From the NCBI GenBank assembly GCA_005888755.1, contig VBBQ01000030.1, positions 94,833 through 158,832 of the forward strand: a stretch of 64,000 nucleotides of DNA. The letters run 5' to 3'. This DNA is from Candidatus Bathyarchaeota archaeon. GTDB taxonomy: Archaea; Thermoproteota; Bathyarchaeia; 40CM-2-53-6. Shown one piece after another: positions 1 through 64,000 of the stretch. The notes beneath the pieces were generated by a model. It had not been told where the DNA came from, did no database searches, and saw nothing but the letters and a program-made list of their open reading frames with translations. Made by a program: the position numbers and the translations under genes. The first letter of the stretch is position 1. The number at the start of each line of letters is the position of its first letter.

Positions 1-123
1 CTCTACACGTATAGGGAAGAACACGGAATTCTCGGTAGCAGAATGGGATGGGTTCCAGGGGTCGGCAGGGTCGACCCGTCACATTTGATGCTGCAAGGGA
101 TGCATGGGCCCGAAAAGGGTTAG
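1..123 (+). CDS. 3' end of an unidentified protein
   Basis: Frame 1 is open from the window edge to a TAG at 121-123, giving the last 40 residues of a protein ending in GMHGPEKG. It stops 4 bases before purN and reads in the same direction, so it is probably the preceding gene of the purine operon. I do not recognise the fragment and cannot say which enzyme it belongs to. The open frame up to the edge and the tight spacing are the only support. Confidence 0.5.
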   Translation, partial: LYTYREEHGILGSRMGWVPGVGRVDPSHLMLQGMHGPEKG

Positions 124-127
124 CTGA

Positions 128-751
128 ATGGTCCCGATCGGCGTCTTAGCGTCAGGACGGGGTTCAAACCTTGACGCCGTACTAGACGCGATCGATAATC
201 GATATCTTACCAATTGCGAGGTCAAGATCGTCATCAGCAACAGACCAAACGCGCCAGCTCTCGACATAGCCAAGAAACATCATGTTCAGACAATCACACT
301 GGATGACAAGGGTGTCCCGAAGAAAAACTGGGACTACGACCAGAAAACTATCGCTTCTCTCAAATCATTTGGTGTGGTACCTAAAGACGGGCTCATCGTT
401 CTTGCAGGTTATCTCCGGATTCTCAGTGAACAGTTCGTCGATCTCTACTCTCGCAGAATCATAAACGTACACCCTGCTCTACTTCCGTCGTTTCCAGGTT
501 TGGAAGCTCAGAAGCAAGCCCTCGATCATGGCGTCAAGGTTACAGGTTGTACCGTCCATCTTGTTGACAGAGAGGTCGATCACGGTCCCATACTTCTTCA
601 GACAGCAGTCGCGATCCGTGACGACGACACTGTGGAAACCCTTTCGAGCCGTATCCTGAGAGAAGAGCACCGAATTCTTCCCGAAGCAATCAGACTCCTC
701 ACCGAGGATCAGTTGAGGTTTGAAGGGAGGAGGGTTCTCTTCAAGAATTGA
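128..751 (+). CDS. purN: Phosphoribosylglycinamide formyltransferase PurN
   Basis: Transfers the formyl group of 10-formyl-THF to glycinamide ribonucleotide, the third step of purine synthesis, in the cytoplasm. The 207-residue length fits PurN. The N-terminus has the phosphate-binding LASGRGSNLDA stretch. The catalytic core shows NVHPALLPSF (the Asn and His of the Asn-His-Asp set) followed by a VDHGPI segment holding the Asp. The ATG at 128 follows the preceding stop by 4 bases. The stop overlaps the TTG of folD by 4 bases (TTGA), which suggests translational coupling. Using PurN rather than PurT means formyl transfer here depends on folate. Confidence 0.95.
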   Translation: MVPIGVLASGRGSNLDAVLDAIDNRYLTNCEVKIVISNRPNAPALDIAKKHHVQTITLDDKGVPKKNWDYDQKTIASLKSFGVVPKDGLIVLAGYLRILSEQFVDLYSRRIINVHPALLPSFPGLEAQKQALDHGVKVTGCTVHLVDREVDHGPILLQTAVAIRDDDTVETLSSRILREEHRILPEAIRLLTEDQLRFEGRRVLFKN

Positions 752-1608
752 CAGCCATTCTCATGGACGGCAGATTGGTCGCTGGAGAGGTCAAGGAACA
801 GGTCGTTCAGCACGTCCAACAACTGGAAAAACATGGGACTGCGCCGCTCCTCGCTACAGTTCAGGTTGGAGACGACTATGCCAGTGCGTCCTACCTCAAA
901 GCCAAGCATAAGGCCGCTGTCGAGGTTGGAATAAGATCCGAGAGCCACCATTTACCCGCCGACACTTCCCAGGACAAGCTGGAGGCCTTGCTTGGCCAGC
1001 TCAACACTAACCCAAAGGTCAACGGGATACTCGTTCAACTGCCACTACCCCCAGGCTTAGACGAGGAGAAGGTAATCGAGAGAATCATACCCTACAAGGA
1101 CGTAGACGGATTACATCCAATCAACGCTGGCAAACTGGCAGCGGGCCGTGAGGAGCTGGTAGCTTGCACGCCAAAAGGCGTTATCAAACTGCTAAACTAT
1201 TACAAAGTTCCTGTTGCTGGATCCCGTACGGTTATCATCAACCGGAGCAATCTCGTCGGCCGACCCCTTGCCAATCTCCTTCTCAATCGAGATGCGACCG
1301 TTACCGTTTGCCACTCCAAGACGCCCAACCTCTCCGGGATGACAAGGACCGCCGATATCCTAGTCAGTGCGGTTGGGAAAGAAATCTTCCAGATTCGCGC
1401 AGACCACGTAAAACCCCACTCAGCCGTAGTCGATGTTGGTTTGACAAGAGTTGATGGAAAGCTCCGGGGGGATGTGGATTTTGACAAGGTCAACAGAGTA
1501 GCCGGTTATATTACACCGGTCCCGGGAGGCGTTGGACCAATGACGGTCGCGTGTCTGCTCGAGAACACGGTATTAGCTGCGAGTATCCAAATTGGCTTGA
1601 AATTTTGA
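748..1608 (+). CDS. folD: Bifunctional methylene-THF dehydrogenase/cyclohydrolase FolD
   Basis: Interconverts 5,10-methylene-THF, methenyl-THF and 10-formyl-THF, so it makes the formyl donor used by PurN upstream and by AICAR transformylase at 7764-8849. The 286 residues contain the family blocks: the substrate region around YLKAKHKAAVEVGI (the YxxxK catalytic motif), VQLPLPPGLDEEKV, the dinucleotide-binding segment INRSNLVGRPLANLLL, and the C-terminal PVPGGVGPMTVACLLENT. The TTG start at 748 overlaps the purN stop. An ATG at 763 (MDGRL) is a possible alternative. The stop again overlaps the TTG of the next gene as TTGA. Confidence 0.95.
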   Translation: MTAILMDGRLVAGEVKEQVVQHVQQLEKHGTAPLLATVQVGDDYASASYLKAKHKAAVEVGIRSESHHLPADTSQDKLEALLGQLNTNPKVNGILVQLPLPPGLDEEKVIERIIPYKDVDGLHPINAGKLAAGREELVACTPKGVIKLLNYYKVPVAGSRTVIINRSNLVGRPLANLLLNRDATVTVCHSKTPNLSGMTRTADILVSAVGKEIFQIRADHVKPHSAVVDVGLTRVDGKLRGDVDFDKVNRVAGYITPVPGGVGPMTVACLLENTVLAASIQIGLKF

Positions 1609-2201
1609 GCGAGGCTCAAACCGCTGTTGAGAAAGAACAGTTCAGACGATACATTCTACGCCTTAGAGACAGGCAGTCGACTCGAGACATAGAACAGAAG
1701 AGTATGGAAATCATGGATCAGGTTCTGCATCTCAACGAGTATGTCCGCGCGAGAGGTATCGCATGCTATGTCAGCAAGGACAGTGAAGTTGATACTCGTC
1801 GGTTAATTCGAAAAGCCCTAGATGCAAACAAACGTGTTCTTGTCCCGGTTGTAAAGAAAGGAGACATTGACCTCTTCTTCTCCGAGATCAAAGACCTCGG
1901 GAAAGAACTCGCGCCTGGAAGTTTCAATATTCCCGAGCCGAAAGCGGAGTATCTTAGACCGGCAAGCCTCGATGCTATCGATGTTCTCTTCGTTCCAGGG
2001 ATAGTATGGGACAAGGAAGGCTACCGTCTCGGCTGGGGCAGGGGATACTTTGACCGTGTTCTCAAAACGCTTCCCGAGCACGTTCGTTCGATCGGACTAT
2101 CGTTCAATCTGCAGCTTGTCAATCGCGTTCCTCGGGATCAGTTTGATTTACCAGTGAACACGGTAGTGACAGAATCTCGCGTCGTGCGGTGTCATAGTTG
2201 A
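1605..2201 (+). CDS. 5-formyltetrahydrofolate cyclo-ligase family protein
   Basis: Predicted to convert 5-formyl-THF back to 5,10-methenyl-THF with ATP, recycling a dead-end folate. The C-terminal half carries the family signature: VLFVPGIVWDKEGYRLGWGRGYFDRVL, where the glycine-rich RLGWGRGYFDR is the conserved motif, then the closing D-LPVNTVVTE segment. The frame stays open back to a GTG at 1551 inside folD. I prefer the TTG at 1605 because it makes the same 4-base TTGA overlap as the two neighbouring junctions and gives a normal 198-residue protein. It sits between folate and purine genes, which fits the role. Confidence 0.88.
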   Translation: MSEAQTAVEKEQFRRYILRLRDRQSTRDIEQKSMEIMDQVLHLNEYVRARGIACYVSKDSEVDTRRLIRKALDANKRVLVPVVKKGDIDLFFSEIKDLGKELAPGSFNIPEPKAEYLRPASLDAIDVLFVPGIVWDKEGYRLGWGRGYFDRVLKTLPEHVRSIGLSFNLQLVNRVPRDQFDLPVNTVVTESRVVRCHS

Positions 2202-2632
2202 CTAGAAGCGTTAGCATCGTCATGGGCTCCGAGAGCGACCGAGAGATCGCCAAGAAAGCCGAGACCATATTTGAGAAGCTTGGAATTCCATTCGAGACGA
2301 AGGTTCTCTCAAGTCACCGGAACCACAAAGAGCTCGACAAGTACGTCGAGGGTTCCAAGTCTGAGGTCTACATTGCGATCGCAGGTCTTAGCGCGGCTCT
2401 ACCCGGTTTCGTAGCGTCCCTGACCAACAAGCCGGTAATTGGGGTCCCAGTCTCAGGCAAGCTCAATCTCGACTCTATCCTCTCGATCGTTCAGCTCCCA
2501 TCAGGTGTCCCCGTAGGCACAGTCGGTCTGGATAATGGAACGAATGCGGCACTTCTAGCCGCAGAGATTCTTGCTCTCTCTGACTCGGAAGTTGCAAGGA
2601 AACTCCAACAGCACCGGGGTGTAGGTATCTAG
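2198..2632 (+). CDS. purE: PurE, N5-CAIR mutase (AIR carboxylase catalytic subunit)
   Basis: Catalyses the carboxylation/rearrangement step that makes CAIR. The 144 residues show the class I hallmarks: IVMGSESDREIAKK at the N-terminus, the SSHRNHKEL segment in place of the usual SAHRTP with the catalytic His kept, and the closing LDSILSIVQLPSGVPVGTVG and AALLAAEILAL segments. No purK lies in this window, so whether CO2 or N5-CAIR is the substrate cannot be told from here. The TTG start at 2198 overlaps the previous stop by 4 bases. PurC follows with no gap. Confidence 0.9.
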   Translation: MTRSVSIVMGSESDREIAKKAETIFEKLGIPFETKVLSSHRNHKELDKYVEGSKSEVYIAIAGLSAALPGFVASLTNKPVIGVPVSGKLNLDSILSIVQLPSGVPVGTVGLDNGTNAALLAAEILALSDSEVARKLQQHRGVGI

Positions 2633-3499
2633 ATGCAAGAGCACGTTAGCGAGCCCGAGAGAGAGTTGTCCTACGCGCCTTTCAAGCGGGGCAAGGTGAA
2701 GGACATCTACGAGCTCGATAGCGAGGAGCTTTTGTTCGTTTTCACTGACCGGGTGTCCGCTTATGACATCGTTCTTCCCTCAAACATTCCTCGGAAGGGG
2801 GAGGTACTCTGCAAGCTCGCCGCCTACTGGTTCAATTATCTGAAAGTCCCACACCATATGGTCCGGGTGGAAGACGAGAACCGCATGGTTGTCCGGAGGC
2901 TGAAGATGATTCCGGTAGAGTGCGTCGTCCGTGGTTATCTATACGGCAGCCTCTACGAGAGACTTGTCAAGGGCGAGGTCAACCTGCCGGTGAAGCCGAT
3001 CAACGCCCTTAAGCTTCCTGAACCCTACTTCGATCCGACGACCAAGTCTGAAGTGAAGGACGAGCCTGTCACGGTCGATCAGATTGTGGACGAGGGCTGG
3101 TTGGACCCGGAGGAGATTACCGCGCTCAAAGATAGGAGTGTCAGCATCTACAATAAGATGTCTGAGCGCGCGGATAAGGCCGGCTTTATCCTTGCAGATC
3201 TCAAACTAGAGTTTGGCTTCGACGATGAGAGCAACATTGTTCTAGCGGACTCGATTGGGCCTGACGAGTTTCGGCTATGGCCAAAAGACAACTATTTCCC
3301 GGGCAAGAGCCAGGAGAGCTACGATAAGCAGTTGATCCGAGACTGGCTTTCAAAGGTTGGCTACAAGAAAACTCTTGATGAGGCACGAAAAGCTGGACAG
3401 CCAACTCCCAGACCGCCTGACCTTCCCAACGATCTGGTTGATGAGACGAGTAAGCGGTATGTTATCGCTTACGAGCGCCTGACAGGGCTGAAACTGTAG
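2633..3499 (+). CDS. purC: SAICAR synthetase PurC
   Basis: Ligates aspartate to CAIR with ATP to give SAICAR, the step after PurE. The 288-residue length fits the stand-alone archaeal/yeast-type enzyme. Visible blocks are GKVKDIYEL near residue 20, FVFTDRVSAYDIVLPSNIPRKG, VECVVRGYLYGSLY, LADLKLEFGF and LADSIGPDEFRLWPK. The ATG at 2633 follows the purE stop directly. Only 2 bases separate its stop from the purM start. Confidence 0.95.
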   Translation: MQEHVSEPERELSYAPFKRGKVKDIYELDSEELLFVFTDRVSAYDIVLPSNIPRKGEVLCKLAAYWFNYLKVPHHMVRVEDENRMVVRRLKMIPVECVVRGYLYGSLYERLVKGEVNLPVKPINALKLPEPYFDPTTKSEVKDEPVTVDQIVDEGWLDPEEITALKDRSVSIYNKMSERADKAGFILADLKLEFGFDDESNIVLADSIGPDEFRLWPKDNYFPGKSQESYDKQLIRDWLSKVGYKKTLDEARKAGQPTPRPPDLPNDLVDETSKRYVIAYERLTGLKL

Positions 3500-3501
3500 G
3501 C

Positions 3502-4551
3502 TTGTCGCGGCCCCGCATGACCTACGCCAGAGCGGGGGTCAACGTATCTCAAGTCAGAAAATCCCACGTGGCGCTGGCACGACGTCTCGAATCCACATTC
3601 AAGACTCGTAGAGGGAAAGTCGGGCATCCTGTTTTTCCGATTGGACATTATGCAGGTCTTGTTGGGCTCAACGACGGCCGGGTCCTGAGCCTCCACACCG
3701 ATAGCGTTGGGACTAAGGTCATCATTGCTCAGATGATGCGGAAATATGACACCATCGGGATAGACTGTGTCGCGATGTGCGCAAATGATCTGATCTGCAC
3801 GGGCACCGAACCTGTAAGCTTTCTCGACTACCTGGCCATGGTGAGACACGACCGTCGTATTGTGGAAGAGATTGCGATCGGGCTAGTTGAAGGGGCAAAA
3901 CAATCGGGAATGGCAATTGTTGGTGGGGAGACAGCCATCGTCCCGGACCTTCTCTCCAATGATGCAGGGCTGGACCTCGTCGGTATGGGAGCAGGCATCG
4001 GTAGGGAGAAAGACCTCGTCCTCGGAGATGAGATTCGAAATGGTGACGCGCTACTCGGGGTTGCGAGTTCAGGAATACACTCCAACGGTCTGACCCTCGC
4101 TAGGAAAACTCTCCTAAGAAAGCACAAGCTGAGAGAGCATGTGCGGGAACTCGGCCGAAGTGTCGGTCAAGAACTACTTGAACCCACTCGAATTTATGTC
4201 AAACCTGTTCTAGAAGCGATAAGAAAACTAGAGGTTCACGGGTTGGCTCACATAACGGGGGGAGCGTTTGCAAAACTCGATCGTATAATGGAACAGGCAA
4301 GGCTTGGAGCCAGCATCGAACAACTGCCTCCTACCCCAGGAATATTCCGGATCATTCAGAGAGAGGGGAGAATCTCAGACCGCGAAATGTACCGTACCTT
4401 CAACATGGGAGTAGGATTCGTGCTCGTTTGTCCAGAGAGCCAAGTGGGCGCCTTAACTCGAATCTTCAAGAGATACGGCCACAAAACCCTCAGACTTGGA
4501 ACGGTTCAGAAGACGCAGGGAGTCTGGATTCGAGGCGAGCGAATCGAGTAA
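3502..4551 (+). CDS. purM: Phosphoribosylformylglycinamidine cyclo-ligase PurM
   Basis: Closes FGAM to AIR using ATP. The 349-residue protein has the PurM signature MTYARAGVN at the N-terminus, LHTDSVGTKV, DCVAMCANDLICTGTEPVSFLDYLA, the GGETAIVP block, and ASSGIHSNGLTLAR followed by HITGGAF. The TTG at 3502 lies 2 bases after purC. An in-frame ATG at 3517 begins exactly at the conserved MTYARAG and is a good alternative. It is the last gene of the operon; the next gene is convergent. Confidence 0.93.
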   Translation: MSRPRMTYARAGVNVSQVRKSHVALARRLESTFKTRRGKVGHPVFPIGHYAGLVGLNDGRVLSLHTDSVGTKVIIAQMMRKYDTIGIDCVAMCANDLICTGTEPVSFLDYLAMVRHDRRIVEEIAIGLVEGAKQSGMAIVGGETAIVPDLLSNDAGLDLVGMGAGIGREKDLVLGDEIRNGDALLGVASSGIHSNGLTLARKTLLRKHKLREHVRELGRSVGQELLEPTRIYVKPVLEAIRKLEVHGLAHITGGAFAKLDRIMEQARLGASIEQLPPTPGIFRIIQREGRISDREMYRTFNMGVGFVLVCPESQVGALTRIFKRYGHKTLRLGTVQKTQGVWIRGERIE

Positions 4552-4573
4552 GCCAAGGCACCCTTAATTCCCC

Positions 4574-5053
4574 TCACGCAGACTTGAATCGGAGGCCAAG
4601 TATACCGCTCAACAGAGCCAATGCCCCGGCTACTGGACCCAGCGCGGAGATCTGTAGGAGAGGAATCGCGGATGAGATGCTTTCTACCAACACTAGCTCG
4701 TCGATCGCCATTGTCACCATGATTGCGCTCCAAACAATGTGTTCATGCGGCCTCTGATACAGCAGAGCGCCGACGAAAACCGTCAGGATTCCGATAATGA
4801 ACGTGTTCTGGACCAGTATGTTCGTTATGAAATAATATTGCGCGTAGCTCGTAAGGCCAGATGAGAAGGAGACCATCGCGGTCCCGCCGAGTAGAGAAAG
4901 CAGGAATGCCAATGTTGGCTGTCTGACCGCCTGTCTCCCGGGTTCAATCTGACCGGTCAAATGCTGCCCGATGATATGCAGCAGCGTAGGGCTTATCGGT
5001 CTTTCCTTGCCTACCTCGAATAATGGTAACCGGCGAGATCCAGGACTAAGCAT
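4574..5053 (-). CDS. Conserved membrane protein, unknown function
   Basis: I do not recognise a family. The 159 residues begin with a polar stretch of about 45 residues. Four hydrophobic segments follow at roughly 48-70, 73-97, 106-124 and 132-155, the last ending in a short basic tail (LRFKSA). It is convergent with purM, whose stop lies 22 bases away. It lies 18 bases downstream of the caspase-like gene on the same strand and may be cotranscribed with it. Confidence 0.6.
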   Translation of the reverse strand: MLSPGSRRLPLFEVGKERPISPTLLHIIGQHLTGQIEPGRQAVRQPTLAFLLSLLGGTAMVSFSSGLTSYAQYYFITNILVQNTFIIGILTVFVGALLYQRPHEHIVWSAIMVTMAIDELVLVESISSAIPLLQISALGPVAGALALLSGILGLRFKSA

Positions 5054-5071
5054 TCATGGGGGTTTCATATC

Positions 5072-5842
5072 CTAGCTGAGAACTAGTCCTCCTTGGTTGA
5101 GTGGGTAGTATTCTAGTTGGCTCAAATACGGGCTCGGGGGAGCGTTTTCAGTCGCCCATGTTACCGCTTCATCCACTCTATGCCCGGTGGTCATGGACTG
5201 TAAGAGAAGGATGGCTCCTCCATCGCTTCGGTTGGTGAGGACTATCTGGTTCCAGCTTATGTAGACTTGAATGCCCCTGGCGACAAAAGCTTGAGCCATC
5301 TCAGAGTTGGCGAGTCCCGCGCATCCCATGACAACTAGAACAGTGTTGGGGAAGGTCCCTTGCATCGACTCTCGGACAAATGTGGGGGTGATGCCAAAGT
5401 AGCCAGTGTCGGCTCCAGCTACACTTACATGAATTACCTGGCCCGTCATCTGCTCGTTCACATATTTCCCCGCGTCGAAAGGCTCTGAAGTGACGAGCGC
5501 AACCACGTCTCCAGTCAAGGCTGTTGAGTGGTCTCTCAGAATAATCACACCATATCCTTTCGAAGGTAGGATCTTGAAGAGGTCAATCGTGATATCCCTC
5601 GGCGCGTAATAATCTACAGCGTAGCCTACTCTGGCCAACGCTGTTGTTACGTTTCCGACGAAATATGGGTCAGGGCTAGTCCCTGCGACTTCGTCTATGA
5701 TGACGGCTCTAGACGGGCGGGCTCTTTCAGCTAGAGGATACCATGGTTGACTTCGTAGAAGGAAAAGAGACGATCCTGTGAGGACGATTATTAGAATTAC
5801 AATTGAGGCTAGGTTTTGACTGACCTCATGTCCCTCTACCAA
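5072..5842 (-). CDS. Membrane-anchored extracellular protein with caspase-like fold signatures
   Basis: The 256-residue protein has an N-terminal hydrophobic anchor (about residues 10-30) and a predicted outer domain. Two short blocks resemble the caspase/gingipain (clan CD) arrangement. A beta strand ends in VIILRDHSTAL, with a candidate catalytic His. About 75 residues later another strand ends in VLVVMGCAGLANSEMAQAF, with a candidate Cys, followed by GIQVYISWNQ. The order and the ends-of-strand placement fit a His-Cys dyad. Function is inferred only from this pattern; it could be an inactive relative. The start is TTG at 5842, just before the anchor. Confidence 0.6.
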   Translation of the reverse strand: MVEGHEVSQNLASIVILIIVLTGSSLFLLRSQPWYPLAERARPSRAVIIDEVAGTSPDPYFVGNVTTALARVGYAVDYYAPRDITIDLFKILPSKGYGVIILRDHSTALTGDVVALVTSEPFDAGKYVNEQMTGQVIHVSVAGADTGYFGITPTFVRESMQGTFPNTVLVVMGCAGLANSEMAQAFVARGIQVYISWNQIVLTNRSDGGAILLLQSMTTGHRVDEAVTWATENAPPSPYLSQLEYYPLNQGGLVLS

Positions 5843-5874
5843 CCTTCAGGTCATTCCTAGCATCGTTATGCTAG

Positions 5875-6768
5875 TTATGCTTGCGAGACTCTTCTTGCCC
5901 GTCTAAGGTTGATTCCTGTCAAGGAAAGCGCGACGATGACAAGTGCCGCTAGTCCGAGAACGGAGATGTGTGGAGCAGGCAGCTGGTTGTTTAGGCTATT
6001 TCCACCAACAGTACCGCTAGTGACTACGACTGTCACTGGGGTCGAGTGTGATAGTGAACCGCTGGTTCCCGTCACAGTTACTGTGTAGGTTGCGAGCGGT
6101 GTGAACGCGGTTGTCGTTATGTTGAGGGTCGAGGTTGCTGTACCGCCTGAACTGAGTGTGACGCTTGAGGGTTTGAGAGTAGTTGTTATCGTGGATGTGC
6201 TAGGAGCCACCGCAGACGACAGGGCAACCGTTCCTGTAAATCCGTTGCTGGTCAAAGTTATCTGAGAGGTTGCAAAATTACCTGCGGCAATATTCACGGT
6301 TGTCGGGTTGGCGCTGATCGAGAAGTCCGGTGCCACCACAAAACTTCCGACCATGCTCATGGGATGAACGGTGCAATAGTAGGTGTACGTTCTGGCTTGG
6401 AGGTTGTTGACGGGAAAGCTGTACGCTGTACTCGATGAGAACGAGATCGAGCAGGGGTCCGCTGTCGGACAATCTGTCGTATCCGCTACGCCATCGTTGT
6501 CTGCGTCCAGCAGGAACCGGTGAGGCAGGTGATCAGAACTTACAAGGGTTAGCGATACAGTGTCGCTCGGGTGAACGGTTATTGTCGGGTTAGGGTTGGT
6601 TGTTGAACCGTTCCATCCATTCAGAGCGTCTCCATCTAGGCGTATTGGGAGAGCGGCGGCTCGCGCTTGCGGGATTTTGGGGGTCAGGGATCCGAGGAAA
6701 TGCGTGGGAATGATGCTGGCTAGGAGGAGAATTGAGAGGGCTACTGCTAGGTAGCCAATTCTCGCCAT
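5875..6768 (-). CDS. Secreted cupredoxin-like protein with Ig-like domain and C-terminal anchor
   Basis: The 297 residues begin with a signal peptide (about 1-38). A blue-copper type domain follows: DHLPHRF gives one His, and YYCTVHPMSMVGSF gives Cys, His and Met spaced as in plastocyanin-like sites. From about residue 150 a Thr/Ser-rich Ig-like domain follows, then one membrane helix (about 268-290) and a basic RRARR stop-transfer. It probably carries electrons or holds copper on the outer membrane face. Copper binding is inferred from the ligand pattern. Confidence 0.75.
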   Translation of the reverse strand: MARIGYLAVALSILLLASIIPTHFLGSLTPKIPQARAAALPIRLDGDALNGWNGSTTNPNPTITVHPSDTVSLTLVSSDHLPHRFLLDADNDGVADTTDCPTADPCSISFSSSTAYSFPVNNLQARTYTYYCTVHPMSMVGSFVVAPDFSISANPTTVNIAAGNFATSQITLTSNGFTGTVALSSAVAPSTSTITTTLKPSSVTLSSGGTATSTLNITTTAFTPLATYTVTVTGTSGSLSHSTPVTVVVTSGTVGGNSLNNQLPAPHISVLGLAALVIVALSLTGINLRRARRVSQA

Positions 6769-6780
6769 AGGATAATCTAC

Positions 6781-6797
6781 TACCGATATAGGAGTCT
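6781..6797 (-). promoter_or_regulatory. Possible TATA box for the cupredoxin gene
   Basis: On the minus strand CCTATATCGG lies about 23 bases before the ATG at 6768, and GTTATTAGAC just upstream may be part of it. The spacing would give a leaderless or nearly leaderless transcript. Assigned by pattern and spacing only. Confidence 0.3.
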
Positions 6798-6916
6798 AAT
6801 AACACCACCGGTCGCTTAGAGAGACGAAGCCTTCGGGTTCGGCACACTCTATTCCATAGCCCCTCCCGGATTTCGGGTCATCCACCGCGGAGAAGAGACC
6901 CTCGGTGAATAAGCCC

Positions 6917-7115
6917 CTAAGCTTCTACCTTCGAATGCTCAGCAAGGACCTTCAGCTCTGCGGCCCTTGCATGGAATCCAATCTTGGCGTGGGTTCCGTC
7001 GCAGAAGGGTTTGTTGCTTTAGCCCCCCACATCTGCACATGACAGTGAAGACTTTGCCGTCGAAATGGATTAGGTTCGGACCGTTTTCAGTGGACCTGAT
7101 CTCTACTGTATGCAT
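6917..7115 (-). pseudogene. CDGSH iron-sulfur protein gene with one-base frameshift
   Basis: Reading the minus strand from the ATG at 7115 gives MHTVEIRSTENGPNLIHFDG, then VMCRCGG. Continuing in the next frame gives NKPFCDGTHAKIGFHARAAE and ends at TAG (6917-6919). Together these supply the complete CDGSH cluster ligands: Cys-x-Cys, then Cys-Asp-Gly-Thr-His. The whole is 199 bases, one too many for 65 codons plus stop. The extra base must lie between the second Cys and the Lys of NKPF (about 7012-7027), next to a run of six G. It could be a real broken gene or a sequencing error. CDGSH proteins carry 2Fe-2S clusters in redox or iron handling. Confidence 0.7.
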
Positions 7116-7219
7116 GAGTCCTTTCGCTTTTCGAATTTCTATTTAAGAACAGAGCAAAACGGGAATGGCCAGTTGATGAGGGATAGAGGAAGAGAGGCCC
7201 ATCTGAGGGTCGATGGGTC

Positions 7220-7588
7220 TCAGTTGTGTTGTTGTAGGTCGCGCATCATCTGTTCGAATTGTTCTTTGGTTATCTCTCCTTTGGCGTATCGTTCGCGGAT
7301 GATGTTGTAGGATTCGTCTTGGTATCGCCAGTATCTTCCTCGGTAGCCCCATCCTCCTCTCCACGGGAAGATTAGCCATCTTGCTATCCAGAAAAAGGCG
7401 AATATTCCGACGAAGAAGAATAGTGGGAAGGGGAAGAAGAAGTACGGATAGTACGTGCCCGCTACAGGTGCGGGTCGGGTTGCGAATAGGAAGGCTGAGA
7501 TTGCGACTGATGCTACGATAACGGCGAGGAGCGCGAATACCCCCCAGGCGAACAAATGTCTAGGACGATTCCATTCATGGTCACTCAT
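7220..7588 (-). CDS. Membrane protein with C-terminal SHOCT domain
   Basis: The 122 residues contain two hydrophobic segments (about 12-34 and 47-72, the second very rich in Phe), then an aromatic linker. The end is a SHOCT module, recognisable as YNIIRERYAKGEITKEQFE plus QMMRDL. SHOCT is a short helical oligomerisation module often at the end of membrane proteins; the role here is unknown. The start ATG at 7588 lies about 26 bases from a conspicuous repeated operator that covers its TATA region, so it is probably tightly regulated. Confidence 0.75.
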   Translation of the reverse strand: MSDHEWNRPRHLFAWGVFALLAVIVASVAISAFLFATRPAPVAGTYYPYFFFPFPLFFFVGIFAFFWIARWLIFPWRGGWGYRGRYWRYQDESYNIIRERYAKGEITKEQFEQMMRDLQQHN

Positions 7589-7613
7589 ACATTTCGCCTC
7601 CTTCTCTTAATGT

Positions 7614-7650
7614 TTCGATATCGGTATAACGATATCGAATATCCGATATA
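7614..7650. promoter_or_regulatory. Palindromic iteron operator over the TATA region of the SHOCT gene
   Basis: CGATATCG occurs perfectly at 7616-7623 and 7630-7637, and CGATAT again at 7644-7649, so three copies sit exactly 14 bases apart. The first two also form a 10-base perfect inverted repeat (TTCGATATCG, 6-base spacer, CGATATCGAA). On the minus strand the spacer reads TTATAC, a good TATA core about 39 bases before the ATG at 7588. The array therefore overlaps the predicted promoter, which points to repression by a dimeric DNA-binding protein. The regulator is not identifiable from the window. Confidence 0.6.
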
Positions 7651-7763
7651 AGGATTCTCTCTATTCCACCAAGATTACTAGCCAGGAGAAATCTCCCAAT
7701 CGAAAATAGGCGTTCTTTTCTCGGCACCCCCCGGGTGGTCGATTTTCGCGCGTCCGACCCTTC

Positions 7764-8849
7764 TTAGAAATGCCTGAACGACCGTTCTCTGGTAAACAAC
7801 ATCTTGATACCATAATCGTCACAGGCCTTGACGATTGCTTGGTCTTCAACGGACCCGCCTGGCTGGACTATCGCTGATACCTTCTCCCGTGCCAATGCTT
7901 CTAAATTGTCTAGTTTTGGAAGAAATCCATCAGACGCCATCACGCTTCCTTCTAGGTCGTGGTTCATCTTGTGAGCTTTGTCGATAGAGTTCTCGATGGC
8001 CCCTATCCTGTCTTGCTGGCCGGTTCCGATCGCGAGTGATGTTCCATCTTTCCAGAATACCACCGCATTTGACCGAACCTCGCAACCCACCCACCACGCA
8101 TGCAACAGATCTAGGTACTCTGGCTCTGATGGTTTTTTCTTGGTAGGCACGGGGAGCTGTTTCATATTATCCAGTGACAATATGCTGGTTCGGTACTGGT
8201 CTTCTATGATCAAGGATCCATCCTCTAGCACTACTACATCCGGCGGCAATGCCGCGTCCTCTTTGCGTTGGGGTGGAACCTCTCCGACTCGTATGTCTCT
8301 CTTCGACTCGAAAACCGCTAATGCCTCAGACCCGTACCTTGGTGCATAGACGACTTCGACGAACGTCTTCATGATTTCTTCTGCGGTCTTTCGGTCAACA
8401 GGGCTGTTGAATATGACGACGCTTCCGAAAGCGGCCCGGTTATCAGAGTCTCTGGCCCGCGCATACACCTGACTCAGATGATCATGTCCTCTTGAAACCG
8501 CGACTCCTGATGGGTTGAGATGTTTCATCACTGCGACAGCGGGTTCTTTGAAATAACTCGTGATCCGCAACCCGTGACTTCCATCCTCGATATTCGTCGC
8601 CGAAGGTCCGTCTTTTCCCCATTTTACCCAATCGACATTTCCTATCCCGCCCTTCGATAATTTCGGTCTGTACAACGCTCCCTTCTGGTGCGGGTTCGTG
8701 CCATACCGCAGTCCCCGCATCCGGCCTTCCACTTTCCATTGGACCTTTGAGTAGTCGAACACCTTGTCGCCGATCATAAGCTTGAGCGATAATGGTAGAT
8801 CCTCGTCCCGGGCCGTCCGGTAGATCCTTCGGATCTGCTGATCGCTCAA
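7764..8849 (-). CDS. purH: AICAR formyltransferase (PurH C-terminal domain as separate protein)
   Basis: Transfers formyl from 10-formyl-THF to AICAR, giving FAICAR. The 361 residues cover only the transformylase half of bifunctional PurH: GLRYGTNPHQKGALY near the start, AVMKHLNPSGVAV with the catalytic Lys-His region, and later AIGTGQQDRIGAIENS, GSVMASDGFLP and SAIVQPGGSVEDQAI, ending in the usual TxxRSFRHF. The TTG start at 8849 overlaps the stop of the cyclohydrolase gene by 4 bases. It is a stand-alone partner rather than a broken fusion. Confidence 0.93.
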   Translation of the reverse strand: MSDQQIRRIYRTARDEDLPLSLKLMIGDKVFDYSKVQWKVEGRMRGLRYGTNPHQKGALYRPKLSKGGIGNVDWVKWGKDGPSATNIEDGSHGLRITSYFKEPAVAVMKHLNPSGVAVSRGHDHLSQVYARARDSDNRAAFGSVVIFNSPVDRKTAEEIMKTFVEVVYAPRYGSEALAVFESKRDIRVGEVPPQRKEDAALPPDVVVLEDGSLIIEDQYRTSILSLDNMKQLPVPTKKKPSEPEYLDLLHAWWVGCEVRSNAVVFWKDGTSLAIGTGQQDRIGAIENSIDKAHKMNHDLEGSVMASDGFLPKLDNLEALAREKVSAIVQPGGSVEDQAIVKACDDYGIKMLFTRERSFRHF

Positions 8850-9442
8850 TTCTTCAACTTGCCCAGGTAGCTCTCTATCGCTGTATCATACTCTGCGGTC
8901 AAGGCGAACGCCTCTCTCGCAAGTTTGCGTCTCAGTTCATCCGGGACCGCCTCATGCTTGTCCAGTTCCCGGATCAAAACATCGTACTGGGCAGGTCTGG
9001 TCAAAGGCGCGACTCTATTGTTGAGAAATGCGCCCTTTGCCGCAGCGCGGATCAGGGCGACACCTCCAATGTCGATATTGTCGATCGCTCTCCGCAGATT
9101 TATCGGGTCGCTCTTTACGACCTCCCGAAACGGATACAAGTTCACAACGACAAAATCCACCGGTTCGATCGCGTTTTCCTGCAGATATTTCAGCTGCGCT
9201 GGATCGTTCCAGTCGCCTAGAATTCCAGCATGTATCTTGGGATGGAGAGTTTTCACAAGTCCACCGGGCATCTCAGGAAATCCCGTATACGTTGAGACTT
9301 CTACGACCTCGTGTCGGAGTTTTCGGATCGCTTGGGCTGTCCCGCCTGAGCTGATCACTTTGATCTTGTGTCTGGCAAACGCTCCGACTATGTGTTCGAG
9401 TCTGGACTTGTCATAGACCGAGATCACAGCATTGCCAGTCAA
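8846..9442 (-). CDS. purH: IMP cyclohydrolase (PurH N-terminal, MGS-like domain as separate protein)
   Basis: Closes FAICAR to IMP, the last step of purine synthesis. The 198 residues match the N-terminal half of PurH: AVISVYDKSRLEHIVGAFA, KVISSGGTAQAIRKL, a GFPEMPGGLVKTLHPKIHAG block, VVVNLYPF, DIGGVALIRAAAKG and the closing AFALTAEYDTAIESYL. The start is TTG at 9442. It is read first and coupled by a TTGA overlap to the transformylase gene, so the two halves should be made together. Confidence 0.93.
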   Translation of the reverse strand: MTGNAVISVYDKSRLEHIVGAFARHKIKVISSGGTAQAIRKLRHEVVEVSTYTGFPEMPGGLVKTLHPKIHAGILGDWNDPAQLKYLQENAIEPVDFVVVNLYPFREVVKSDPINLRRAIDNIDIGGVALIRAAAKGAFLNNRVAPLTRPAQYDVLIRELDKHEAVPDELRRKLAREAFALTAEYDTAIESYLGKLKN

Positions 9443-9516
9443 GGATTTTTCGCGCAGAACCTTCTCGAGTCCTGCGTATTATTTAATCTGGTTCCGCGGA
9501 TGACGCCATGGCGCCG

Positions 9517-10065
9517 CTAAGGCCAACCGAGGCCGGCCTTTTCCACTGGCAGGATTCTTCTGGCGAGTTTTCCTGCGGCGGTGTGCTGGTAGAATATTGC
9601 CAGTGTTAGGAGGCCGGTCAAGCCCAAGATCCCTACTCCTGCCCAGAAGAATGGAAGAGCTGTGACTATGTGGAATATTTTTGCAACTACGCTCATCTGG
9701 GTGAAGACCTGGTTATGGGATGTTATTGTCAAGAATACTGTTCCTCCGTTGGCTGCGGTGATAGGAGTGTTTGGAATGTCGAATGTTCCCGCGAGGAAAG
9801 TAGCCGTGAAAAGAACCAGGTTGGACTCAACAAGTGTGAGTTTTACATCGATTGTGTTGCCACTCATAATGTGCGCTGTCGCGTAGTAGCCTGAGGGCGC
9901 GAATCCAATTTCCTGCGATAGACCGTTCGTGGTCAGCGTCGATGTAGAATATGTTGTGACATCTTGTTCTGCAGGCGCAGGGAATGATAACAGTACAAGG
10001 CCAGCAATTAGCAAGCTGCAAAGAATGGCGAGAGTGTACCGTTGACGCTGGCTGAACTTGGGCAT
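9517..10065 (-). CDS. Small exported membrane protein beside the ABC exporter
   Basis: Not assigned to a family. The 182 residues have an N-terminal hydrophobic segment (about 10-30), an outer beta-rich region of about 95 residues with many Thr/Ser, a second long hydrophobic segment (about 133-160) and a basic tail with LARRILP. It follows the FtsX-type permease on the same strand after 88 bases and may be an accessory subunit of that exporter. The start is ATG at 10065. Confidence 0.55.
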   Translation of the reverse strand: MPKFSQRQRYTLAILCSLLIAGLVLLSFPAPAEQDVTTYSTSTLTTNGLSQEIGFAPSGYYATAHIMSGNTIDVKLTLVESNLVLFTATFLAGTFDIPNTPITAANGGTVFLTITSHNQVFTQMSVVAKIFHIVTALPFFWAGVGILGLTGLLTLAIFYQHTAAGKLARRILPVEKAGLGWP

Positions 10066-10153
10066 GCCGGGCTCAAGATGATCAATCGATCTAGGCCGGA
10101 ACTAAGCCCGCCGTACCCTACTCCAATTCCCAACAGTAACGGTTACTCGCTCG

Positions 10154-12709
10154 CTATGCCTGTTCGAGAGCCCTAGTAATTTCCATTCGCGAAGCCCGGA
10201 GAGCAGGATACAGTGATCCCGTGACCACTGCAAGAATGGACAGTCCAAGGGCTTGTACCATGGCACTATAGGGTATGACGAATGGGAGGTAGAATCCTGC
10301 GAGGGTGGTGCTATTGGTCGCTCCCTCTAGCAGAAGGAGGCCTCCGGGAACGGAGAGAAGGAAGCCGAATAGGCCGAGTATGATTCCTTCACTGAGAAAA
10401 AGTCCGGATATCTGTCTCCTGCTCATTCCCTGCGAGCGCAATAGCCCTATCTCGCGCTTTCTATCGGTTACGTTCATGATCATTGTAGCGCTTATTCCTA
10501 GGGTCGCGATGAGGAGGGCGAAGTAGAGAACTAGGAGGATTATCGTGAATATCCGGTTAATCGTATCTCGAACAAGCGAGAGGAGTTGCCCGAGGGTCAG
10601 CGAATTCTCGGCAAAATCGTACCTTGGATACGTGGTAGCAATGTCGTGAGCTATCGTAGACGCTACTGGCTTGTATTGGGGCTTTAGATCAATCAAGAAA
10701 AGTGGCGCGTTGTTCTGGCCGCCAAAGAATTGAGTCTGAGTCTTAAAGGATACAACAATTGTGTCGCTGGCAAAACTGTTTCCAAACTGTATGTACTGCA
10801 GGACAGGCCCAGTGAAGATTCCTGCGACTCTGAACTCAACAGGCTTCGGGATGTCCATTGTAATGTTTTCTCCCGCGGAGACCCCCAATCTAGACGCCAA
10901 AGAATCAGGTAACAGCACAGTTTGATTGTTGCTTGCCAATTGGGCATACGCAACCTGCGGAGGCGGCGAGTTAACGAATTGATAGTTAACGATCTGGGGG
11001 AATACTGTCGGATCGATTGCGAGTATTCCTACAGATGTTCTGTTGCCGGATGGACCAAAAGCAGTCGGGTTCACAGGAAGGAAACTAGGTCCGAGGGGAG
11101 TCGCAGATGAGACTTGGGCTAAACTCGTCAGGTTGTTTGTGAAACTGATAGGCAATGACTCGTTTGCGACGAGGATGATATCGGCCCCCAATGCTTCTTG
11201 GATTCCCTGATCGAGAGCTGTCTGGACCCCTCCTTGGATACCTCCTAGCATGATCACGAAGCTGAGTGTGATTGTGATCATTCCGAACGAGATCGCGTTT
11301 CTAAGCAATCTGCGTCTACCGTTTCTCGATGCGATGTATCCAACAGCTCTTGAGAATGGTAGGAGCGGTGCGGTGAGTATTCGGCCTGATCGTCCGAACA
11401 GTATTGCGCCGAGAATAACCAGCCCCATTGGGATGAGTGCAACATCGAGGTAGGGGACGTGGAACGGCGTTATTCTGGCAGCCTCTAGCGAGCCAACTGT
11501 GAGCATGCCCAAGCTGACAAGGACGATGATTGAATCCGGGATTCGTTTTCGAGAGTTTCGGGCGGAGGGTCTAATCGCTTGGATAATGTTGATCCGGCTT
11601 GCGGAGGCGGCTGGGTAGAGCGATCCGGCGAAGACAGCTGCAAAGCCCGCTCCAAGCCCCATTAGAGTGATGGTTGGGGTGAGCTGGACTAGCGGGAGAG
11701 ATGGGGTTTGGAGAATGTTCTCTGCAACTGCGGTGAAGCCCCTCGATAGAATCAACCCTGTAAAGACACCGGCCACTGTTCCGATGGTGCCGATCAGCAT
11801 TCCCTCAACCAAGAAAATCTTGAAGATCTGTGACCGGCTGGTTCCGACGGCACGCATGACCCCGATCTCGTAAGTGCGTTCGTTTACGGTCATGAACAGA
11901 GTGTTGAAGACGATGAAAGCACAAACGACTAGCGCGACGGCGACCATTACGTTTAGCCCTAGTTCGAATCCGGCGGTTTGTCCCGCTATTCTTTGAACAG
12001 CTTCAGCTTTTGGCGCGTTTACATTGAAAAGCGGTGAGCCTAGGAGACGTTGAATCTCGTCCCGGACCTGTGGCGCTCGGGTTGGATCATTGAGAGTTGC
12101 GTAGATGTGGGAGATCATTCCTTGAAAGTTTAGGGTTGATTGGAGCTCAGGGAGGTTGACATAGACCGACGCGCCGATGTTGCGCAGCGGATGGTTGATT
12201 CCCACCACTGATAGAGGAATCGTGACATTGGTTCTAGCAATGACGTTTGGAGTGAAGACGTTGAGTGTGGACCCGATTCTCAGCGCATACTTCTGGGCCA
12301 GCCCATCATCCACCGTTGCCTGGCCTGGAGAGAGAGTCTTGGCGCCGGTAATGTTGTAGCTGGAATAATCGAAGTCGGTCCCGTTGACTCCTACCAAGGG
12401 AAAGAATGTCCGATTGTCGGTGGTGCCAAACCAGATTAGTCTGACGGCTGTTTGTTGAACTTCAGAGGCACTCTGGACATTGCTCAGATAGTGGCTAGGG
12501 AATACTGGTGGAAGTCCGCCGTAGCTTACGACGATATCTGTCCGGCCCCAGAACTTGTTGATGTAATTGGTGAACTCGCCAGTCGCACTTGCAGTCGCTA
12601 GATTGATCCCCACGAGCAATGCGACTCCGAGAATGACGGCGAGAATTGTAAGCGCGGTTCTTGCGCGCCGTTTTGGAAGATTGCGGTAGGCAATCTTGGC
12701 CGAAAGCAT
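10154..12709 (-). CDS. ABC transporter permease, MacB/FtsX family
   Basis: The 851-residue protein has an N-terminal helix (about 18-40), an outer MacB-like domain, three helices around 250-385 containing ERTYEIGVMRAVGTSRSQI, a second half with its own helix and outer domain, and a final three-helix FtsX block with DRKREIGLLRSQGMSRRQI. The doubled ERxxEIGxxRAxG motif marks an internally duplicated FtsX/LolC-type permease. It moves lipids, lipoproteins or peptides out of the membrane, or acts as a mechanotransmitter. Its ATPase is encoded immediately upstream. Confidence 0.88.
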   Translation of the reverse strand: MLSAKIAYRNLPKRRARTALTILAVILGVALLVGINLATASATGEFTNYINKFWGRTDIVVSYGGLPPVFPSHYLSNVQSASEVQQTAVRLIWFGTTDNRTFFPLVGVNGTDFDYSSYNITGAKTLSPGQATVDDGLAQKYALRIGSTLNVFTPNVIARTNVTIPLSVVGINHPLRNIGASVYVNLPELQSTLNFQGMISHIYATLNDPTRAPQVRDEIQRLLGSPLFNVNAPKAEAVQRIAGQTAGFELGLNVMVAVALVVCAFIVFNTLFMTVNERTYEIGVMRAVGTSRSQIFKIFLVEGMLIGTIGTVAGVFTGLILSRGFTAVAENILQTPSLPLVQLTPTITLMGLGAGFAAVFAGSLYPAASASRINIIQAIRPSARNSRKRIPDSIIVLVSLGMLTVGSLEAARITPFHVPYLDVALIPMGLVILGAILFGRSGRILTAPLLPFSRAVGYIASRNGRRRLLRNAISFGMITITLSFVIMLGGIQGGVQTALDQGIQEALGADIILVANESLPISFTNNLTSLAQVSSATPLGPSFLPVNPTAFGPSGNRTSVGILAIDPTVFPQIVNYQFVNSPPPQVAYAQLASNNQTVLLPDSLASRLGVSAGENITMDIPKPVEFRVAGIFTGPVLQYIQFGNSFASDTIVVSFKTQTQFFGGQNNAPLFLIDLKPQYKPVASTIAHDIATTYPRYDFAENSLTLGQLLSLVRDTINRIFTIILLVLYFALLIATLGISATMIMNVTDRKREIGLLRSQGMSRRQISGLFLSEGIILGLFGFLLSVPGGLLLLEGATNSTTLAGFYLPFVIPYSAMVQALGLSILAVVTGSLYPALRASRMEITRALEQA

Positions 12710-12729
12710 GATCTAGTATCAGCTTTGCA

Positions 12730-13500
12730 CTAGTTGGGCTGTGAGAGAGATCGTGCGGGTTCCGGAGGAACAGGCTCTATCGCTCTCATCCTGTAGGACT
12801 CTCTGGGATGCTGTTGCGGTCCTTTCGTTATCATACCGTCGCGCATTTCAAACAGTCTCTCCGCTCGATCCGCGACCACTGGGTCGTGTGTGACGACTAG
12901 GACGGAAGCGTTCTCTTTCTTCGCTGACTCGTACATTATCTGAACTACCTCAGTGCCTGTCTTCGTGTCCAAGTCTCCTGTTGGTTCGTCGGCGAGGATG
13001 ATTTTCGGGTGGTTTGCTAGGGCTCGGGCTATGGCAACCCGTTGTTGCTCTCCCCCGCTCAGTTCATCTGGGAGGTGCGTGAGGCGTTCTTTGAGGCCGA
13101 CGCGCTCAAGCATCAAGCGGGCTCTTTCTTGGGCAGCTTTCGGTTTCACTCCGGCGGTTAGCAGAGGCAGTTCCACGTTTTCTAAGGCTGTCAGTACTGG
13201 TATGAGATTGTGAAACTGGAAGACGAAGCCGATCTTGTATCGCCTGAGCTTTGTGAGCTGACCATCCTTCATGCCAGTGATGTCGTCTCCGTCAATCAAC
13301 ACTTTCCCAGATGATGGTTTGTCCAGTGTTCCTATGATATTGAGGAGTGTCGTCTTTCCCGACCCCGAGGGTCCGGTTATGACTACGAACTCAGCCTGGT
13401 ACAGGGTGAGGTTGACCCCGCGGAGCGCGTTCACCATGACGTTGCCTAGGCGATATGTTTTCTCCAAGTTCGCAACTTGGACTACGGCAGGGGTTTCCAA
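12730..13500 (-). CDS. ABC transporter ATP-binding protein, LolD/MacB type
   Basis: The 256 residues contain Walker A (TGPSGSGKTTLLN, about 41-50), the Q-loop region FQFHNLIPVLTALENVELPL typical of LolD/MacB ATPases, the signature LSGGEQQRVAIARALAN, Walker B with ILADEPTGDLD, and the H-loop VVTHDP. It powers the FtsX-type permease whose gene follows 20 bases downstream. The start is TTG at 13500. It heads a three-gene minus-strand operon, diverging from the exonuclease gene. Confidence 0.92.
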   Translation of the reverse strand: METPAVVQVANLEKTYRLGNVMVNALRGVNLTLYQAEFVVITGPSGSGKTTLLNIIGTLDKPSSGKVLIDGDDITGMKDGQLTKLRRYKIGFVFQFHNLIPVLTALENVELPLLTAGVKPKAAQERARLMLERVGLKERLTHLPDELSGGEQQRVAIARALANHPKIILADEPTGDLDTKTGTEVVQIMYESAKKENASVLVVTHDPVVADRAERLFEMRDGMITKGPQQHPRESYRMRAIEPVPPEPARSLSQPN

Positions 13501-13570
13501 CTAGGCTCAGTCCGCAAGAGGCTAGGAGCCGAGCCCCGAATATCTTCCTTTCGAGGATAGCTTCCCGAAG

Positions 13571-13580
13571 CGCTTAAGCC
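13571..13580 (+). promoter_or_regulatory. TATA-like box of the exonuclease gene
   Basis: GCTTAAGC (13572-13579) is centred about 27 bases before the ATG at 13603, so transcription would start at or next to the start codon and give a leaderless message. Confidence 0.4.
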
Positions 13581-13602
13581 CTGAGAGAATCATTCTCGGA
13601 CT

Positions 13603-14154
13603 ATGGCTGCTAGGATTGTGATTCTCGATATCGAGACGACATCGCTTGAGGCGGACGCGGGAACGCTAGTGAGCGCTGGGCTCATGTCGGATGTCGGACG
13701 GGGCGAGTATTTGGAGGTGAAGACGACGAGCGACGAAAAGCCGCTTCTATTGAGGCTCGTGAAGCGATTGGAGAGTTACGATGTCATGGTGACTTGGAAT
13801 GGTAGGAGCTTCGACATCCCGTTTCTCACGACCCGTCTCATGAAACACGCGCTTGATCCTAGACCGATTCTCCGCAAGTCGCATATTGATCTTGCTGATA
13901 TTGTGAAGAGCAGGTTGAGGCTCACGTTCACCTATCTCGATCACGTTTGTGACTTCTTCCAGATAGCTCGAAAGAAAGGTCCGATGGGCCTCGACGTCCC
14001 ACACCTCTATATCCGAGCGCTGGAAGGGGATAGAAAGGCCGCAGCGTCTATACGTGAGCACTGCCTTGACGATTTGCGGGCAACCCGGCAAGTTTTCCTG
14101 AAGCTCAAGCCTCTGATTGAGCAGCAGCTAGAGTACGCCGAAGGGCAGTCTTAG
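13603..14154 (+). CDS. Predicted DEDD-type 3'-5' exonuclease, RNase H-like fold
   Basis: The 183-residue protein has the three exonuclease motifs: DIETTSLEADAGT at the start (Asp and Glu), VTWNGRSFDIPFLTTR in the middle (Asp), and REHCLDDLRATRQVF near the end (Asp). The position that is usually Tyr in the related YxxxD motif is His here. This fits the family of small archaeal and bacterial predicted exonucleases with an RNase H-like fold; the substrate is unknown. It ends 27 bases inside the 3' end of the convergent rhomboid gene. Confidence 0.8.
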   Translation: MAARIVILDIETTSLEADAGTLVSAGLMSDVGRGEYLEVKTTSDEKPLLLRLVKRLESYDVMVTWNGRSFDIPFLTTRLMKHALDPRPILRKSHIDLADIVKSRLRLTFTYLDHVCDFFQIARKKGPMGLDVPHLYIRALEGDRKAAASIREHCLDDLRATRQVFLKLKPLIEQQLEYAEGQS

Positions 14155-14808
14155 CCCGAAGAATGTTGCGAGAACTGCGAGGATTGCGAGGTAAACGCCG
14201 AAGAGTCCGAGGGTGATTAGGAGGTTTCTTGGCCAGCGTTTGCTCCATGCTATTCCGAACGGTACGCCTACTGTGAAGCCTATGACGTGGGCGATGTAGG
14301 CGATGCTGGGATCGTAGCCAAGACCAGGGATCAACGTCGGATCGTATACGAGTGCTACGTTGTAGAGGAAGTAGAGCATGGCTACGAGTCCCTGCGGAGC
14401 CATGAAGAGGAACGAAAACTTCAGCGGGTTCATCAGCATCACACAGGCGGCTAGTGTGAAGATGGCTGCTGAGGCTCCGAGCATGCCGGTGTCGGGTGCG
14501 TAGAGTCCAAGGGCGGGAGGGAGGAGGAATGCCGTGAATCCTCCAATGAAGAAGACGGCGAGGTGGTAGTCTCTGCCGATCATCTTCTCAAGGGTGTTTC
14601 CGAACACGAAAAGGAAGAGCATATTTCCGAAGAGATGGGTAGGGCTGGCGTGGAGGAAGAGGGCGGTGAAGATTGTCCATACTCTTCCGGCCAGTAGGTT
14701 GTTCCAGCTGAACACGAAATTTGTGTCGATGAAGTTGGGGTCCTGCTGCCAGGCCCAGAGGCTCAGGCCTACGCATCCTAGTATGAGTAGATAATTGACC
14801 CTCAACAA
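14128..14808 (-). CDS. Rhomboid family intramembrane serine protease
   Basis: The 226-residue protein has about six membrane helices. Rhomboid hallmarks are WTIFTALFLHASPTHLFGNM (the His-x3-Asn region of helix 2), GMLGASAAIF (GxSx motif with the catalytic Ser), and IAYIAHVIGFTVGVPFG (catalytic His). It cleaves within or near membrane helices of substrates. The start is TTG at 14808. The last 27 bases overlap the exonuclease gene tail to tail. Confidence 0.92.
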   Translation of the reverse strand: MLRVNYLLILGCVGLSLWAWQQDPNFIDTNFVFSWNNLLAGRVWTIFTALFLHASPTHLFGNMLFLFVFGNTLEKMIGRDYHLAVFFIGGFTAFLLPPALGLYAPDTGMLGASAAIFTLAACVMLMNPLKFSFLFMAPQGLVAMLYFLYNVALVYDPTLIPGLGYDPSIAYIAHVIGFTVGVPFGIAWSKRWPRNLLITLGLFGVYLAILAVLATFFGLRLPFGVL

Positions 14809-14917
14809 GAACCCCTCGAAGCCGCTCTGCCTCTAGGGGCCTATTTCAGAAGTTCCTAACTACGGCCATATGCTCTTCGTTCTTTTCGGTTCGTTGTGTA
14901 AAGACCGTTTGCGCCAA

Positions 14918-14930
14918 ACCCTTTTACCCG
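14918..14930 (+). promoter_or_regulatory. TATA-like box of the heme O synthase gene
   Basis: ACCCTTTTACCC lies centred about 35 bases before the TTG at 14959, giving a predicted leader of about 9 bases. This matches the short leaders seen at several other genes in the window. Confidence 0.4.
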
Positions 14931-14958
14931 CCAGCAAGCCGAGGCCTCGCGTTCATCC

Positions 14959-15840
14959 TTGGGGTTCAGATCCCAATCCAGAGCCGAAGCCTATCTGCAG
15001 CTTACTAAGCCGAAGATAGTGTTGCTGCTGGACTTTACCGCGCTCATGGCTTTTCTTGTAGCGACACGAGGCATCAACGTGTTCAACCTAGCCGCGGTCT
15101 TGGTCGCCGGTACCCTCGCTTCTGGTGGAGCTGGCGCATTGAACTGCTATCTCGATCGAGACATCGACCAGAGTATGGGGCGCACCAGCCAGAGGCCGAT
15201 TCCGAAAGGGGAGTTATCACCGTTCAACGCGCTAGCGTTCGGATTGGCACTGGTAGCTGTTGGAGTCGGAATCTCCCTATTTCTTCTCTCTCTCTGGGCG
15301 AGCTTGTTCATCTTTCTCGGTGCTGCGATCTACGTTGGGTTCTATACGAAATGGTTGAAGCGTCGGACGACGCTCAACATCGTCCTCGGAGGATCAGCAG
15401 GGAGTTGCGCGCCCTTGGCAGGCTGGGCAGCGGCCACAGGAAACGTTGGTGTGATCGCACCTTGGTTAATGGCTCTGCTCGTCTTTGTCTGGACGCCAAG
15501 CCACTTCTGGAGCCTCGCCCTTCGAGCTTCCAACGATTACGCGAAGGCTGGAATTCCAATGCTCCCAGTTGTTGTCGGGGACAAGAAGGCCGCCCAGTAC
15601 ATCGCCCTCAACACCTTCCTCCTCGTACCATCCTCCCTCATCTTCGTCCCGCTGGGAATCTTCGGGATCATCTACCTCGCAATCGCCGGAGCGTTGGGTC
15701 TCGGAATGATTATTCTAGACTTGAAGCTGGCTTTCAACCCGACAAAAGCTCAGGCTTGGACCGCGTTCAAATTCTCGAGCCCATACCTGGCTATTGTGTT
15801 TCTCGCGATGGTACTCGACTACCGAATCGTTCTGCACTAG
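14959..15840 (+). CDS. ctaB: Protoheme IX farnesyltransferase (heme O synthase)
   Basis: Attaches a farnesyl (or longer) chain to heme B, making heme O for heme-copper oxidases. The 293-residue UbiA-superfamily protein has about eight to nine membrane helices, the first Asp-rich motif in NCYLDRDIDQSMGRTSQRP, and the second block with WTPSHFWSLALRASNDYAKAG. It starts with LTKPKIVLLLDFTAL, typical of CtaB. No oxidase subunit gene lies in the window. The start is TTG at 14959. Confidence 0.93.
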   Translation: MGFRSQSRAEAYLQLTKPKIVLLLDFTALMAFLVATRGINVFNLAAVLVAGTLASGGAGALNCYLDRDIDQSMGRTSQRPIPKGELSPFNALAFGLALVAVGVGISLFLLSLWASLFIFLGAAIYVGFYTKWLKRRTTLNIVLGGSAGSCAPLAGWAAATGNVGVIAPWLMALLVFVWTPSHFWSLALRASNDYAKAGIPMLPVVVGDKKAAQYIALNTFLLVPSSLIFVPLGIFGIIYLAIAGALGLGMIILDLKLAFNPTKAQAWTAFKFSSPYLAIVFLAMVLDYRIVLH

Positions 15841-15854
15841 ACAGCCAGTCAGGA

Positions 15855-16451
15855 TCACCGGATCAGTTTCAAGAGGTTTCGGAGGATCATCATACCATGT
15901 GGATGCTCGTCATTCGACCGCTCGGGATGGAACTGGACGCCGTAGATCGGCTCTGACCTGTGTACCATCGCTTCGACCTTGGACGTCGTTGATTGCGCCA
16001 GATGTTGGAACGCGTCGGGGACTTTGGTAAGTTCCTGCCGGTGTGATTCCGCAACCATCAGGTCGGAGGGTAGTCCATCGAACAATGGATGCTTCTTGAC
16101 GATGCTTACTTTTTCGTAGCCGCGGAGCATTTGGCCAAGGTCCCGCATCGGGACGTCAAAGGCTGACCCGATGATCTGATGTCCATAGCATATTCCTAGA
16201 ATCGGAAACTTGGCCTTTCTGACAAGGTCTATCTCGGGCTGGAATAGCTCTCGGGTTCTAGGTTTTGAGAGCAGGGCGCTGGACCCTGTAAGAATTACTA
16301 GGTCCGGTTCGGATTCTACAACTCTACGGTAAAGGTCGGGCTCGTTGAAGTCTATCTTCTCTGTCGACTGTCCGCTGCATCTTTCTATGTTCTGGACTGC
16401 TCTCTCAGTCTGTCCGGGTTGTTTGTAGTTATTTACAACTACGATTTTCAA
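15855..16451 (-). CDS. Class I glutamine amidotransferase, GuaA-subunit-like
   Basis: The 198 residues have the class I GATase triad: the nucleophile elbow GICYGHQIIG (Cys near 87), and the His and Glu of VQFHPERSND. It resembles the free-standing GMP synthase glutaminase subunit of archaea or general GATase1 proteins. No GMP synthase partner lies nearby, so the acceptor enzyme is unknown. It follows the frameshifted aminotransferase gene with a 3-base gap, which suggests a joint pathway. The start is TTG at 16451. Confidence 0.8.
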   Translation of the reverse strand: MKIVVVNNYKQPGQTERAVQNIERCSGQSTEKIDFNEPDLYRRVVESEPDLVILTGSSALLSKPRTRELFQPEIDLVRKAKFPILGICYGHQIIGSAFDVPMRDLGQMLRGYEKVSIVKKHPLFDGLPSDLMVAESHRQELTKVPDAFQHLAQSTTSKVEAMVHRSEPIYGVQFHPERSNDEHPHGMMILRNLLKLIR

Positions 16452-16454
16452 GGT

Positions 16455-17601
16455 TTAGAGAGCAGCGAGGAGTTTGTCGATTTCCTCCTCTGTATTGTAA
16501 TAGTGGGGTGACGCACGCAGCGCGTGAACCCTGCTCGCGACCGTGATGTTCAACTTCTTCAACCTCTCATATGTGGCTCCGGGCTCGGGGTCCTCGAAGA
16601 CCACGATTCCGCTTCGCCTGTCAGATTGTAGTGGTGTCAGGATCTTGCGTCCTTTCTTCTTCAAACCCTCGATAAGATGTTCTGTGACTTTCAGGACTCT
16701 GTGGGACCTTTCAGCTTGGTCATGTTTCAACGCGAATTCCAAGGCGGCTTTGGCTTACTCCCCAACTTCCACCTTCAAACATCGTCGCGTCGGGCGCAGG
16801 TACTGTCTCTTCGATGTTGAACGGTTTTCCGAACAGGTCCTGCTGGCTTGTGAGTCTCCTAACAACGGAGTCTTGGACTCCGTGCCAGCCGACATAGTTC
16901 GGGTCCAGATCCTTCAGCCTGTCATGTTTCGTGTAGACAAAAGCCGCGCCGTGAGGTCCCTGCATCCACTTGTACATCCCGCAGACAAGCGCATCAACAC
17001 CATCCTGTCGGACGTCGAGCGGGAAGACTCCGAGCGAGTGGAACGAGTCGGCTATGACAAAAGCATCGTGCTCGTGAGCGATCTTTGCAATCTCGCGAAT
17101 CTTCTCTCTGCAACCGTTTGTCCACGAGACATAGTCGACGGAAACGATCGAGGTATCATCGTCGATCGCTTTCTCCCACTGTTCGAGTGGGATCGTGCCG
17201 TTTTGATCACGATGTAACAGTCGAACATCTTTCGCTCGGCCGTGTTTTTTCTGGAGGTGCCAGAGGTAGATGTTTGTGGGAAAGTTGAGCTCGCTGATAA
17301 CAATGTTTCCGCTCGGTTTGTAGTGTAGGCTGCTTGCCAACGCTGTAAGCGCGCTAGTAACATTCGGGACAGATGCAACCTCATCCAACGCGGCTCCGCC
17401 GATCATTTTTCCGAAGAGCCGGCGAGATTCGATGATGAGTGGTAGCCATTCTTCCCAGTTCTCACCATACTCACGCCAGTCAGCCATGTACTCGTTGATC
17501 GCATTGAGTACCGGTATTGATGGCGGGCCTGTTCCAGCATTGTCGAAGTATGCTCTTCGAGAAGTGACCGGGATCTGTTTTCTTACAAGGTCGACGTTCA
17601 A
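16455..17601 (-). pseudogene. Class V aminotransferase (cysteine desulfurase-like) with one-base frameshift
   Basis: The first part (16720-17601) carries the PLP-fold blocks: AYFDNAGTGPPS, VIADSFHSLGVFPLDV (PLP-binding Asp) and CGMYKWMQGPHG (Schiff-base Lys). It then runs into GGSWGVSQ and an early stop. The second part (16455-16742) continues the C-terminal domain in the next frame. Removing one A from the AAA at 16749-16751 joins them as GGSWGVSQAALEFALKHD, about 381 residues in all, a normal length for the family. Either the gene is newly broken or the base is an assembly error. The start is TTG at 17601. Confidence 0.82.
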
Positions 17602-17641
17602 AGAGACACCGTTCTCGTGCTAGAGGTTTGTTTCGAAACCG

Positions 17642-17650
17642 GGTATAAAG
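17642..17650 (-). promoter_or_regulatory. TATA box of the aminotransferase-GATase pair
   Basis: The minus strand reads CTTTATACC, centred 45 bases before the TTG at 17601. The identical box precedes gcvH at 51461-51469, which supports it being a real promoter element. Confidence 0.45.
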
Positions 17651-17678
17651 GCAGTTCTAAAAGATTGGAGGGTCCGAT

Positions 17679-18005
17679 CTAAATCTCGAGATCATCATCC
17701 CTGGGGTCACCGTAGAATTCTCTATGATTTGTCTTGTCGGAAAGACAGTTCTTACACCAGAACCGGTTCAGCTGGGGACTGTACTGGGCGTAGCTGTCGG
17801 TGACAATGTTTCCGCAATGGCCGCAACGGACGATGAGCACCTTTCGCAGTTTATGGTTGGGTAAGTCCCTCCTGTGGCGTTCGATATCTGTGTCGCCGGG
17901 TTCGAGTACCATGTTACAGTTTTCACAATAGTAGATCGTGTCGAGAATCGCCTTGTCACGTTCGTCTACCCAGCCCTCAGCCAAGGTCCCAATAGTCGCC
18001 TCCAC
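17679..18005 (-). CDS. Small zinc-ribbon protein, unknown function
   Basis: The 108 residues hold three Cys-x2-Cys knuckles (CENC, CGHC, CKNC) and several His residues, so probably two zinc sites. The N-terminus is acidic and helical and the C-terminus is rich in Asp and Glu. I do not recognise a named family. It lies upstream of and in the same direction as the aminotransferase gene, but that gene has its own TATA box, so cotranscription is doubtful. Confidence 0.6.
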   Translation of the reverse strand: MEATIGTLAEGWVDERDKAILDTIYYCENCNMVLEPGDTDIERHRRDLPNHKLRKVLIVRCGHCGNIVTDSYAQYSPQLNRFWCKNCLSDKTNHREFYGDPRDDDLEI

Positions 18006-18149
18006 CTCAACTAGGTCTCGTCTGTGTTTGAAAAGCTGCGTTTTTCTTGCCTCGGGTTACCTTGAACAAAGCAATCGAGAATGCTGGTTCAGGAGAGCTC
18101 GGTGTTTCTCGGCATGTACGGAGCTTGCCTTCTCTCCCCCATCTTCCGA

Positions 18150-18160
18150 TAAACTTATAC
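18150..18160 (+). promoter_or_regulatory. TATA box of the first binding-protein gene
   Basis: TAAACTTATAC ends 35 bases before the GTG at 18195. The CTTATAC core lies 41 bases from the start, almost exactly as in the copies at 24209 and 27319. The predicted leader is about 12 bases. Confidence 0.5.
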
Positions 18161-18194
18161 TGACAGTACCTCCTTCGCGATTTTCTGAAGAATC

Positions 18195-21065
18195 GTGCGG
18201 GCGAAAACGCCGATTCTAACTATCATCCTCACATTGACCATACTAACAGTCCTACCCAGCTCCCTGTCTTCGGGTCGCGCTGTAGCTCAGAGTGGTTTCA
18301 CGCCATGGTCTCCATTCGGTCCCCAAGAAAAGAAGCTCATCATAACCGATTATGGAGATCTCAACGGCATGTTAAACGCGTTCCAGAACGGACAGATCGA
18401 TATCCCTGACTCTCCGCTGGGAGTCGCAGGCACCTCATCGTGTATTAATGCAAACTTCTTCTGTACCAGCCCAACCTCGGAATTCGGGATCTTTCAGCTA
18501 GACATCAACCACCGCATACCGTTCTTGGGAATTTCACTTCAAGAGAATCGATCCGCTCCCCCTCCCTCGCTTATTCTGCCTGTTACCACAGGCCCAGGTT
18601 GTTCAGCAGGATTCGGCCAGTTAATCGTCCAACTTCGCAACCAGGAGCAGGGCAACGCGGTTATTCTTGACAGTCTGAACAAGTTGACTATCTCAAACCA
18701 GCCTAGCGGTTCGCCGTCAGCCACTGTAGGCGATTCTGGCGGAGTCAACCCGACGGGCACCTATGTTTTCCCGTGCATCTTAGGCGGTACCTACGCGATC
18801 AGCTCCAGCGTCTATAACAGTAACTCTTCCTGTTCGTCCGTGACGCCGACGATTTGTGTATCCGTCGGCGGCGGTCAAACTGTGACAACTACGCTCCTCG
18901 TAGATTGGAACAGTCCCAGCACGAAGCAACCGTCACAGGCAGGAGTCTACGTTGGACGTGCGCTTTCTCACCTCTTGGACAAGCCGAGCTTCATCCAGGG
19001 AGTGTTCGGGAATTTGGCAACGTTCGACGACGAACAAGTTGCTCCATCCCAGAATGTTCCCGGCCTCTTTTCGAACACGGCTGAGTGCTCCGATCATCTT
19101 TGGTTCAGTCCATGCAATCCGGTATCCGGGTACAACTTTGTCAGCGACAGCGTAGGTGGCGGTTCAGAATGGTGGACTCTCCCCGGCCAGGCGAACGGTG
19201 TCAGCTTGGGATATTCAGGCGTGTCTGATCTTAGAGCTGCTTGCGACGATTTTGTCAAGGCCGGCTTTACGGTTGTAGGTGGAGCAAATTCAACGGACTG
19301 CGGAGACGTCGCTCTGGCCTCTCAAGGCTCCGTCGCCCTCTCCACCTATGCACACCTGGACAACAGGGGGCAACACGTGTTCAACGCGTGGAGGACAAAC
19401 CAAGGACGAAAAGAATTCGGAATCATCCTTAGTGATACGATCAACTTTCTCTTCGGGACACCAAACAACGGTTGCACAGTTCTCTACTGGGGCACATCTT
19501 GTACGCCGAAGGGAGCAACATTCTCCCAGAGCCTTTGCGTCCTCCAGCAAGCCTGCGCGTGGAACATCTACCAGGGAGGCTGGGACCTAAGCCCCTTCCC
19601 GCAGCAACTATACGACGACTACCACAGCTCCTTCGGATCAAGCTTTTGCGGCGGTCCTCCAGTCGTAACCCTCGCAAACTACCCTGTATACTGCGATCCT
19701 GCGCTTGATACATATGCAGCGGCTGGAGAGTTCAGTCCCACCCTGCCCCAGTCTACCCAGTTCTTCGCCAAGGCTGCCGCGACAGGTACGTCAAATGGAA
19801 TGACAGATCCAGCCTTCACGCGCATAGACCAATTCCTGGCTCTGAACGGCTGGAACTTCCAACAGTGCACCGGGTCCCCACCTCCATGCTTCTCACGGTC
19901 GAGTCTCGTCAACACTCTCGGCCGCGGATTCCTCGCTGGCTACGGGTACTGGTCACTGCTGAACATGCGGCAAGTGCCCGGTTATGTTCCGCCTAGTCCA
20001 GGGTTCGCTCCTGGAGGCGGGGATCCGGATCTGATTCGTCGAGGCTTCAGCCAGGACATCTTCAGCATGAGCCCGTTCCAGGCCTACACGAACACTGAAA
20101 GGGAGATTGTAAGCCTCCTCTACGACTCCCTGCTGCAAGCGAACCCGATGACCGGAGGGGCAGATGGCCAGATCGTAGACTGGCAAACCATTGCCCACTC
20201 TTCCACTTTCAACCCGAGCGAAGTCTCATGCAACACCCTCAACGGTTGCATTACCGGAACAACAACGTCCATTTGGCAGCTTAGGAATGATATCAAATTC
20301 CAAGACGGAACCCCGCTGACGGCGGATGATGTCGTTTACACAATTCTCTCCTTCAGAGATGTCCCGGCAATTTACTACCAATATCTTGTGAGTAGTGTTT
20401 CCAGTGCAACTGCGCTTAGCTCTCGCACTGTACAGATCAAACTACAAGGTCAGAGTGCCTTCGGAATGTCTGACCTGGGTTCCGTGCCAATAATCCCCCG
20501 CCACATCTGGGAGCCGGTCTGTGGTCCCATCGTGAACGGAGGTATCCCTGGCGGGTCGACATCTCCATGCGCGGATCCCACGTTTGATCCGATGGCTCAA
20601 GGCATCATGATCGGCGGCGGGCCTTGGCAGTGCATCGTGCCTGTCGGATTTCCTAACGCGGGTCACGTGGGAGGATCTTGCGTAGAGCCAGTCTGCCAAC
20701 CGGCTTGCGTGGGAGGCCAAGTAGTCCAAATCGGCACAAAGATCCTGTTAACACGCTACGACGGGTTCGCCAGATGCTGCCCGGACGACACGTCCAGCAG
20801 TCTCTACAAGCTAAGCTGGGCCGACAAGAACAACGATGGAATCGTCAACATCCTCGACTTGGCAAATATCGCAGCTCATTACGGACAGCCAGATCCATAC
20901 TGGGTCAACTCAAACATCGCCCCAGGATCAACGGTCAACGCCGTGGACCTTGCGACCGTTGCGATCTACTTTGGCCACGGAACCATCTATCCATTCCGAC
21001 CCTTACAACTTACCGATTTGGACCCGCAAATAGATCCATTCTTCTGCCCCGCCACGGGATGTTAG
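18195..21065 (+). CDS. Secreted family 5 solute-binding-like protein, permuted order, dockerin-like C-terminus (copy 1)
   Basis: The 956 residues begin with a signal peptide (about 1-32). Near residue 67 comes QNGQIDIP, a motif found late in ordinary family 5 binding proteins. About residue 250 has the AxxHLLDKPSF block. The normally early blocks come last: SLLYDSLLQANP near 640, then KFQDGTPLTADDVVYTI near 702 and VPIIPRHIWEP. A dockerin-like EF-hand follows (NNDGIVNILDLANIAAHYG, near 880) and the protein ends DPFFCPATGC. It is the most divergent of the four paralogues. The start is GTG at 18195. No transporter subunits adjoin it, so it may bind peptides or act at the surface in another way. 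Confidence 0.8.
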   Translation: MRAKTPILTIILTLTILTVLPSSLSSGRAVAQSGFTPWSPFGPQEKKLIITDYGDLNGMLNAFQNGQIDIPDSPLGVAGTSSCINANFFCTSPTSEFGIFQLDINHRIPFLGISLQENRSAPPPSLILPVTTGPGCSAGFGQLIVQLRNQEQGNAVILDSLNKLTISNQPSGSPSATVGDSGGVNPTGTYVFPCILGGTYAISSSVYNSNSSCSSVTPTICVSVGGGQTVTTTLLVDWNSPSTKQPSQAGVYVGRALSHLLDKPSFIQGVFGNLATFDDEQVAPSQNVPGLFSNTAECSDHLWFSPCNPVSGYNFVSDSVGGGSEWWTLPGQANGVSLGYSGVSDLRAACDDFVKAGFTVVGGANSTDCGDVALASQGSVALSTYAHLDNRGQHVFNAWRTNQGRKEFGIILSDTINFLFGTPNNGCTVLYWGTSCTPKGATFSQSLCVLQQACAWNIYQGGWDLSPFPQQLYDDYHSSFGSSFCGGPPVVTLANYPVYCDPALDTYAAAGEFSPTLPQSTQFFAKAAATGTSNGMTDPAFTRIDQFLALNGWNFQQCTGSPPPCFSRSSLVNTLGRGFLAGYGYWSLLNMRQVPGYVPPSPGFAPGGGDPDLIRRGFSQDIFSMSPFQAYTNTEREIVSLLYDSLLQANPMTGGADGQIVDWQTIAHSSTFNPSEVSCNTLNGCITGTTTSIWQLRNDIKFQDGTPLTADDVVYTILSFRDVPAIYYQYLVSSVSSATALSSRTVQIKLQGQSAFGMSDLGSVPIIPRHIWEPVCGPIVNGGIPGGSTSPCADPTFDPMAQGIMIGGGPWQCIVPVGFPNAGHVGGSCVEPVCQPACVGGQVVQIGTKILLTRYDGFARCCPDDTSSSLYKLSWADKNNDGIVNILDLANIAAHYGQPDPYWVNSNIAPGSTVNAVDLATVAIYFGHGTIYPFRPLQLTDLDPQIDPFFCPATGC

Positions 21066-21072
21066 AGACTTT

Positions 21073-24000
21073 TTGCTTAGGGTTCTCAGTCTAGCTGTGA
21101 TTCTCAGTCTGTCTGTTCTTATGCTGTTGCCGGGAACGTATGCTCCGGTCCGTGCGCTCAGTCAGGCGTTCTATAGATTCTCGCCTTTCGGGCCTTTCAC
21201 CCAGCAGTTGATCATCCACTTCTACTCAGACTTTGACGTTATGTTCTCTCACTTCCAGCAGGGAGAGATCGACATCAGCGACTGGCAACTACAATCCCAG
21301 AACGCCATCAACACCTTCTGCAACAACGCCGACTTCTTCTGCACCTTGCCTCAGCCCGAGCTTGGTTATTTCGGGGAGCAGATTAACAATCATCCTTCGT
21401 TCATGGGGATTCCACTACGTCAAAACAGAACTATCAACCCAGCCTCGTTTACCTCAACTAGCTCTGCGACAGGCTGCAATACTGGTTTCGGCTCGTTGAT
21501 CATTACTCTCCTGAACCAGGAGACTAGCACGACTGTCCTAGACCCGCTGAACACTGTGACTGCAGCTAACCAACCGAGCGGTTCACCCTCCGTTACCTCT
21601 AGCGATTCTGGAGGAACAACTCCCAACGGTGTTTACGTTGTCCCGTGCATCCTTGCTGGAAACTATGCCCTCCGTTCAAGTGTTTACAATGGAACTGGGT
21701 CAGCTGGACCGGTCATTGTCAATATTGCCAGTGCAACAGTTACGAGTGGCACCTTCAACGTCAACTGGAACAGTCCGAGCAACGTTCGGCCAACCCAAGC
21801 ACGAGCGCTGTTCGGCGCTGCCATGGCCCACCTGCTGGACGACCCAGCGTTCGTCCGCACTGAATTGACAGGTGTGGCCGAATCGCCCTGCTCGTTCTGG
21901 GTTCCAGCACAAGGTGGAGCTTGTCCGACAGGCACTACCGCAGAATACCTGTGTCAGACCGCTCCGACGTTCTGTCCGACTGCAAATCCGGCAGGAGGTT
22001 TGCCAACTGAGGTCGATATTGCTGAATGTCAGTTCAACAATCACCCCTGGCTGAACGTTGTCGGCTGCTCACCCGATGCGACTGGACATGATGTCGGGCC
22101 CTACCACATCTCTGACAGCACCGTAACCGTGAAAACCAGTTTCTGGAATACAGGAACGCCATTCCTTGTCACGGGATATGCAGGATACGCTGGTCACGAT
22201 GACTTGAGGGCCGCTTGCGACGATTTCCTCTCAATGGGTCTCACACTCTCACCACCAACCGCCACATGCAACGACGTGGCTAACGCAGCCAGCCTAAACG
22301 CAGATCCCGGTGCCTATGCCCATTTCGTGCCCGCTGGAAGTGGACACATTTTGGACTTCATAAGAACGTCTATTGGAAGGCAACAGTCTGGCCAGATTAT
22401 CGCTGACACGTTGAACTTTCTCTTCGGAACACCCCAGAACAGAGACACCCAGGCTGGATTTGTCGGCACCGTTTGCTATTTGTTGTGTCCTCAGTATACT
22501 CGACATTACTGCAGCTTCAGTTTTCAGTGTTCTCCAATCGTCTTCGAGGACACGTCGCTCTCCGGGGGAAGCCCGGATGCCTGGCAACTATACACAGAGG
22601 GGCAAGGTTTTGATCCTACCCCCGACCAGTTTTTCATTAACAGAAACAGTGTTAACACGGGTCAAGTCTGTGCCGGTGTGCCCGTGTTCAAGCCGAACAA
22701 CTACGAATTCTGGTGCGATCCCCAATCCGACACTTGGAGTAGCGCAGGGGAATTCGCCCCCACAGCGACTTTGTCAGGGCAGTTCTTCCAAAGGAATATC
22801 CTAACCGAGCTCAACAACGCGGTGGACATTCCAGGCTTCTCATTCGTCGATACTTTCGTTGAGAATAATGGCTGGAATTTCGCACAATGCAACGGAGTAG
22901 CGTGCCTCAACTCACAGTCGAGCATCGTCAACACCGTAGGCTTCGGCACGCAAGCCGGTGGAGCCTATTTCTCACTGCTGAACGCGAGACAGGTTCCGGG
23001 ATACAATCCATGCTCTGTTCAAGGTGCTCCGGCCAATTGTGCTTCTTATGCTCCTGGAGGAGGTAACCCGAACATTATTCGTCGTGGCTTCTCGCAGGAC
23101 ACCAGTAATCTTAGTCCGTTCACGTTCAACAGCATCTGGGAAGGAGACGTGCTCAGCTCAATTTTTGACACAATGCTACAGCCGAATCCCAACACGGGCG
23201 GTGGAGGGGCCCAGTACATCGACTGGGGAACCACAAGACACAGTTCTTTCTTCAACCCGAATGAGGTTGGATGCAACTCGATTGTCGGATGTGCTACGGG
23301 TGTCACAACCCAGATCTGGCACTTACGGAACGACTGGAAGTTCTCGGACGGCAACGACGTTAAGGCGACTGACGTTGCTTACAGTATTATCGCCTATCGC
23401 GATGTACCCTCTTCCCTGCTGCAGAGCTATGTGCTAAACGTCGTCAGCGCTACCGGTCTTGACTGCGGGCCGGGACAGACATGCAAGACGCTCCAAGTGA
23501 AGCTCCAGACCCAGTGTCAAAATCCACAGTTCTGCTCCTTCAGCTCACCTTCTCTTTTCGATTTCAACATCGGTGCCACTCAGTTTGTTCTCGAAAAGTC
23601 GCTATGGGCACCTTACTGCGGGGATCCGCCGGTTCCAAATGGAACCTGCGCTAGCCCAGTGTTCGACCCGATGTATCCAAGCGCTAATAGCCCGGGTATC
23701 GAGGTAGGACCAGGACCTTGGTCGTGCATTGCTCCGATATCTGGAACAGGCGTTTCAGCAGGCCACGTCGGTGGACCTTGCGCTGAAACCGCAGCTGGTG
23801 TCTTGACAGGCAGCGCAATCATAACCGACGGCAAGATTCTCTTGTCAGAGAACACCAACTTTGCACGCTGCTGTCCAAACGGCCCTTCCGCACTCACAAG
23901 CTCTCTGTACAAGATCAGCTACGCGGATCACAATAACGATGGAGTGGTCAACATACTAGACTTAGCTGATGTCGCTTCGCACTTTGGAACAGCTGACCCG

Positions 24001-24168
24001 TACTGGGTCAACTCGAACATTGGATCAGGCACAACAGTCGGAGCAGAAGACCTCGCGACAGTGGCCATATACCTTGGACATGGCATAACCACACCATACA
24101 CACCACAAACGCTCACTCTAGTCGACCCGCAGACAGATCCATTCTTCTGCCCTGCCACAGGGTGCTAG
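21073..24168 (+). CDS. Secreted permuted family 5 solute-binding-like protein with dockerin-like module (copy 2)
   Basis: The 1031-residue protein has a signal peptide (about 1-28), then FSPFGPFTQQ and QQGEIDISDW (about 35-70). An Ig-like insertion of about 100 residues (132-235) ends NVNWNSPSN, then comes ARALFGAAMAHLLDDPAFV (240-262). The DAWQLYTEGQGFDP block (about 502) normally lies near the end of family 5 proteins. GGNPNIIRRGFSQDTSNLSP (about 662) and KFSDGNDVKATDVAYSI (about 756) normally lie at the beginning. The tail has NNDGVVNILDLADVASHFG (about 952) and DPFFCPATGC. Many paired Cys suggest disulfides. It starts at TTG only 8 bases after copy 1 and may share its transcript. Confidence 0.8.
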   Translation: MLRVLSLAVILSLSVLMLLPGTYAPVRALSQAFYRFSPFGPFTQQLIIHFYSDFDVMFSHFQQGEIDISDWQLQSQNAINTFCNNADFFCTLPQPELGYFGEQINNHPSFMGIPLRQNRTINPASFTSTSSATGCNTGFGSLIITLLNQETSTTVLDPLNTVTAANQPSGSPSVTSSDSGGTTPNGVYVVPCILAGNYALRSSVYNGTGSAGPVIVNIASATVTSGTFNVNWNSPSNVRPTQARALFGAAMAHLLDDPAFVRTELTGVAESPCSFWVPAQGGACPTGTTAEYLCQTAPTFCPTANPAGGLPTEVDIAECQFNNHPWLNVVGCSPDATGHDVGPYHISDSTVTVKTSFWNTGTPFLVTGYAGYAGHDDLRAACDDFLSMGLTLSPPTATCNDVANAASLNADPGAYAHFVPAGSGHILDFIRTSIGRQQSGQIIADTLNFLFGTPQNRDTQAGFVGTVCYLLCPQYTRHYCSFSFQCSPIVFEDTSLSGGSPDAWQLYTEGQGFDPTPDQFFINRNSVNTGQVCAGVPVFKPNNYEFWCDPQSDTWSSAGEFAPTATLSGQFFQRNILTELNNAVDIPGFSFVDTFVENNGWNFAQCNGVACLNSQSSIVNTVGFGTQAGGAYFSLLNARQVPGYNPCSVQGAPANCASYAPGGGNPNIIRRGFSQDTSNLSPFTFNSIWEGDVLSSIFDTMLQPNPNTGGGGAQYIDWGTTRHSSFFNPNEVGCNSIVGCATGVTTQIWHLRNDWKFSDGNDVKATDVAYSIIAYRDVPSSLLQSYVLNVVSATGLDCGPGQTCKTLQVKLQTQCQNPQFCSFSSPSLFDFNIGATQFVLEKSLWAPYCGDPPVPNGTCASPVFDPMYPSANSPGIEVGPGPWSCIAPISGTGVSAGHVGGPCAETAAGVLTGSAIITDGKILLSENTNFARCCPNGPSALTSSLYKISYADHNNDGVVNILDLADVASHFGTADPYWVNSNIGSGTTVGAEDLATVAIYLGHGITTPYTPQTLTLVDPQTDPFFCPATGC

Positions 24169-24204
24169 AGACAGACATGGACGCTCCTCGAATGCTGCTT
24201 CCGA

Positions 24205-24216
24205 TACACCTATTGG
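24205..24216 (+). promoter_or_regulatory. Degenerate TATA region before copy 3
   Basis: TACACCTATTGG sits at the same place relative to the start codon (core 40 bases upstream) as the TTATAC boxes before copies 1 and 4. It aligns with them through the shared upstream CTTCCGATA or CAGATA sequence. Its weaker match suggests lower promoter strength or reliance on readthrough. Confidence 0.3.
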
Positions 24217-24248
24217 CGCAACACCCGTTGAGGAGCTGAGAAGGTTCT

Positions 24249-27200
24249 TTGTTTAAGGTTCTCAGTCTTGCGGTAGTTCTCAGTCTGTCAGTTCTTATGG
24301 TGTTGCCGGGAACCTACACTCCGGTCCGCGCGGTCAACCAGAATGGCCCCACTCGCTTTTCGCCTTTCGGTCCTTTCACACAACAGATGATCATCCATTT
24401 CTACTCAGACTTCGACCCTGCGCTCTCAGCCTTCCAGCAAGGGCAGATAGACATCAGCGATTGGACTCTTCAATCCACAAGCCAGATCAACACATTTTGT
24501 AGCAACCCGGACTTCTACTGCACTTCACCCACAGGTCCGGGCGGATATTTTGGTCTAATGATTAACAATCACCCTTCATTTATGGGGATTCCACTCCTGC
24601 AACCTAGAACAGTAGGTCCCGTCTCGTTCACAACAACCAACACCACGCCCGGTTGCAGCACAGGCTTCGGCTCCCTGCAAATTACTCTCCGGAATCAGGA
24701 GACCGCTGCGACCATACTAGATTTCCTAAACATCCTAACTGTGCGTAATCAGCCGAGCGGTTCGCCGTCAGTAATGGTCAGCGACTCAGGGGGGTCCAGT
24801 CCGAACGGGGTCTACAAGGTTCCATGTATGCTCGCCGGCTCGTACTCCATCATGAGTAGTGTCTACAACGCAACAGGTATCATAGTAACAGTTGCGGGGA
24901 GCACTATTAAGTCAGGCATTTTGAACGTCAACTGGAACAGTCCCAGCAGTCTCAAGACGACCCAGGCTAGAACTCTTCTCGGTGCCGCGATCGCCCATCT
25001 TATTGACGATCCGGCGTGGGTCAGCGGTGCCTTTGGAAGTACCGCCCTGGCACCCTGCGCCAATGGCATCACCTCTCAGGGGATTGCATGTCCAACGGGG
25101 ACCTCGACAATGTACCAAGGCGGGTTGGGGACACCTCCTCCGGGCGGCCCTGCCTCCCAGATCGATTTGGCGGAATGCCAGTTCAACAATCATCCTTGGC
25201 TTAACGTGGCTGGCTGCTCGCCAGGCGCGACAGGCCACAATATTGGTCCGTACAATATTGCCGATGACAAGATCAGTGTCAGTTCCGAGTTCTGGAATAC
25301 TGGAACGAGCTATGGCGGTCAAGGCTACTCTGGCCACGATGACCTGCAGGCAGCATGCGACGACTTTGTCAGTATGGGTCTAACACTTTCGCCTTCGACC
25401 GCGACCTGTAACGATGTTGCGAACGCTGCTACCGGAACAATAGACCCTGGTGCATATCCTCACATTGTGCCGAACGGGCAGATCAAGACATACATCAGAG
25501 TCAACTTCGGTAGACAACAGTCCGGTCAGGTTATCGCTGACACTCTGAACTTTCTCTTCGGCACTCCCCAGAACAGGGCTTCTCAGACTGGTTTCGTCGG
25601 AACCGTCTGTTATGACGCTCGGACAACCCCATGCACACAGTTCACGCCCAAGTACTACACGTTCTCACAGGTGACGCCAATCGTGTTCGAGGATACCGTT
25701 GCTTCAGGCGGCAGTCCGGATGCATGGCAGTTGTATACGGGATCGCACAGCGTCGGTTTCTTTCCTGCCGAGCAGTACTTCGTCAACCATAACAGCATTG
25801 GAACTGGTGGGATCTGTGCCGGTCAATCTGTCATTCATCCAGAAAACCCCGAATTCTGGTGCGATCCGGAGACGGACACTTTTGGGAGTGCAGGAGAGTT
25901 CGCTCCGACGCTTAACCTCTCAGAACAGTTCTTTCAAACCGAACTGGTTTACGAACTCAACAGGGCGGTGGATGTCCCTGCCTTTACCTTCGTAAATGCG
26001 TTCGTCGAAAACAATGGATGGAACTTCCAACAATGCACAAGCCAGTGCGCAAATACACAGTCCAGCATTGTTAACACTGAGATGCAGGGCACAATAGCTG
26101 GCGGAGCATATTTCACACTGCTAAACGCGCGTCAGGTGCCCGGATACGATCCGTGCGCCTTGCCAGGTGCTCCAGTCAACTGCTCATCCTACAAGCCCGG
26201 AGGAGGCAATCCGAACCTCATCCGCAGAGGATTCTCCCAGGACACCTCTAACCTCAGCCCGTTCACTTTCAACAGTCCATGGGAGGGAGAGATTGTATCC
26301 TCGATTTTTGACACAATGCTTCAACCGAATCCCAATGTGAGCGGATCCTCGCAACTCTTTGACTGGGGCACGATCAGCCACAGTTCCAGTTTCAACCCTA
26401 ACGAGGTTGGATGCAACTCGATCAACGGATGTGTAACAGGTGTCACGACGCAGATCTGGCGCCTAAGGAACGATTGGAAATTCTCGGACGGAAATGATGT
26501 CAAGGCTACAGATGTTGCGTACAGTATCATAGCCAACCGGGATGTGCCATCGTCACTATTGCAAGTCTATGTGATAAACGTGGTAAGTGCAGTCGGTCTT
26601 GACTGCGCACCCGGACAACCATGTAAGACATTGCAAGTAAAGATTCAAGGCCAGAGCGCGTTGAACGATTTCAGCATCGGAGCCACACAGCTTGTCATCG
26701 AAAAGTCGTTGTGGGCACCGTCTTGCGGTGATCCGCCGGTTGCAGGCGGAGTATGCGCCAGTCCAACCTTCGATCCGATGTATCCATCTGGAAACGCGCC
26801 CGGCATCATGGTTGGACCCGGCCCGTGGGCCTGTATCTCTCCGATAGCTGGTACAGGCGTACCCGCGGGCCACATCGGAGGTCCCTGCTCTAGGGACGCC
26901 AGTGGAAAGTTAGTTGGAAGCGCGATAACCCTTGATGGAACAGTCCTCTTGTCGGAAAATACTAACTTTGTGCGTTGCTGTCCGAATGGTCCATCAGCGA
27001 CCTCTAGCTCTCTATACAAGGTCAGCTATGCTGACCACAACAATGATGGAGTGGTCAACATACTCGACCTGGCAGATATTGCCTCGCACTATGGGACAGC
27101 TGACCCGTACTGGGTCAATCCAAATATTGCGTCAGGCACAACAGTCGGAGCAATAGACTTGGCAACAGTAGCAATATATTTCGGTCACGGCATAACCGCC

Positions 27201-27275
27201 CCGTACACGCCACGAACCCTTACTCAGGTCGACCCGCAGATAGATCCTTTCTTCTGTCCCGCTACGGGTTGCTAG
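24249..27275 (+). CDS. Secreted permuted family 5 solute-binding-like protein with dockerin-like module (copy 3)
   Basis: The 1008 residues are closely related to copies 2 and 4 along the whole length. Signal peptide about 1-28; QQGQIDISDW near 60; an Ig-like insertion ending NVNWNSPSS near 230; ARTLLGAAIAHLIDDPAWV next; DAWQLYTGSHSVGF near 485. Then come the normally N-terminal blocks GGNPNLIRRGFSQDTSNLSP and KFSDGNDVKATDVAYSIIAN, followed by VIEKSLWAP and MVGPGPWACISP. The dockerin-like EF-hand NNDGVVNILDLADIASHYG and the DPFFCPATGC tail close the protein. The start is TTG at 24249 in a sequence context shared with copy 4. Confidence 0.8.
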   Translation: MFKVLSLAVVLSLSVLMVLPGTYTPVRAVNQNGPTRFSPFGPFTQQMIIHFYSDFDPALSAFQQGQIDISDWTLQSTSQINTFCSNPDFYCTSPTGPGGYFGLMINNHPSFMGIPLLQPRTVGPVSFTTTNTTPGCSTGFGSLQITLRNQETAATILDFLNILTVRNQPSGSPSVMVSDSGGSSPNGVYKVPCMLAGSYSIMSSVYNATGIIVTVAGSTIKSGILNVNWNSPSSLKTTQARTLLGAAIAHLIDDPAWVSGAFGSTALAPCANGITSQGIACPTGTSTMYQGGLGTPPPGGPASQIDLAECQFNNHPWLNVAGCSPGATGHNIGPYNIADDKISVSSEFWNTGTSYGGQGYSGHDDLQAACDDFVSMGLTLSPSTATCNDVANAATGTIDPGAYPHIVPNGQIKTYIRVNFGRQQSGQVIADTLNFLFGTPQNRASQTGFVGTVCYDARTTPCTQFTPKYYTFSQVTPIVFEDTVASGGSPDAWQLYTGSHSVGFFPAEQYFVNHNSIGTGGICAGQSVIHPENPEFWCDPETDTFGSAGEFAPTLNLSEQFFQTELVYELNRAVDVPAFTFVNAFVENNGWNFQQCTSQCANTQSSIVNTEMQGTIAGGAYFTLLNARQVPGYDPCALPGAPVNCSSYKPGGGNPNLIRRGFSQDTSNLSPFTFNSPWEGEIVSSIFDTMLQPNPNVSGSSQLFDWGTISHSSSFNPNEVGCNSINGCVTGVTTQIWRLRNDWKFSDGNDVKATDVAYSIIANRDVPSSLLQVYVINVVSAVGLDCAPGQPCKTLQVKIQGQSALNDFSIGATQLVIEKSLWAPSCGDPPVAGGVCASPTFDPMYPSGNAPGIMVGPGPWACISPIAGTGVPAGHIGGPCSRDASGKLVGSAITLDGTVLLSENTNFVRCCPNGPSATSSSLYKVSYADHNNDGVVNILDLADIASHYGTADPYWVNPNIASGTTVGAIDLATVAIYFGHGITAPYTPRTLTQVDPQIDPFFCPATGC

Positions 27276-27314
27276 GGACAGATGTGGACATCTCTCGAAC
27301 GCTCTTTTTTCAGA

Positions 27315-27325
27315 TAGACTTATAC
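27315..27325 (+). promoter_or_regulatory. TATA box of copy 4
   Basis: TAGACTTATAC differs at one base from the box before copy 1 and its core lies 40 bases before the TTG at 27359. The conserved box and spacing support short-leader transcription of each copy. Confidence 0.5.
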
Positions 27326-27358
27326 CCTCGCGACTTGCTCGCCTCCTGAGAAGACTCT

Positions 27359-30300
27359 TTGTTCAGGGTTCTCAGTCTTGCGATAGTTCTCAGTCTGTCT
27401 GTTCTTATGGTGTTGCCGGGAACCTATACTCCGGTTCGCGCGATCAACCAGACTAATCCCTTACGTTTTTCGCCCTTCGGGCCTTTCACGCAGCAGATGA
27501 TCATTCATTTTTACTCAGACTTCACCGTGATGTTCCAGCATTTCCAGCTGGGAGAAATCGACATCAGTGACTGGCCTCTACAATCCAGTGCCGACATCAG
27601 CACTTTCTGCTCTAACGCTGACTTCTTCTGTACGAGCCCTCAACCTCAGCTCGGATATTTCGGGCAGGAACTCAATAGCCATACTCCGTTTATGGGAATC
27701 GCGCTGACACAAGCAAGGACTACCAGTCCACCCTCGTACACCACAACCTCTACTGCAGCAGGCTGCAGCAGTGGTTTCGGCTCGTTGACCGTTACTGTAC
27801 GGAATCAGGAGACCAGTTCGATCGTGTTAGACTCACTGAACGCTTTGACCGTCGCCAACCAACCGAGCGGGTCACCATCGGCAACCGTTAGCGACTCAGG
27901 AGGATCAACTCCAAACGGCGTGTACAACATTCCATGTATCCTCGCTGGGACCTACAGCCTTAGATCCAGCGTCTATAATGCCACCGGCACTACCGTGGCC
28001 ATTGGTAGTGCAACGACTACCTCAGGCACTCTTAATGCCAACTGGAACAGTCCGAGTAATGTGAGGCCAACTAGGAACAGAGCGCTCCTCGGCGCTGCGA
28101 TAGCTCACTTGCTTGATGACCCAGAGTTTGTTTCCAGCACTTTCGGTCCCGTAGCCTCCGCACCTTGCGCTTTCATGGTTCTCGCGCAAGGACAGGTCTG
28201 TCCAACCGGTACAACAAGTTCATACCAGTGCCTTCTCCCACCATTAGCTACTCCCGCACCCTGTCCAGCATTGAATCCTCTGGGCGGTGCCGCTACGCAG
28301 AATGATAATGCTGAATGCCAGTTTGGTAATCACCTCTGGCTGAATGTGATCGGATGCGCCTCAGGCGCGACCGGCCACGACCTCGGCCCCTACAACGTTG
28401 GTGACGACAGAGTGAACGTCAACGCTCGATTCTGGAACACCGGAGCTTTCGGCGTCGTCCAAGGTTATTCCGGCCACGACGACTTGCGAGCTGCGTGTGA
28501 CGATCTCGTTTCAATGGGTCTCACGCTCTCGCCCTCAACCGCCACCTGTAACGATGTGGCAAATGCGGCTGACCTGACCACGGACCCAGGCACATACGCG
28601 CACATCGTGCCTGCCGGGGATGGTCACATCAAATACTACATCAGGTCCAACTTTGGAAGACAACAGTTCGGCCAGGTCATCGCCGACACTTTGAACTACC
28701 TCTTTGGAACCCCTCAGAACAGAGCTGCTCAGACAGGTTTTGTCGGCACCGTCTGCTATGGTCAGTGTCCTCAGTACACTCCAAGGTACTACACCTTTAC
28801 CCAGGTGCAGAGTTGCGTCTTTGCGGACACCCCGGCCTCCGGGGGCAGCCCAGATTGTTGGCAGCTATACACGGCGGGGCAGGGCTTCGACCCGACAGCA
28901 GACCAGTACTACCTGAACAGAAACAGCATTCAAACTGGCACCATCTGTGCCGGCGTGGCTGCGTTCAAGCCGAATAACTACGACTTCTGGTGCGATCCGC
29001 AGACAGACACTGACAGCAACGCGGGTGAGTTCTCCGCAACATTGGCTATCTCAGGGCAGTTCTTCCAGAGAGCGCTCCTCGATGAGCTCAACAACGCGGT
29101 TAGCATCCCAGGCTTCTCCTTCGTTGACACTTTCGCTGAGAACAACGGCTTCAACCTCCAACAATGCACCACACAGTGCTCACCCACTCAGTCGAGTATA
29201 GTCAATACCGTAGGCTTCGGCACGCTGGCGGGAAGTGCTTACTACACGTTGCTGAACGCTCGTCAGGTTCCGGGATATACGGCTCACGTCGCGGCGTACC
29301 AACCTATTCCCGGTTTGATTCGCAGAGGCTTCTCGCAGGACACTAGCAATCTCAGCCCGTTCACGTTCAACAGCGTATGGGAAGGTGATGTGCTCGCCGA
29401 TATTTACGACACAATGCTCAGCCCTGATCCTAACACAAGTGGTGGGAACACCCAGTTCATCGATTGGGGAACAACCAGCCACAGTTCTCGCTTCAACGCC
29501 AACGAGCTTGGATGCAACTCTATCAACGGATGCTCTATCGGAGTCACTACACAAATCTGGCACATACGCAACGACTGGAAGTTTTCCGACGGCAATGATG
29601 TCAAGGCTAGTGACGTAGCCTACAGTATTATAGCGTACCGAGACGTGCCATCTTCCTTGTTACAAGGCTACGTGGTAAACGTAGTCAGTGCTTTCGGTCT
29701 CGACTGCGGTGCCGGGCAACCATGCAAGACACTGCAGGTTAAACTGCAAGGCCAGAGCTCACTGTTCGAATACAACATCGGAGCCACTCAATACGTCCTT
29801 GAAAAGTCGTTGTGGGCACCGTACTGCGGAGACCCACCAATTCCAGGTGGGACCTGTGCCAGCCCCTTGTTCGATCCCATGTATCCAAGCGCTAATAGTC
29901 CGGGTATTGAGGTAGGACCAGGTCCTTGGTCGTGCATTGCTCCGATATCTGGAACAGGCGTATCAGCAGGCCATGTTGGTGGTCCATGTGCTGAGACATC
30001 GACTGCCTTGACAGGGGGAGCAATAACGCGCGACGGCAGAATTCTCCTTCAGGCGAACACGTTCAACGCTCGATGTTGTCCAACCGGACCAACCTCTACC
30101 GGCAGCTCTCTGTACAGGATCAGCTATGCGGATCACAACAATGATGGTGTCGTCAACATACTAGACCTAGCTGATGTTGCCTCGCATTACGGAACTACTG
30201 ACTCGTATTGGGTCAACCCGAACATTGCGACAGGCAGCACAGTCGGAGCTGTAGACCTGGCAACTGTAGCAATATACTTCGGACACGGCACAACCACGCC

Positions 30301-30373
30301 ATTCGCTCCCGAAACGCTCTTTCAAGTCGACCCACAAGTCGACCCATTCTTCTGCCCAAGCAACGGCTGCTAA
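27359..30373 (+). CDS. Secreted permuted family 5 solute-binding-like protein with dockerin-like module (copy 4)
   Basis: The 1004-residue paralogue has the same layout: signal peptide, QLGEIDISDW near 60, Ig-like insertion, ALLGAAIAHLLDDPEFV near 240, DCWQLYTAGQGFDP near 500. Then come the normally early family 5 blocks LIRRGFSQDTSNLSPFTF and KFSDGNDVKASDVAYSIIAY, and EVGPGPWSCIAP, which parallels the GTGPY turn of the family. The EF-hand NNDGVVNILDLADVASHYG follows. The tail varies slightly, DPFFCPSNGC, keeping both Cys. The start is TTG at 27359 in the conserved context CTTTGTTCAGGGTTCTCAG. Confidence 0.8.
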   Translation: MFRVLSLAIVLSLSVLMVLPGTYTPVRAINQTNPLRFSPFGPFTQQMIIHFYSDFTVMFQHFQLGEIDISDWPLQSSADISTFCSNADFFCTSPQPQLGYFGQELNSHTPFMGIALTQARTTSPPSYTTTSTAAGCSSGFGSLTVTVRNQETSSIVLDSLNALTVANQPSGSPSATVSDSGGSTPNGVYNIPCILAGTYSLRSSVYNATGTTVAIGSATTTSGTLNANWNSPSNVRPTRNRALLGAAIAHLLDDPEFVSSTFGPVASAPCAFMVLAQGQVCPTGTTSSYQCLLPPLATPAPCPALNPLGGAATQNDNAECQFGNHLWLNVIGCASGATGHDLGPYNVGDDRVNVNARFWNTGAFGVVQGYSGHDDLRAACDDLVSMGLTLSPSTATCNDVANAADLTTDPGTYAHIVPAGDGHIKYYIRSNFGRQQFGQVIADTLNYLFGTPQNRAAQTGFVGTVCYGQCPQYTPRYYTFTQVQSCVFADTPASGGSPDCWQLYTAGQGFDPTADQYYLNRNSIQTGTICAGVAAFKPNNYDFWCDPQTDTDSNAGEFSATLAISGQFFQRALLDELNNAVSIPGFSFVDTFAENNGFNLQQCTTQCSPTQSSIVNTVGFGTLAGSAYYTLLNARQVPGYTAHVAAYQPIPGLIRRGFSQDTSNLSPFTFNSVWEGDVLADIYDTMLSPDPNTSGGNTQFIDWGTTSHSSRFNANELGCNSINGCSIGVTTQIWHIRNDWKFSDGNDVKASDVAYSIIAYRDVPSSLLQGYVVNVVSAFGLDCGAGQPCKTLQVKLQGQSSLFEYNIGATQYVLEKSLWAPYCGDPPIPGGTCASPLFDPMYPSANSPGIEVGPGPWSCIAPISGTGVSAGHVGGPCAETSTALTGGAITRDGRILLQANTFNARCCPTGPTSTGSSLYRISYADHNNDGVVNILDLADVASHYGTTDSYWVNPNIATGSTVGAVDLATVAIYFGHGTTTPFAPETLFQVDPQVDPFFCPSNGC

Positions 30374-30476
30374 TGATTCCGGAAATCTTCCACTAGATTC
30401 CGCTCTTTCTTTCCCGGATAGACCGATCCGTATCACCTCTCCATGGCCCATGATCCTATGCGAGGCTGAAACGCGA

Positions 30477-30486
30477 CGTTTACAAG
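30477..30486 (+). promoter_or_regulatory. TATA-like box of the DRG GTPase gene
   Basis: CGTTTACAAG is centred about 41 bases before the ATG at 30523, giving a predicted leader of about 16 bases. Pattern and spacing only. Confidence 0.35.
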
Positions 30487-30522
30487 GCCTCGACGATCAA
30501 CTGACGGATTCAGTGTTCCTGA

Positions 30523-31611
30523 ATGGGTCTTCCAGAGAAAATTAAGCAGATAGAGGAGGAGATGAAGAAGACCCAGATCAACAAGAAAACCGAACACCAC
30601 GTCGGTCTCCTCAAAGCCAAGCTCGCACGGCTGCACGAGGAGCTGGAAAGCTCCACCTCCAAGGGTGGAGGCCCGGCTTTCGAGATCCGCAAAGGCGGCG
30701 ATGCAACAGTCGTTCTCATCGGCCTGCCCAGTGTTGGCAAGTCGACTATTCTGAACCGGTTGACGAACGCCAAGTCGAAAGTTGCGGCCTATGCTTTCAC
30801 AACTCTCACTGTTGTCCCGGGAATTCTGCGTCTCAACGGAGCGGACATCCAGATCCTCGACCTTCCAGGAATAATCAGCGGCGCCTCCTCGGGACGAGGC
30901 AGAGGGAGGAGAGTTCTATCCGTTGCGCGAAACGCGGACCTCGTCCTGCTTGTCTTGGACGTGTTTCAGCCGGGACAGATACAAGTATTGAAGAATGAGC
31001 TTCACGGGATGGGGATTCGGATCGACCAGAAGCCCCCCGATGTGGTCATCAGCAGGGGCAGTAAGGGAGGGCTAGCTCTTACCACGAGCGTCAAGCTTAC
31101 GAAACTAACCCCGGCAACTGTCAAGGGAATAGTCGAGGCCTACGGGATTAGTAATGGCGGCATTTTGGTACGCGAGGATGTCACTGACGAGCAATTGATC
31201 GACGTCTTGACCGGAAACCGGAGGTACGTTCCCTCTCTAGTCGTCCTAAACAAGGTAGACCTTGTGAACGAGCAATACCTCGCAGCGGCTAAGAAACAGA
31301 TCGGAAGCGATTTCGTGCCAATATCCGCTGAGAAGGGATTGAACATGGACCTTCTCGCCGAGAGAATCTGGGAGACCCTCAATTTCATCCGAATCTATCT
31401 AAAGCGTCCTGATGGTGATGCGGATTTCGAGAAGCCACTAATTCTTCCAGCCGGCTCCACGTTAAGGGATGTCTGCAAGAAGATCTCTCCGCGATTTGTC
31501 GAGGGGGCCAAGTATGCGTTCGTTTCAGGGTCCAGCGTGAAATTTACTGGTCAGCGAGTAAGTCTCGATCATGTACCCGTAGACAAGGATGTCGTTACGA
31601 TTATGCGATAG
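30523..31611 (+). CDS. DRG family GTP-binding protein with TGS domain
   Basis: The 362 residues contain an N-terminal helical region with many Lys and Glu, the P-loop LIGLPSVGKSTILN (about 67-80), the TTLTVVPG switch region, ILDLPGIISGASSGRGRGR (G3 with the DRG-specific glycine/arginine stretch), VVLNKVDL (G4, NKxD), ISAEKG (G5) and a C-terminal TGS domain ending in VDKDVVTIMR. This is the archaeal/eukaryotic DRG branch of the Obg family, linked to ribosomes and translation. The start is ATG at 30523. Confidence 0.93.
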   Translation: MGLPEKIKQIEEEMKKTQINKKTEHHVGLLKAKLARLHEELESSTSKGGGPAFEIRKGGDATVVLIGLPSVGKSTILNRLTNAKSKVAAYAFTTLTVVPGILRLNGADIQILDLPGIISGASSGRGRGRRVLSVARNADLVLLVLDVFQPGQIQVLKNELHGMGIRIDQKPPDVVISRGSKGGLALTTSVKLTKLTPATVKGIVEAYGISNGGILVREDVTDEQLIDVLTGNRRYVPSLVVLNKVDLVNEQYLAAAKKQIGSDFVPISAEKGLNMDLLAERIWETLNFIRIYLKRPDGDADFEKPLILPAGSTLRDVCKKISPRFVEGAKYAFVSGSSVKFTGQRVSLDHVPVDKDVVTIMR

Positions 31612-31624
31612 GATACCAGAGAAC

Positions 31625-33022
31625 TCAGTGGCCTAGATTGAATTCTTCATGAATTGCTCTTACGGCCTCTGCGCCGTCGGTATGAGACACGACGAAGGAT
31701 ACGTTGTATTCTGAGGACCCTTGTGCTACCATACGAACATTCACTTTTCGTCTTGCGACTGCGGTGAATATTCTGGCGGCTACACCTGGTGTTCCTTTCA
31801 TTCCTGATCCAACAACGGCGATGACGCAGGCATCTTTCTCTTCAGCTATTTTGTCGACGAATCCCTGGCCCATCAATGCAAGCTGAAGCGCTCTGACTGC
31901 GCGGTCGACTTCCTTGTTCGCAACAACGCAGGATATGGTTGCTTCAGAGGAACCCTGTGATATCATCATCACGTTGACATTGTTTGAGCCGAGTGTCTGG
32001 AAAACCTTCGCGGCAACTCCGGGTGAGCCCATCATTCCAGTCCCGCTGACCGTAACGATGCCCACGTCCCTGATGAGCGAAACCGCTTTTACAACTTTCC
32101 CGCCATTGGGCAACTCGCTGGCTGAGACTAGGGTCCCGTTCACGCTGGGATGTGACGAGTTCTTGATCCGCACCGGGATTTTCTTCTGTGCTGCGGGCTG
32201 CAGAGCCCTTGGATGCATCATCTTGGCTCCAAAAAATGATAATTCTAACGCTTCGCCGAATGAGACGTTTGGAAGCAAGACCGCGTCTTTGACGATTCGA
32301 GGGTCTGCTGTCATCAATCCATCGACATCGGTCCAGATCCAGATTTCTTCCGCGGCTAACGCGGCCCCAAGCAGTGCCGCTGTGTAATCTGACCCTCCTC
32401 GTCCTAACGTCGTGATGCTGCCGTCAACCGTTGACGCTACGAATCCAGTTACGATTGGAACTACCTTGCGATTCCACAACGGTTCCAACCGTTGACGGAT
32501 CTGGTGGTAGCTGATCTCCACGAGGGGCTTTGCTTCGCCAAAATTATCATCGGTTGTAATGCCGGCTTCCGCCCCCGTGAACGGTCGAGTTCTCAAGCCA
32601 GTCGCAGTCGCAGTCTCGGCGAGAATAGGGGTGGAGAGTCTTTCGCCGAAGGAGAGGAGATAGTCTCTGCTCCGAGGTGTCAGTTCTCTTAGATGTGCAA
32701 TTCCTTCGACGGTTCGTTCAAGCTCGGAGTTCAACTGTTCAATCCGCTCTAGGAGTTCCCTTGTCCCGGCTTTGCCCGCGATCAATGGGACTATCTTGCG
32801 ATGTGAGGCCTGGACCTTTGAAAGGAGTTTCCTCGCTCTTTTCAGGTCTCCTTTCTTGGCGAGTTCACCGATCGCGGCAAGTTGGTCGGTTGTTTCTCCA
32901 ATTGCAGATGCCACTGCGACGATCTTGTTCGATGCTGAGAATTTCTGGAGAATTTTTGCAGCGTTTTTCATCTTTGAGGCTTGGGATAGAGAAGTTCCCC
33001 CGAATTTCATGACGAGTTTCAA
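31625..33022 (-). CDS. lysC: Aspartate kinase with two ACT domains
   Basis: Phosphorylates aspartate, the first step towards threonine, methionine and lysine. The 465 residues have the kinase start KLVMKFGGTSLSQASKM, SFGERLSTPILAETA, and LGRGGSDYTAALLGAAL, with WTDVDGLMTADPRIV for substrate and nucleotide binding. From about residue 310 two ACT domains follow, each with a VSGTGMMGSPGVAAKVF or VVGSGMKGTPGVAARIF block and a MISQGSSE or MVAQGSSE block, so feedback control by an amino acid is likely. It is the last gene of the threonine operon, 13 bases after hom. The start is TTG at 33022. Confidence 0.95.
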   Translation of the reverse strand: MKLVMKFGGTSLSQASKMKNAAKILQKFSASNKIVAVASAIGETTDQLAAIGELAKKGDLKRARKLLSKVQASHRKIVPLIAGKAGTRELLERIEQLNSELERTVEGIAHLRELTPRSRDYLLSFGERLSTPILAETATATGLRTRPFTGAEAGITTDDNFGEAKPLVEISYHQIRQRLEPLWNRKVVPIVTGFVASTVDGSITTLGRGGSDYTAALLGAALAAEEIWIWTDVDGLMTADPRIVKDAVLLPNVSFGEALELSFFGAKMMHPRALQPAAQKKIPVRIKNSSHPSVNGTLVSASELPNGGKVVKAVSLIRDVGIVTVSGTGMMGSPGVAAKVFQTLGSNNVNVMMISQGSSEATISCVVANKEVDRAVRALQLALMGQGFVDKIAEEKDACVIAVVGSGMKGTPGVAARIFTAVARRKVNVRMVAQGSSEYNVSFVVSHTDGAEAVRAIHEEFNLGH

Positions 33023-33034
33023 TCCGTTGTTCCT

Positions 33035-34051
33035 CTAGACTGCGTACTCTTTGCGTATGCTGACGAGATCGCGAACAATGGCGCTGGCGGTTCTCTCGCC
33101 TCCTGCTCCCGGCCCGATGAGGGTTATGTCTCCCGCGTGCTCCGTCGAGAACGTGAGGGCGTTCAGTGTGTCTGGAACGCAGGTGGGATCGTCCGCCCGA
33201 ATTTCCTCAGGTCGGACAGAGGCAGATGATTCCTCGATTCTGCCGATGAGTTTGACTTTGACCCCCAAGGCTTGCGCTGCTCTAAGTTTTCGGGGCGTGA
33301 TCTTCGAGATCCCGGTTATGTCGACGTCTCGCAGACTGAAGCTTTTGGCCAAGATCCAGTTTGCTATGATGACTATCTTTGCTGCTGTGTCGAATCCTTC
33401 AACGTCGTTGGTGGGGTCTTTTTCTGCGTAGCCTTTCTTCTGGGCCTCCGCCAGGGCTTTCTGAAATGTTAGCGAGGAGTTTTCCATTCTTGTTAGAATG
33501 TAGTTTGTTGTTCCGTTGAGAATCCCTTTGATTCTGGCGATTCTCTCTCCAGGCATGCATTTTGCCGCGAAGTCAAGGAACGGCGTTCCTCCGCCCACAG
33601 TTCCGCTGAAGCAGAGCCGTCGGTTTCGATGACGGGCAAGTTCGAGAAGAGCTGGCATCGCCAACGCTAAAGGCCCCTTGTTGGCTGTAACAACGTGTTT
33701 TCCGGTTGAGAGGGCTGTTTTGATATTGGACAACCCCGGTTCGCCGTCTTTGAAGTTGGTGGGAGTTGTTTCCACCACAACTTCGGCGTCACTATCGGAT
33801 ATGATGCGGGTGCTGTCATCGTTGCGACGTCCGCTTCCGGGGTACTTGGCCACCGTTCCATATTTTTCCTTGGTCTTCAGTACAAGGGGAATGTTGAGGC
33901 CTGCCTCGTCGAAGCATGATCCTTGGCTGTCTACTATGGTGGTGAGTTGAGGTCGGAAACCGTAGGCTTGTACTATTCGTTGTTCGTCTTGACGGAGAAC
34001 CTTGATGAGTGCTTGGCCGACTGTTCCAAAGCCAGCGAATATTATTCTCAA
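33035..34051 (-). CDS. hom: Homoserine dehydrogenase
   Basis: Reduces aspartate semialdehyde to homoserine. The 338-residue enzyme has the nucleotide-binding start IIFAGFGTVGQALIKVL, VVTANKGPLALA, FSGTVGGGTPFLDFA, and the signature KGILNGTTNYILTRM followed by GYAEKDPTNDVEGFDTAAK. It has no ACT domain, so regulation probably sits with the kinase. The start is TTG at 34051, overlapping the thrC stop by 4 bases (TTGA). No aspartate-semialdehyde dehydrogenase gene lies in the window. Confidence 0.95.
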   Translation of the reverse strand: MRIIFAGFGTVGQALIKVLRQDEQRIVQAYGFRPQLTTIVDSQGSCFDEAGLNIPLVLKTKEKYGTVAKYPGSGRRNDDSTRIISDSDAEVVVETTPTNFKDGEPGLSNIKTALSTGKHVVTANKGPLALAMPALLELARHRNRRLCFSGTVGGGTPFLDFAAKCMPGERIARIKGILNGTTNYILTRMENSSLTFQKALAEAQKKGYAEKDPTNDVEGFDTAAKIVIIANWILAKSFSLRDVDITGISKITPRKLRAAQALGVKVKLIGRIEESSASVRPEEIRADDPTCVPDTLNALTFSTEHAGDITLIGPGAGGERTASAIVRDLVSIRKEYAV

Positions 34052-35277
34052 AGGACCCGCTCAAGACGTTCTAAGCGAGACGCGCCTGTAATTTCGAGAT
34101 TGTAACCTGTCTGGGATTTTGGCAGTCGCTCCAGCACTGACGGATCTTTCAGACCATGTCCAGTTGTCACGCAAACGACCGTCTCAGAAGGATCTACTTG
34201 GCCATCCTCAGAGAGTTTCTTCAGCCCCGCAATTGAAGCCGCACTAGCGGGCTCTACGAATATTCCCTCGAGCGTAGCTAGCTCTTTTTGGGCCGCTAGG
34301 ATTTGGCGGTCTGTTACCGTTTCCGCGGTCCCCTTAGATTCTCTTATTGCGCGCAAGACCTTTGGCCAGCTTGCCGGGGACCCTATTCTAATGGCCGTAG
34401 CGATTGTCTGAGGATTGTGGATTGGACGAACCTTGCTCTGTCTACTTTTCACGGCCCTCGCTATGGGAGCGGCTTTCTCAGCCTGAATCCCCATCATTCT
34501 AGGCCGATCTCTCACGATCTTTAGCTGCTGGAATTCGGAGAAGCCTTTCCACGCAGCGCTAATGTTACCACCATTTCCAACTGGCAACAATACAACATCT
34601 GGACACCTCTCGCCTAGCTGGTGAAGAATCTCGAACGCTAGCGTCTTCTGTCCTTCAAGTCTAAACGGGTTGATAGAATTCATCAAGTAGAATTCCCTTC
34701 TCTTGTCAGCTAGCTCCATAGCCATTTCGAGGGCCTGGTCAAAGTCTCCTCTGACCTGAATGAGCTTGGCTCCGTGCATGATAACCTGGAGCATCTTTCC
34801 CCCTGCCACCTTTCCTTTCGGCATGAGAACAATGCATTCCATGCCAGCCCTCGCCGAGTAAGCGGCTAGGGAGGCCGCTGTGTTTCCCGTTGAAGCGCAG
34901 AGAACCTTCTTCTTACCGAGCTCTCTTGCTTTTGATATCGCGACGGTCATTCCACGGTCTTTGAAGGAGCCGGTCGGATTTTCCCCTTCGTTTTTGACAT
35001 AGAGCTTCTTTAGGCCGAGTTTGCGTCCGAGGCGTTTGCAATGGTGGAGGCCTGTTCCTCCCTCAGCAAGACTAACGATGCACTCTTCTTTCTCGACCGG
35101 TAGAAGCTCTCTGTACTTCCACACCGACAGCTGGCGGCTCTTCCAGGCGGGTTCTCTCTTTTCGGCTAGGTCGAATATTACCTCTAATAGTCCACCGCAG
35201 ATCTTGCACCTGAACCCCGCTTCTTGAGCAGGGAAGCCTCTCTGGCATTCGAAGCATTGAAGCTTGTAACTCCACAA
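34048..35277 (-). CDS. thrC: Threonine synthase
   Basis: PLP enzyme converting O-phosphohomoserine to threonine. The 409 residues begin with a zinc-ribbon-like Cys set (LQCFECQRGF, FRCKICGGLLEV), then VKNEGENPTGSFKDRGMTVA with the PLP Lys, CASTGNTAASLAAYSARAGM, and LPVGNGGNISAAWKGF for the PLP phosphate. The C-terminal FVEPASAASIAGLKKL and VCVTTGHGLKDP segments are typical. The start is TTG at 35277, 5 bases after thrB. Confidence 0.95.
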   Translation of the reverse strand: MWSYKLQCFECQRGFPAQEAGFRCKICGGLLEVIFDLAEKREPAWKSRQLSVWKYRELLPVEKEECIVSLAEGGTGLHHCKRLGRKLGLKKLYVKNEGENPTGSFKDRGMTVAISKARELGKKKVLCASTGNTAASLAAYSARAGMECIVLMPKGKVAGGKMLQVIMHGAKLIQVRGDFDQALEMAMELADKRREFYLMNSINPFRLEGQKTLAFEILHQLGERCPDVVLLPVGNGGNISAAWKGFSEFQQLKIVRDRPRMMGIQAEKAAPIARAVKSRQSKVRPIHNPQTIATAIRIGSPASWPKVLRAIRESKGTAETVTDRQILAAQKELATLEGIFVEPASAASIAGLKKLSEDGQVDPSETVVCVTTGHGLKDPSVLERLPKSQTGYNLEITGASRLERLERVL

Positions 35278-35282
35278 CGGGT

Positions 35283-36197
35283 CTATTCGCTCCGGATTAC
35301 GCGTGCTCCTCCAGCAGCGCCTGTAACGAAGAATGTGGATTCAACATTATTCTTCGAGAACTCTCTGACCATTACCCTTCCGATTTTCTTAGGGTCGTGC
35401 TTCGTCTTGTCAACGAATGCAACTACGCTCGGGCCCGCTCCGCTTATCGCGACCCCACTAGCATGCTCGGCCAGAGCAATCATTTTCACCGCTCTATAGC
35501 CGGGAACAAGCCTCTCTCTGTGAGGTTCCGCGATAGCGTCTTCCATTCCGCTTCCAATCAGATCGAGGTCTCCTCTGGCGAAACCGAGCGTGATAGCTGA
35601 TGCCCGTCCAACATTGAGCACCGCATTCCCCGTCTCTATCTTCATGGGCACGAGCCTTCTAGCTAGACTTGTTTTGTTTTTGGCGAGTCGAGTTTTTGGT
35701 GAGACGACAACAACAGAGAGTTTGGCCGGTGGTTTCACGGAGACGGTTCTGAGAGGTTTTCCGTAGGCGATTACGAATCCTCCGAGAAGGGACGCGCCAA
35801 CGTTGTCGGTGTGGGCTGATCCTGAGACGGCGGCTTCTCCTAGGCTGGCAGTCTGTACCAGTTCGTCGCTGGAGAGGTCTGCCGCTGTCGCACCGCTGCT
35901 TCCGAGACCCAGACCGGGCGGAACATTCTTTTCTAGAGTTATCTCGACGCCCATGTGCAATCCACTCCTATCAAGCAGTGCTCGGGCTGGCGGACCGGCG
36001 GAATTCTTGTTTCTAGCTCGCGGCAGTTCCCTGCCAAATGGTCCGCGGGCTTTGATCTTGATGGTTCCAGTATTGGTTGTCCTGACTTGCACCCGGTCCG
36101 CGAATTTGTTGAGCGCCAGTGCGAATACGTCGAAGCCTGCTCCCAGATTAGCTGTCGAACAGTACGCCTCGACCCTTACTGCCTTGCCGGGAACCAT
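35283..36197 (-). CDS. thrB: Homoserine kinase (GHMP family)
   Basis: Phosphorylates homoserine for ThrC. The GHMP blocks are VRVEAYCSTANLGAGFDVFA at the start, PPGLGLGSSGATAA for phosphate binding near 105, and the late AISGAGPSVVAF. The frame is open upstream to 36425, but the extra 76 residues do not look like ThrB. The ATG at 36197 (MVPGKAV) places the conserved block at the usual distance from the N-terminus and gives a standard 304 residues, so I chose it. It is the first gene of the operon thrB-thrC-hom-lysC. Confidence 0.9.
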   Translation of the reverse strand: MVPGKAVRVEAYCSTANLGAGFDVFALALNKFADRVQVRTTNTGTIKIKARGPFGRELPRARNKNSAGPPARALLDRSGLHMGVEITLEKNVPPGLGLGSSGATAADLSSDELVQTASLGEAAVSGSAHTDNVGASLLGGFVIAYGKPLRTVSVKPPAKLSVVVVSPKTRLAKNKTSLARRLVPMKIETGNAVLNVGRASAITLGFARGDLDLIGSGMEDAIAEPHRERLVPGYRAVKMIALAEHASGVAISGAGPSVVAFVDKTKHDPKKIGRVMVREFSKNNVESTFFVTGAAGGARVIRSE

Positions 36198-36681
36198 TGA
36201 GCCGATTTCCCGACTGAGACTCAGCTCTTCTTCGATAATAACTGGTCCTATACCCACGTTTCTATTTTGAAAGTTGGTGAGGACTGGCCAAATCGTCCAG
36301 AATGAACCCTGTTTCGCAATCTGGAAGGCCACTTCAAGATCACCGCTAGATTCGTTCGGGCCGATCGCGTTTTTTGCCGAGCCATCTAAGCCATGATTGC
36401 GCCCTGATCCGCCGGTCTCGCCCACTATGTGCGCTAGAGAGTGAGCGTTTTAGAAAATAGGGGTCTTAGCGACCCGACCTTGCGTCGCACGAGTGGTTAG
36501 ACCGAAACGGTCTCAATAACGTCTTATTCGTAGTCATGAGTAATAGACCATTTCCGTGACGCATAACTGTGTACTTCTGCGGAATGCGCTTCGTAGCGAA
36601 GCCTGCTTCTCCCGGCCGAGTTCGATTCTCCCGAGCACGATCAATGTTAGCGAAGACTCCATCAACATGTCTCTAAATGGC
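36198..36681. other. Gene-poor stretch between thrB and the zinc-ribbon gene
   Basis: The bases next to thrB (to 36425) are an open minus-strand extension of its frame, with no recognisable protein similarity. Beyond that I see only a perfect small hairpin, GCTTCG-TAG-CGAAGC at 36588-36602. It lies downstream of the 36682-37437 gene's stop and could be part of a terminator or leader. No tRNA or other gene is evident. Confidence 0.35.
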
Positions 36682-37437
36682 TCAGATCATCTTGAAATCC
36701 GTCTGCGGAATATCTGCCCGCAAGACCATTCCTGAACTTCCGTCCAAGACCGCGTTGTAACTTCGTCCCTTATACTCGTAGGTGCTGAACCAGATTGGCG
36801 CGTGGATGTATGTCGGTTTGTCCACTTTGAAGTTTGTATTGAAAGACGTGATCTGGTCGATCTCCTGTTTTGCTAGAAACCTCTGGTTCACATCCACTTC
36901 CTCTCTTGCATGCTCGACCGCTTCCTCGTTGGTCATCTCACTGTTGAGGAACTTCGCTCCAGAATCGATCCTCTTGAAGTCGAAAGGAATCTTCCCTGTA
37001 TCCGGGACCGTATAGTCTCGGGTCGGAAACTGCGCGCCCTTACGGCCTAGCACCAGCCAATCGTAATCCCGGTTTATGACACCCTTCCTAGGCGAAGGAG
37101 GCGAGATTCTCTCCAGTACTCCTTCGTATGTGCTTGTTGCCTCTATAGGGACCAGCCAGAATGGAAGATACCGTAGCTCCAGTGTCAAGATCTTGCTCTT
37201 TTTTGCGAGGTCTCCTGGTTTCATGAATCCTTCTCTCATCCAGTCCCGCAACGCGTTCTCAACGCTAGCTGCGTTATTGTTGTTGAGGATGAGACTGTGT
37301 TCCAGCTGAAACGGTTCGTCTGCCCCGACGACCGCCGTGTAACCGCAATACCGACATGTGGAGACGATCTCGCCAGGGTTTATGTTGAGAGGTGCGCCAC
37401 AGTTCTCGCATTTTATCTCCGAGACAATGCCTGACAA
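36682..37437 (-). CDS. Zinc-ribbon protein with a large conserved domain, unknown function
   Basis: The 251 residues begin with a four-Cys zinc ribbon (KCENCGAPLNI, STCRYCGYTAVV, about residues 9-35). A long domain follows, rich in aromatic residues (LELRYLPFWLVPIEATSTYEG and later YIHAPIWFSTYEYKGRSYNA), similar in style to proteins encoded beside membrane proteases. No membrane segment is seen. It diverges from htpX with 73 bases between start codons, and TATA-like boxes for both fit in that gap. The start is TTG at 37437. Confidence 0.65.
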   Translation of the reverse strand: MSGIVSEIKCENCGAPLNINPGEIVSTCRYCGYTAVVGADEPFQLEHSLILNNNNAASVENALRDWMREGFMKPGDLAKKSKILTLELRYLPFWLVPIEATSTYEGVLERISPPSPRKGVINRDYDWLVLGRKGAQFPTRDYTVPDTGKIPFDFKRIDSGAKFLNSEMTNEEAVEHAREEVDVNQRFLAKQEIDQITSFNTNFKVDKPTYIHAPIWFSTYEYKGRSYNAVLDGSSGMVLRADIPQTDFKMI

Positions 37438-37478
37438 GGTTTCTTCCTCGATGTTCTAGGATAGAATTAATGAAGGCC

Positions 37479-37487
37479 GAATTAAGC
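37479..37487 (+). promoter_or_regulatory. TATA-like box of htpX
   Basis: GAATTAAGC is centred about 28 bases before the TTG at 37511, predicting a leaderless or near-leaderless transcript. Close to the start is also GGAAGGAG, a Shine-Dalgarno-like stretch, but only 2 bases separate it from the TTG. Confidence 0.35.
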
Positions 37488-37510
37488 TCTCTAACACTAG
37501 GGAAGGAGAA

Positions 37511-38557
37511 TTGGCAGGACTCGGTGCTCTCAAGCGGACAATGGGCTTTACGATCATTCTTGTCTTTGCCATATTCCTCGGTCTCCTCACCATCATCTCC
37601 GCTTTCTTCCTCGACCCTATCACCGGACTAGCATTTGGCCTTGTAGGGGCATTTTTCATCATACTACTCCAATACCTGATAGGTCCAGTGATTGTCAGAC
37701 TCACAAGCCGTCTCCGCTATCTTGCTCCTGGCGAAAACCGCTGGCTTGAGTCCAAAGTCAGCGAGCTTGCCTCGAAGGCAGATATTCCAATGCCCCGGCT
37801 TGCAATGTCGCCTGACCCAACACCTAACGCGTTCGTGTTTGGCCGGACCCGCAAAGGCGCCACCCTGGCCGTCCATCAGGGTCTTCTTCAGCGTCTGGAC
37901 GAGAATGAGATCGAAGGAGTCATAGGACATGAGCTAGGTCACGTGAAACATCGCGACTTTATCGTTGTAACCATGATAAGCGCAATTCCTCTAGTCGCGT
38001 ACATTATCGCCCGATCCGTTCTCTGGGGCGGCATCGCCAGCGGGTACAGCGGCGGCCGCGGCAACAAGAACAACAGCGCAGGACTCTTGATTGTCGTGGC
38101 CATCGTAGCTTACGCGGTCTATATCCTCACAACCCTGCTCGCGTTGCGATTGACCCGTCTCAGAGAAAGCTACGCAGACGCATACTCCGCCTATCTAACC
38201 CAGCAGCCGAGAGAACTGGAGAGCGCCCTCACAAAGATCGCCTACGGTCTCTCTCTCGCACCGGGCGAGCCTCACGGCGCCCGAGCCTTCTTCATCGAAG
38301 ACCCCGCCCAGGCAAAACAGGATGTCGCCGGGATAATGGACCAGAAATCGAAGTATGATCTCGACAGAGACGGCGTCCTCAGCGAACGAGAGCTGGAAGC
38401 GGCCATGGAAGCAGAGTCAAAGTCGAACTGGCGGAAAGCGGCTCAGCTCTTCATGACTCATCCGCCCACCTACAAGAGGATCCTTATGCTCAGAGAGATC
38501 GAGCAGGACATGAACTCCGGAAACTTCCAGCAGTCCAACGTCTACAACCACGTCTAA
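37511..38557 (+). CDS. htpX: HtpX-like M48 metalloprotease with inserted EF-hand
   Basis: Membrane zinc protease for quality control of membrane proteins. The 348 residues show two N-terminal helices (about 10-55), the zinc motif GVIGHELGHVKHRD near 138-148, two more helices (about 153-210), and the third-ligand region LRESYADAYSAYLT. Near residue 283 there is DLDRDGVLSEREL, a textbook 12-residue EF-hand loop (Asp at 1, 3, 5, Gly at 6, Glu at 12). Ordinary HtpX has no such loop, so calcium may control activity. The closing THPPTYKRI is typical of the family. Confidence 0.9.
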   Translation: MAGLGALKRTMGFTIILVFAIFLGLLTIISAFFLDPITGLAFGLVGAFFIILLQYLIGPVIVRLTSRLRYLAPGENRWLESKVSELASKADIPMPRLAMSPDPTPNAFVFGRTRKGATLAVHQGLLQRLDENEIEGVIGHELGHVKHRDFIVVTMISAIPLVAYIIARSVLWGGIASGYSGGRGNKNNSAGLLIVVAIVAYAVYILTTLLALRLTRLRESYADAYSAYLTQQPRELESALTKIAYGLSLAPGEPHGARAFFIEDPAQAKQDVAGIMDQKSKYDLDRDGVLSERELEAAMEAESKSNWRKAAQLFMTHPPTYKRILMLREIEQDMNSGNFQQSNVYNHV

Positions 38558-38592
38558 GAGACATTATCTGTCCTCAGCTTTCGATTACAATA

Positions 38593-38603
38593 GAACTATA
38601 AAC
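38593..38603 (+). promoter_or_regulatory. TATA box of the 38635 membrane protein gene
   Basis: GAACTATAAAC lies centred about 36 bases before the ATG at 38635, leaving a predicted leader of about 10 bases. Confidence 0.45.
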
Positions 38604-38634
38604 TGGAATCATAGCTCGATTAGCACGATCGAAG

Positions 38635-39018
38635 ATGCCTCGTGTTCCATGGGCACCCCTGAACGCCGGAATATTCCTCATAGTTTTCGGCACCATAATG
38701 CTCGTCTCCCTCGTCGGTGTTGGTAACCTCAATCCGTTCACTGGCATACCGCTAGTCTTCTTGGTATTCGGGATCTGGCTTATCATTGCAGCCCTTGTCT
38801 TGCCTGGTCCTGACGATCGGTACGCTCCTCCCAGATCAATGATCCTCGCTTGGGGCGGAATGGTCGCGTTCCTCGGAGCCATATGGTTCGTCGGCACTAT
38901 CGCCCTCGCTCTTGTGCCGGTCGTCCTTCTCGTCGTATTGGTGGTGGTTGGCATTGGCGCGGTCGGCTATGCTTTGACTCGAGCTGAGGCTAAGAAGGCC
39001 CACCCGGCAGTCACATAG
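38635..39018 (+). CDS. Small membrane protein, unknown function
   Basis: The 127 residues contain four hydrophobic segments arranged as two hairpins (about 12-30, 35-56, 76-95, 97-117), with short loops and a basic tail (AEAKKAH). It is not assigned to a family. Its stop is 3 bases before the methyltransferase start, so the two genes are probably cotranscribed from the TATA box at 38593. Confidence 0.65.
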   Translation: MPRVPWAPLNAGIFLIVFGTIMLVSLVGVGNLNPFTGIPLVFLVFGIWLIIAALVLPGPDDRYAPPRSMILAWGGMVAFLGAIWFVGTIALALVPVVLLVVLVVVGIGAVGYALTRAEAKKAHPAVT

Positions 39019-39021
39019 GCC

Positions 39022-39732
39022 GTGTACGATTCCAAAGCTCGATACGTCCGCAGCCTCTTCTCCAAGGTCCCGCTAGAATACGACCTGTTACTGGGACTGC
39101 TCAGTTTCGGCCAAGACAGAAAATGGCGGGCGTTTGTCGTCAAACAAGCGAGCCCACTACCTGACAGCGTCATTCTAGATGTAGCCACAGGCACGGGACT
39201 TTTGGCAGCGGATTTTGCAAGGGCAATTGCTGATCGGGGACTGGTTGTCGGTGTCGACCTGACGCTCTCAATGCTTCAGACTGCGAGAGAGAGGTTGAAA
39301 GAGAGAGGGCTAGAGGGTCGAACGGACTGGGTCTTGGCCCGAGCGGAGAACCTGCCCTTCAAAACTGGCTGTTTCCGGTCCGCGTCGATCAGCCTTGCGC
39401 TTAGAAACGTGTCTGATGCACGGTTGACTTTTAGAGAGATGGCTCGAGCAACCTCTCAGGGCGGGGTGGTGATCTCTCTCGACTTCGCGCGGCCGCCAAA
39501 CAGGGCATTTCAGTTATTCTATTATGATTATCTTCTGGGGCTGTTCCCCATCTTCGGAAGAATTGCCTCACAAGCCTGGGGGAGAACTCTGTCATACCTC
39601 GGTCGTTCCATACTGAAGTCTCGAACTGGGATTCAGATTGCGGCTCTGATGATTGAGGAAGGCGTGCAAGATACAAAGCCTGTTCCTCTAACACAAGGAA
39701 TCGTTTGCGCAGTCTATGGAAAGAAACGATAG
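39022..39732 (+). CDS. UbiE/MenG-like SAM-dependent methyltransferase
   Basis: The 236-residue protein has class I methyltransferase motifs: ILDVATGTGLLAADFARA (motif I), VVGVDLTLSMLQTARERL (motif II), ARAENLPFKTGCFRSASISL and LRNVSDARLTFREMAR. The order and the start KARYVRSLFSKVPLEYDLL match UbiE/MenG, which methylate quinone precursors, so menaquinone biosynthesis is a reasonable guess. Related generic methyltransferases look alike. The start is GTG at 39022. It is convergent with the MFS gene. Confidence 0.75.
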   Translation: MYDSKARYVRSLFSKVPLEYDLLLGLLSFGQDRKWRAFVVKQASPLPDSVILDVATGTGLLAADFARAIADRGLVVGVDLTLSMLQTARERLKERGLEGRTDWVLARAENLPFKTGCFRSASISLALRNVSDARLTFREMARATSQGGVVISLDFARPPNRAFQLFYYDYLLGLFPIFGRIASQAWGRTLSYLGRSILKSRTGIQIAALMIEEGVQDTKPVPLTQGIVCAVYGKKR

Positions 39733-39840
39733 TAGGCAAAAGCCAAAGTGAAAATGTAAAGTGGCCACGGGAAACGCATCAGGCGTGCATAATCCCGAGC
39801 GCTCTCGCTCACGCCTTGTTTCCCCTGGAAAGGCCACTTG

Positions 39841-41088
39841 TCAGCGAGAATCCGACTTTGAATCTTGCGACAGTGCAACAGCCTCGGATTCTCGACTTGG
39901 TTCTGATCGCAAGGATTCATCCTTGCTCCGGAAGCTCAACCAGACCAAGAGTGCAAGCGCTATGAACAATGTCGGAGTTATGTAGAATATGCTAGTGGGG
40001 TTCAGAGTGTACAGAATACCGCCCAGGTAGGATCCGACCACAAACCCAAGGCTCTCCAGCGTCAGATAGAACCCGAACTGTCCGGCTCTCGACCCTCCCT
40101 TCCGCACAGTCGAAAGAATGGAGTAGCCGACGAGGCTCGGTGCCCTAGCACTTCCGATGAGGAAGACCATTGGAAAAGAGAGCAAGGGGTTTCTGGCCAA
40201 AAGGACCCCGATGAGGCCTGTTGAAGACAAGACAAGACCCATGGCCATAGTTCCGCCCTGGCTCCTGGCGTCTGCTCTCCTACCGAGGAAAATCGCGAAA
40301 ACTGCTGCGCCCAGAGATTGCACTGCGCCGAGGAGTAGTATGATCGAGGGGCCTAGTCTAAGAACATCTTGGAAGTATAGAGGTATGAAAGGCGCGGCAA
40401 CACTCCACGCAAGAGCGGCTCCGGTGAGATAGAGGAGAAGCGTCCCTTCTCGCCGTGACTTTGGGAATTCCAGTCTGGGAGATTTGGCGTCGTTTTCCAG
40501 CGCGGGTTGTCGTTTCATGAAGAAAAGAACTATCGTCGAGATTGAGAAGAACACGAATGTAAGTATGAAAATGTCTCGAACTGAGATCCAATTGAGTAAA
40601 GCGCTTCCGACCAGCGGTGAGAAGACAATTCCAAGTGGGGCTGATGCCCAGGTTATGCCGAAGTTTGACGCGGACTTGGTTCTTTCAGCAGCTCCTGCGA
40701 TGTACGCGTTGAAGGCTGGGATATTGAACCCTGATACTTGGAGGAGGATTATCCCGGGAATTACGTCGGTCCAGGTTCTCGCGAAATAGTACATGAGTGG
40801 GGGTGGGATGCTCATTGCCCAGCCTATGATCAACAGCGCTTTCAGCTCGTACTTGTTCGCCAGTATTCCTCCGGGAATCATGCTGAGGGCAAGGGCGAGG
40901 AACCCTATGGAGAATACGAGGCCAACATCGCTGGGGGAAGCTTGGAGGTCTCGCAGGTACAATGGCCAGATGTAGTTGTAGAGTCCTAAGCCGAAGGTCC
41001 AGAGGAAAAGTGACAGAAATAGGAGCCGTAGGTCTCTGGGAAGGCTTTGGACTGAGGCTAGAAGATTCAGTCGGCTAGACGAAAGCAA
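39841..41088 (-). CDS. MFS transporter
   Basis: The 415-residue protein has twelve predicted membrane helices in two halves joined by a charged loop (about 195-215). The loop between helices 2 and 3 carries IPGGILANKYELKALLIIGW, a variant of the MFS motif A. The substrate cannot be told; drug or metabolite efflux is common for this type. The C-terminal tail is Ser- and Glu-rich and cytoplasmic. It is convergent with the methyltransferase gene. Confidence 0.82.
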   Translation of the reverse strand: MLSSSRLNLLASVQSLPRDLRLLFLSLFLWTFGLGLYNYIWPLYLRDLQASPSDVGLVFSIGFLALALSMIPGGILANKYELKALLIIGWAMSIPPPLMYYFARTWTDVIPGIILLQVSGFNIPAFNAYIAGAAERTKSASNFGITWASAPLGIVFSPLVGSALLNWISVRDIFILTFVFFSISTIVLFFMKRQPALENDAKSPRLEFPKSRREGTLLLYLTGAALAWSVAAPFIPLYFQDVLRLGPSIILLLGAVQSLGAAVFAIFLGRRADARSQGGTMAMGLVLSSTGLIGVLLARNPLLSFPMVFLIGSARAPSLVGYSILSTVRKGGSRAGQFGFYLTLESLGFVVGSYLGGILYTLNPTSIFYITPTLFIALALLVWLSFRSKDESLRSEPSRESEAVALSQDSKSDSR

Positions 41089-41139
41089 GACTCGTGGCCT
41101 TTGCCTAGGGGTTCGGTGAAAAAGTGCACAGGTCCACTG

Positions 41140-41823
41140 TCAGGAGATTACGCCTGTTGCAATTAGTACTCCTGAGATGAAGAAATAAGAGCCGAAGGAG
41201 AGGAGGACGACGCCGGCGATCAAATCTAGCGCCCATCTTGGAACCCGCATCAGATAGTCGTAGGAGAAAGCGCACACGACGAGAAGGAGAGTAAGGCTCG
41301 CTAGTGCGCCTACGAGGGTCCACTCTATATTGAAGGCTCCAGCGGCCGCGAGAATGAGACTTGCTTCAAACCCCTCCGTCATCGTGATGCTGAAAACCGG
41401 TAGACTGTTTCTAACCGAGAACGGTATTTGCCCTTCCGCTGTTGTGACGCCACCGCTGTGGCTACGATCCTTTTCGACGACCTCCTCGCTCCATTTTTCC
41501 ATCTTCGCTCTGAACGACTTGCCGCGAAAATAGTACTTGACGAATCCTCGCAGAAACCGGTAGGAAAAGTATAGTATGACAATTCCCGGTATCAGGTTGA
41601 TCAAGGCATCTGAGATCGTCTTTAGTGCAAGGAAGGCTTGTTCGACAACAAGGAACGTGAAGATGGATCCGAGGCCTCCAAGAGCAACGCCGAGGAAAAC
41701 GTTCCTTCTACCGATCTGCTTTATCGTGGCAAGAGAGAGAATCGCGACCTCGCTGCCTTCTATCAGGATAGCTTTGAAGGCTAGGAGGAACGATGCGAGT
41801 ATGACAACGTCTAGCCCAGCCAC
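41140..41823 (-). CDS. Membrane protein with two EGxE motifs, FTR1-like
   Basis: The 227 residues have about six to seven membrane helices. Helix 1 contains LIEGSEVAIL and a later helix contains MTEGFEASLIL. The pair resembles the REGLE motifs of FTR1/EfeU iron permeases, though the Arg is missing in both. A cytoplasmic basic/acidic loop (about 100-135) lies between the halves. It could carry iron or another cation. The call rests on the paired motif and topology, not on clear family similarity. It may be read with the MFS gene 51 bases downstream. Confidence 0.55.
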   Translation of the reverse strand: MAGLDVVILASFLLAFKAILIEGSEVAILSLATIKQIGRRNVFLGVALGGLGSIFTFLVVEQAFLALKTISDALINLIPGIVILYFSYRFLRGFVKYYFRGKSFRAKMEKWSEEVVEKDRSHSGGVTTAEGQIPFSVRNSLPVFSITMTEGFEASLILAAAGAFNIEWTLVGALASLTLLLVVCAFSYDYLMRVPRWALDLIAGVVLLSFGSYFFISGVLIATGVIS

Positions 41824-41952
41824 CTAGATTTCCCATCCGATCCTTGTGAGCTGCCCCTAAGCCTTCTCGAACTAGCGCGCGTTCATATCTCTGACGGTTT
41901 GCCTAGATTAATGGCCGAGGCAACTTCACCAAAAACCGAAGTAAAGCTACTC

Positions 41953-42363
41953 TTAGGGGCCTGCGGGTGCTCTCTTCTCCTCAGTTTTCTTGAAGTTCAG
42001 GGAGAGAGAGTTGACGCAATATCTCAGCCCTGTTGGTTTTGGGCCGTCCTCGAAAACATGGCCTAGATGACCGCCACAGTTTTTGCAGAGGATTTCGACT
42101 CTGTTCATGAAGAGGCTGTGGTCCGACTTTTCCTCCACGTTCTCTTTTTCGGCTGGTGACCAGAAGCTTGGCCATCCAGTTCCAGATTCGAACTTGGTAT
42201 CAGATGAGAACAGTGGGGCTCCGCATCCTGCGCAGACGTACATTCCTTTTTCCTTGCTGTGGAGGTATTTTCCGGTAAAGGGTCGTTCGGTCGCCTTTTT
42301 TCTCAAGACCTCGTAGGTCTCAGCGTCCAATTGTTTCTTCCATTCTTCTTCTGATTTTTTCAT
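41953..42363 (-). CDS. msrB: Peptide-methionine (R)-S-oxide reductase MsrB
   Basis: Reduces methionine-R-sulfoxide in damaged proteins. The protein has [19 protein letters not shown], the zinc pairs CAGC and [23 protein letters not shown] and RYCVNSLSL with the catalytic Cys. The frame is open to a GTG at 42408, but the ATG at 42363 ([12 protein letters not shown]) is where this family usually starts. A TATA-like ATATTTACGG about 25 bases upstream would make it leaderless. That start gives 136 residues. Confidence 0.93.
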
Positions 42364-42459
42364 ACTCTCTGTAGGTCGATCGCCGTAAATATCCTGATCG
42401 TTGCGCACCGTATTCTGCCCCGAGAACTCTAGTGTACACTGGGAGATTGCGACGCTATG

Positions 42460-43101
42460 CTAGCGAGTGCGAGTGTACAGTTGTCCGACAAACGGGTTCG
42501 CGACTTTCTCATCGCCAATACTCGTTTCTGGCCCGTGGCCAGGATAGACAATAGTCTCATCGTCCAAGGTGAAAAGCCGTTTCCTGATGGAACGAATTAG
42601 TGTGTCAGGGTCTCCGCCCGGTAGATCTGTTCTCCCTATCGATTGGTGGAATAGAGCGTCTCCAGTAAACACGTATCCATCTCCTGCCAGGCTGATGCTC
42701 CCTGGAGAGTGTCCTGGAGTATGAATCACTTCTACTAAATCGTCCCCCACCGCTATTTCCTGTCCGTCAGCGAGAAACTGATCGGGTTTGGGTGGCGGAG
42801 GAACACTAAAGCCCATGAGCTGTCGGACCCGCGTCTGCATCGACTCGAGAATCTCGATGTCTTCCTTGTGGATTGCGAAGGGGATCTGCAGCTCTCTCTT
42901 TATTCTATCGACCCCTAGAACATGGTCGAAATGTGCGTGAGTTGCCACGATGAGTTTTGGAGCAGCCCTGATGTCTTTTACAAAGCGTAGTATTCGTTCC
43001 GGTTCATCTCCCCCGTCGATTATGATCGATTCTTTTTCTGACTCTAGGATGTAGCAGTTAGTCTGTAGGCGTCCTAGCACTAGCATGTGTATTTTTGCCA
43101 T
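42460..43101 (-). CDS. Metallo-beta-lactamase-fold hydrolase, glyoxalase II-like
   Basis: The 213-residue protein has the metal motif THAHFDHVLG near residue 56, HTPGHSPGSISL with the next His, FTGDALFHQSIGRTDLPGGD with the bridging Asp, and VYPGHGPETSIGDE. This set is typical of small glyoxalase II-like or persulfide dioxygenase-like hydrolases; the substrate is undetermined. The start is ATG at 43101 and the gene is monocistronic, diverging from the sedolisin gene. Confidence 0.88.
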   Translation of the reverse strand: MAKIHMLVLGRLQTNCYILESEKESIIIDGGDEPERILRFVKDIRAAPKLIVATHAHFDHVLGVDRIKRELQIPFAIHKEDIEILESMQTRVRQLMGFSVPPPPKPDQFLADGQEIAVGDDLVEVIHTPGHSPGSISLAGDGYVFTGDALFHQSIGRTDLPGGDPDTLIRSIRKRLFTLDDETIVYPGHGPETSIGDEKVANPFVGQLYTRTR

Positions 43102-43339
43102 TACGGTACTCGCCGAGTTTCGTTATTCTGGAAGAATATGAACTTGGAGTTGCAGTGCTCTCCCGAATGAGCTTACCGAACCGGTCCGGTCTCGCGGGCA
43201 TGAGTATCGCTTCCAAAGTCTTGGGATATCTTGGGGCGTAGTAGACAATCCTGAGGTACCCATCGAGTGACTAAGCTATCGAGACCTTCCAAAAAGGCTA
43301 AATCTGTAACTACGCCGCTCATAGGTTTGGAAAACTATC

Positions 43340-44914
43340 ATGAAAAAAATTGCATCAATTTTGCTCATAGCTTTGCTAACACTATTCTCTGCACCGACAC
43401 TCACAACCGGAGTCTCAGCAGCGTACAGCTCGCTTGGTCACATGCGAGTCAATCCAGCCCTAACCATACTCGACCAGGCGTTCAATCCATCGACCGGAGG
43501 ACTACCCTTCTGCGCCAGTGGACGCCTAGGGTCAATCCTCTGCTACACTCCTGACTTCTACAAATCTGCATACAATGTTCCAAGCAGTCTCGACGGGACC
43601 GGTCAGACCATAGTCATCGTCGACGCTTTTGGAAGCCCCACACTTCAAGCTGATCTCAATAAGTATGATACGACCTTCGGCCTACCAGCAACGACCGTTA
43701 CAGTCCTATGTGGGCCAACATGGTCAGGCGCATCAACAGATCAATGCCCAGCATTCGACCTTAGCCTCCCGATCGACCAGGCATGCGGTGCCTTTGGATG
43801 GTGGGAGGAGACAACGCTAGACGTGCAAATGTCCCATGGATTAGCGCCAGGAGCAAACATCGTTCTCGTCGTTTCCAACGACTGTCAGGACACCAGCTTC
43901 AACGCCGCAGAGAGTGCCGCGGTGAATAACCCGGCCCTTCACGGCGCGATCATGTCTCAGAGCTTCGGCGAACCTGACGATCTGGTCGGCTGCCTCAACT
44001 TCCCGTGCACCCTCATCGACCACTCCATCAAACAGCAGTCTGACAAGATTTACAACACTGCAAGGCGAAACGGCTGGACAGTCCTTGCTTCCTCTGGTGA
44101 CGACGGTGCGAACTCAGCACTGTCAGCTGTAGGAACTACTGAACTCACTCCATCCTGGCCCGCCACCAATCCGCTGAACCTAGCGGCAGGTGGAACACAA
44201 GGTAACCCGTACGGAGGCCAGTATGGCCCACCTCCAGGTAGGGGCGGCACGAACTCTTGCCCCGCGAACACAGACTGCAACACCGGGCTCGTCATCATAA
44301 ACGGTGGAGCCACCGGCTGCGCTACCGCTCCAAGACCGGGCGTACCAACAAGCTGCGTCCCCGTCGGATACGGTGGAGAAGCAACATGGAACGAGTTCAA
44401 CGTCTTCGGGATACGGACAGCCTCTGGTGGAGGAGTTAGCTTCCAGTATGGCAGACCAACCTACCAGACCAACATGGCCCCCAAGTGGACTACAATCCTC
44501 AGCAACTCGGTCAAGGGCAATGGCAGACTAACACCAGACGTTTCCTTCGACTCCTCGATTGATGGTGGATTCCTATCGTGGATAGGTTTCCTCGGTGCTT
44601 GGGGAGTCTTCGGAGGAACAAGTGCTGCTTCGCCGGCTCTTGCAGCAATCATCGCACTCCTCAACCAGTCCCACGGGAGCCCAGTTGGCTTCCTCAACTC
44701 GGCGATCTACCAGCTCGCAGCTAGCAGCAGCTACAGCAGCGCATTCCACGACATCACCGCGGGCGAGAACAGCGATACTCTCGGCCAGTTCGGAGTAGAC
44801 GGGTTTGCAGCTGGAACGGGCTACGACCTTGCGACCGGTTGGGGAACACCCAACGTAGCCAATTTCATTGCTGACCTGTCGGCCATCTGTACGCCTGCTT
44901 GCCCCGGCCCATAA
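43340..44914 (+). CDS. Secreted sedolisin (S53) serine-carboxyl peptidase
   Basis: The 524 residues have a signal peptide (about 1-27). The catalytic domain follows without a large prodomain, from about residue 70 (YKSAYNVPSSLDGTGQTIVIVDA). EETTLDVQMSHGLAPGANI holds the Glu and Asp of the catalytic triad, LASSGDDGANS the oxyanion Asp, and FGGTSAASPALAA the nucleophile Ser (about 428). A calcium site is expected in the FHDITAGENS and GYDLATGWGTPN segments near the end. It acts outside the cell, degrading proteins at acidic pH if like its relatives. Paired Cys suggest disulfides. The start is ATG at 43340. Confidence 0.92.
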   Translation: MKKIASILLIALLTLFSAPTLTTGVSAAYSSLGHMRVNPALTILDQAFNPSTGGLPFCASGRLGSILCYTPDFYKSAYNVPSSLDGTGQTIVIVDAFGSPTLQADLNKYDTTFGLPATTVTVLCGPTWSGASTDQCPAFDLSLPIDQACGAFGWWEETTLDVQMSHGLAPGANIVLVVSNDCQDTSFNAAESAAVNNPALHGAIMSQSFGEPDDLVGCLNFPCTLIDHSIKQQSDKIYNTARRNGWTVLASSGDDGANSALSAVGTTELTPSWPATNPLNLAAGGTQGNPYGGQYGPPPGRGGTNSCPANTDCNTGLVIINGGATGCATAPRPGVPTSCVPVGYGGEATWNEFNVFGIRTASGGGVSFQYGRPTYQTNMAPKWTTILSNSVKGNGRLTPDVSFDSSIDGGFLSWIGFLGAWGVFGGTSAASPALAAIIALLNQSHGSPVGFLNSAIYQLAASSSYSSAFHDITAGENSDTLGQFGVDGFAAGTGYDLATGWGTPNVANFIADLSAICTPACPGP

Positions 44915-44947
44915 GCCACGATTCAAGCAAAACAGCAAAGACGAAAG

Positions 44948-44966
44948 ACCGTGCGAGAAGCACGGT
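44948..44966 (+). terminator. Hairpin after the sedolisin gene
   Basis: ACCGTGC (44948-44954), a 5-base loop GAGAA and GCACGGT (44960-44966) form a perfect 7-bp stem 34 bases after the stop codon. It is followed by a weak pyrimidine stretch with TTTT. Archaeal termination usually needs only T-runs, so this could equally protect the 3' end of the message. Confidence 0.35.
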
Positions 44967-45089
44967 TACCCCTATTTTCGACACGTCTTAGAGTTGAACC
45001 CAAATACCGATTGAATGAAAAAAAATGACATTCACACATCCTCTTCTCCCGACACGACGCTAACAATTTGAGCGACAAAAAAAATACTG

Positions 45090-46580
45090 GTGAAACGAAA
45101 ATTGATGACGCGATCTTCGCAAGCCATTCGCCCGTTCATTTTCCTTAGCCTGTCGATCGCGATGCTCTCGCTCTTTCCAGGAACAATTAACCTTGCAAGG
45201 GCTGAGGGTTTTACCGGAACAGTAACTGTCGGGGTCAACCCGGACGGGATCGGCGTCGACACTTCACTAAACAGGATCTATGTGAGCAACTACGGGAACA
45301 ACGGAACCTTTCCCAGCACCGTCTCTGTTCTCAACGGTGCCAACAACAGCCTCATCGCCACCATCCTCGTTGGTGTTAGTCCGGCCGGGGTGGCCGTTAA
45401 CAGCGCCTCTCACAGAGTCTACATTGCAAACTACAATTCAAGCAATGTCTCGGTAATCAACGGCGTTACAAACGCCGTCATCGCTAACGTAACCGTCGGA
45501 ACACATCCTAGCAGAATCGCTTTGAACCCTGCGACCGGCGAGATCTACGTAACAAACTCCGGAGACGATACTGTCTCGAGGATAAACGGTACGACCAATA
45601 CTCTCGTTGGTAACATACCCGTGGGAAGAAGACCGACTGGCATCGCTCTACTCTCTTCGACCAATACAATCTATGTCACAAATTCTCTTGATGGCACAGC
45701 ATCAGTTATAGATGGGAAGACTCATAGCGTAATCAAAACTCTCCAGGTAGGGAACGACCCGGGAAACATAGCCTCAGACAGTATTACCAATCTCGTCTAT
45801 CTTGTAAACAGCAATTCCTCCAATGGAATTGTAACACTGATTAATGGGACAAGCAACACTCTTGCGACCACGATAGGAGTGGGCATCTTTCCAAGCGGTA
45901 TCGACGTTAACCAGGTGACCAACAAGATCTACGTCTCCAACTCAGGGGAGGGGACCGTCTCAATCATCGACGGATTCACCCTGACAGTCATTGACACAGT
46001 AAACCTGGCATTTGGAACCATTCCCGGGGTTGTCGGGGTCAACACTGTAACAAACGAGATCTATGTGGCAAACGGGAACCGGAAGACGCTCTCAGTCTTG
46101 TCGGGACACTCGACAAGCACCGGTCTGGCCTGCAACCCCTCGACTTTGTCTCCGAACGAGAGTACGACATGCACGGCGACAGTCACGGACCTCTCCGGGT
46201 CAGGAGCCTCTGCCCCAACTGGAACGGTTTTCTTCTCGTCAAGCGGTCAAGGCTCCTTCCACGCCAGCAGCTGCACACTTGGCGGAACGGGAACTACGAC
46301 TACATGCTTCGTCTCATATTCCCCAACGGGTTTCGGTATGGGGCCCCAAACTATCTTCGCTACTTACGGTGGTGACGCAACCCACATGAGTAGCTCAGGC
46401 CAGACCGTCATCACGTTGACCGGCGGTACTGTCGGGGGGACCCTGATTCCTACGAATAAGTTCGGTTACTCAACCTATTTTGTAACGGGCACTCTCATGT
46501 TTTACGTCGTAATCATTTCGATTATTCTCTACACGCGGAGATTCCAAGAAGGCGAGGGCTCAATGAAAGATGACCAATAG
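45090..46580 (+). CDS. Surface-anchored YVTN beta-propeller protein
   Basis: The 496 residues have a signal peptide (about 1-38) and then seven to eight repeats of about 42 residues with patterns such as NRIYVSNYGNN, HRVYIANYNSSN and NKIYVSNSGEGTVSIIDG, forming a YVTN-type beta-propeller (about 40-345). An Ig-like domain follows with LACNPSTLSPNESTTCTATV (about 350-445), one membrane helix (about 460-482) and a charged cytoplasmic tail. It is probably a cell-surface adhesion or binding protein. The start is GTG at 45090; an ATG at 45105 is also possible. Confidence 0.8.
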   Translation: MKRKLMTRSSQAIRPFIFLSLSIAMLSLFPGTINLARAEGFTGTVTVGVNPDGIGVDTSLNRIYVSNYGNNGTFPSTVSVLNGANNSLIATILVGVSPAGVAVNSASHRVYIANYNSSNVSVINGVTNAVIANVTVGTHPSRIALNPATGEIYVTNSGDDTVSRINGTTNTLVGNIPVGRRPTGIALLSSTNTIYVTNSLDGTASVIDGKTHSVIKTLQVGNDPGNIASDSITNLVYLVNSNSSNGIVTLINGTSNTLATTIGVGIFPSGIDVNQVTNKIYVSNSGEGTVSIIDGFTLTVIDTVNLAFGTIPGVVGVNTVTNEIYVANGNRKTLSVLSGHSTSTGLACNPSTLSPNESTTCTATVTDLSGSGASAPTGTVFFSSSGQGSFHASSCTLGGTGTTTTCFVSYSPTGFGMGPQTIFATYGGDATHMSSSGQTVITLTGGTVGGTLIPTNKFGYSTYFVTGTLMFYVVIISIILYTRRFQEGEGSMKDDQ

Positions 46581-46689
46581 TAGAAAACATCAGCGAAACA
46601 GTGGTGCCGGAAAGACTCCACGACACTGAGAACTTCGACTAGCGAGAACGCGCAGTTTTTCTCGTGTCATTCCCTTAGCTTGGGATTAT

Positions 46690-49600
46690 CTAGTTGTTCC
46701 AGTAGGGTCTTGTCGCAATGAAGTGGAGTTTTGCGTCTAGAAGATCCTGATAGAATTCTTCCTCTCTGTCACGCATTGTGGCGAGTATTCTGCTGGCTGT
46801 CTGCGGTCCTATTCCATAAACGGATTGGGCAATTACAGCTCGTCTTCCATAGGAGATAACTAGGTCAGCTGATCTTCTTGCTCTCGCCAGAACCTTCTGT
46901 TCGTTTTCGTCGAGATTCTCTCTGTTCCTCTTCTTCTTGACGATGTCTGCAGCGTAATGGCTGGACCAGAAAAGTGGAGCGAGAAGTCTTGACCCGCAGG
47001 AGGTGCATTGAGGATGGTCCGGAAGATCGGCAATCAGGATCTCGGGGTTAAGGATTCCGCAATCGAAGCACAGCATGTCTGTCACGCGTCCTTCTATGGA
47101 GATGCGGAGCCTCGCTAGATTATCAGCAGCCACGTTCTCTGGAGCTATTAGTTCCGGGACGTCCACGTGCCGGTAAATTATGTGATAGGCTAGAGGAGTT
47201 GGCCTTTCCTTCGACTGAAAGAATTGGACTTCCATTGATCCTTTTTTGATCCGTAGGAATATTTCTTTGACTGCATCGAAATCGGAGTGCTCCATAAGCG
47301 CCTCCCTGATAGTCTCGTCGTAGATGGGAGTAAGTCGGTACCTTAGCATCAATTCCTTCATTGCATCTCCATACATCAGTCGGCCCCGGTTCAGTGCCCC
47401 GAACCTCTCCGCGATGTGTTTCATGTGAAGTTGCCATGGAAAGTGACGGTGGAGTACGCCATGGCACGCGCCTCCTAGCACAGTTTCCTCAACTCCGAAG
47501 ATCTGTTCTCTGAATAGCTCTTCCAATTCGAGGTCAGAAGTGTCGGCGTTCATCTCGAAGAGAATGCGATAGGCGTCGGACCACCACATCCGGACAATGC
47601 CTTGGCGGCGGAACAGTTCCTCAATCACTTCACCGAGCGTGAAGTTGACAATATCTCCGAGGTGTGTATGGAGGATGATATATCGATCAAACCCTTCGAT
47701 CAGGACACGTTGGTCAGTCGGGACAGCTGCGCCTGTAGCCTTATGGGCTTCGATCTCTTCAACAACTCGTTTCAGCCCGTAGACGTCGGCCGGCCACAGC
47801 TGCGACAATCTCTCAACCGAGATCGACTTTGGAGCATGTTGGGCAATGTTTCTTTCAACAATCGCCCTATAGGCGCCGACCTTGGTTGCAAGAGCACGGG
47901 GCACTGGGAGTATTTGCCCATCCCATCCAGGGATCGCGGCTGTGGGATCGTTAATGGGGAGAACGTAGACCTTAGCGTCATCTGTTATCTGCTTGATCTG
48001 CCAGACTCGGCCCTTGACGATAAAGTTGAGTCCAATGCGTGCCTTGGTGATCATGAATTCCTCGCCGAGGAAGCCGACGTTTTGCAGGTTCGTGAGGTCT
48101 ACAACTAAGTATCGGCGTTCGTCGGGGATCATGCTCAAGTTTTCGAAATAGTAGAGCCTGGTCCTTGAGGTGCGGTAGAGTGTGTCCTTCTCTCTCTTGA
48201 GGTAACCCATCTTGTGCATGAACTCGATGACCTTGTCAAGTGGGTCATCCTCTAAGTCTCGGTATGGGTAGGCTCGTTTGATGATGCTCTTGGCTTGTGA
48301 GAGTTCCAGGCTTCCTTCCGAGTCCATCAGCACTCCAGCGATCTGATGGGCGAGCACGTCCAATGCTCCAATGTGGATGTTGGTATGCTCTAGTCGCCCC
48401 TCCTTCGCTAGCTCGATAACTCCAACAGATTCCAAGAGATCCTCGGTCGAAACGGAAACGAGGACCCCTTGTGAGGTTCTTGTGAGGGTGTGACCGGATC
48501 GTCCGACTCTTTGCACTAGACTGCTTACTTGTCTTGGGGACATGTATTGGATGACAAGATCGACGGATCCAATGTCAATTCCCAGCTCAAGGGTACTCGT
48601 GCAATTGTGAGTCACGACACCTCCAACTGCGTAGGTTTGAGTATGTTCAACCTCAAAGTTGACAACGTCCACTTTCCCTTCAACATTTTTGACTGAACGA
48701 ACCTGCGAAATCCCGAACTTACCTTCGATGAGTCCGTCAAGCAACGGAGATTTGAGGAGTCCGTTGAGACGAGATAGAGAGTCTACACCGATACCTCTTT
48801 TCGGGTTCTCATACTTTGTGGAATAGCCGATCAGTTTCCAAAGCGTATACGAGGAGATTTTTCTTTCGATTCTCTTGAATTTGATGTACGGGCCAAGACC
48901 GTAGAAGGTTCTTTGTTTTCTTCCGAGATAAGGGGCATTCAATTCGCGGGCCTTAATGGATTGTTCTCTCACAAGTTCGAGCAATCGCGACTTGTCGTCA
49001 CTATAGACCACACTGACAGTGAAACCCTCACCGGAGGCTCCGTTCGCCTTCCGAAGCTTGGGCTTCATTCCGAGGGACAGCAGTAAGAAAATCAAGTACT
49101 CTCGATTGACGGGATCGAAAGTCACAAATTGAAGCTGTTCAAGCCGGTTGTAGTTCCTTACAACAGCGCATCCATCTCCATCTAGGTACCCTGCTAGGAA
49201 GGAGCTTACAATATCGAACGGGAGAGGTAGAGTCTTCCACAGATTGTCAAGAACATTCGATAGCGGCTTTGAATGAGCCTGCAGCACCATGCGCGGCTTG
49301 TTCCCTCGAAAACTCGAACCACTTTCTCTAATCACAGCACGATACATTGAACCCTTGTAAAAGTCTGAAAGGTAAGATTCTACCTGGCCAAGCTTCTTTG
49401 AGTCGGTGTTGAAGAAACGCATGTATTTGTCGCCGTCAGACTTGCGGAAACCAAGTAGATATCCAAGTCGGAGGTCAACCCAAGACGGAAAAGTGTACCT
49501 CGTTTGCGTAGTGCTGAAATCGTTGACCTTGAGAAGGTCATCATGACTCATGACTAACTTTACAAGGGATAATCGACTTACCTCTGAATCAGGGTTTCCC

Positions 49601-50940
49601 GACGGATCGTAACCAAGAGAACTTATGGTCGGATTCTTGACGAAAAGATTCGGATAATCAATCAGGGCGTAAGTCGGGATTGGTGGCCCTTGCATTCGAC
49701 CGATCGTGACCAAAGCATCTCCAACGACAAGTTGGCCGGCCGTTTTCCACGCAAAGCCATCTGCTCCCAAGCACAGGACGGGATGATTGGGGGTGACCCT
49801 AAGGAGACCTAGTTCATGCCTAACGTGCATCAGTCGATCGGTTGTGTTTCGGTACTTTCTCATGACTGGCCTGAAAACGGTTTTGCAAGAGTCAAGGTCA
49901 TAGGAGAGGACACTATCTCCTACTGTAATCTCTCTCCCATGTCTCACACCACGCGTGGTAACGATCATCTCGTCCTCTGGTATGCAGACGAGTCCTTTGA
50001 TCTCTCTAGCCTTGAATGCTTCTTCGGCTCTAACTCTTTCTTCTTTTGGGAGTGAGCCATGATGAACCATTATTTTTCGGTCCATCATGTTGAATTTCGA
50101 CCCGAGCAGCTCGGCGTTGACGCGGCTGTTGACGAAAATGAGAGTCGAGTCGTGAGCTTCCACCAAATCATCGACAAGTGTAAGTCGGGCGGCAGCCTCC
50201 GGAGTAGTGTAGAGCCGCTGAGCTAGCTCGCGATCTTCTTCTCCGGGCAGCGGGTATTCTACTTTGTACTTGGTCGGCTTGTTGAGCGGAATCTGTACTA
50301 TCTTGACTGGCTGATTGCCTCCGAGGAACAGTGCTATCTCTTCTGGGTTACCTACTGTGGCTGAAAGTCCTACTCTCTGGTAGCCGTTGACGCAGATTTC
50401 TCTGAGGCGTTCGAGGCCGACGGTCATTTGAACTCCTCGACGATCACCTGCCAGTTCGTGAATCTCATCAACTATGACGGACTTGACGTGTCGTAGATGT
50501 TCCCTCATGCGTTTGCCTGGCAATATTGCTTGGAGGGTTTCGGGTGTTGTGATGAGAAGGTCGGGGGGTTTGACTGCCATTCGTCTCCTATCTTTGGCAG
50601 GGGTGTCTCCGTGTCGGATCTCAACCGAGAAGCCTAGCTTGTTGGACCATGTTTGGAGTCGTTTGAGGAGGTCTCGGTTTAGCGCTCTGAGCGGTGTTAT
50701 GTAGACAAGTGAAATGCCTTGTCTGTCGTTATTCCTGATCATTCTATCGATTAACGGAAGTAGCGCTGCTTCGGTCTTACCTGAACCAGTGGGGGCGATT
50801 ATGAGGACATTGTCGCCTTGGGCAATGAGGGGGATGGCCTCCACCTGAGGCGGAGTGGGCGTCGAGATTCCGGTCTCTTGGAGCAGTCCCTTCAGTGGAG
50901 GAGAAAGGAGGGCGAAGGCTTCCGGAGCCATGGATGCCAT
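46690..50940 (-). CDS. lhr: Lhr-type superfamily 2 helicase interrupted by an intein
   Basis: The precursor is 1416 residues; without the intein (residues 319-779) the helicase is 955, a usual Lhr length. Helicase motifs are APTGSGKTEAA (Walker A, about 50-58), VIVDEIHELAG (DEIH, 158-161) and GLSATVGNPEE (motif III). After splicing, KGLV joins CTSTLELGIDIG (motif V), then come VQRVGRSGH (motif VI) and the winged-helix and Lhr-core regions. Two Cys pairs near the end (CFDCG and CTSCG) suggest a zinc site. Lhr enzymes unwind or anneal nucleic acids in repair. The start is ATG at 50940. Confidence 0.93.
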   Translation of the reverse strand: MASMAPEAFALLSPPLKGLLQETGISTPTPPQVEAIPLIAQGDNVLIIAPTGSGKTEAALLPLIDRMIRNNDRQGISLVYITPLRALNRDLLKRLQTWSNKLGFSVEIRHGDTPAKDRRRMAVKPPDLLITTPETLQAILPGKRMREHLRHVKSVIVDEIHELAGDRRGVQMTVGLERLREICVNGYQRVGLSATVGNPEEIALFLGGNQPVKIVQIPLNKPTKYKVEYPLPGEEDRELAQRLYTTPEAAARLTLVDDLVEAHDSTLIFVNSRVNAELLGSKFNMMDRKIMVHHGSLPKEERVRAEEAFKAREIKGLVCIPEDEMIVTTRGVRHGREITVGDSVLSYDLDSCKTVFRPVMRKYRNTTDRLMHVRHELGLLRVTPNHPVLCLGADGFAWKTAGQLVVGDALVTIGRMQGPPIPTYALIDYPNLFVKNPTISSLGYDPSGNPDSEVSRLSLVKLVMSHDDLLKVNDFSTTQTRYTFPSWVDLRLGYLLGFRKSDGDKYMRFFNTDSKKLGQVESYLSDFYKGSMYRAVIRESGSSFRGNKPRMVLQAHSKPLSNVLDNLWKTLPLPFDIVSSFLAGYLDGDGCAVVRNYNRLEQLQFVTFDPVNREYLIFLLLSLGMKPKLRKANGASGEGFTVSVVYSDDKSRLLELVREQSIKARELNAPYLGRKQRTFYGLGPYIKFKRIERKISSYTLWKLIGYSTKYENPKRGIGVDSLSRLNGLLKSPLLDGLIEGKFGISQVRSVKNVEGKVDVVNFEVEHTQTYAVGGVVTHNCTSTLELGIDIGSVDLVIQYMSPRQVSSLVQRVGRSGHTLTRTSQGVLVSVSTEDLLESVGVIELAKEGRLEHTNIHIGALDVLAHQIAGVLMDSEGSLELSQAKSIIKRAYPYRDLEDDPLDKVIEFMHKMGYLKREKDTLYRTSRTRLYYFENLSMIPDERRYLVVDLTNLQNVGFLGEEFMITKARIGLNFIVKGRVWQIKQITDDAKVYVLPINDPTAAIPGWDGQILPVPRALATKVGAYRAIVERNIAQHAPKSISVERLSQLWPADVYGLKRVVEEIEAHKATGAAVPTDQRVLIEGFDRYIILHTHLGDIVNFTLGEVIEELFRRQGIVRMWWSDAYRILFEMNADTSDLELEELFREQIFGVEETVLGGACHGVLHRHFPWQLHMKHIAERFGALNRGRLMYGDAMKELMLRYRLTPIYDETIREALMEHSDFDAVKEIFLRIKKGSMEVQFFQSKERPTPLAYHIIYRHVDVPELIAPENVAADNLARLRISIEGRVTDMLCFDCGILNPEILIADLPDHPQCTSCGSRLLAPLFWSSHYAADIVKKKRNRENLDENEQKVLARARRSADLVISYGRRAVIAQSVYGIGPQTASRILATMRDREEEFYQDLLDAKLHFIATRPYWNN
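48604..49986 (-). mobile_element. Intein with LAGLIDADG homing endonuclease in Lhr
   Basis: The 461-residue intein begins with Cys (block A, CIPEDEMIVTT...VGDSVLSYD), has block B (LLRVTPNHPVL), two LAGLIDADG-type motifs (YLLGFRKSDGDKY near precursor residue 494 and FLAGYLDGDGC near 581), and ends with VEHTQTYAVGGVVTHN, where His-Asn is the usual terminus. The next extein residue is Cys. All residues needed for splicing are visible, and both endonuclease motifs keep an acidic residue, so it may be mobile. The insertion is exactly at helicase motif V. Confidence 0.92.
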
Positions 50941-50970
50941 TGAGCAGTTAATAGAATTGGGCAGCTCGAA

Positions 50971-50978
50971 GATAAACT
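50971..50978 (-). promoter_or_regulatory. TATA-like box of lhr
   Basis: The minus strand reads AGTTTATC, centred 35 bases before the ATG at 50940, predicting a leader of about 9 bases. Confidence 0.4.
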
Positions 50979-51009
50979 TCCTAGGCGACCAAAAGTATCG
51001 TTCGAACTC

Positions 51010-51420
51010 CTATTTCTTCTCGGTTATTTTCTTCAAAAAGTCCTTGTAGCTAAGGGCTTTCATGAGACCGGGAAGTTCCTTCTTCAAATCTTCTGGCCTG
51101 ATCATCGTGATCCATCCTTCACCGTAGGGGCTCTTGTTGACCAGCTCCGGAGCGTCTGAGAGCGTGTTGTTTACCTCAAGCACTACGCCTGAGATTGGGG
51201 AATAGACGTCGGCAACGGCCTTCACCGACTCGACTGTGCCGAGGCTCTGCATCTGGGCCACCTTCAAACCTACTTTCGGGAGGTCCACATAGACGACTTC
51301 GTGCAACGAGTTCTGAGCATAGTCGGTCACTCCTACTCTGCACTTGTCTCCTTCAAGCCGGACCCATTCGTGCTCTTTCGTGTAATAGACATCTTCTGGA
51401 ACGTTGTACTCGCCTTTCAC
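51010..51420 (-). CDS. gcvH: Glycine cleavage system H protein
   Basis: The 136-residue lipoyl carrier shuttles the aminomethyl group between the P, T and L proteins and so feeds 5,10-methylene-THF. It has YYTKEHEWVRLEGDKCRVGV, DYAQNSLHEVVYVDLPKVG, GTVESVKAVADVYSPISG (lipoylated Lys in ESVKA) and NKSPYGEGWITMI. The other subunits are not in this window. The start is ATG at 51420. Confidence 0.94.
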   Translation of the reverse strand: MKGEYNVPEDVYYTKEHEWVRLEGDKCRVGVTDYAQNSLHEVVYVDLPKVGLKVAQMQSLGTVESVKAVADVYSPISGVVLEVNNTLSDAPELVNKSPYGEGWITMIRPEDLKKELPGLMKALSYKDFLKKITEKK

Positions 51421-51853
51421 TGTTGGATCTTTCCCGGAAGCCTAGGCGAGGGTATGATTCGGTATAAAGATTCCAAGGTAGGACCATTCCCGGATGCACC
51501 ATCGCGTGCGTTTCTTCTCGCAGGGTTCGTGGGTGGGTTCGGCGTCAGAGGCTTGTGGTCTAATCTGATAATGAGCGAATTCGGGTCCGAATCGTCGATC
51601 TCTCTCAGCCACTCATGCGACGCAGGACTCGGTCGCTAAGACCCCTTTATTTCTAGAACACTCGCGGTCTGGCGTGGATAATGGGTGAATCTGGCGATTC
51701 AGGGCGCAATCACGGTTTAGGTGGGTAGGCGAAACTAGGGGGTATCGTGTGAGAATACCGAGCGATTCTCGGGAGTCGTTCGGGGGAGTATCCCGGATCG
51801 CAGAATAGGGTTCATTTTGGGTTTCGAAGAGCGAGGACGGTTTGATGGGACAT
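51421..51853. other. 433-base gene-free stretch with consecutive small stem-loops
   Basis: No protein-like frame stands out apart from the gcvH promoter at the left. On the plus strand three small hairpins follow each other: GGTAT/ATACC (51741-51759), CCGAG/CTCGG (51758-51772) and CGGG/CCCG (51781-51795). This could be part of a structured RNA, but no known RNA family motif is recognisable, so it is only a candidate. Confidence 0.3.
51461..51469 (-). promoter_or_regulatory. TATA box of gcvH
   Basis: The minus strand reads CTTTATACC, centred 45 bases before the ATG at 51420. It is identical to the box before the aminotransferase gene (17642-17650). Confidence 0.45.
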
Positions 51854-52462
51854 CTACCAGCGGTTGTTGTGGACGAAGTTCTCCACGGGTTTCCTTCTTG
51901 GAAGGCCGAGTCTAATTGATGGATGCCCGAGATAGATGAGACAGGCAATTTTGACGTGCTCGGGAATCCCGAGTATCTTCTTGACCTCCGGTTCTCCCCG
52001 TGTCAAGGTAGATCCGTGAACGGTCAAGCATGTAGCGAGACCTATGGCATGGGCCGCCAGCATGAGGTTCTGGACAGCCGGATAGATACTCGCATACCTG
52101 ACCTCCTCACTCTTACCAACACGGTTGAGATCAACACAACAATAGATTATGACTGGCACTTTCTCGGTGTTCCGAAGCATCTCAGTAGCTTCATCATACA
52201 CGTCTCTCATCCGAGGAGACATTCCCGTGCTACCGGCGAGCCTTGCAAGCCAGGTCCGCAGCATTGGTTCCTTGAGACGGGCCTTGACCCTCGCGTCACG
52301 AACTATAACAAATTCCCATGGCTGGGTATTGCTTCCAGAGGCGGCCTTAGATGCAGAATCAAGAATGATCCTAACCTGATCCTCAGGGATCGGGTCAGGC
52401 TTGAATTTCCTGACCGACCTAAGCGAGTTGATCCCGTCCAGTAGCGACATCTCACTCGGCAT
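51854..52462 (-). CDS. Nitroreductase family flavoprotein
   Basis: FMN-dependent oxidoreductase of the nitroreductase fold. It contains NSLRSVRKFKPDPIPEDQV with the Arg-Ser-x-Arg flavin motif, ASGSNTQPWEFVIVRD, the YASIYPAVQNLMLAAHAIGL helix and GIPEHVKIACLIYLGHP. The frame is open to a TTG at 52483. I chose the ATG at 52462 because a TATA-like box centred at 52488 would start transcription exactly there. It diverges from the HAD gene and shares its promoter region. The substrate is unknown. Confidence 0.87.
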   Translation of the reverse strand: MPSEMSLLDGINSLRSVRKFKPDPIPEDQVRIILDSASKAASGSNTQPWEFVIVRDARVKARLKEPMLRTWLARLAGSTGMSPRMRDVYDEATEMLRNTEKVPVIIYCCVDLNRVGKSEEVRYASIYPAVQNLMLAAHAIGLATCLTVHGSTLTRGEPEVKKILGIPEHVKIACLIYLGHPSIRLGLPRRKPVENFVHNNRW

Positions 52463-52484
52463 GACGACGCGGACTCCACTCAAG

Positions 52485-52491
52485 GTTAAAG
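52485..52491. promoter_or_regulatory. Shared bidirectional TATA-like element
   Basis: GTTAAAG on the plus strand reads CTTTAAC on the minus strand. It lies about 26 bases from the predicted starts of both divergent genes: the nitroreductase ATG at 52462, and position 52514, just before the HAD TTG at 52521. One near-symmetric box may serve both directions. Confidence 0.35.
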
Positions 52492-52520
52492 ACTCTCGCG
52501 CCCTAACTTGACATCGTCAA

Positions 52521-53099
52521 TTGCCAGGGTCTCAACATGAGCGACTGAAAATCGCTGTTGACCTCGACGGGGTCCTCGCTGAGACAATGGAAGCATGGTG
52601 CAAACGCGCCAACGAGTTCCTAGGCACAAGCTTCAAGCTTGCCGATCTAGATACGTGGGCGTCCTGGCGAAAACTTGGAATCAGCAGGGAACAGTTTTTC
52701 CAGTTCCTAGACGAGGCATGGGACGACTGGGAAAGCATCCCGCCCACAGAACCGAGACTGGCGGAAAAAGTCCGAAAAATAGCCCGCTCAGGGCAAATCG
52801 ACGTCGTGACAGGACGAAGCAAAGAGAGCGTTAGCGCAGCCAAGAGCTGGCTCGCCGAACACAAGATACCATACCGGCGATTCGTGCGCGTCCCAGGATG
52901 GAAGGACAAGATATTCCTAAACTACGATGTATACATCGATGACGCTCCAGAACTGATGCCCTTGATCTCGCGCAATCCGAAAATGTGGGGAATACTCTAC
53001 AGCCGGCCATGGAACAGAACAGTCCCCGAACTACGCCAAGTCTTCAGGGTCGAAAGCTGGACAGAAATCTCAAAACTGCTCGAACAAATACGGCGGTGA
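52521..53099 (+). CDS. HAD-superfamily phosphatase, 5'(3')-nucleotidase type
   Basis: The 192 residues show the HAD nucleophile motif KIAVDLDGVLAETM (Asp at about 14 and 16), IDVVTGRSKESV (motif II) and a late VYIDDAPELM (motif IV acidic pair). The size and the cap region with FLDEAWDDWESIPP resemble the NT5C deoxyribonucleotidase-like family, so dephosphorylation of a nucleotide or sugar phosphate is likely. The start is TTG at 52521. Confidence 0.8.
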   Translation: MPGSQHERLKIAVDLDGVLAETMEAWCKRANEFLGTSFKLADLDTWASWRKLGISREQFFQFLDEAWDDWESIPPTEPRLAEKVRKIARSGQIDVVTGRSKESVSAAKSWLAEHKIPYRRFVRVPGWKDKIFLNYDVYIDDAPELMPLISRNPKMWGILYSRPWNRTVPELRQVFRVESWTEISKLLEQIRR

Positions 53100-53198
53100 G
53101 AATCACACTGTCAGAAAAGTGGGTTTCAGGTGTTTCGCGTGGTATGGGTGGTCCTCGCGGAACCCATGAGGCCGCAGTTTACCCCCAAAACGAGACCT

Positions 53199-53570
53199 CT
53201 ATTGTTCGCTGCCCGTCGAAGTCTCTCTGTCCTTGCTGTCCTCGCCGAACATGGAACTAGTATCCGAGAAGATCGAACCTGTTTCCGTTGATGACGACCC
53301 GAACAAGGAACTGTCGGAAGGCACCTGCCAAGACGGTAGTGTTGTGTCTGGAGTTGGTGCAGCATTCGCAGAATCTGTTTTCGTTGCGGACTTTGGTTTC
53401 TTTCCTTCCTTGACGTATACTATTACGATCTTGTATGATTCGTGGCAGCTCTTGCATCGTCCAGCTTGGACAACTCTCTTGAGCTTGAGAGTGCGAGTCT
53501 TGCAGTTGGGACAGTCGATGAACCGGCTGCGTGCAACTGGTTCTTCCTGGTTGACGGTCTTCATCGGCAC
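53199..53570 (-). CDS. Small zinc-ribbon protein with disordered Ser/Asp-rich tail
   Basis: The 123 residues have a four-Cys zinc ribbon (FIDCPNCKTRT, GRCKSCHESYK, about 18-45), a basic stretch (VKEGKKPKSATK), then a low-complexity tail rich in Ser, Thr and acidic residues. Such proteins often bind nucleic acid or partner proteins, but no function can be assigned. It is convergent with the HAD gene. Confidence 0.55.
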   Translation of the reverse strand: MPMKTVNQEEPVARSRFIDCPNCKTRTLKLKRVVQAGRCKSCHESYKIVIVYVKEGKKPKSATKTDSANAAPTPDTTLPSWQVPSDSSLFGSSSTETGSIFSDTSSMFGEDSKDRETSTGSEQ

Positions 53571-53749
53571 AACCCGTCAACTCGTCCAATCTCGACATAG
53601 CCATTCTGTAACCATTGCCGTAGACGAGTCGTCACCCATTCGATCTACAGCCTGTTCGAGAGCTTCGATAGAAATGGTCTAGCGCAGCACGCGTCAAGAT
53701 CTGAAAAAACAGATAGTCCCCTATTTCAGGCCCGTTGGTTTTGACACCC

Positions 53750-53758
53750 TTAAAAGTA
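53750..53758 (+). promoter_or_regulatory. TATA-like box of the SPFH operon
   Basis: TTAAAAGT lies centred about 45 bases before the TTG at 53799, with the leader predicted at about 19 bases. The AT-rich block stands out from its surroundings. Confidence 0.4.
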
Positions 53759-53798
53759 ACTTAGCACAAGAAAACGGATTATCAAGGAAAGGTCGAAG

Positions 53799-54344
53799 TT
53801 GAGCCAGCCGAGCAGTAGTGCCTTTTACGATAGGGCGAAGTCCCAGACCAATCTTCAAGAGAAAATCATGCTCCTCATTCCAGGATTTCACGGATACAAG
53901 GAGAAAGAGATCCGCCGCGAGTCAGACAAGCTTCTCAGAAACCAGATTTACCAGAAACTTTCTAGCGCAGAATCACAAGCGAAGGACACCTACAGGGCCC
54001 TGGTGAACCAGGGCATCAACGACACGTGGGACGACACTGATCACTTGATGGCCCGACTTGACCGGGTTGTTGAACGGATCAACCATTCCGAGTACGGATA
54101 CGCCGGCTTCTTTGACGTCACAAAGGTCAAGGAACCTGACCTAGACCGAATGATGGATTATGACATGCAGCTCCTAAAGATGACCGACACCGTGACCACC
54201 GCTATTCAGGGGCTCAAGGATACAGTGGATAATGGACATGTTCAGGACGCGAAGGGGAAGATCTCCGACGCGATGAAGGCAGTGGACGCGCTTGAAACTG
54301 CGTATAACGGACGCAAAGACGTGATCCTGGGAGTCCAGCAGTAA
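53799..54344 (+). CDS. Helical cytoplasmic protein paired with the SPFH protein
   Basis: The 181 residues are almost entirely helical and charged, with no signal or membrane segment and no Cys motif, and probable coiled-coil around residues 25-100. Not recognised as a known family. Its stop overlaps the start of the SPFH/zinc-ribbon gene by 1 base, so the two are translated together and likely work together. The start is TTG at 53799. Confidence 0.6.
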   Translation: MSQPSSSAFYDRAKSQTNLQEKIMLLIPGFHGYKEKEIRRESDKLLRNQIYQKLSSAESQAKDTYRALVNQGINDTWDDTDHLMARLDRVVERINHSEYGYAGFFDVTKVKEPDLDRMMDYDMQLLKMTDTVTTAIQGLKDTVDNGHVQDAKGKISDAMKAVDALETAYNGRKDVILGVQQ

Positions 54345-55318
54345 TGCCACAAGTCATAGAATGGCGAGGCGCGGGCCCCGACGACATCGTCTGGCGCTAC
54401 CCAGTAGAGGAAATAACAAACGCCGCCCAACTGGTAGTTCACGAGTACGAGACAGCAGTCTTCCTAAGAGACGGCAAGGCCTACGATGTCTTTCCGCCAG
54501 GGAGACACACTCTTACAACACTCAACCTACCTCTCATAACCTCAGCGTACCGGATATTTTTCGGCGGTAAGACTCCATTCACCGCTACGGTGATCTACGT
54601 CTCCACGAAACAGTTCGCTGGCAAATGGGGCGCGAAGGCCCAGACGACAGAGCTGGCTCCGCTGATGGTTCACGGGACAGCCTGGCTAAGGATAACCGAC
54701 TCGAACCTGTTCGTTAACGAAGTCGTTGGAGGTCAGGGGGCCTTTAGCACTCCGCAAGTGGACGATTTCATCCGAGGATTCATCAACGAACGAGTCATCG
54801 ATGAAATGTCCAAGTATGATCTTCAAACAGCGTTCACCCAGCTTGACAAGGCATCAGTCACTGTAAAGGTCAACATCAACGATGCTCTGAAAAGAATCGG
54901 GACCGACCTTGTCGATTTCAAGTTCGAAGGAATCGACACCTCTGATCAGTTCCGAGATAGACTGTTCTGGATCAAACAGAAAGCAGCCACCTCAGACGTA
55001 CTTAGGATGGAGACCGCTAAGGACATCGGTTCGAGCCTCGGCTCTTCCTCAGGCGCGGGATTCGGATCCGGAATGGTGCTCATTCCCCAAGTAATGAACG
55101 CGCAGATGCAACCCGCGCCGCAACCTCAAGCCGCGCTCGTCGCATGTCCCAAGTGCGGAAACGGCGTTCAACAGGGCGCGAGGTTCTGCCCCAACTGTGG
55201 AGCAACAATGTTCGTAGCACCACCCCCGGCTCAAGCCATGACCCCTTGTCCAAACTGCGGAAAACCGGTCGCCGCTGGAACCAAGTTCTGCCCTGAATGC
55301 GGGCAAAAGATGCGATAG
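54344..55318 (+). CDS. SPFH-domain protein with two C-terminal zinc ribbons
   Basis: The 324-residue protein has an SPFH/virion-core-like domain (about 20-215), seen in VVHEYETAVFLRDGKAYDVFPPGRHTL and the later helical arm with IDTSDQFRDRLFWIKQKA. A Gly/Ser-rich linker (about 230-245) follows, then two four-Cys ribbons: CPKCGNGV with FCPNCGATM, and CPNCGKPV with FCPECGQKM. There is no transmembrane segment. Such proteins form membrane-associated scaffolds; this one is probably tied to the helical protein encoded upstream. Confidence 0.8.
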   Translation: MPQVIEWRGAGPDDIVWRYPVEEITNAAQLVVHEYETAVFLRDGKAYDVFPPGRHTLTTLNLPLITSAYRIFFGGKTPFTATVIYVSTKQFAGKWGAKAQTTELAPLMVHGTAWLRITDSNLFVNEVVGGQGAFSTPQVDDFIRGFINERVIDEMSKYDLQTAFTQLDKASVTVKVNINDALKRIGTDLVDFKFEGIDTSDQFRDRLFWIKQKAATSDVLRMETAKDIGSSLGSSSGAGFGSGMVLIPQVMNAQMQPAPQPQAALVACPKCGNGVQQGARFCPNCGATMFVAPPPAQAMTPCPNCGKPVAAGTKFCPECGQKMR

Positions 55319-55677
55319 CCTATCCGTTTCTGAGACCTCCAGTCCGCGCCCTTTTCCCCGGTTCAAGGCAAGCAATTGTCGAATCAGTCCCCTACCCGGT
55401 GTCAGAGCTAGACGATTGTACCTAGTCATTTTCTCCTTCTTGTCTGTCAAAGATGTTCGAAGAGGCCAGAGAAGGCCCAAACAAGACGGCACCGCCCCAA
55501 ATGTCCCCAGCAATCAATGTATGCTGTTGTCCTCCAACGGTTATGGACGAGGTGAGAATTTTCCGCGATGTAGAACAGAACCCTGGTTATCGTTCCGGGT
55601 GAAACCGGATACATCTGCGCATCGAAACTCCCTCAATGAGAATTCATCTTTAATAACGGCAGTTTTGGTCCCGCCTC
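55319..55677. other. 359-base gene-free stretch before leuC
   Basis: No protein-like frame or RNA motif is evident. The stretch contains the leuC TATA box at its right end. Because transcription is predicted to start at the leuC start codon, the stretch is unlikely to be a leader or riboswitch of leuC. Confidence 0.4.
55648..55657 (+). promoter_or_regulatory. TATA box of leuCD, leaderless
   Basis: CTTTAATAAC is centred 26 bases before the GTG at 55678, so the message should begin at the start codon. Confidence 0.5.
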
Positions 55678-56964
55678 GTGACCAACTTGTCCCAGACGAT
55701 TCTCAACGATGACTCACTGACGTTTGCGGAGAAGATTATCAGCGTCAAAGCTGTTGGAGGAGGGAAGGTCCATCATGCGGGCGAGATTGCTGTTCTGCCT
55801 GCCGACATGGCCATGGCCCAGGACAGCACGGGACCCTTGGCTATCAAGGTCTTTCGCGAGATGGGTGTTCAGAAAGTCTGGGATCCGAAAAAAATCCATT
55901 TGGTCATAGACCATAGTTTTCCCGCTCCTGACGAGAAGATTGCTAATCTCCATATTCTGATCCGAGAGTTCGTCAAGCAGCAAGGCGTCCGGCTCGTCGA
56001 GGGCAGCATCTCACACCAGCACCTCCTCGAAAACCACGTCGTGCCAGGCATGGTTCTATTTGGCGCAGACTCTCACACATGCCAGGCCGGGGCGATAGGC
56101 GCTTTTGCCACGGGTATTGGTAGTTCTGAGATGGCTGCTCTCTGGGCGAGCGGCAAGCTCTGGGTCCGGGTCCCAGAATCCCTCAAGATCAACCTCATTG
56201 GCCAATTCAAGAAGGGCGTCTACGCCCGGGACGTCATAACCCACTTCATCGGGATGGTAGGAGAGGATGGCGGGAACTACAAGTCGCTGGAATGGAAAGG
56301 TCCAGCAGTCAAGAACCTCTCCATCGCGTCACGTGCTTGCATAAGCAACAACTCTATGGAGTGCGGCTGCAAACTCTCCATCTTCGAAGTCGACCCCGCA
56401 ACCCAGGACTATTTCAAAACAGCAAACCGGAAAACGATGCTCGAGATCCACGCCGGACCGAAGGCCAAGTACAAGGACGAATACGACATTGACTTGGGAA
56501 CACTCGAGCCCGAAGTCTGGGGTCCGGGAAACGAGAGCAAGGTTCGCAGCGCCAGCGAATTTGGGGACACGCACTTGGACGAGGTCTTCATTGGCTCCTC
56601 CACCAACGGACGATACGAAGACTTGATGGTTGCCAGCAAGATCCTCAAGGGTCACAAGGTGAAGCCTGGGACGCGTTGCATAGTCACCCCCGCTTCCAGG
56701 AATGTGTTCGAGCGAGCGATCAAAGAAGGCCTGGCCGAAACGTTCCTTGAATCCGGAGCCGTTTTCACCAATGCTACCTGCGGTGCCTGCGTAGGGACCC
56801 ACTTAGGCGTGCTCGGCGAGAATGAAGTCTGCCTATCCACCTCTCCACGAAACTATCTGGGACGAATGGGCGCGTCAACTGCCAAGATCTATCTCGCTTC
56901 TCCAGCTACAGCTGCAGCATCAGCGATAGAAGGAAAGATTGCCACCCCGGGAAGATACCTATGA
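55678..56964 (+). CDS. leuC: 3-isopropylmalate dehydratase (or homoaconitase) large subunit
   Basis: Iron-sulfur isomerase of leucine (or lysine) synthesis. The 428-residue archaeal-type enzyme has IDHSFPAPDEKIANLH, VLFGADSHTCQAGAIGAFATGIG (first cluster Cys), GSSTNGRYEDLMVASKIL, and NATCGACVGTHLGVLGENE (the remaining two Cys). The GTG at 55678 agrees with the leaderless promoter. Isopropylmalate and homoaconitate enzymes cannot be separated safely by eye. Confidence 0.92.
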   Translation: MTNLSQTILNDDSLTFAEKIISVKAVGGGKVHHAGEIAVLPADMAMAQDSTGPLAIKVFREMGVQKVWDPKKIHLVIDHSFPAPDEKIANLHILIREFVKQQGVRLVEGSISHQHLLENHVVPGMVLFGADSHTCQAGAIGAFATGIGSSEMAALWASGKLWVRVPESLKINLIGQFKKGVYARDVITHFIGMVGEDGGNYKSLEWKGPAVKNLSIASRACISNNSMECGCKLSIFEVDPATQDYFKTANRKTMLEIHAGPKAKYKDEYDIDLGTLEPEVWGPGNESKVRSASEFGDTHLDEVFIGSSTNGRYEDLMVASKILKGHKVKPGTRCIVTPASRNVFERAIKEGLAETFLESGAVFTNATCGACVGTHLGVLGENEVCLSTSPRNYLGRMGASTAKIYLASPATAAASAIEGKIATPGRYL

Positions 56965-57518
56965 GCCTCTCAGCACCGTCCGCGATCATTAGGGGCAGAA
57001 CCTGGGTCTGGCCCGACGACGTGAACACGGACATCATCATACCGTTCCGATTCAAGGCCCGCACCAACGACCCTGTTGAGATGGCGAAATATGCCATGTA
57101 CGGGTTCGACCCCGAATTCTACAAGAAAGTCAAGCCCGGCGACCTCTTTGTTGCAGGAGGAAACTTCGGAGGAGGGTCCAGCCGCGAACAAGCACCAGTC
57201 GCCATCAAATACTCAGGAATAGCAGCAGTAGTCGCAGAAAGCTTCGCGAGAATATTCTACCGGAACAGCTTCGCGATAGGACTACCGGCCCTAGAAGTTC
57301 CCGGAATAACCAAACAAGTCAAGCAGTTCGACGAGATATCGGTCAACCTAAAAGACTGGACAGTCACCACTAAAGACGGGAAGGTGTATCACGCGTTGAA
57401 AGTTCCAGAGTTTCTTCGAGGACTCATGCGGGAAGGAGGTCTCGTTGAATATTACAAGAAGCACAAATCCTTCCCATGGGAACGATTGGAAGCAACGGCA
57501 AGCTCGACCCGAGCCTGA
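56961..57518 (+). CDS. leuD: 3-isopropylmalate dehydratase (or homoaconitase) small subunit
   Basis: Partner of the upstream large subunit. The 185 residues include [20 protein letters not shown], the active-site [20 protein letters not shown], and [14 protein letters not shown]. It is longer than the minimal archaeal subunit (about 165 residues) because of an N-terminal extension and a basic tail. The loop that sets substrate choice reads FRFKART here, unlike the YLRT or YLVY types I know, so specificity is open. The ATG overlaps the leuC stop by 4 bases (ATGA). Confidence 0.9.
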
Positions 57519-57536
57519 AGCATGGTTCTCAGTTAG

Positions 57537-58130
57537 CTACTTGGCAGCATTCCCTTTCAATTCTCTTGTTAGTTGGTTGACTGTGGTGATGCGTGCGAAG
57601 CGGCGTCGTAGGGCGTATTCAGTTCGTTCGCGTATCGCTTCGACTCCGAGTTCTTCGCCTGGTTTGTCCCAGTTCGGAATTGGAAAAGTCATCGTCGCTT
57701 CGGTGACGAAGTCTACCGCGTAGCCGAGGTCAGCTGCGATCCTCGCAGTCGTCTCGCAGCACTGCTCCATCTGGATTCCTGTGATACTAACCCGTCTCAC
57801 ACCTTTCTCTATCAGGTACGGCTGCAGAGTTGTACTTGTGAAGCAGTTCCTCGTGTTCTTGACCATCACCGGCTCATCCTTCCATGGTGTGAGAAAGTCC
57901 ATCAGCTTGAACGAAGGGCTGTCTTTAGCGAACGCCTCGTCGTTGTCGGTATGTAAGAAGAAAACGACGGGCAGGTGGGCAGCACGGTAAGCTTCGACGA
58001 GAGCACTAACATTTTTTTCAAAAGCCGGGTTGTTTCGCTTTGCCCATCGCGGGCCGACCTTGAACGAGTCCTGGGCATCTATCACGAGCAAAGCTGACTG
58101 TGCAATGGGAACCTGTTTGGAATCCAGCAT
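57537..58130 (-). CDS. Isochorismatase-family cysteine hydrolase
   Basis: The 197-residue protein has ALLVIDAQDSFKVG (catalytic Asp), VMVKNTRNCFTSTTLQPYL (Lys), and ITGIQMEQCCETTARIAAD (Cys, in the GxxxxxCCxxTAR pattern). This places it with the isochorismatase/nicotinamidase superfamily of amide hydrolases. The substrate is unknown. It is convergent with leuD, 18 bases apart. Confidence 0.87.
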   Translation of the reverse strand: MLDSKQVPIAQSALLVIDAQDSFKVGPRWAKRNNPAFEKNVSALVEAYRAAHLPVVFFLHTDNDEAFAKDSPSFKLMDFLTPWKDEPVMVKNTRNCFTSTTLQPYLIEKGVRRVSITGIQMEQCCETTARIAADLGYAVDFVTEATMTFPIPNWDKPGEELGVEAIRERTEYALRRRFARITTVNQLTRELKGNAAK

Positions 58131-58187
58131 AGCTCCTCCATAGATCGTGACCTCAGTTCAAGGTTACGGTCAAGGCGAGGGCTCTTG

Positions 58188-58197
58188 ATGTTTTAAA
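58188..58197 (+). promoter_or_regulatory. TATA-like box before the 58226 gene
   Basis: GTTTTAAACC lies about 33 bases before the ATG at 58226. The leader would be about 8 bases and the transcript could continue into the DNA methyltransferase gene. Confidence 0.4.
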
Positions 58198-58225
58198 CCA
58201 GCAAAGAGTTGAGAGGCAACTCTAG

Positions 58226-58576
58226 ATGCTTGGGTTGGACCAGGATAGTAACTCGGAGAAGAATAAGCCGAGAGTCGCTTTGGAGGAGTTTCTGGGGTGG
58301 AAACAGGAGGTCGCTGCGAGAACATCACTTACAATTTCACAATTGTACGTCGTTGCTTTCGCGAGCGTTCTTGTGATAGTCATATTGGGCCTTGCTGGAC
58401 TGTATTTTCTCGGCTTCTTCTGGGGAAGTATCTTTGCTTCTGTCTTTTCGAGTCTTTCGATTATGACCATGACAGGCAGAATGAGAAACAGCAATTTCAG
58501 AGCTAGCTTCGGAACTCAACCCGAGCTGAAGAAAGAAATCAAAGACGAGCAAATTGATGATTACGTGGAAAGTTAG
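58226..58576 (+). CDS. Small membrane protein next to the DNA methyltransferase
   Basis: The 116 residues begin with a soluble charged region (about 40), then two hydrophobic segments (about 43-65 and 66-85) and a charged tail. Unassigned. It is followed after 12 bases by the methyltransferase gene, which has a GGGAGG ribosome site just before its ATG, so the two are probably one transcript. Confidence 0.6.
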   Translation: MLGLDQDSNSEKNKPRVALEEFLGWKQEVAARTSLTISQLYVVAFASVLVIVILGLAGLYFLGFFWGSIFASVFSSLSIMTMTGRMRNSNFRASFGTQPELKKEIKDEQIDDYVES

Positions 58577-58588
58577 TAACTTGGGAGG

Positions 58589-59548
58589 ATGCTAGATCAG
58601 ATGAATTCAGAAGAGATTGTTTCCGAGGACACCCCAGAACTCCGGGTTTTCTTCGGTGATCTCAGAAAGATGACTTCGATTGAGGTAGCTGATGGCGAGG
58701 TCTCTCTGATCGTTACGTCCCCACCGTACTTCAACGCGCCTTTCGATTATCCGGACCTTTTTCCGAGCTACGAAGATTACCTTGGATTGGTCAGATCTTT
58801 CGCTTCTCAGAGCAGACGAGTTCTAGGAAAAGGAAGAATCTGCGCGATAGTCACCGACGACATGCTGGTGAAAGAAGAGACTGGCAGTCGGGGGCGGAGA
58901 TATCCCCTTGTTGCGGATACGACCAGAATTTTTCTAGACGAGGGTTTTCTCTATCGCGACAAGATAACGTGGATAAAGCCGGCCGGTTACACCAGAATCA
59001 GCAGGCGGAGCGGTGTTGTCCTCCAGCATCCATACCCGATGTACTTCTATCCGGACAACATCCAGGAATCTATTCTTCTATTCCAGAACGGCGAATTCGA
59101 CTACAGCCTCTTGAAAGACGCACCAAAAAAGATTCTAGAATCCTCCAAGATAGACACGGCCCAACTCAACAAAGAAAGATGGAACTTGACCGTCTGGAAC
59201 ATTACCAACGTTCTTCCGACTCCCGGTCGAGTCGAAGCAGGAATCGCTGCCTTCCCCGAAGAAATTCCTAGGCGATTTATCAAACTCTTCACTATGGTTG
59301 GAGAAACAGTGTTCGACCCTTTTGCGGGATCGGGAACGACGTTGAAGGTTGCCAGGGAACTGGGAAGGAAAGGAATCGGATACGAAATCGACGTTGAACT
59401 CAAGAAGATCATGAGGAAGAAGCTCGGAGGAGAGAATTTCATCATGGAAGAGAGAGATGGCGCCAAGAGACTCCGCAAGTCGCTTCAGAACAGGATTCAA
59501 CACCAAAGAAGCGTTGCAAAGCCGCTCGTCCCTAGACTAATCCTTTAG
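58589..59548 (+). CDS. DNA methyltransferase, SPPY (N4-cytosine/N6-adenine) type
   Basis: The 319 residues have the catalytic motif IVTSPPYFNAPFDYPDLF (motif IV, TSPPY) before the SAM motif VFDPFAGSGTTLKVARELG (motif I), the order of the beta class. SPPY is common in N4-cytosine enzymes. The target-recognition region lies between the two (about 100-220). No restriction endonuclease gene is adjacent, so it looks like an orphan methyltransferase. GGGAGG at 58583-58588 precedes the ATG at 58589. Confidence 0.87.
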   Translation: MLDQMNSEEIVSEDTPELRVFFGDLRKMTSIEVADGEVSLIVTSPPYFNAPFDYPDLFPSYEDYLGLVRSFASQSRRVLGKGRICAIVTDDMLVKEETGSRGRRYPLVADTTRIFLDEGFLYRDKITWIKPAGYTRISRRSGVVLQHPYPMYFYPDNIQESILLFQNGEFDYSLLKDAPKKILESSKIDTAQLNKERWNLTVWNITNVLPTPGRVEAGIAAFPEEIPRRFIKLFTMVGETVFDPFAGSGTTLKVARELGRKGIGYEIDVELKKIMRKKLGGENFIMEERDGAKRLRKSLQNRIQHQRSVAKPLVPRLIL

Positions 59549-59599
59549 AGCACCGGCAACCGTCTCTGTAAAACCAGCTAGAGGGGTAGTTGCTCGTCA

Positions 59600-60886
59600 T
59601 TGTTCCAACGTGTCAACTCCATGTTTGACGATTACAAGGGCATACCCCACGAAGCAAATCTTCTGATCTATTCCAGTTTCTTCACTTGGGCTGCGGCAGG
59701 GCTACTCTTCATCTCCCTCCAGGTTTTCCTCGTCCTGGAAGGAATCTCCTTCGCCACGAGCAGCCTCATACTCGGAACCTTCGGAATCGTAAGCGCCTCC
59801 TCCACTCTCCTATTCGGTGGTCTCGCCGACCGTTATGGCAAGAAGAAGCTCATAGTAATCGGCGGAATACTCGGCAGCCTATCACTAGCCATCTTCGCTA
59901 TCGACTCAAACATATCCCATTTGTTTGGTGCCGCGGTTCTCGCAGGACTCTCCGAAGCAATGTATGCATCCTCTTGGAGCGCCTTACTGGCCGACAAAGC
60001 GGGAAACCTGAAACGAACAAGTGCCTTTGGCCTCTCCTTCTTCGTCGCCACAATAGCCTCGGCATTGGGAGGCTTTAGCACGAGCCTACTCGGCCTGATG
60101 AAATCACTCTACCAGGTCGACCTCGTCACGGGCAACCGGTACCTGTTCGTCGGAGTGGCCGCTATCAGCCTCATCGGCCCGATCATCGTCTACCTCAGAG
60201 TCTCCGAGTCCCGGCAAGAAATGGGCCAACAATCTGGATTCCACATTCTTCCGAGAAAGAGCCGTGGCATAGTCTTTCGGTACGCTGCGTACGGGATCGT
60301 AATTGCTCTAGGTGCTGGGATGGTAATCCCCCTTATCCCCGGCTGGGCCTTTCTCAAGTACGGGCTTGCGAACGATGTCACTGGGCCGATCTTCGGCGGC
60401 ATCAACAGTCTTGTAATGGGATTCGCCAACCTTGCAACTCCACGGCTTGCCCGTCGGTTCGGAACCGTTCGGACAATAGTCCTGACCCAAGGATCGTCTA
60501 CGCTGTTTCTCTTCTCGATCCCGTTCTCGCCAAACTTCGCGACGGCCTCCTCTGTCTACATTGTCAGAAGCATGCTGATGATGATGTCCAACCCAGCGCA
60601 GAACTCTCTCCTGATGGGCTTGGTCCCGGCTGAAGAACGATCGGTTGCCTCCGCCATCGTAGCCTCGCTCTGGAGACTGCCCAACTCCTTCAGCACCGGT
60701 ATTGGTGGCTACATCATGGGCCTGGCAACAAGCCCGAGCAGCATCTACCTGGCCCTACCGTTCTTCATTTGCACCGCCCTCTACCTGACCGCGATAACGT
60801 ACTTCTGGCGCTCATTCAAAGATGTGAGGCTGCCTGAAGAACAGGTTCTGGCGCCGATAGCAGAAGCCCTTCAGGCTACAACCTGA
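59600..60886 (+). CDS. MFS transporter
   Basis: The 428-residue protein has twelve predicted helices. The loop after helix 2 reads LFGGLADRYGKKKLIVIGG, the classic MFS motif A (GxxxDRxGRKK type), and the halves are joined near residue 205 by a basic loop (RKSRG). Drug-efflux carriers often look like this, but the substrate is unknown. The frame starts at TTG 59600; an ATG at 59621 (MFDDYKG) is an equally plausible start. Confidence 0.85.
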   Translation: MFQRVNSMFDDYKGIPHEANLLIYSSFFTWAAAGLLFISLQVFLVLEGISFATSSLILGTFGIVSASSTLLFGGLADRYGKKKLIVIGGILGSLSLAIFAIDSNISHLFGAAVLAGLSEAMYASSWSALLADKAGNLKRTSAFGLSFFVATIASALGGFSTSLLGLMKSLYQVDLVTGNRYLFVGVAAISLIGPIIVYLRVSESRQEMGQQSGFHILPRKSRGIVFRYAAYGIVIALGAGMVIPLIPGWAFLKYGLANDVTGPIFGGINSLVMGFANLATPRLARRFGTVRTIVLTQGSSTLFLFSIPFSPNFATASSVYIVRSMLMMMSNPAQNSLLMGLVPAEERSVASAIVASLWRLPNSFSTGIGGYIMGLATSPSSIYLALPFFICTALYLTAITYFWRSFKDVRLPEEQVLAPIAEALQATT

Positions 60887-61063
60887 GGTAGAACTTGCGA
60901 TTTACCGGCACAAGCCCTAGTCGCAACTCTGGGATATTCTTCGATACTTCGACCTAGAGCCGGAAGTTACGACCCACTTTAGTCGCTGGCGGAACCATCC
61001 TCGTACATAATTCCACGCTTACGGAGAGGGCCCCCCACGAGATTTTCCAAGATCACCCGTTCT

Positions 61064-62602
61064 ATGCTCCTACTTGCTCTCGTAGTTTTCATCCCGCTAC
61101 TATCGATGAACCCGTTTCCGAGAGTGCGCGCCGACCAGCCGTTTACTCTGAACGCGGTTCCGGCCGCGGCACAAGAAGGAAACACTGTCAGTCTTGTTTT
61201 ATCTGCTGTAGGAGCGGTTCCTAACATCCAATACAGGTTCAGGTTTTCGGTAACCGATCCCGCGGGCACGACAGTCCAATCGCTGATGGAGAACTATACG
61301 ACTGGACAAGGACAGGACACGTTTACCTTGATAGTTATCTACCCGAGCCCTTCACTTCCGGGAGTGAACACGTTAGTGGGCCAATACAACGCCAAGGTCG
61401 ATGAACTATGGCCCACGGCCGCGCCAGGTGTGGCTGGAACCTCGTTCTTCCTCAGCATAACTGACAGTTCCTCGTATCAGAGAACGCAAACTGTGAATGT
61501 GCAGGCAAGCGGCTACAAGGTTTCAGAAAGCGTGACTGTAACTATCAGGACGCAGACTACTTCGACCCTCGTCTTCTCCCAAACTGTACAAGCGAGTGGT
61601 GCGGGGGTCGTAGCGACAAGTTGGAAGATTCCAGTAAACGCCACGATAGACACTTACGTTGTGACTTTGACCGGGACGAGTACTGTCAAGAACCCAGTCG
61701 ATTCCGACCGGGTCTCCGTGGGACGGGCGATTATGATCGTCAGCTCGATCACATCTGTCAAATCAGTTTACCAAAGGACTGAGACGATGAGTTTCTCCTT
61801 CCAGCCCACTTATCCAGACGGGTCCATTCCTTCAACGGGAGTCGCTCTTCTATCCCTGGCAAGGCCTGGAGGTGGAAGCGTCACTCTGACAGCAACGTAC
61901 GATAGTACGTCTCAGACTTTCCAGGCGTCTTACCAAACCTCGTTGGATAATCAGACCGGGACGTGGACGGCAAGCTTGGGAGGACATGCCTACAGCGATG
62001 CCTTTGGGAACAACGGTCCGGGAACAATAGTCACCAATAACTCGCAGCTGACAACCATTCCTCTAGCTGTCACTGTTACTACAAATTCGACTATCGTTGT
62101 GGGTCAACAGCTCAGGTTCAGCGCTAGCATCACGTATCCTGATGGAACAGTCTTCCAGCCGGGCACAGTGAAAGCCTACCTACTCTACAGCGGAACACCT
62201 ACGGTCAACGATACTGTACCTGTCGTTTTCGACACATCCCTGCAATTATGGCTCGGCACATACACGATTAGACCCTCGGACACTGGGGGACTATGGTCCC
62301 TGGTCGTTAAGGCATCAGATTCCCCGACCCCTCCCAACACCGGTTCTGCTACGAGAGCTATCACTGTTCAGAATACGACTGGAGGGAATGCTTCCTTCCC
62401 ACTTTACTACTTCGGGATAATCGCAGCCCTACTAGCATTACTTTTGGTTGTCTTCTTCCTCGCATTCAGAAGACGCAAAGTAACACACGCTAGGTTGAAG
62501 ATTGACTTGGACGCTGTGCGGTCTGAGGCTGGACGAATAGAGAGTACGGATTTCTTCAAGTCAGTAAAGGATCAGGTGAAGAAGGAAAAGGATGAAAAAT
62601 GA
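61064..62602 (+). CDS. Surface-anchored Ig-like domain protein
   Basis: The 512 residues have an N-terminal hydrophobic signal (about 1-23), then several beta-sandwich domains of about 100 residues rich in Thr, Ser and Val (for example PAGTTVQSLMENYTTGQGQD and later YPDGTVFQPGTVKAYLLYSG), one membrane helix (about 446-468) and a basic cytoplasmic tail with RRRK. From the ATG at 61064 the signal lacks an N-terminal positive charge. In-frame upstream codons encode several Arg and Lys but no ATG, GTG or TTG, so the true start may be an unusual codon. Confidence 0.65.
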   Translation: MLLLALVVFIPLLSMNPFPRVRADQPFTLNAVPAAAQEGNTVSLVLSAVGAVPNIQYRFRFSVTDPAGTTVQSLMENYTTGQGQDTFTLIVIYPSPSLPGVNTLVGQYNAKVDELWPTAAPGVAGTSFFLSITDSSSYQRTQTVNVQASGYKVSESVTVTIRTQTTSTLVFSQTVQASGAGVVATSWKIPVNATIDTYVVTLTGTSTVKNPVDSDRVSVGRAIMIVSSITSVKSVYQRTETMSFSFQPTYPDGSIPSTGVALLSLARPGGGSVTLTATYDSTSQTFQASYQTSLDNQTGTWTASLGGHAYSDAFGNNGPGTIVTNNSQLTTIPLAVTVTTNSTIVVGQQLRFSASITYPDGTVFQPGTVKAYLLYSGTPTVNDTVPVVFDTSLQLWLGTYTIRPSDTGGLWSLVVKASDSPTPPNTGSATRAITVQNTTGGNASFPLYYFGIIAALLALLLVVFFLAFRRRKVTHARLKIDLDAVRSEAGRIESTDFFKSVKDQVKKEKDEK

Positions 62603-62618
62603 AACGAGCTTCTCTTAT

Positions 62619-63845
62619 CTAGGGCAGTATTCCGCCGATCTTCGCCAATGTCACCAGTCCAGGTTTCTTCTCAAAGATCCCGGCGGTTATTTCGAGTGCC
62701 TTCTTCTGGAGTTTCTTGTCTTTGTTGAGTTTGTGAAGAGCTCTTTTGTTCAGCCGTTTTATCAACCAGTTATCGCTCAGGGCGTAGGTCACGGTATAGT
62801 TCGCGTGCTTCCCTATCACGTCCGCGCGCATCTTTCGTTCTTTCTGGTATTCCAGCAAGGAAGTCTGTGAAAAGTCTCCAGCAACCTTACACTTGTCAAT
62901 CACCTCAGCTAACGCCACGGCATCTTCCAGCGCGAGGTTCACTCCCTGTCCCGCGTGCGGATGGAAACTATGTGCCGCATCCCCTAGCAGCGCTATCCCA
63001 TTTCCGACCCACCTGTTCACCTGTATGTAGGAGGGCGTAAAGTACGCCATCTTCGTCCAGGCTTCCACACCCGTAAAGGCGTCCGCCATCTCCGGGGCAG
63101 CCTGAACAACCTCCGCTCTGAATGAGGCCAAACCCTCCTTCTTCACGCTGTCAAAACTACGCGGACCAACGCAATGGAAGAGGTAGGTCGCTTCAGGACC
63201 GGAAGGCATTATTCCCAACATCTTCCCCGGGCTCTGATACTGGCGGGCTCTGCCTTCTAAGCCAGGAACGGGACCGACTAGTCCGACGAGAAACGAGTCG
63301 GGATATTTCTTGGTCTTCACCTGCGAGCCGAGACTAGTGCGTAACCGTGATTGGGGACCATCAGCACCCACAACGACTGAAGCCTGAATCTGATCGGTTA
63401 CGCCATCTGCTTCATAGACGACTCCATTAGCCCTGCCCTCGGTCATTGTTAGTTCTTGGAAGGATGTTCCCCAGAGCACCCTCGCCCCTGCATTCTCTGC
63501 TAGATAGACAAGCAGACGCTCTATCTCGGTCGCGTTAGCTGTCAAAAGATAATTCTGAGGATGGTCCAACAAGCCATAGTCTGCTTCAAGCAGAACTTCT
63601 CCCTCCCAGCTCTTAACTTCCAGAATCTGGGAAGCAGAGCCTATCTCCCTGGCCCGGCCCAGTGCTTCGAGTTTTTCCAGAACTGCGAGTCCGTTAGGTT
63701 GGAATGTCAGCCCACGCGGAATACCTTCCGGGCTTTTCTGCCGTTCGAGAAGGATTGTTGAGATTCCCTTTTTCTGGAGTTCTATTGCTAGAGCGAGAGC
63801 GGCGATTCCAGCTCCCACAACTACGACATCGGCCTTCCCGGGCAA
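62619..63845 (-). CDS. FAD-dependent monooxygenase, UbiH/PHBH type
   Basis: The 408-residue protein has the ADP-binding start VVVVGAGIAALALAIELQKKG (GxGxxG), TILLERQKSPEGIPRGLTFQ, the DG motif region VVVGADGPQSRLRTSLG, and the second FAD motif LLGDAAHSFHPHAGQGVNLA. This is the class A flavoprotein monooxygenase family, which includes ubiquinone hydroxylases and aromatic ring hydroxylases. The substrate is unknown. The start is ATG at 63845. Confidence 0.88.
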   Translation of the reverse strand: MPGKADVVVVGAGIAALALAIELQKKGISTILLERQKSPEGIPRGLTFQPNGLAVLEKLEALGRAREIGSASQILEVKSWEGEVLLEADYGLLDHPQNYLLTANATEIERLLVYLAENAGARVLWGTSFQELTMTEGRANGVVYEADGVTDQIQASVVVGADGPQSRLRTSLGSQVKTKKYPDSFLVGLVGPVPGLEGRARQYQSPGKMLGIMPSGPEATYLFHCVGPRSFDSVKKEGLASFRAEVVQAAPEMADAFTGVEAWTKMAYFTPSYIQVNRWVGNGIALLGDAAHSFHPHAGQGVNLALEDAVALAEVIDKCKVAGDFSQTSLLEYQKERKMRADVIGKHANYTVTYALSDNWLIKRLNKRALHKLNKDKKLQKKALEITAGIFEKKPGLVTLAKIGGILP

Positions 63846-64000
63846 TGCTTTCCCTCGTGCGTCTCGAACGGTCTCTAGGTGATTATTAGCCTCTAGGGAA
63901 ACTCCGAGATGTTTTAACGGCTTGGTTGGAAGAGTTCGTTAGCGATCCATAATTAGATGTCAACAGCAGAGTGCCTTTGCTTAGGAGTCTAATTATATTG

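Follow-up and report, generated by a model that had tools for sequence, protein, structure and literature searches.

Four adjacent genes carry family 5 motifs in a rotated order

Family 5 solute-binding proteins (SBP5, PF00496; OppA/DppA/NikA/AppA, structural cluster C) belong to one of the largest prokaryotic receptor families, and four adjacent genes at 18195-30373 of the window (the whole stretch of 64,000 nucleotides analysed here) raise the question of whether their products are circular permutations of this family. The ORFs lie on the plus strand, about 7-83 bp apart, and encode proteins of 956 aa (copy 1, 18195..21065), 1031 aa (copy 2, 21073..24168), 1008 aa (copy 3, 24249..27275) and 1004 aa (copy 4, 27359..30373), each with an N-terminal hydrophobic signal. 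Identity to copy 4 is 73% for copy 2, 70% for copy 3 and 47% for copy 1, and the genes flanking the cluster, an aminotransferase class V gene upstream and a TGS-domain GTPase gene downstream, are unrelated to it. We infer that the four genes most likely encode exported paralogues that serve a Dpp/Opp-type ABC importer as substrate-binding proteins; a peptide or sugar importer is the most likely type, an inference made without substrate data.

The initial annotation had described the family 5 motifs as rotated, and both the ORFs and the motif positions agree with that description. Over the four copies GEIDI stands at residues 64-66, the AHLLD block at 249-258 and the CDP-D block at 499-547, followed by RRGFSQ (the canonical start) at 615-670, F-DG at 702-757 and G-GPW at 807-879. 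Two further elements had gone unmentioned, namely a beta-rich insert, which in each copy lies at about residues 120-240 and separates GeiDi from the AHLLD block, and a C-terminal dockerin-like module. In copy 1 the canonical C-terminal part (GeiDi to QVPGY, including the beta-rich insert) spans 18318..19994, as placed by hhalign and motif positions; the canonical N-terminal part (RRGFSQ...FQDGTPLTADDVVY...GGGPW...RCCP) follows at 20028..20783, according to the PF00496 match and hhalign, and the dockerin-like module (first F-hand ADKNNDGIVNILDL, second degenerate) at 20820..20970, according to dockerin profiles and motifs. The canonical C-terminal parts of copies 2, 3 and 4 (21193..23007, 24372..26147 and 27482..29278) were delimited with the type A profile introduced below and motif positions, the canonical N-terminal parts (23080..23877, 26223..26984 and 29321..30082) with PF00496 and the type A profile, and the dockerin-like modules (23923..24072, 27030..27179 and 30128..30277) with PF00404 and dockerin profiles, all on the plus strand.

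The four proteins have 30-36 cysteines each and a conserved terminal Gly-Cys, and their relatives in sister genomes terminate in Tyr-Asp-Cys; a disulfide network or a modification of the terminal cysteine is possible. Elsewhere in the window (46690-50940, minus strand), an intein with a LAGLIDADG homing endonuclease splits an Lhr-type helicase gene (Pfam intein splicing match at 337-779).

Both halves of the SBP5 profile are present in swapped order

In a Pfam search the start of the PF00496 profile matched the C-terminal half only of copies 1-4. Copy 1 aligns profile positions 16-100 with residues 689-770 (E 8e-13), while in copies 2-4 the start region is again found in the C-terminal half (E 5e-5 to 5e-6), with 17-59 at residues 745-787, 18-46 at residues 734-762 and 17-49 at residues 730-762, respectively. 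The whole-protein score is 48.7 bits for copy 1, above the gathering threshold of 32.4, and 23.1-26.4 bits for copies 2-4, under it; an NCBIfam search returned weak partial matches only. The N-terminal half of the four copies had no Pfam match, as would be the case if only the C-terminal half derived from SBP5 and the N-terminal half were an unrelated domain with a coincidental GEIDI-type motif. Since this half is too diverged in the window copies for the canonical HMM alone to detect it, we relied on bridging type A profiles and on profile-profile comparison.

A profile of the window family (22 sequences) was compared with the canonical SBP5 profile by hhalign. Window-family positions 604-863 align with canonical 16-209 (score 158.6) and positions 42-555 with canonical 208-483 (score 75.5), so that canonical 208-483 stands ahead of 16-209. 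The first 265 residues of the N-terminal half reach a score of 54.5, while none of 20 column-shuffled controls exceeds 19.7, which speaks against an unrelated N-terminal domain. As hhalign E-values stem from single pairwise comparisons, we base the case on scores, rotation and shuffles. When the canonical profile was rotated against the window family, a single peak was obtained at the type A cut. The rotated profile scores 213 and covers 462/480 canonical core columns, compared with 156 over 179 columns for the unrotated one. Homology of the window family to SBP5 thus extends over the whole profile, and the canonical N-to-C order is not kept.

Bridging through the type A profile, built on relatives with the same permutation, led to the same picture. 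Each of copies 1-4 shows two significant co-linear stretches; in copy 1, 9-107 corresponds to 8-106 of the profile at 1e-7 and 453-812 to 243-544 at 7e-35, the latter stretch spanning the point at which the old C- and N-termini are joined. In a window-family member of a sister genus (L141:5379-8711), the plain canonical HMM is sufficient: 43-109 matches profile 236-301 and 717-800 matches profile 106-194. Compact relatives of the same clade have N-terminal halves scoring 110-133 bits, above the PF00496 cut-off, and one of them (G021:C19) matches 146-344 and then 1-143, both over the cut-off, in one ORF. The initial annotation had proposed that two PF00496 hits in swapped order would support a permutation. 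This pattern was found directly in the compact relatives, with the canonical HMM in the sister-genus protein, and by profile-profile alignment in the window copies; neither of the refuting outcomes was seen, whether a single match running co-linearly along the unrotated profile or an N-terminal half of unrelated origin. We consider it very improbable that the N-terminal half is foreign to SBP5.

Could the permutation be merely apparent and result from assembly error, a frameshift or the fusion of neighbouring half-genes? No evidence supporting such an artefact was found, and it is contradicted by a continuous reading frame that has only one N-terminal signal, by recurrence in dozens of genomes, and by a cut point that is fixed within each type, the rotation scans of types A and B peaking sharply; we give it next to no credence. 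The initial annotation had argued against an assembly artefact from the presence of four copies, an argument that understates the case, the arrangement being phylum-wide. Judged from sequence comparison, copies 1-4 are very probably circular permutations of SBP5, and the swapped order explains why annotation sees permuted SBP5s as half-matches.

In structure prediction, the AlphaFold model of whole copy 1, from a 7-sequence alignment, is unusable (pLDDT 32.7), and that of the C-terminal half is partly usable (mean pLDDT 42.9, core blocks about 52-82). Compared with solved structures, this partial, low-confidence model finds SBP5 chains (E 4e-5 to 1e-3), which supports the predicted SBP5 fold of the C-terminal half and does not prove it. 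Homology and order have been demonstrated, the fold has not; in the absence of a confident structure, a two-lobed cluster C fold of the permuted chain remains inferred.

SBP5s of the phylum are permuted at several points

We surveyed 38 genomes of the order, 121 of the class and 250 of the phylum, the last with the type A profile. Many ORFs contain, within one reading frame, both PF00496 halves in swapped order. A PF00496 search of the genome carrying the window identified a second such protein (L014:706-2724, contig C25), in which profile 289-359 comes ahead of 2-278 in one frame and which has a C-terminal hydrophobic anchor. This differently permuted form, type B, is present in several genomes of the genus (L014:706-2724, L022). 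Cut points were determined on 47 permuted and 26 canonical ORFs with a sorting profile of 542 columns built from 16 canonical archaeal SBP5s. The cut lies at about column 235-240 in type A, at about column 370-375 in type B and at about column 279 in type C (L063:400-2178 and L064:1375-3120). When the canonical profile, trimmed of signal and tail columns, is rotated in 10-column steps, compact type A proteins, which score 99-146 bits unrotated, reach 188-242 bits at a single cut, and type B proteins go from 143-224 to 167-315 bits at another, while canonical controls do not gain.

Full-length co-linear matches to the type A profile were observed in many families of the phylum. When the PDB was compared with this profile, there was no full-length co-linear match among the best 60 of 100 listed chains, and AppA (1xoc) aligned in canonical order. 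No relatives were found in viral contigs. The survey also returned a class-wide type A-like family (L153-L157, ORFs of 849-916 aa), in which the C-terminal half has diverged too far to be recognised by PF00496.

Permuted SBP5s form at least three lineages

Trees were inferred from de-rotated sequences with IQ-TREE, and FastTree agrees. Type A forms a single clade (SH-aLRT 99 / UFBoot 98), the main group of type B (B-main) a separate one (100/100), and type B' together with type C a clade grouped with five canonical proteins (100/100). From the separation of these three groups we count at least three permuted lineages. Type C is nested with B', and within this small clade the position of the cut seems to have shifted. 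The canonical-order tree left the window family unplaced, and its position was obtained using the type A profile; copy 1 was included, copies 2-4 being left out as too divergent. The window family is nested in type A beside L151, which comes from another family of the order, with supports of 0.96-1.00. The type A permutation most likely had a single origin, and we propose independent permutations, with other cut points, in other SBP5 lineages of the phylum. The route to type A may have been duplication and truncation, which is inferred; no tandem-duplication intermediate was found, and a 2059-aa ORF in L152 contains one SBP5 unit only.

A dockerin-like module occupies the position of a membrane anchor

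Compact type A proteins end in a C-terminal hydrophobic (transmembrane) helix, and at this position the window family has a module with a canonical first F-hand (D-x-N-x-D-G...D), a degenerate second one and a conserved Gly-Cys terminus. Dockerin_1 (PF00404) scores 12-14 bits in copies 2-4, below the Pfam gathering cut-off of 22.9 (in copy 2, profile 1-23 at 14.1 bits). Because of the degenerate second F-hand and the sub-cut-off score we call the module dockerin-like, and cohesin binding is not assured. The module profile is similar both to solved dockerins, matching cellulosomal dockerins in the PDB at 1.6e-4 and 6.6e-4, and to the genome's own dockerins. An HMM made from non-SBP dockerins only scores window-family SBPs at 12-42 bits where they are detected, with 40 for a fifth paralogue of the same genome. 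In another window-family paralogue (L006:3-4007, G000 contig C17) the module is split in two by an inserted NHL-repeat propeller.

Five cohesin matches were found in the genome, along with several dockerin proteins encoded separately. The fifth paralogue (L115:8881-11904, minus strand) lies on contig C13 within a one-strand gene run in the order dockerin protein, cohesin-like+PKD+TM, cohesin+PKD+TM, SBP, DppB, DppC, DppD, DppF, and the adjoining cohesin gene (L115:12005-13399) matches PF00963 at 30.5 bits (E 5e-7; cut-off 24.1). This cohesin-SBP-Dpp arrangement recurs in G014, G018, G005, G010 and partly in G012, and Dpp-type permease and ATPase genes adjoin both the fifth paralogue and its relatives. 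No transporter gene and no cohesin gene was seen at the four-copy cluster of the window, and the pairing of its receptors with the contig C13 operon is an inference.

In the DppC-type permease of the operon (L115:6271-7695, minus strand), TM1 and TM2 are separated by about 210 additional residues, which may form an extracellular domain in contact with the enlarged receptor. Near multi-dockerin proteins, L116:6328-12684 (minus strand) encodes a possible scaffold of 2118 aa, which resembles a cohesin at its N-terminus and contains numerous PKD-like repeats.

We regard it as fairly probable that the receptors are held at the surface by dockerin-cohesin pairing, an inference for which no binding data exist. 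The proteins could instead be genuine type A SBP5s whose module does not dock and acts as a calcium-stabilised cap, or which are held by the terminal cysteine or by other means, as soluble or S-layer-associated scavengers. The degenerate F-hand and low score would fit this, as would the Gly-Cys terminus, the 30-36 cysteines per protein and the extra sequence beyond the module in some family members (L027-L029). Non-docking is opposed by cohesin-PKD-TM genes that directly adjoin the SBP gene in several genomes, and by the cohesin and dockerin complement of the genome itself; we consider it less likely than docking, but a serious alternative.

Proposed mechanism and relation to known systems

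We propose that the mature chain would begin after the canonical 'N-P-N-Y-F/W' strand (about residue 210 of AppA), run through the canonical C-terminal part, cross the old C-to-N junction by the linker QVPGY...RRGFSQ, and end beyond the canonical N-terminal part; the new C-terminus would bear the anchor. With all canonical elements present at the profile level, the same two-lobed receptor should form. The dockerin of the window proteins may then clip onto membrane-anchored cohesin-PKD proteins at the cell surface, where the four orphan receptors, with different substrates, would feed a shared DppBCDF transporter and docking would keep several of them close to one importer. Docking, substrates and transporter sharing have not been demonstrated. 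On balance we lean towards a scheme in which repeated permutation of SBP5 (near columns 238, 279 and 372, in at least three and probably four events), combined with the replacement of the anchor by a dockerin, gave rise to an importer with exchangeable, cohesin-docked receptors.

The window proteins share with SBP5 all homologous profile regions and, in their relatives, adjoining Dpp-type permease and ATPase genes; they differ in the rotated order. ANME archaea have dockerin-bearing NikA/OppA-type SBPs and cohesins in the same archaeon (PMC9012536), so the dockerin element alone is not new. The accessible portion of that report resembles our case in combining an SBP5 receptor with a dockerin in an archaeon encoding cohesins, and mentions neither permutation nor a conserved cohesin-SBP-DppBCDF operon. 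Non-cellulosomal cohesin/dockerin pairs of Archaeoglobus fulgidus (cited in PMC9012536) likewise occur in an archaeon not known for cellulosomes; the difference is that in the present case the two modules share an operon with an ABC importer. The initial annotation knew of no described permuted family 5 protein, and our searches of the open full-text literature turned up no report of an SBP5 permuted in nature, which is weak evidence of absence with most subscription papers outside it.

Natural permutation that is repeated, old and widespread would mean that chain order in this family is constrained neither by the fold nor by receptor-transporter contact, and natural SBP5 permutants would be ready-made for biosensor design. 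Altogether, permutation combined with the dockerin module suggests that archaea may have a modular way of keeping several receptors around one transporter.
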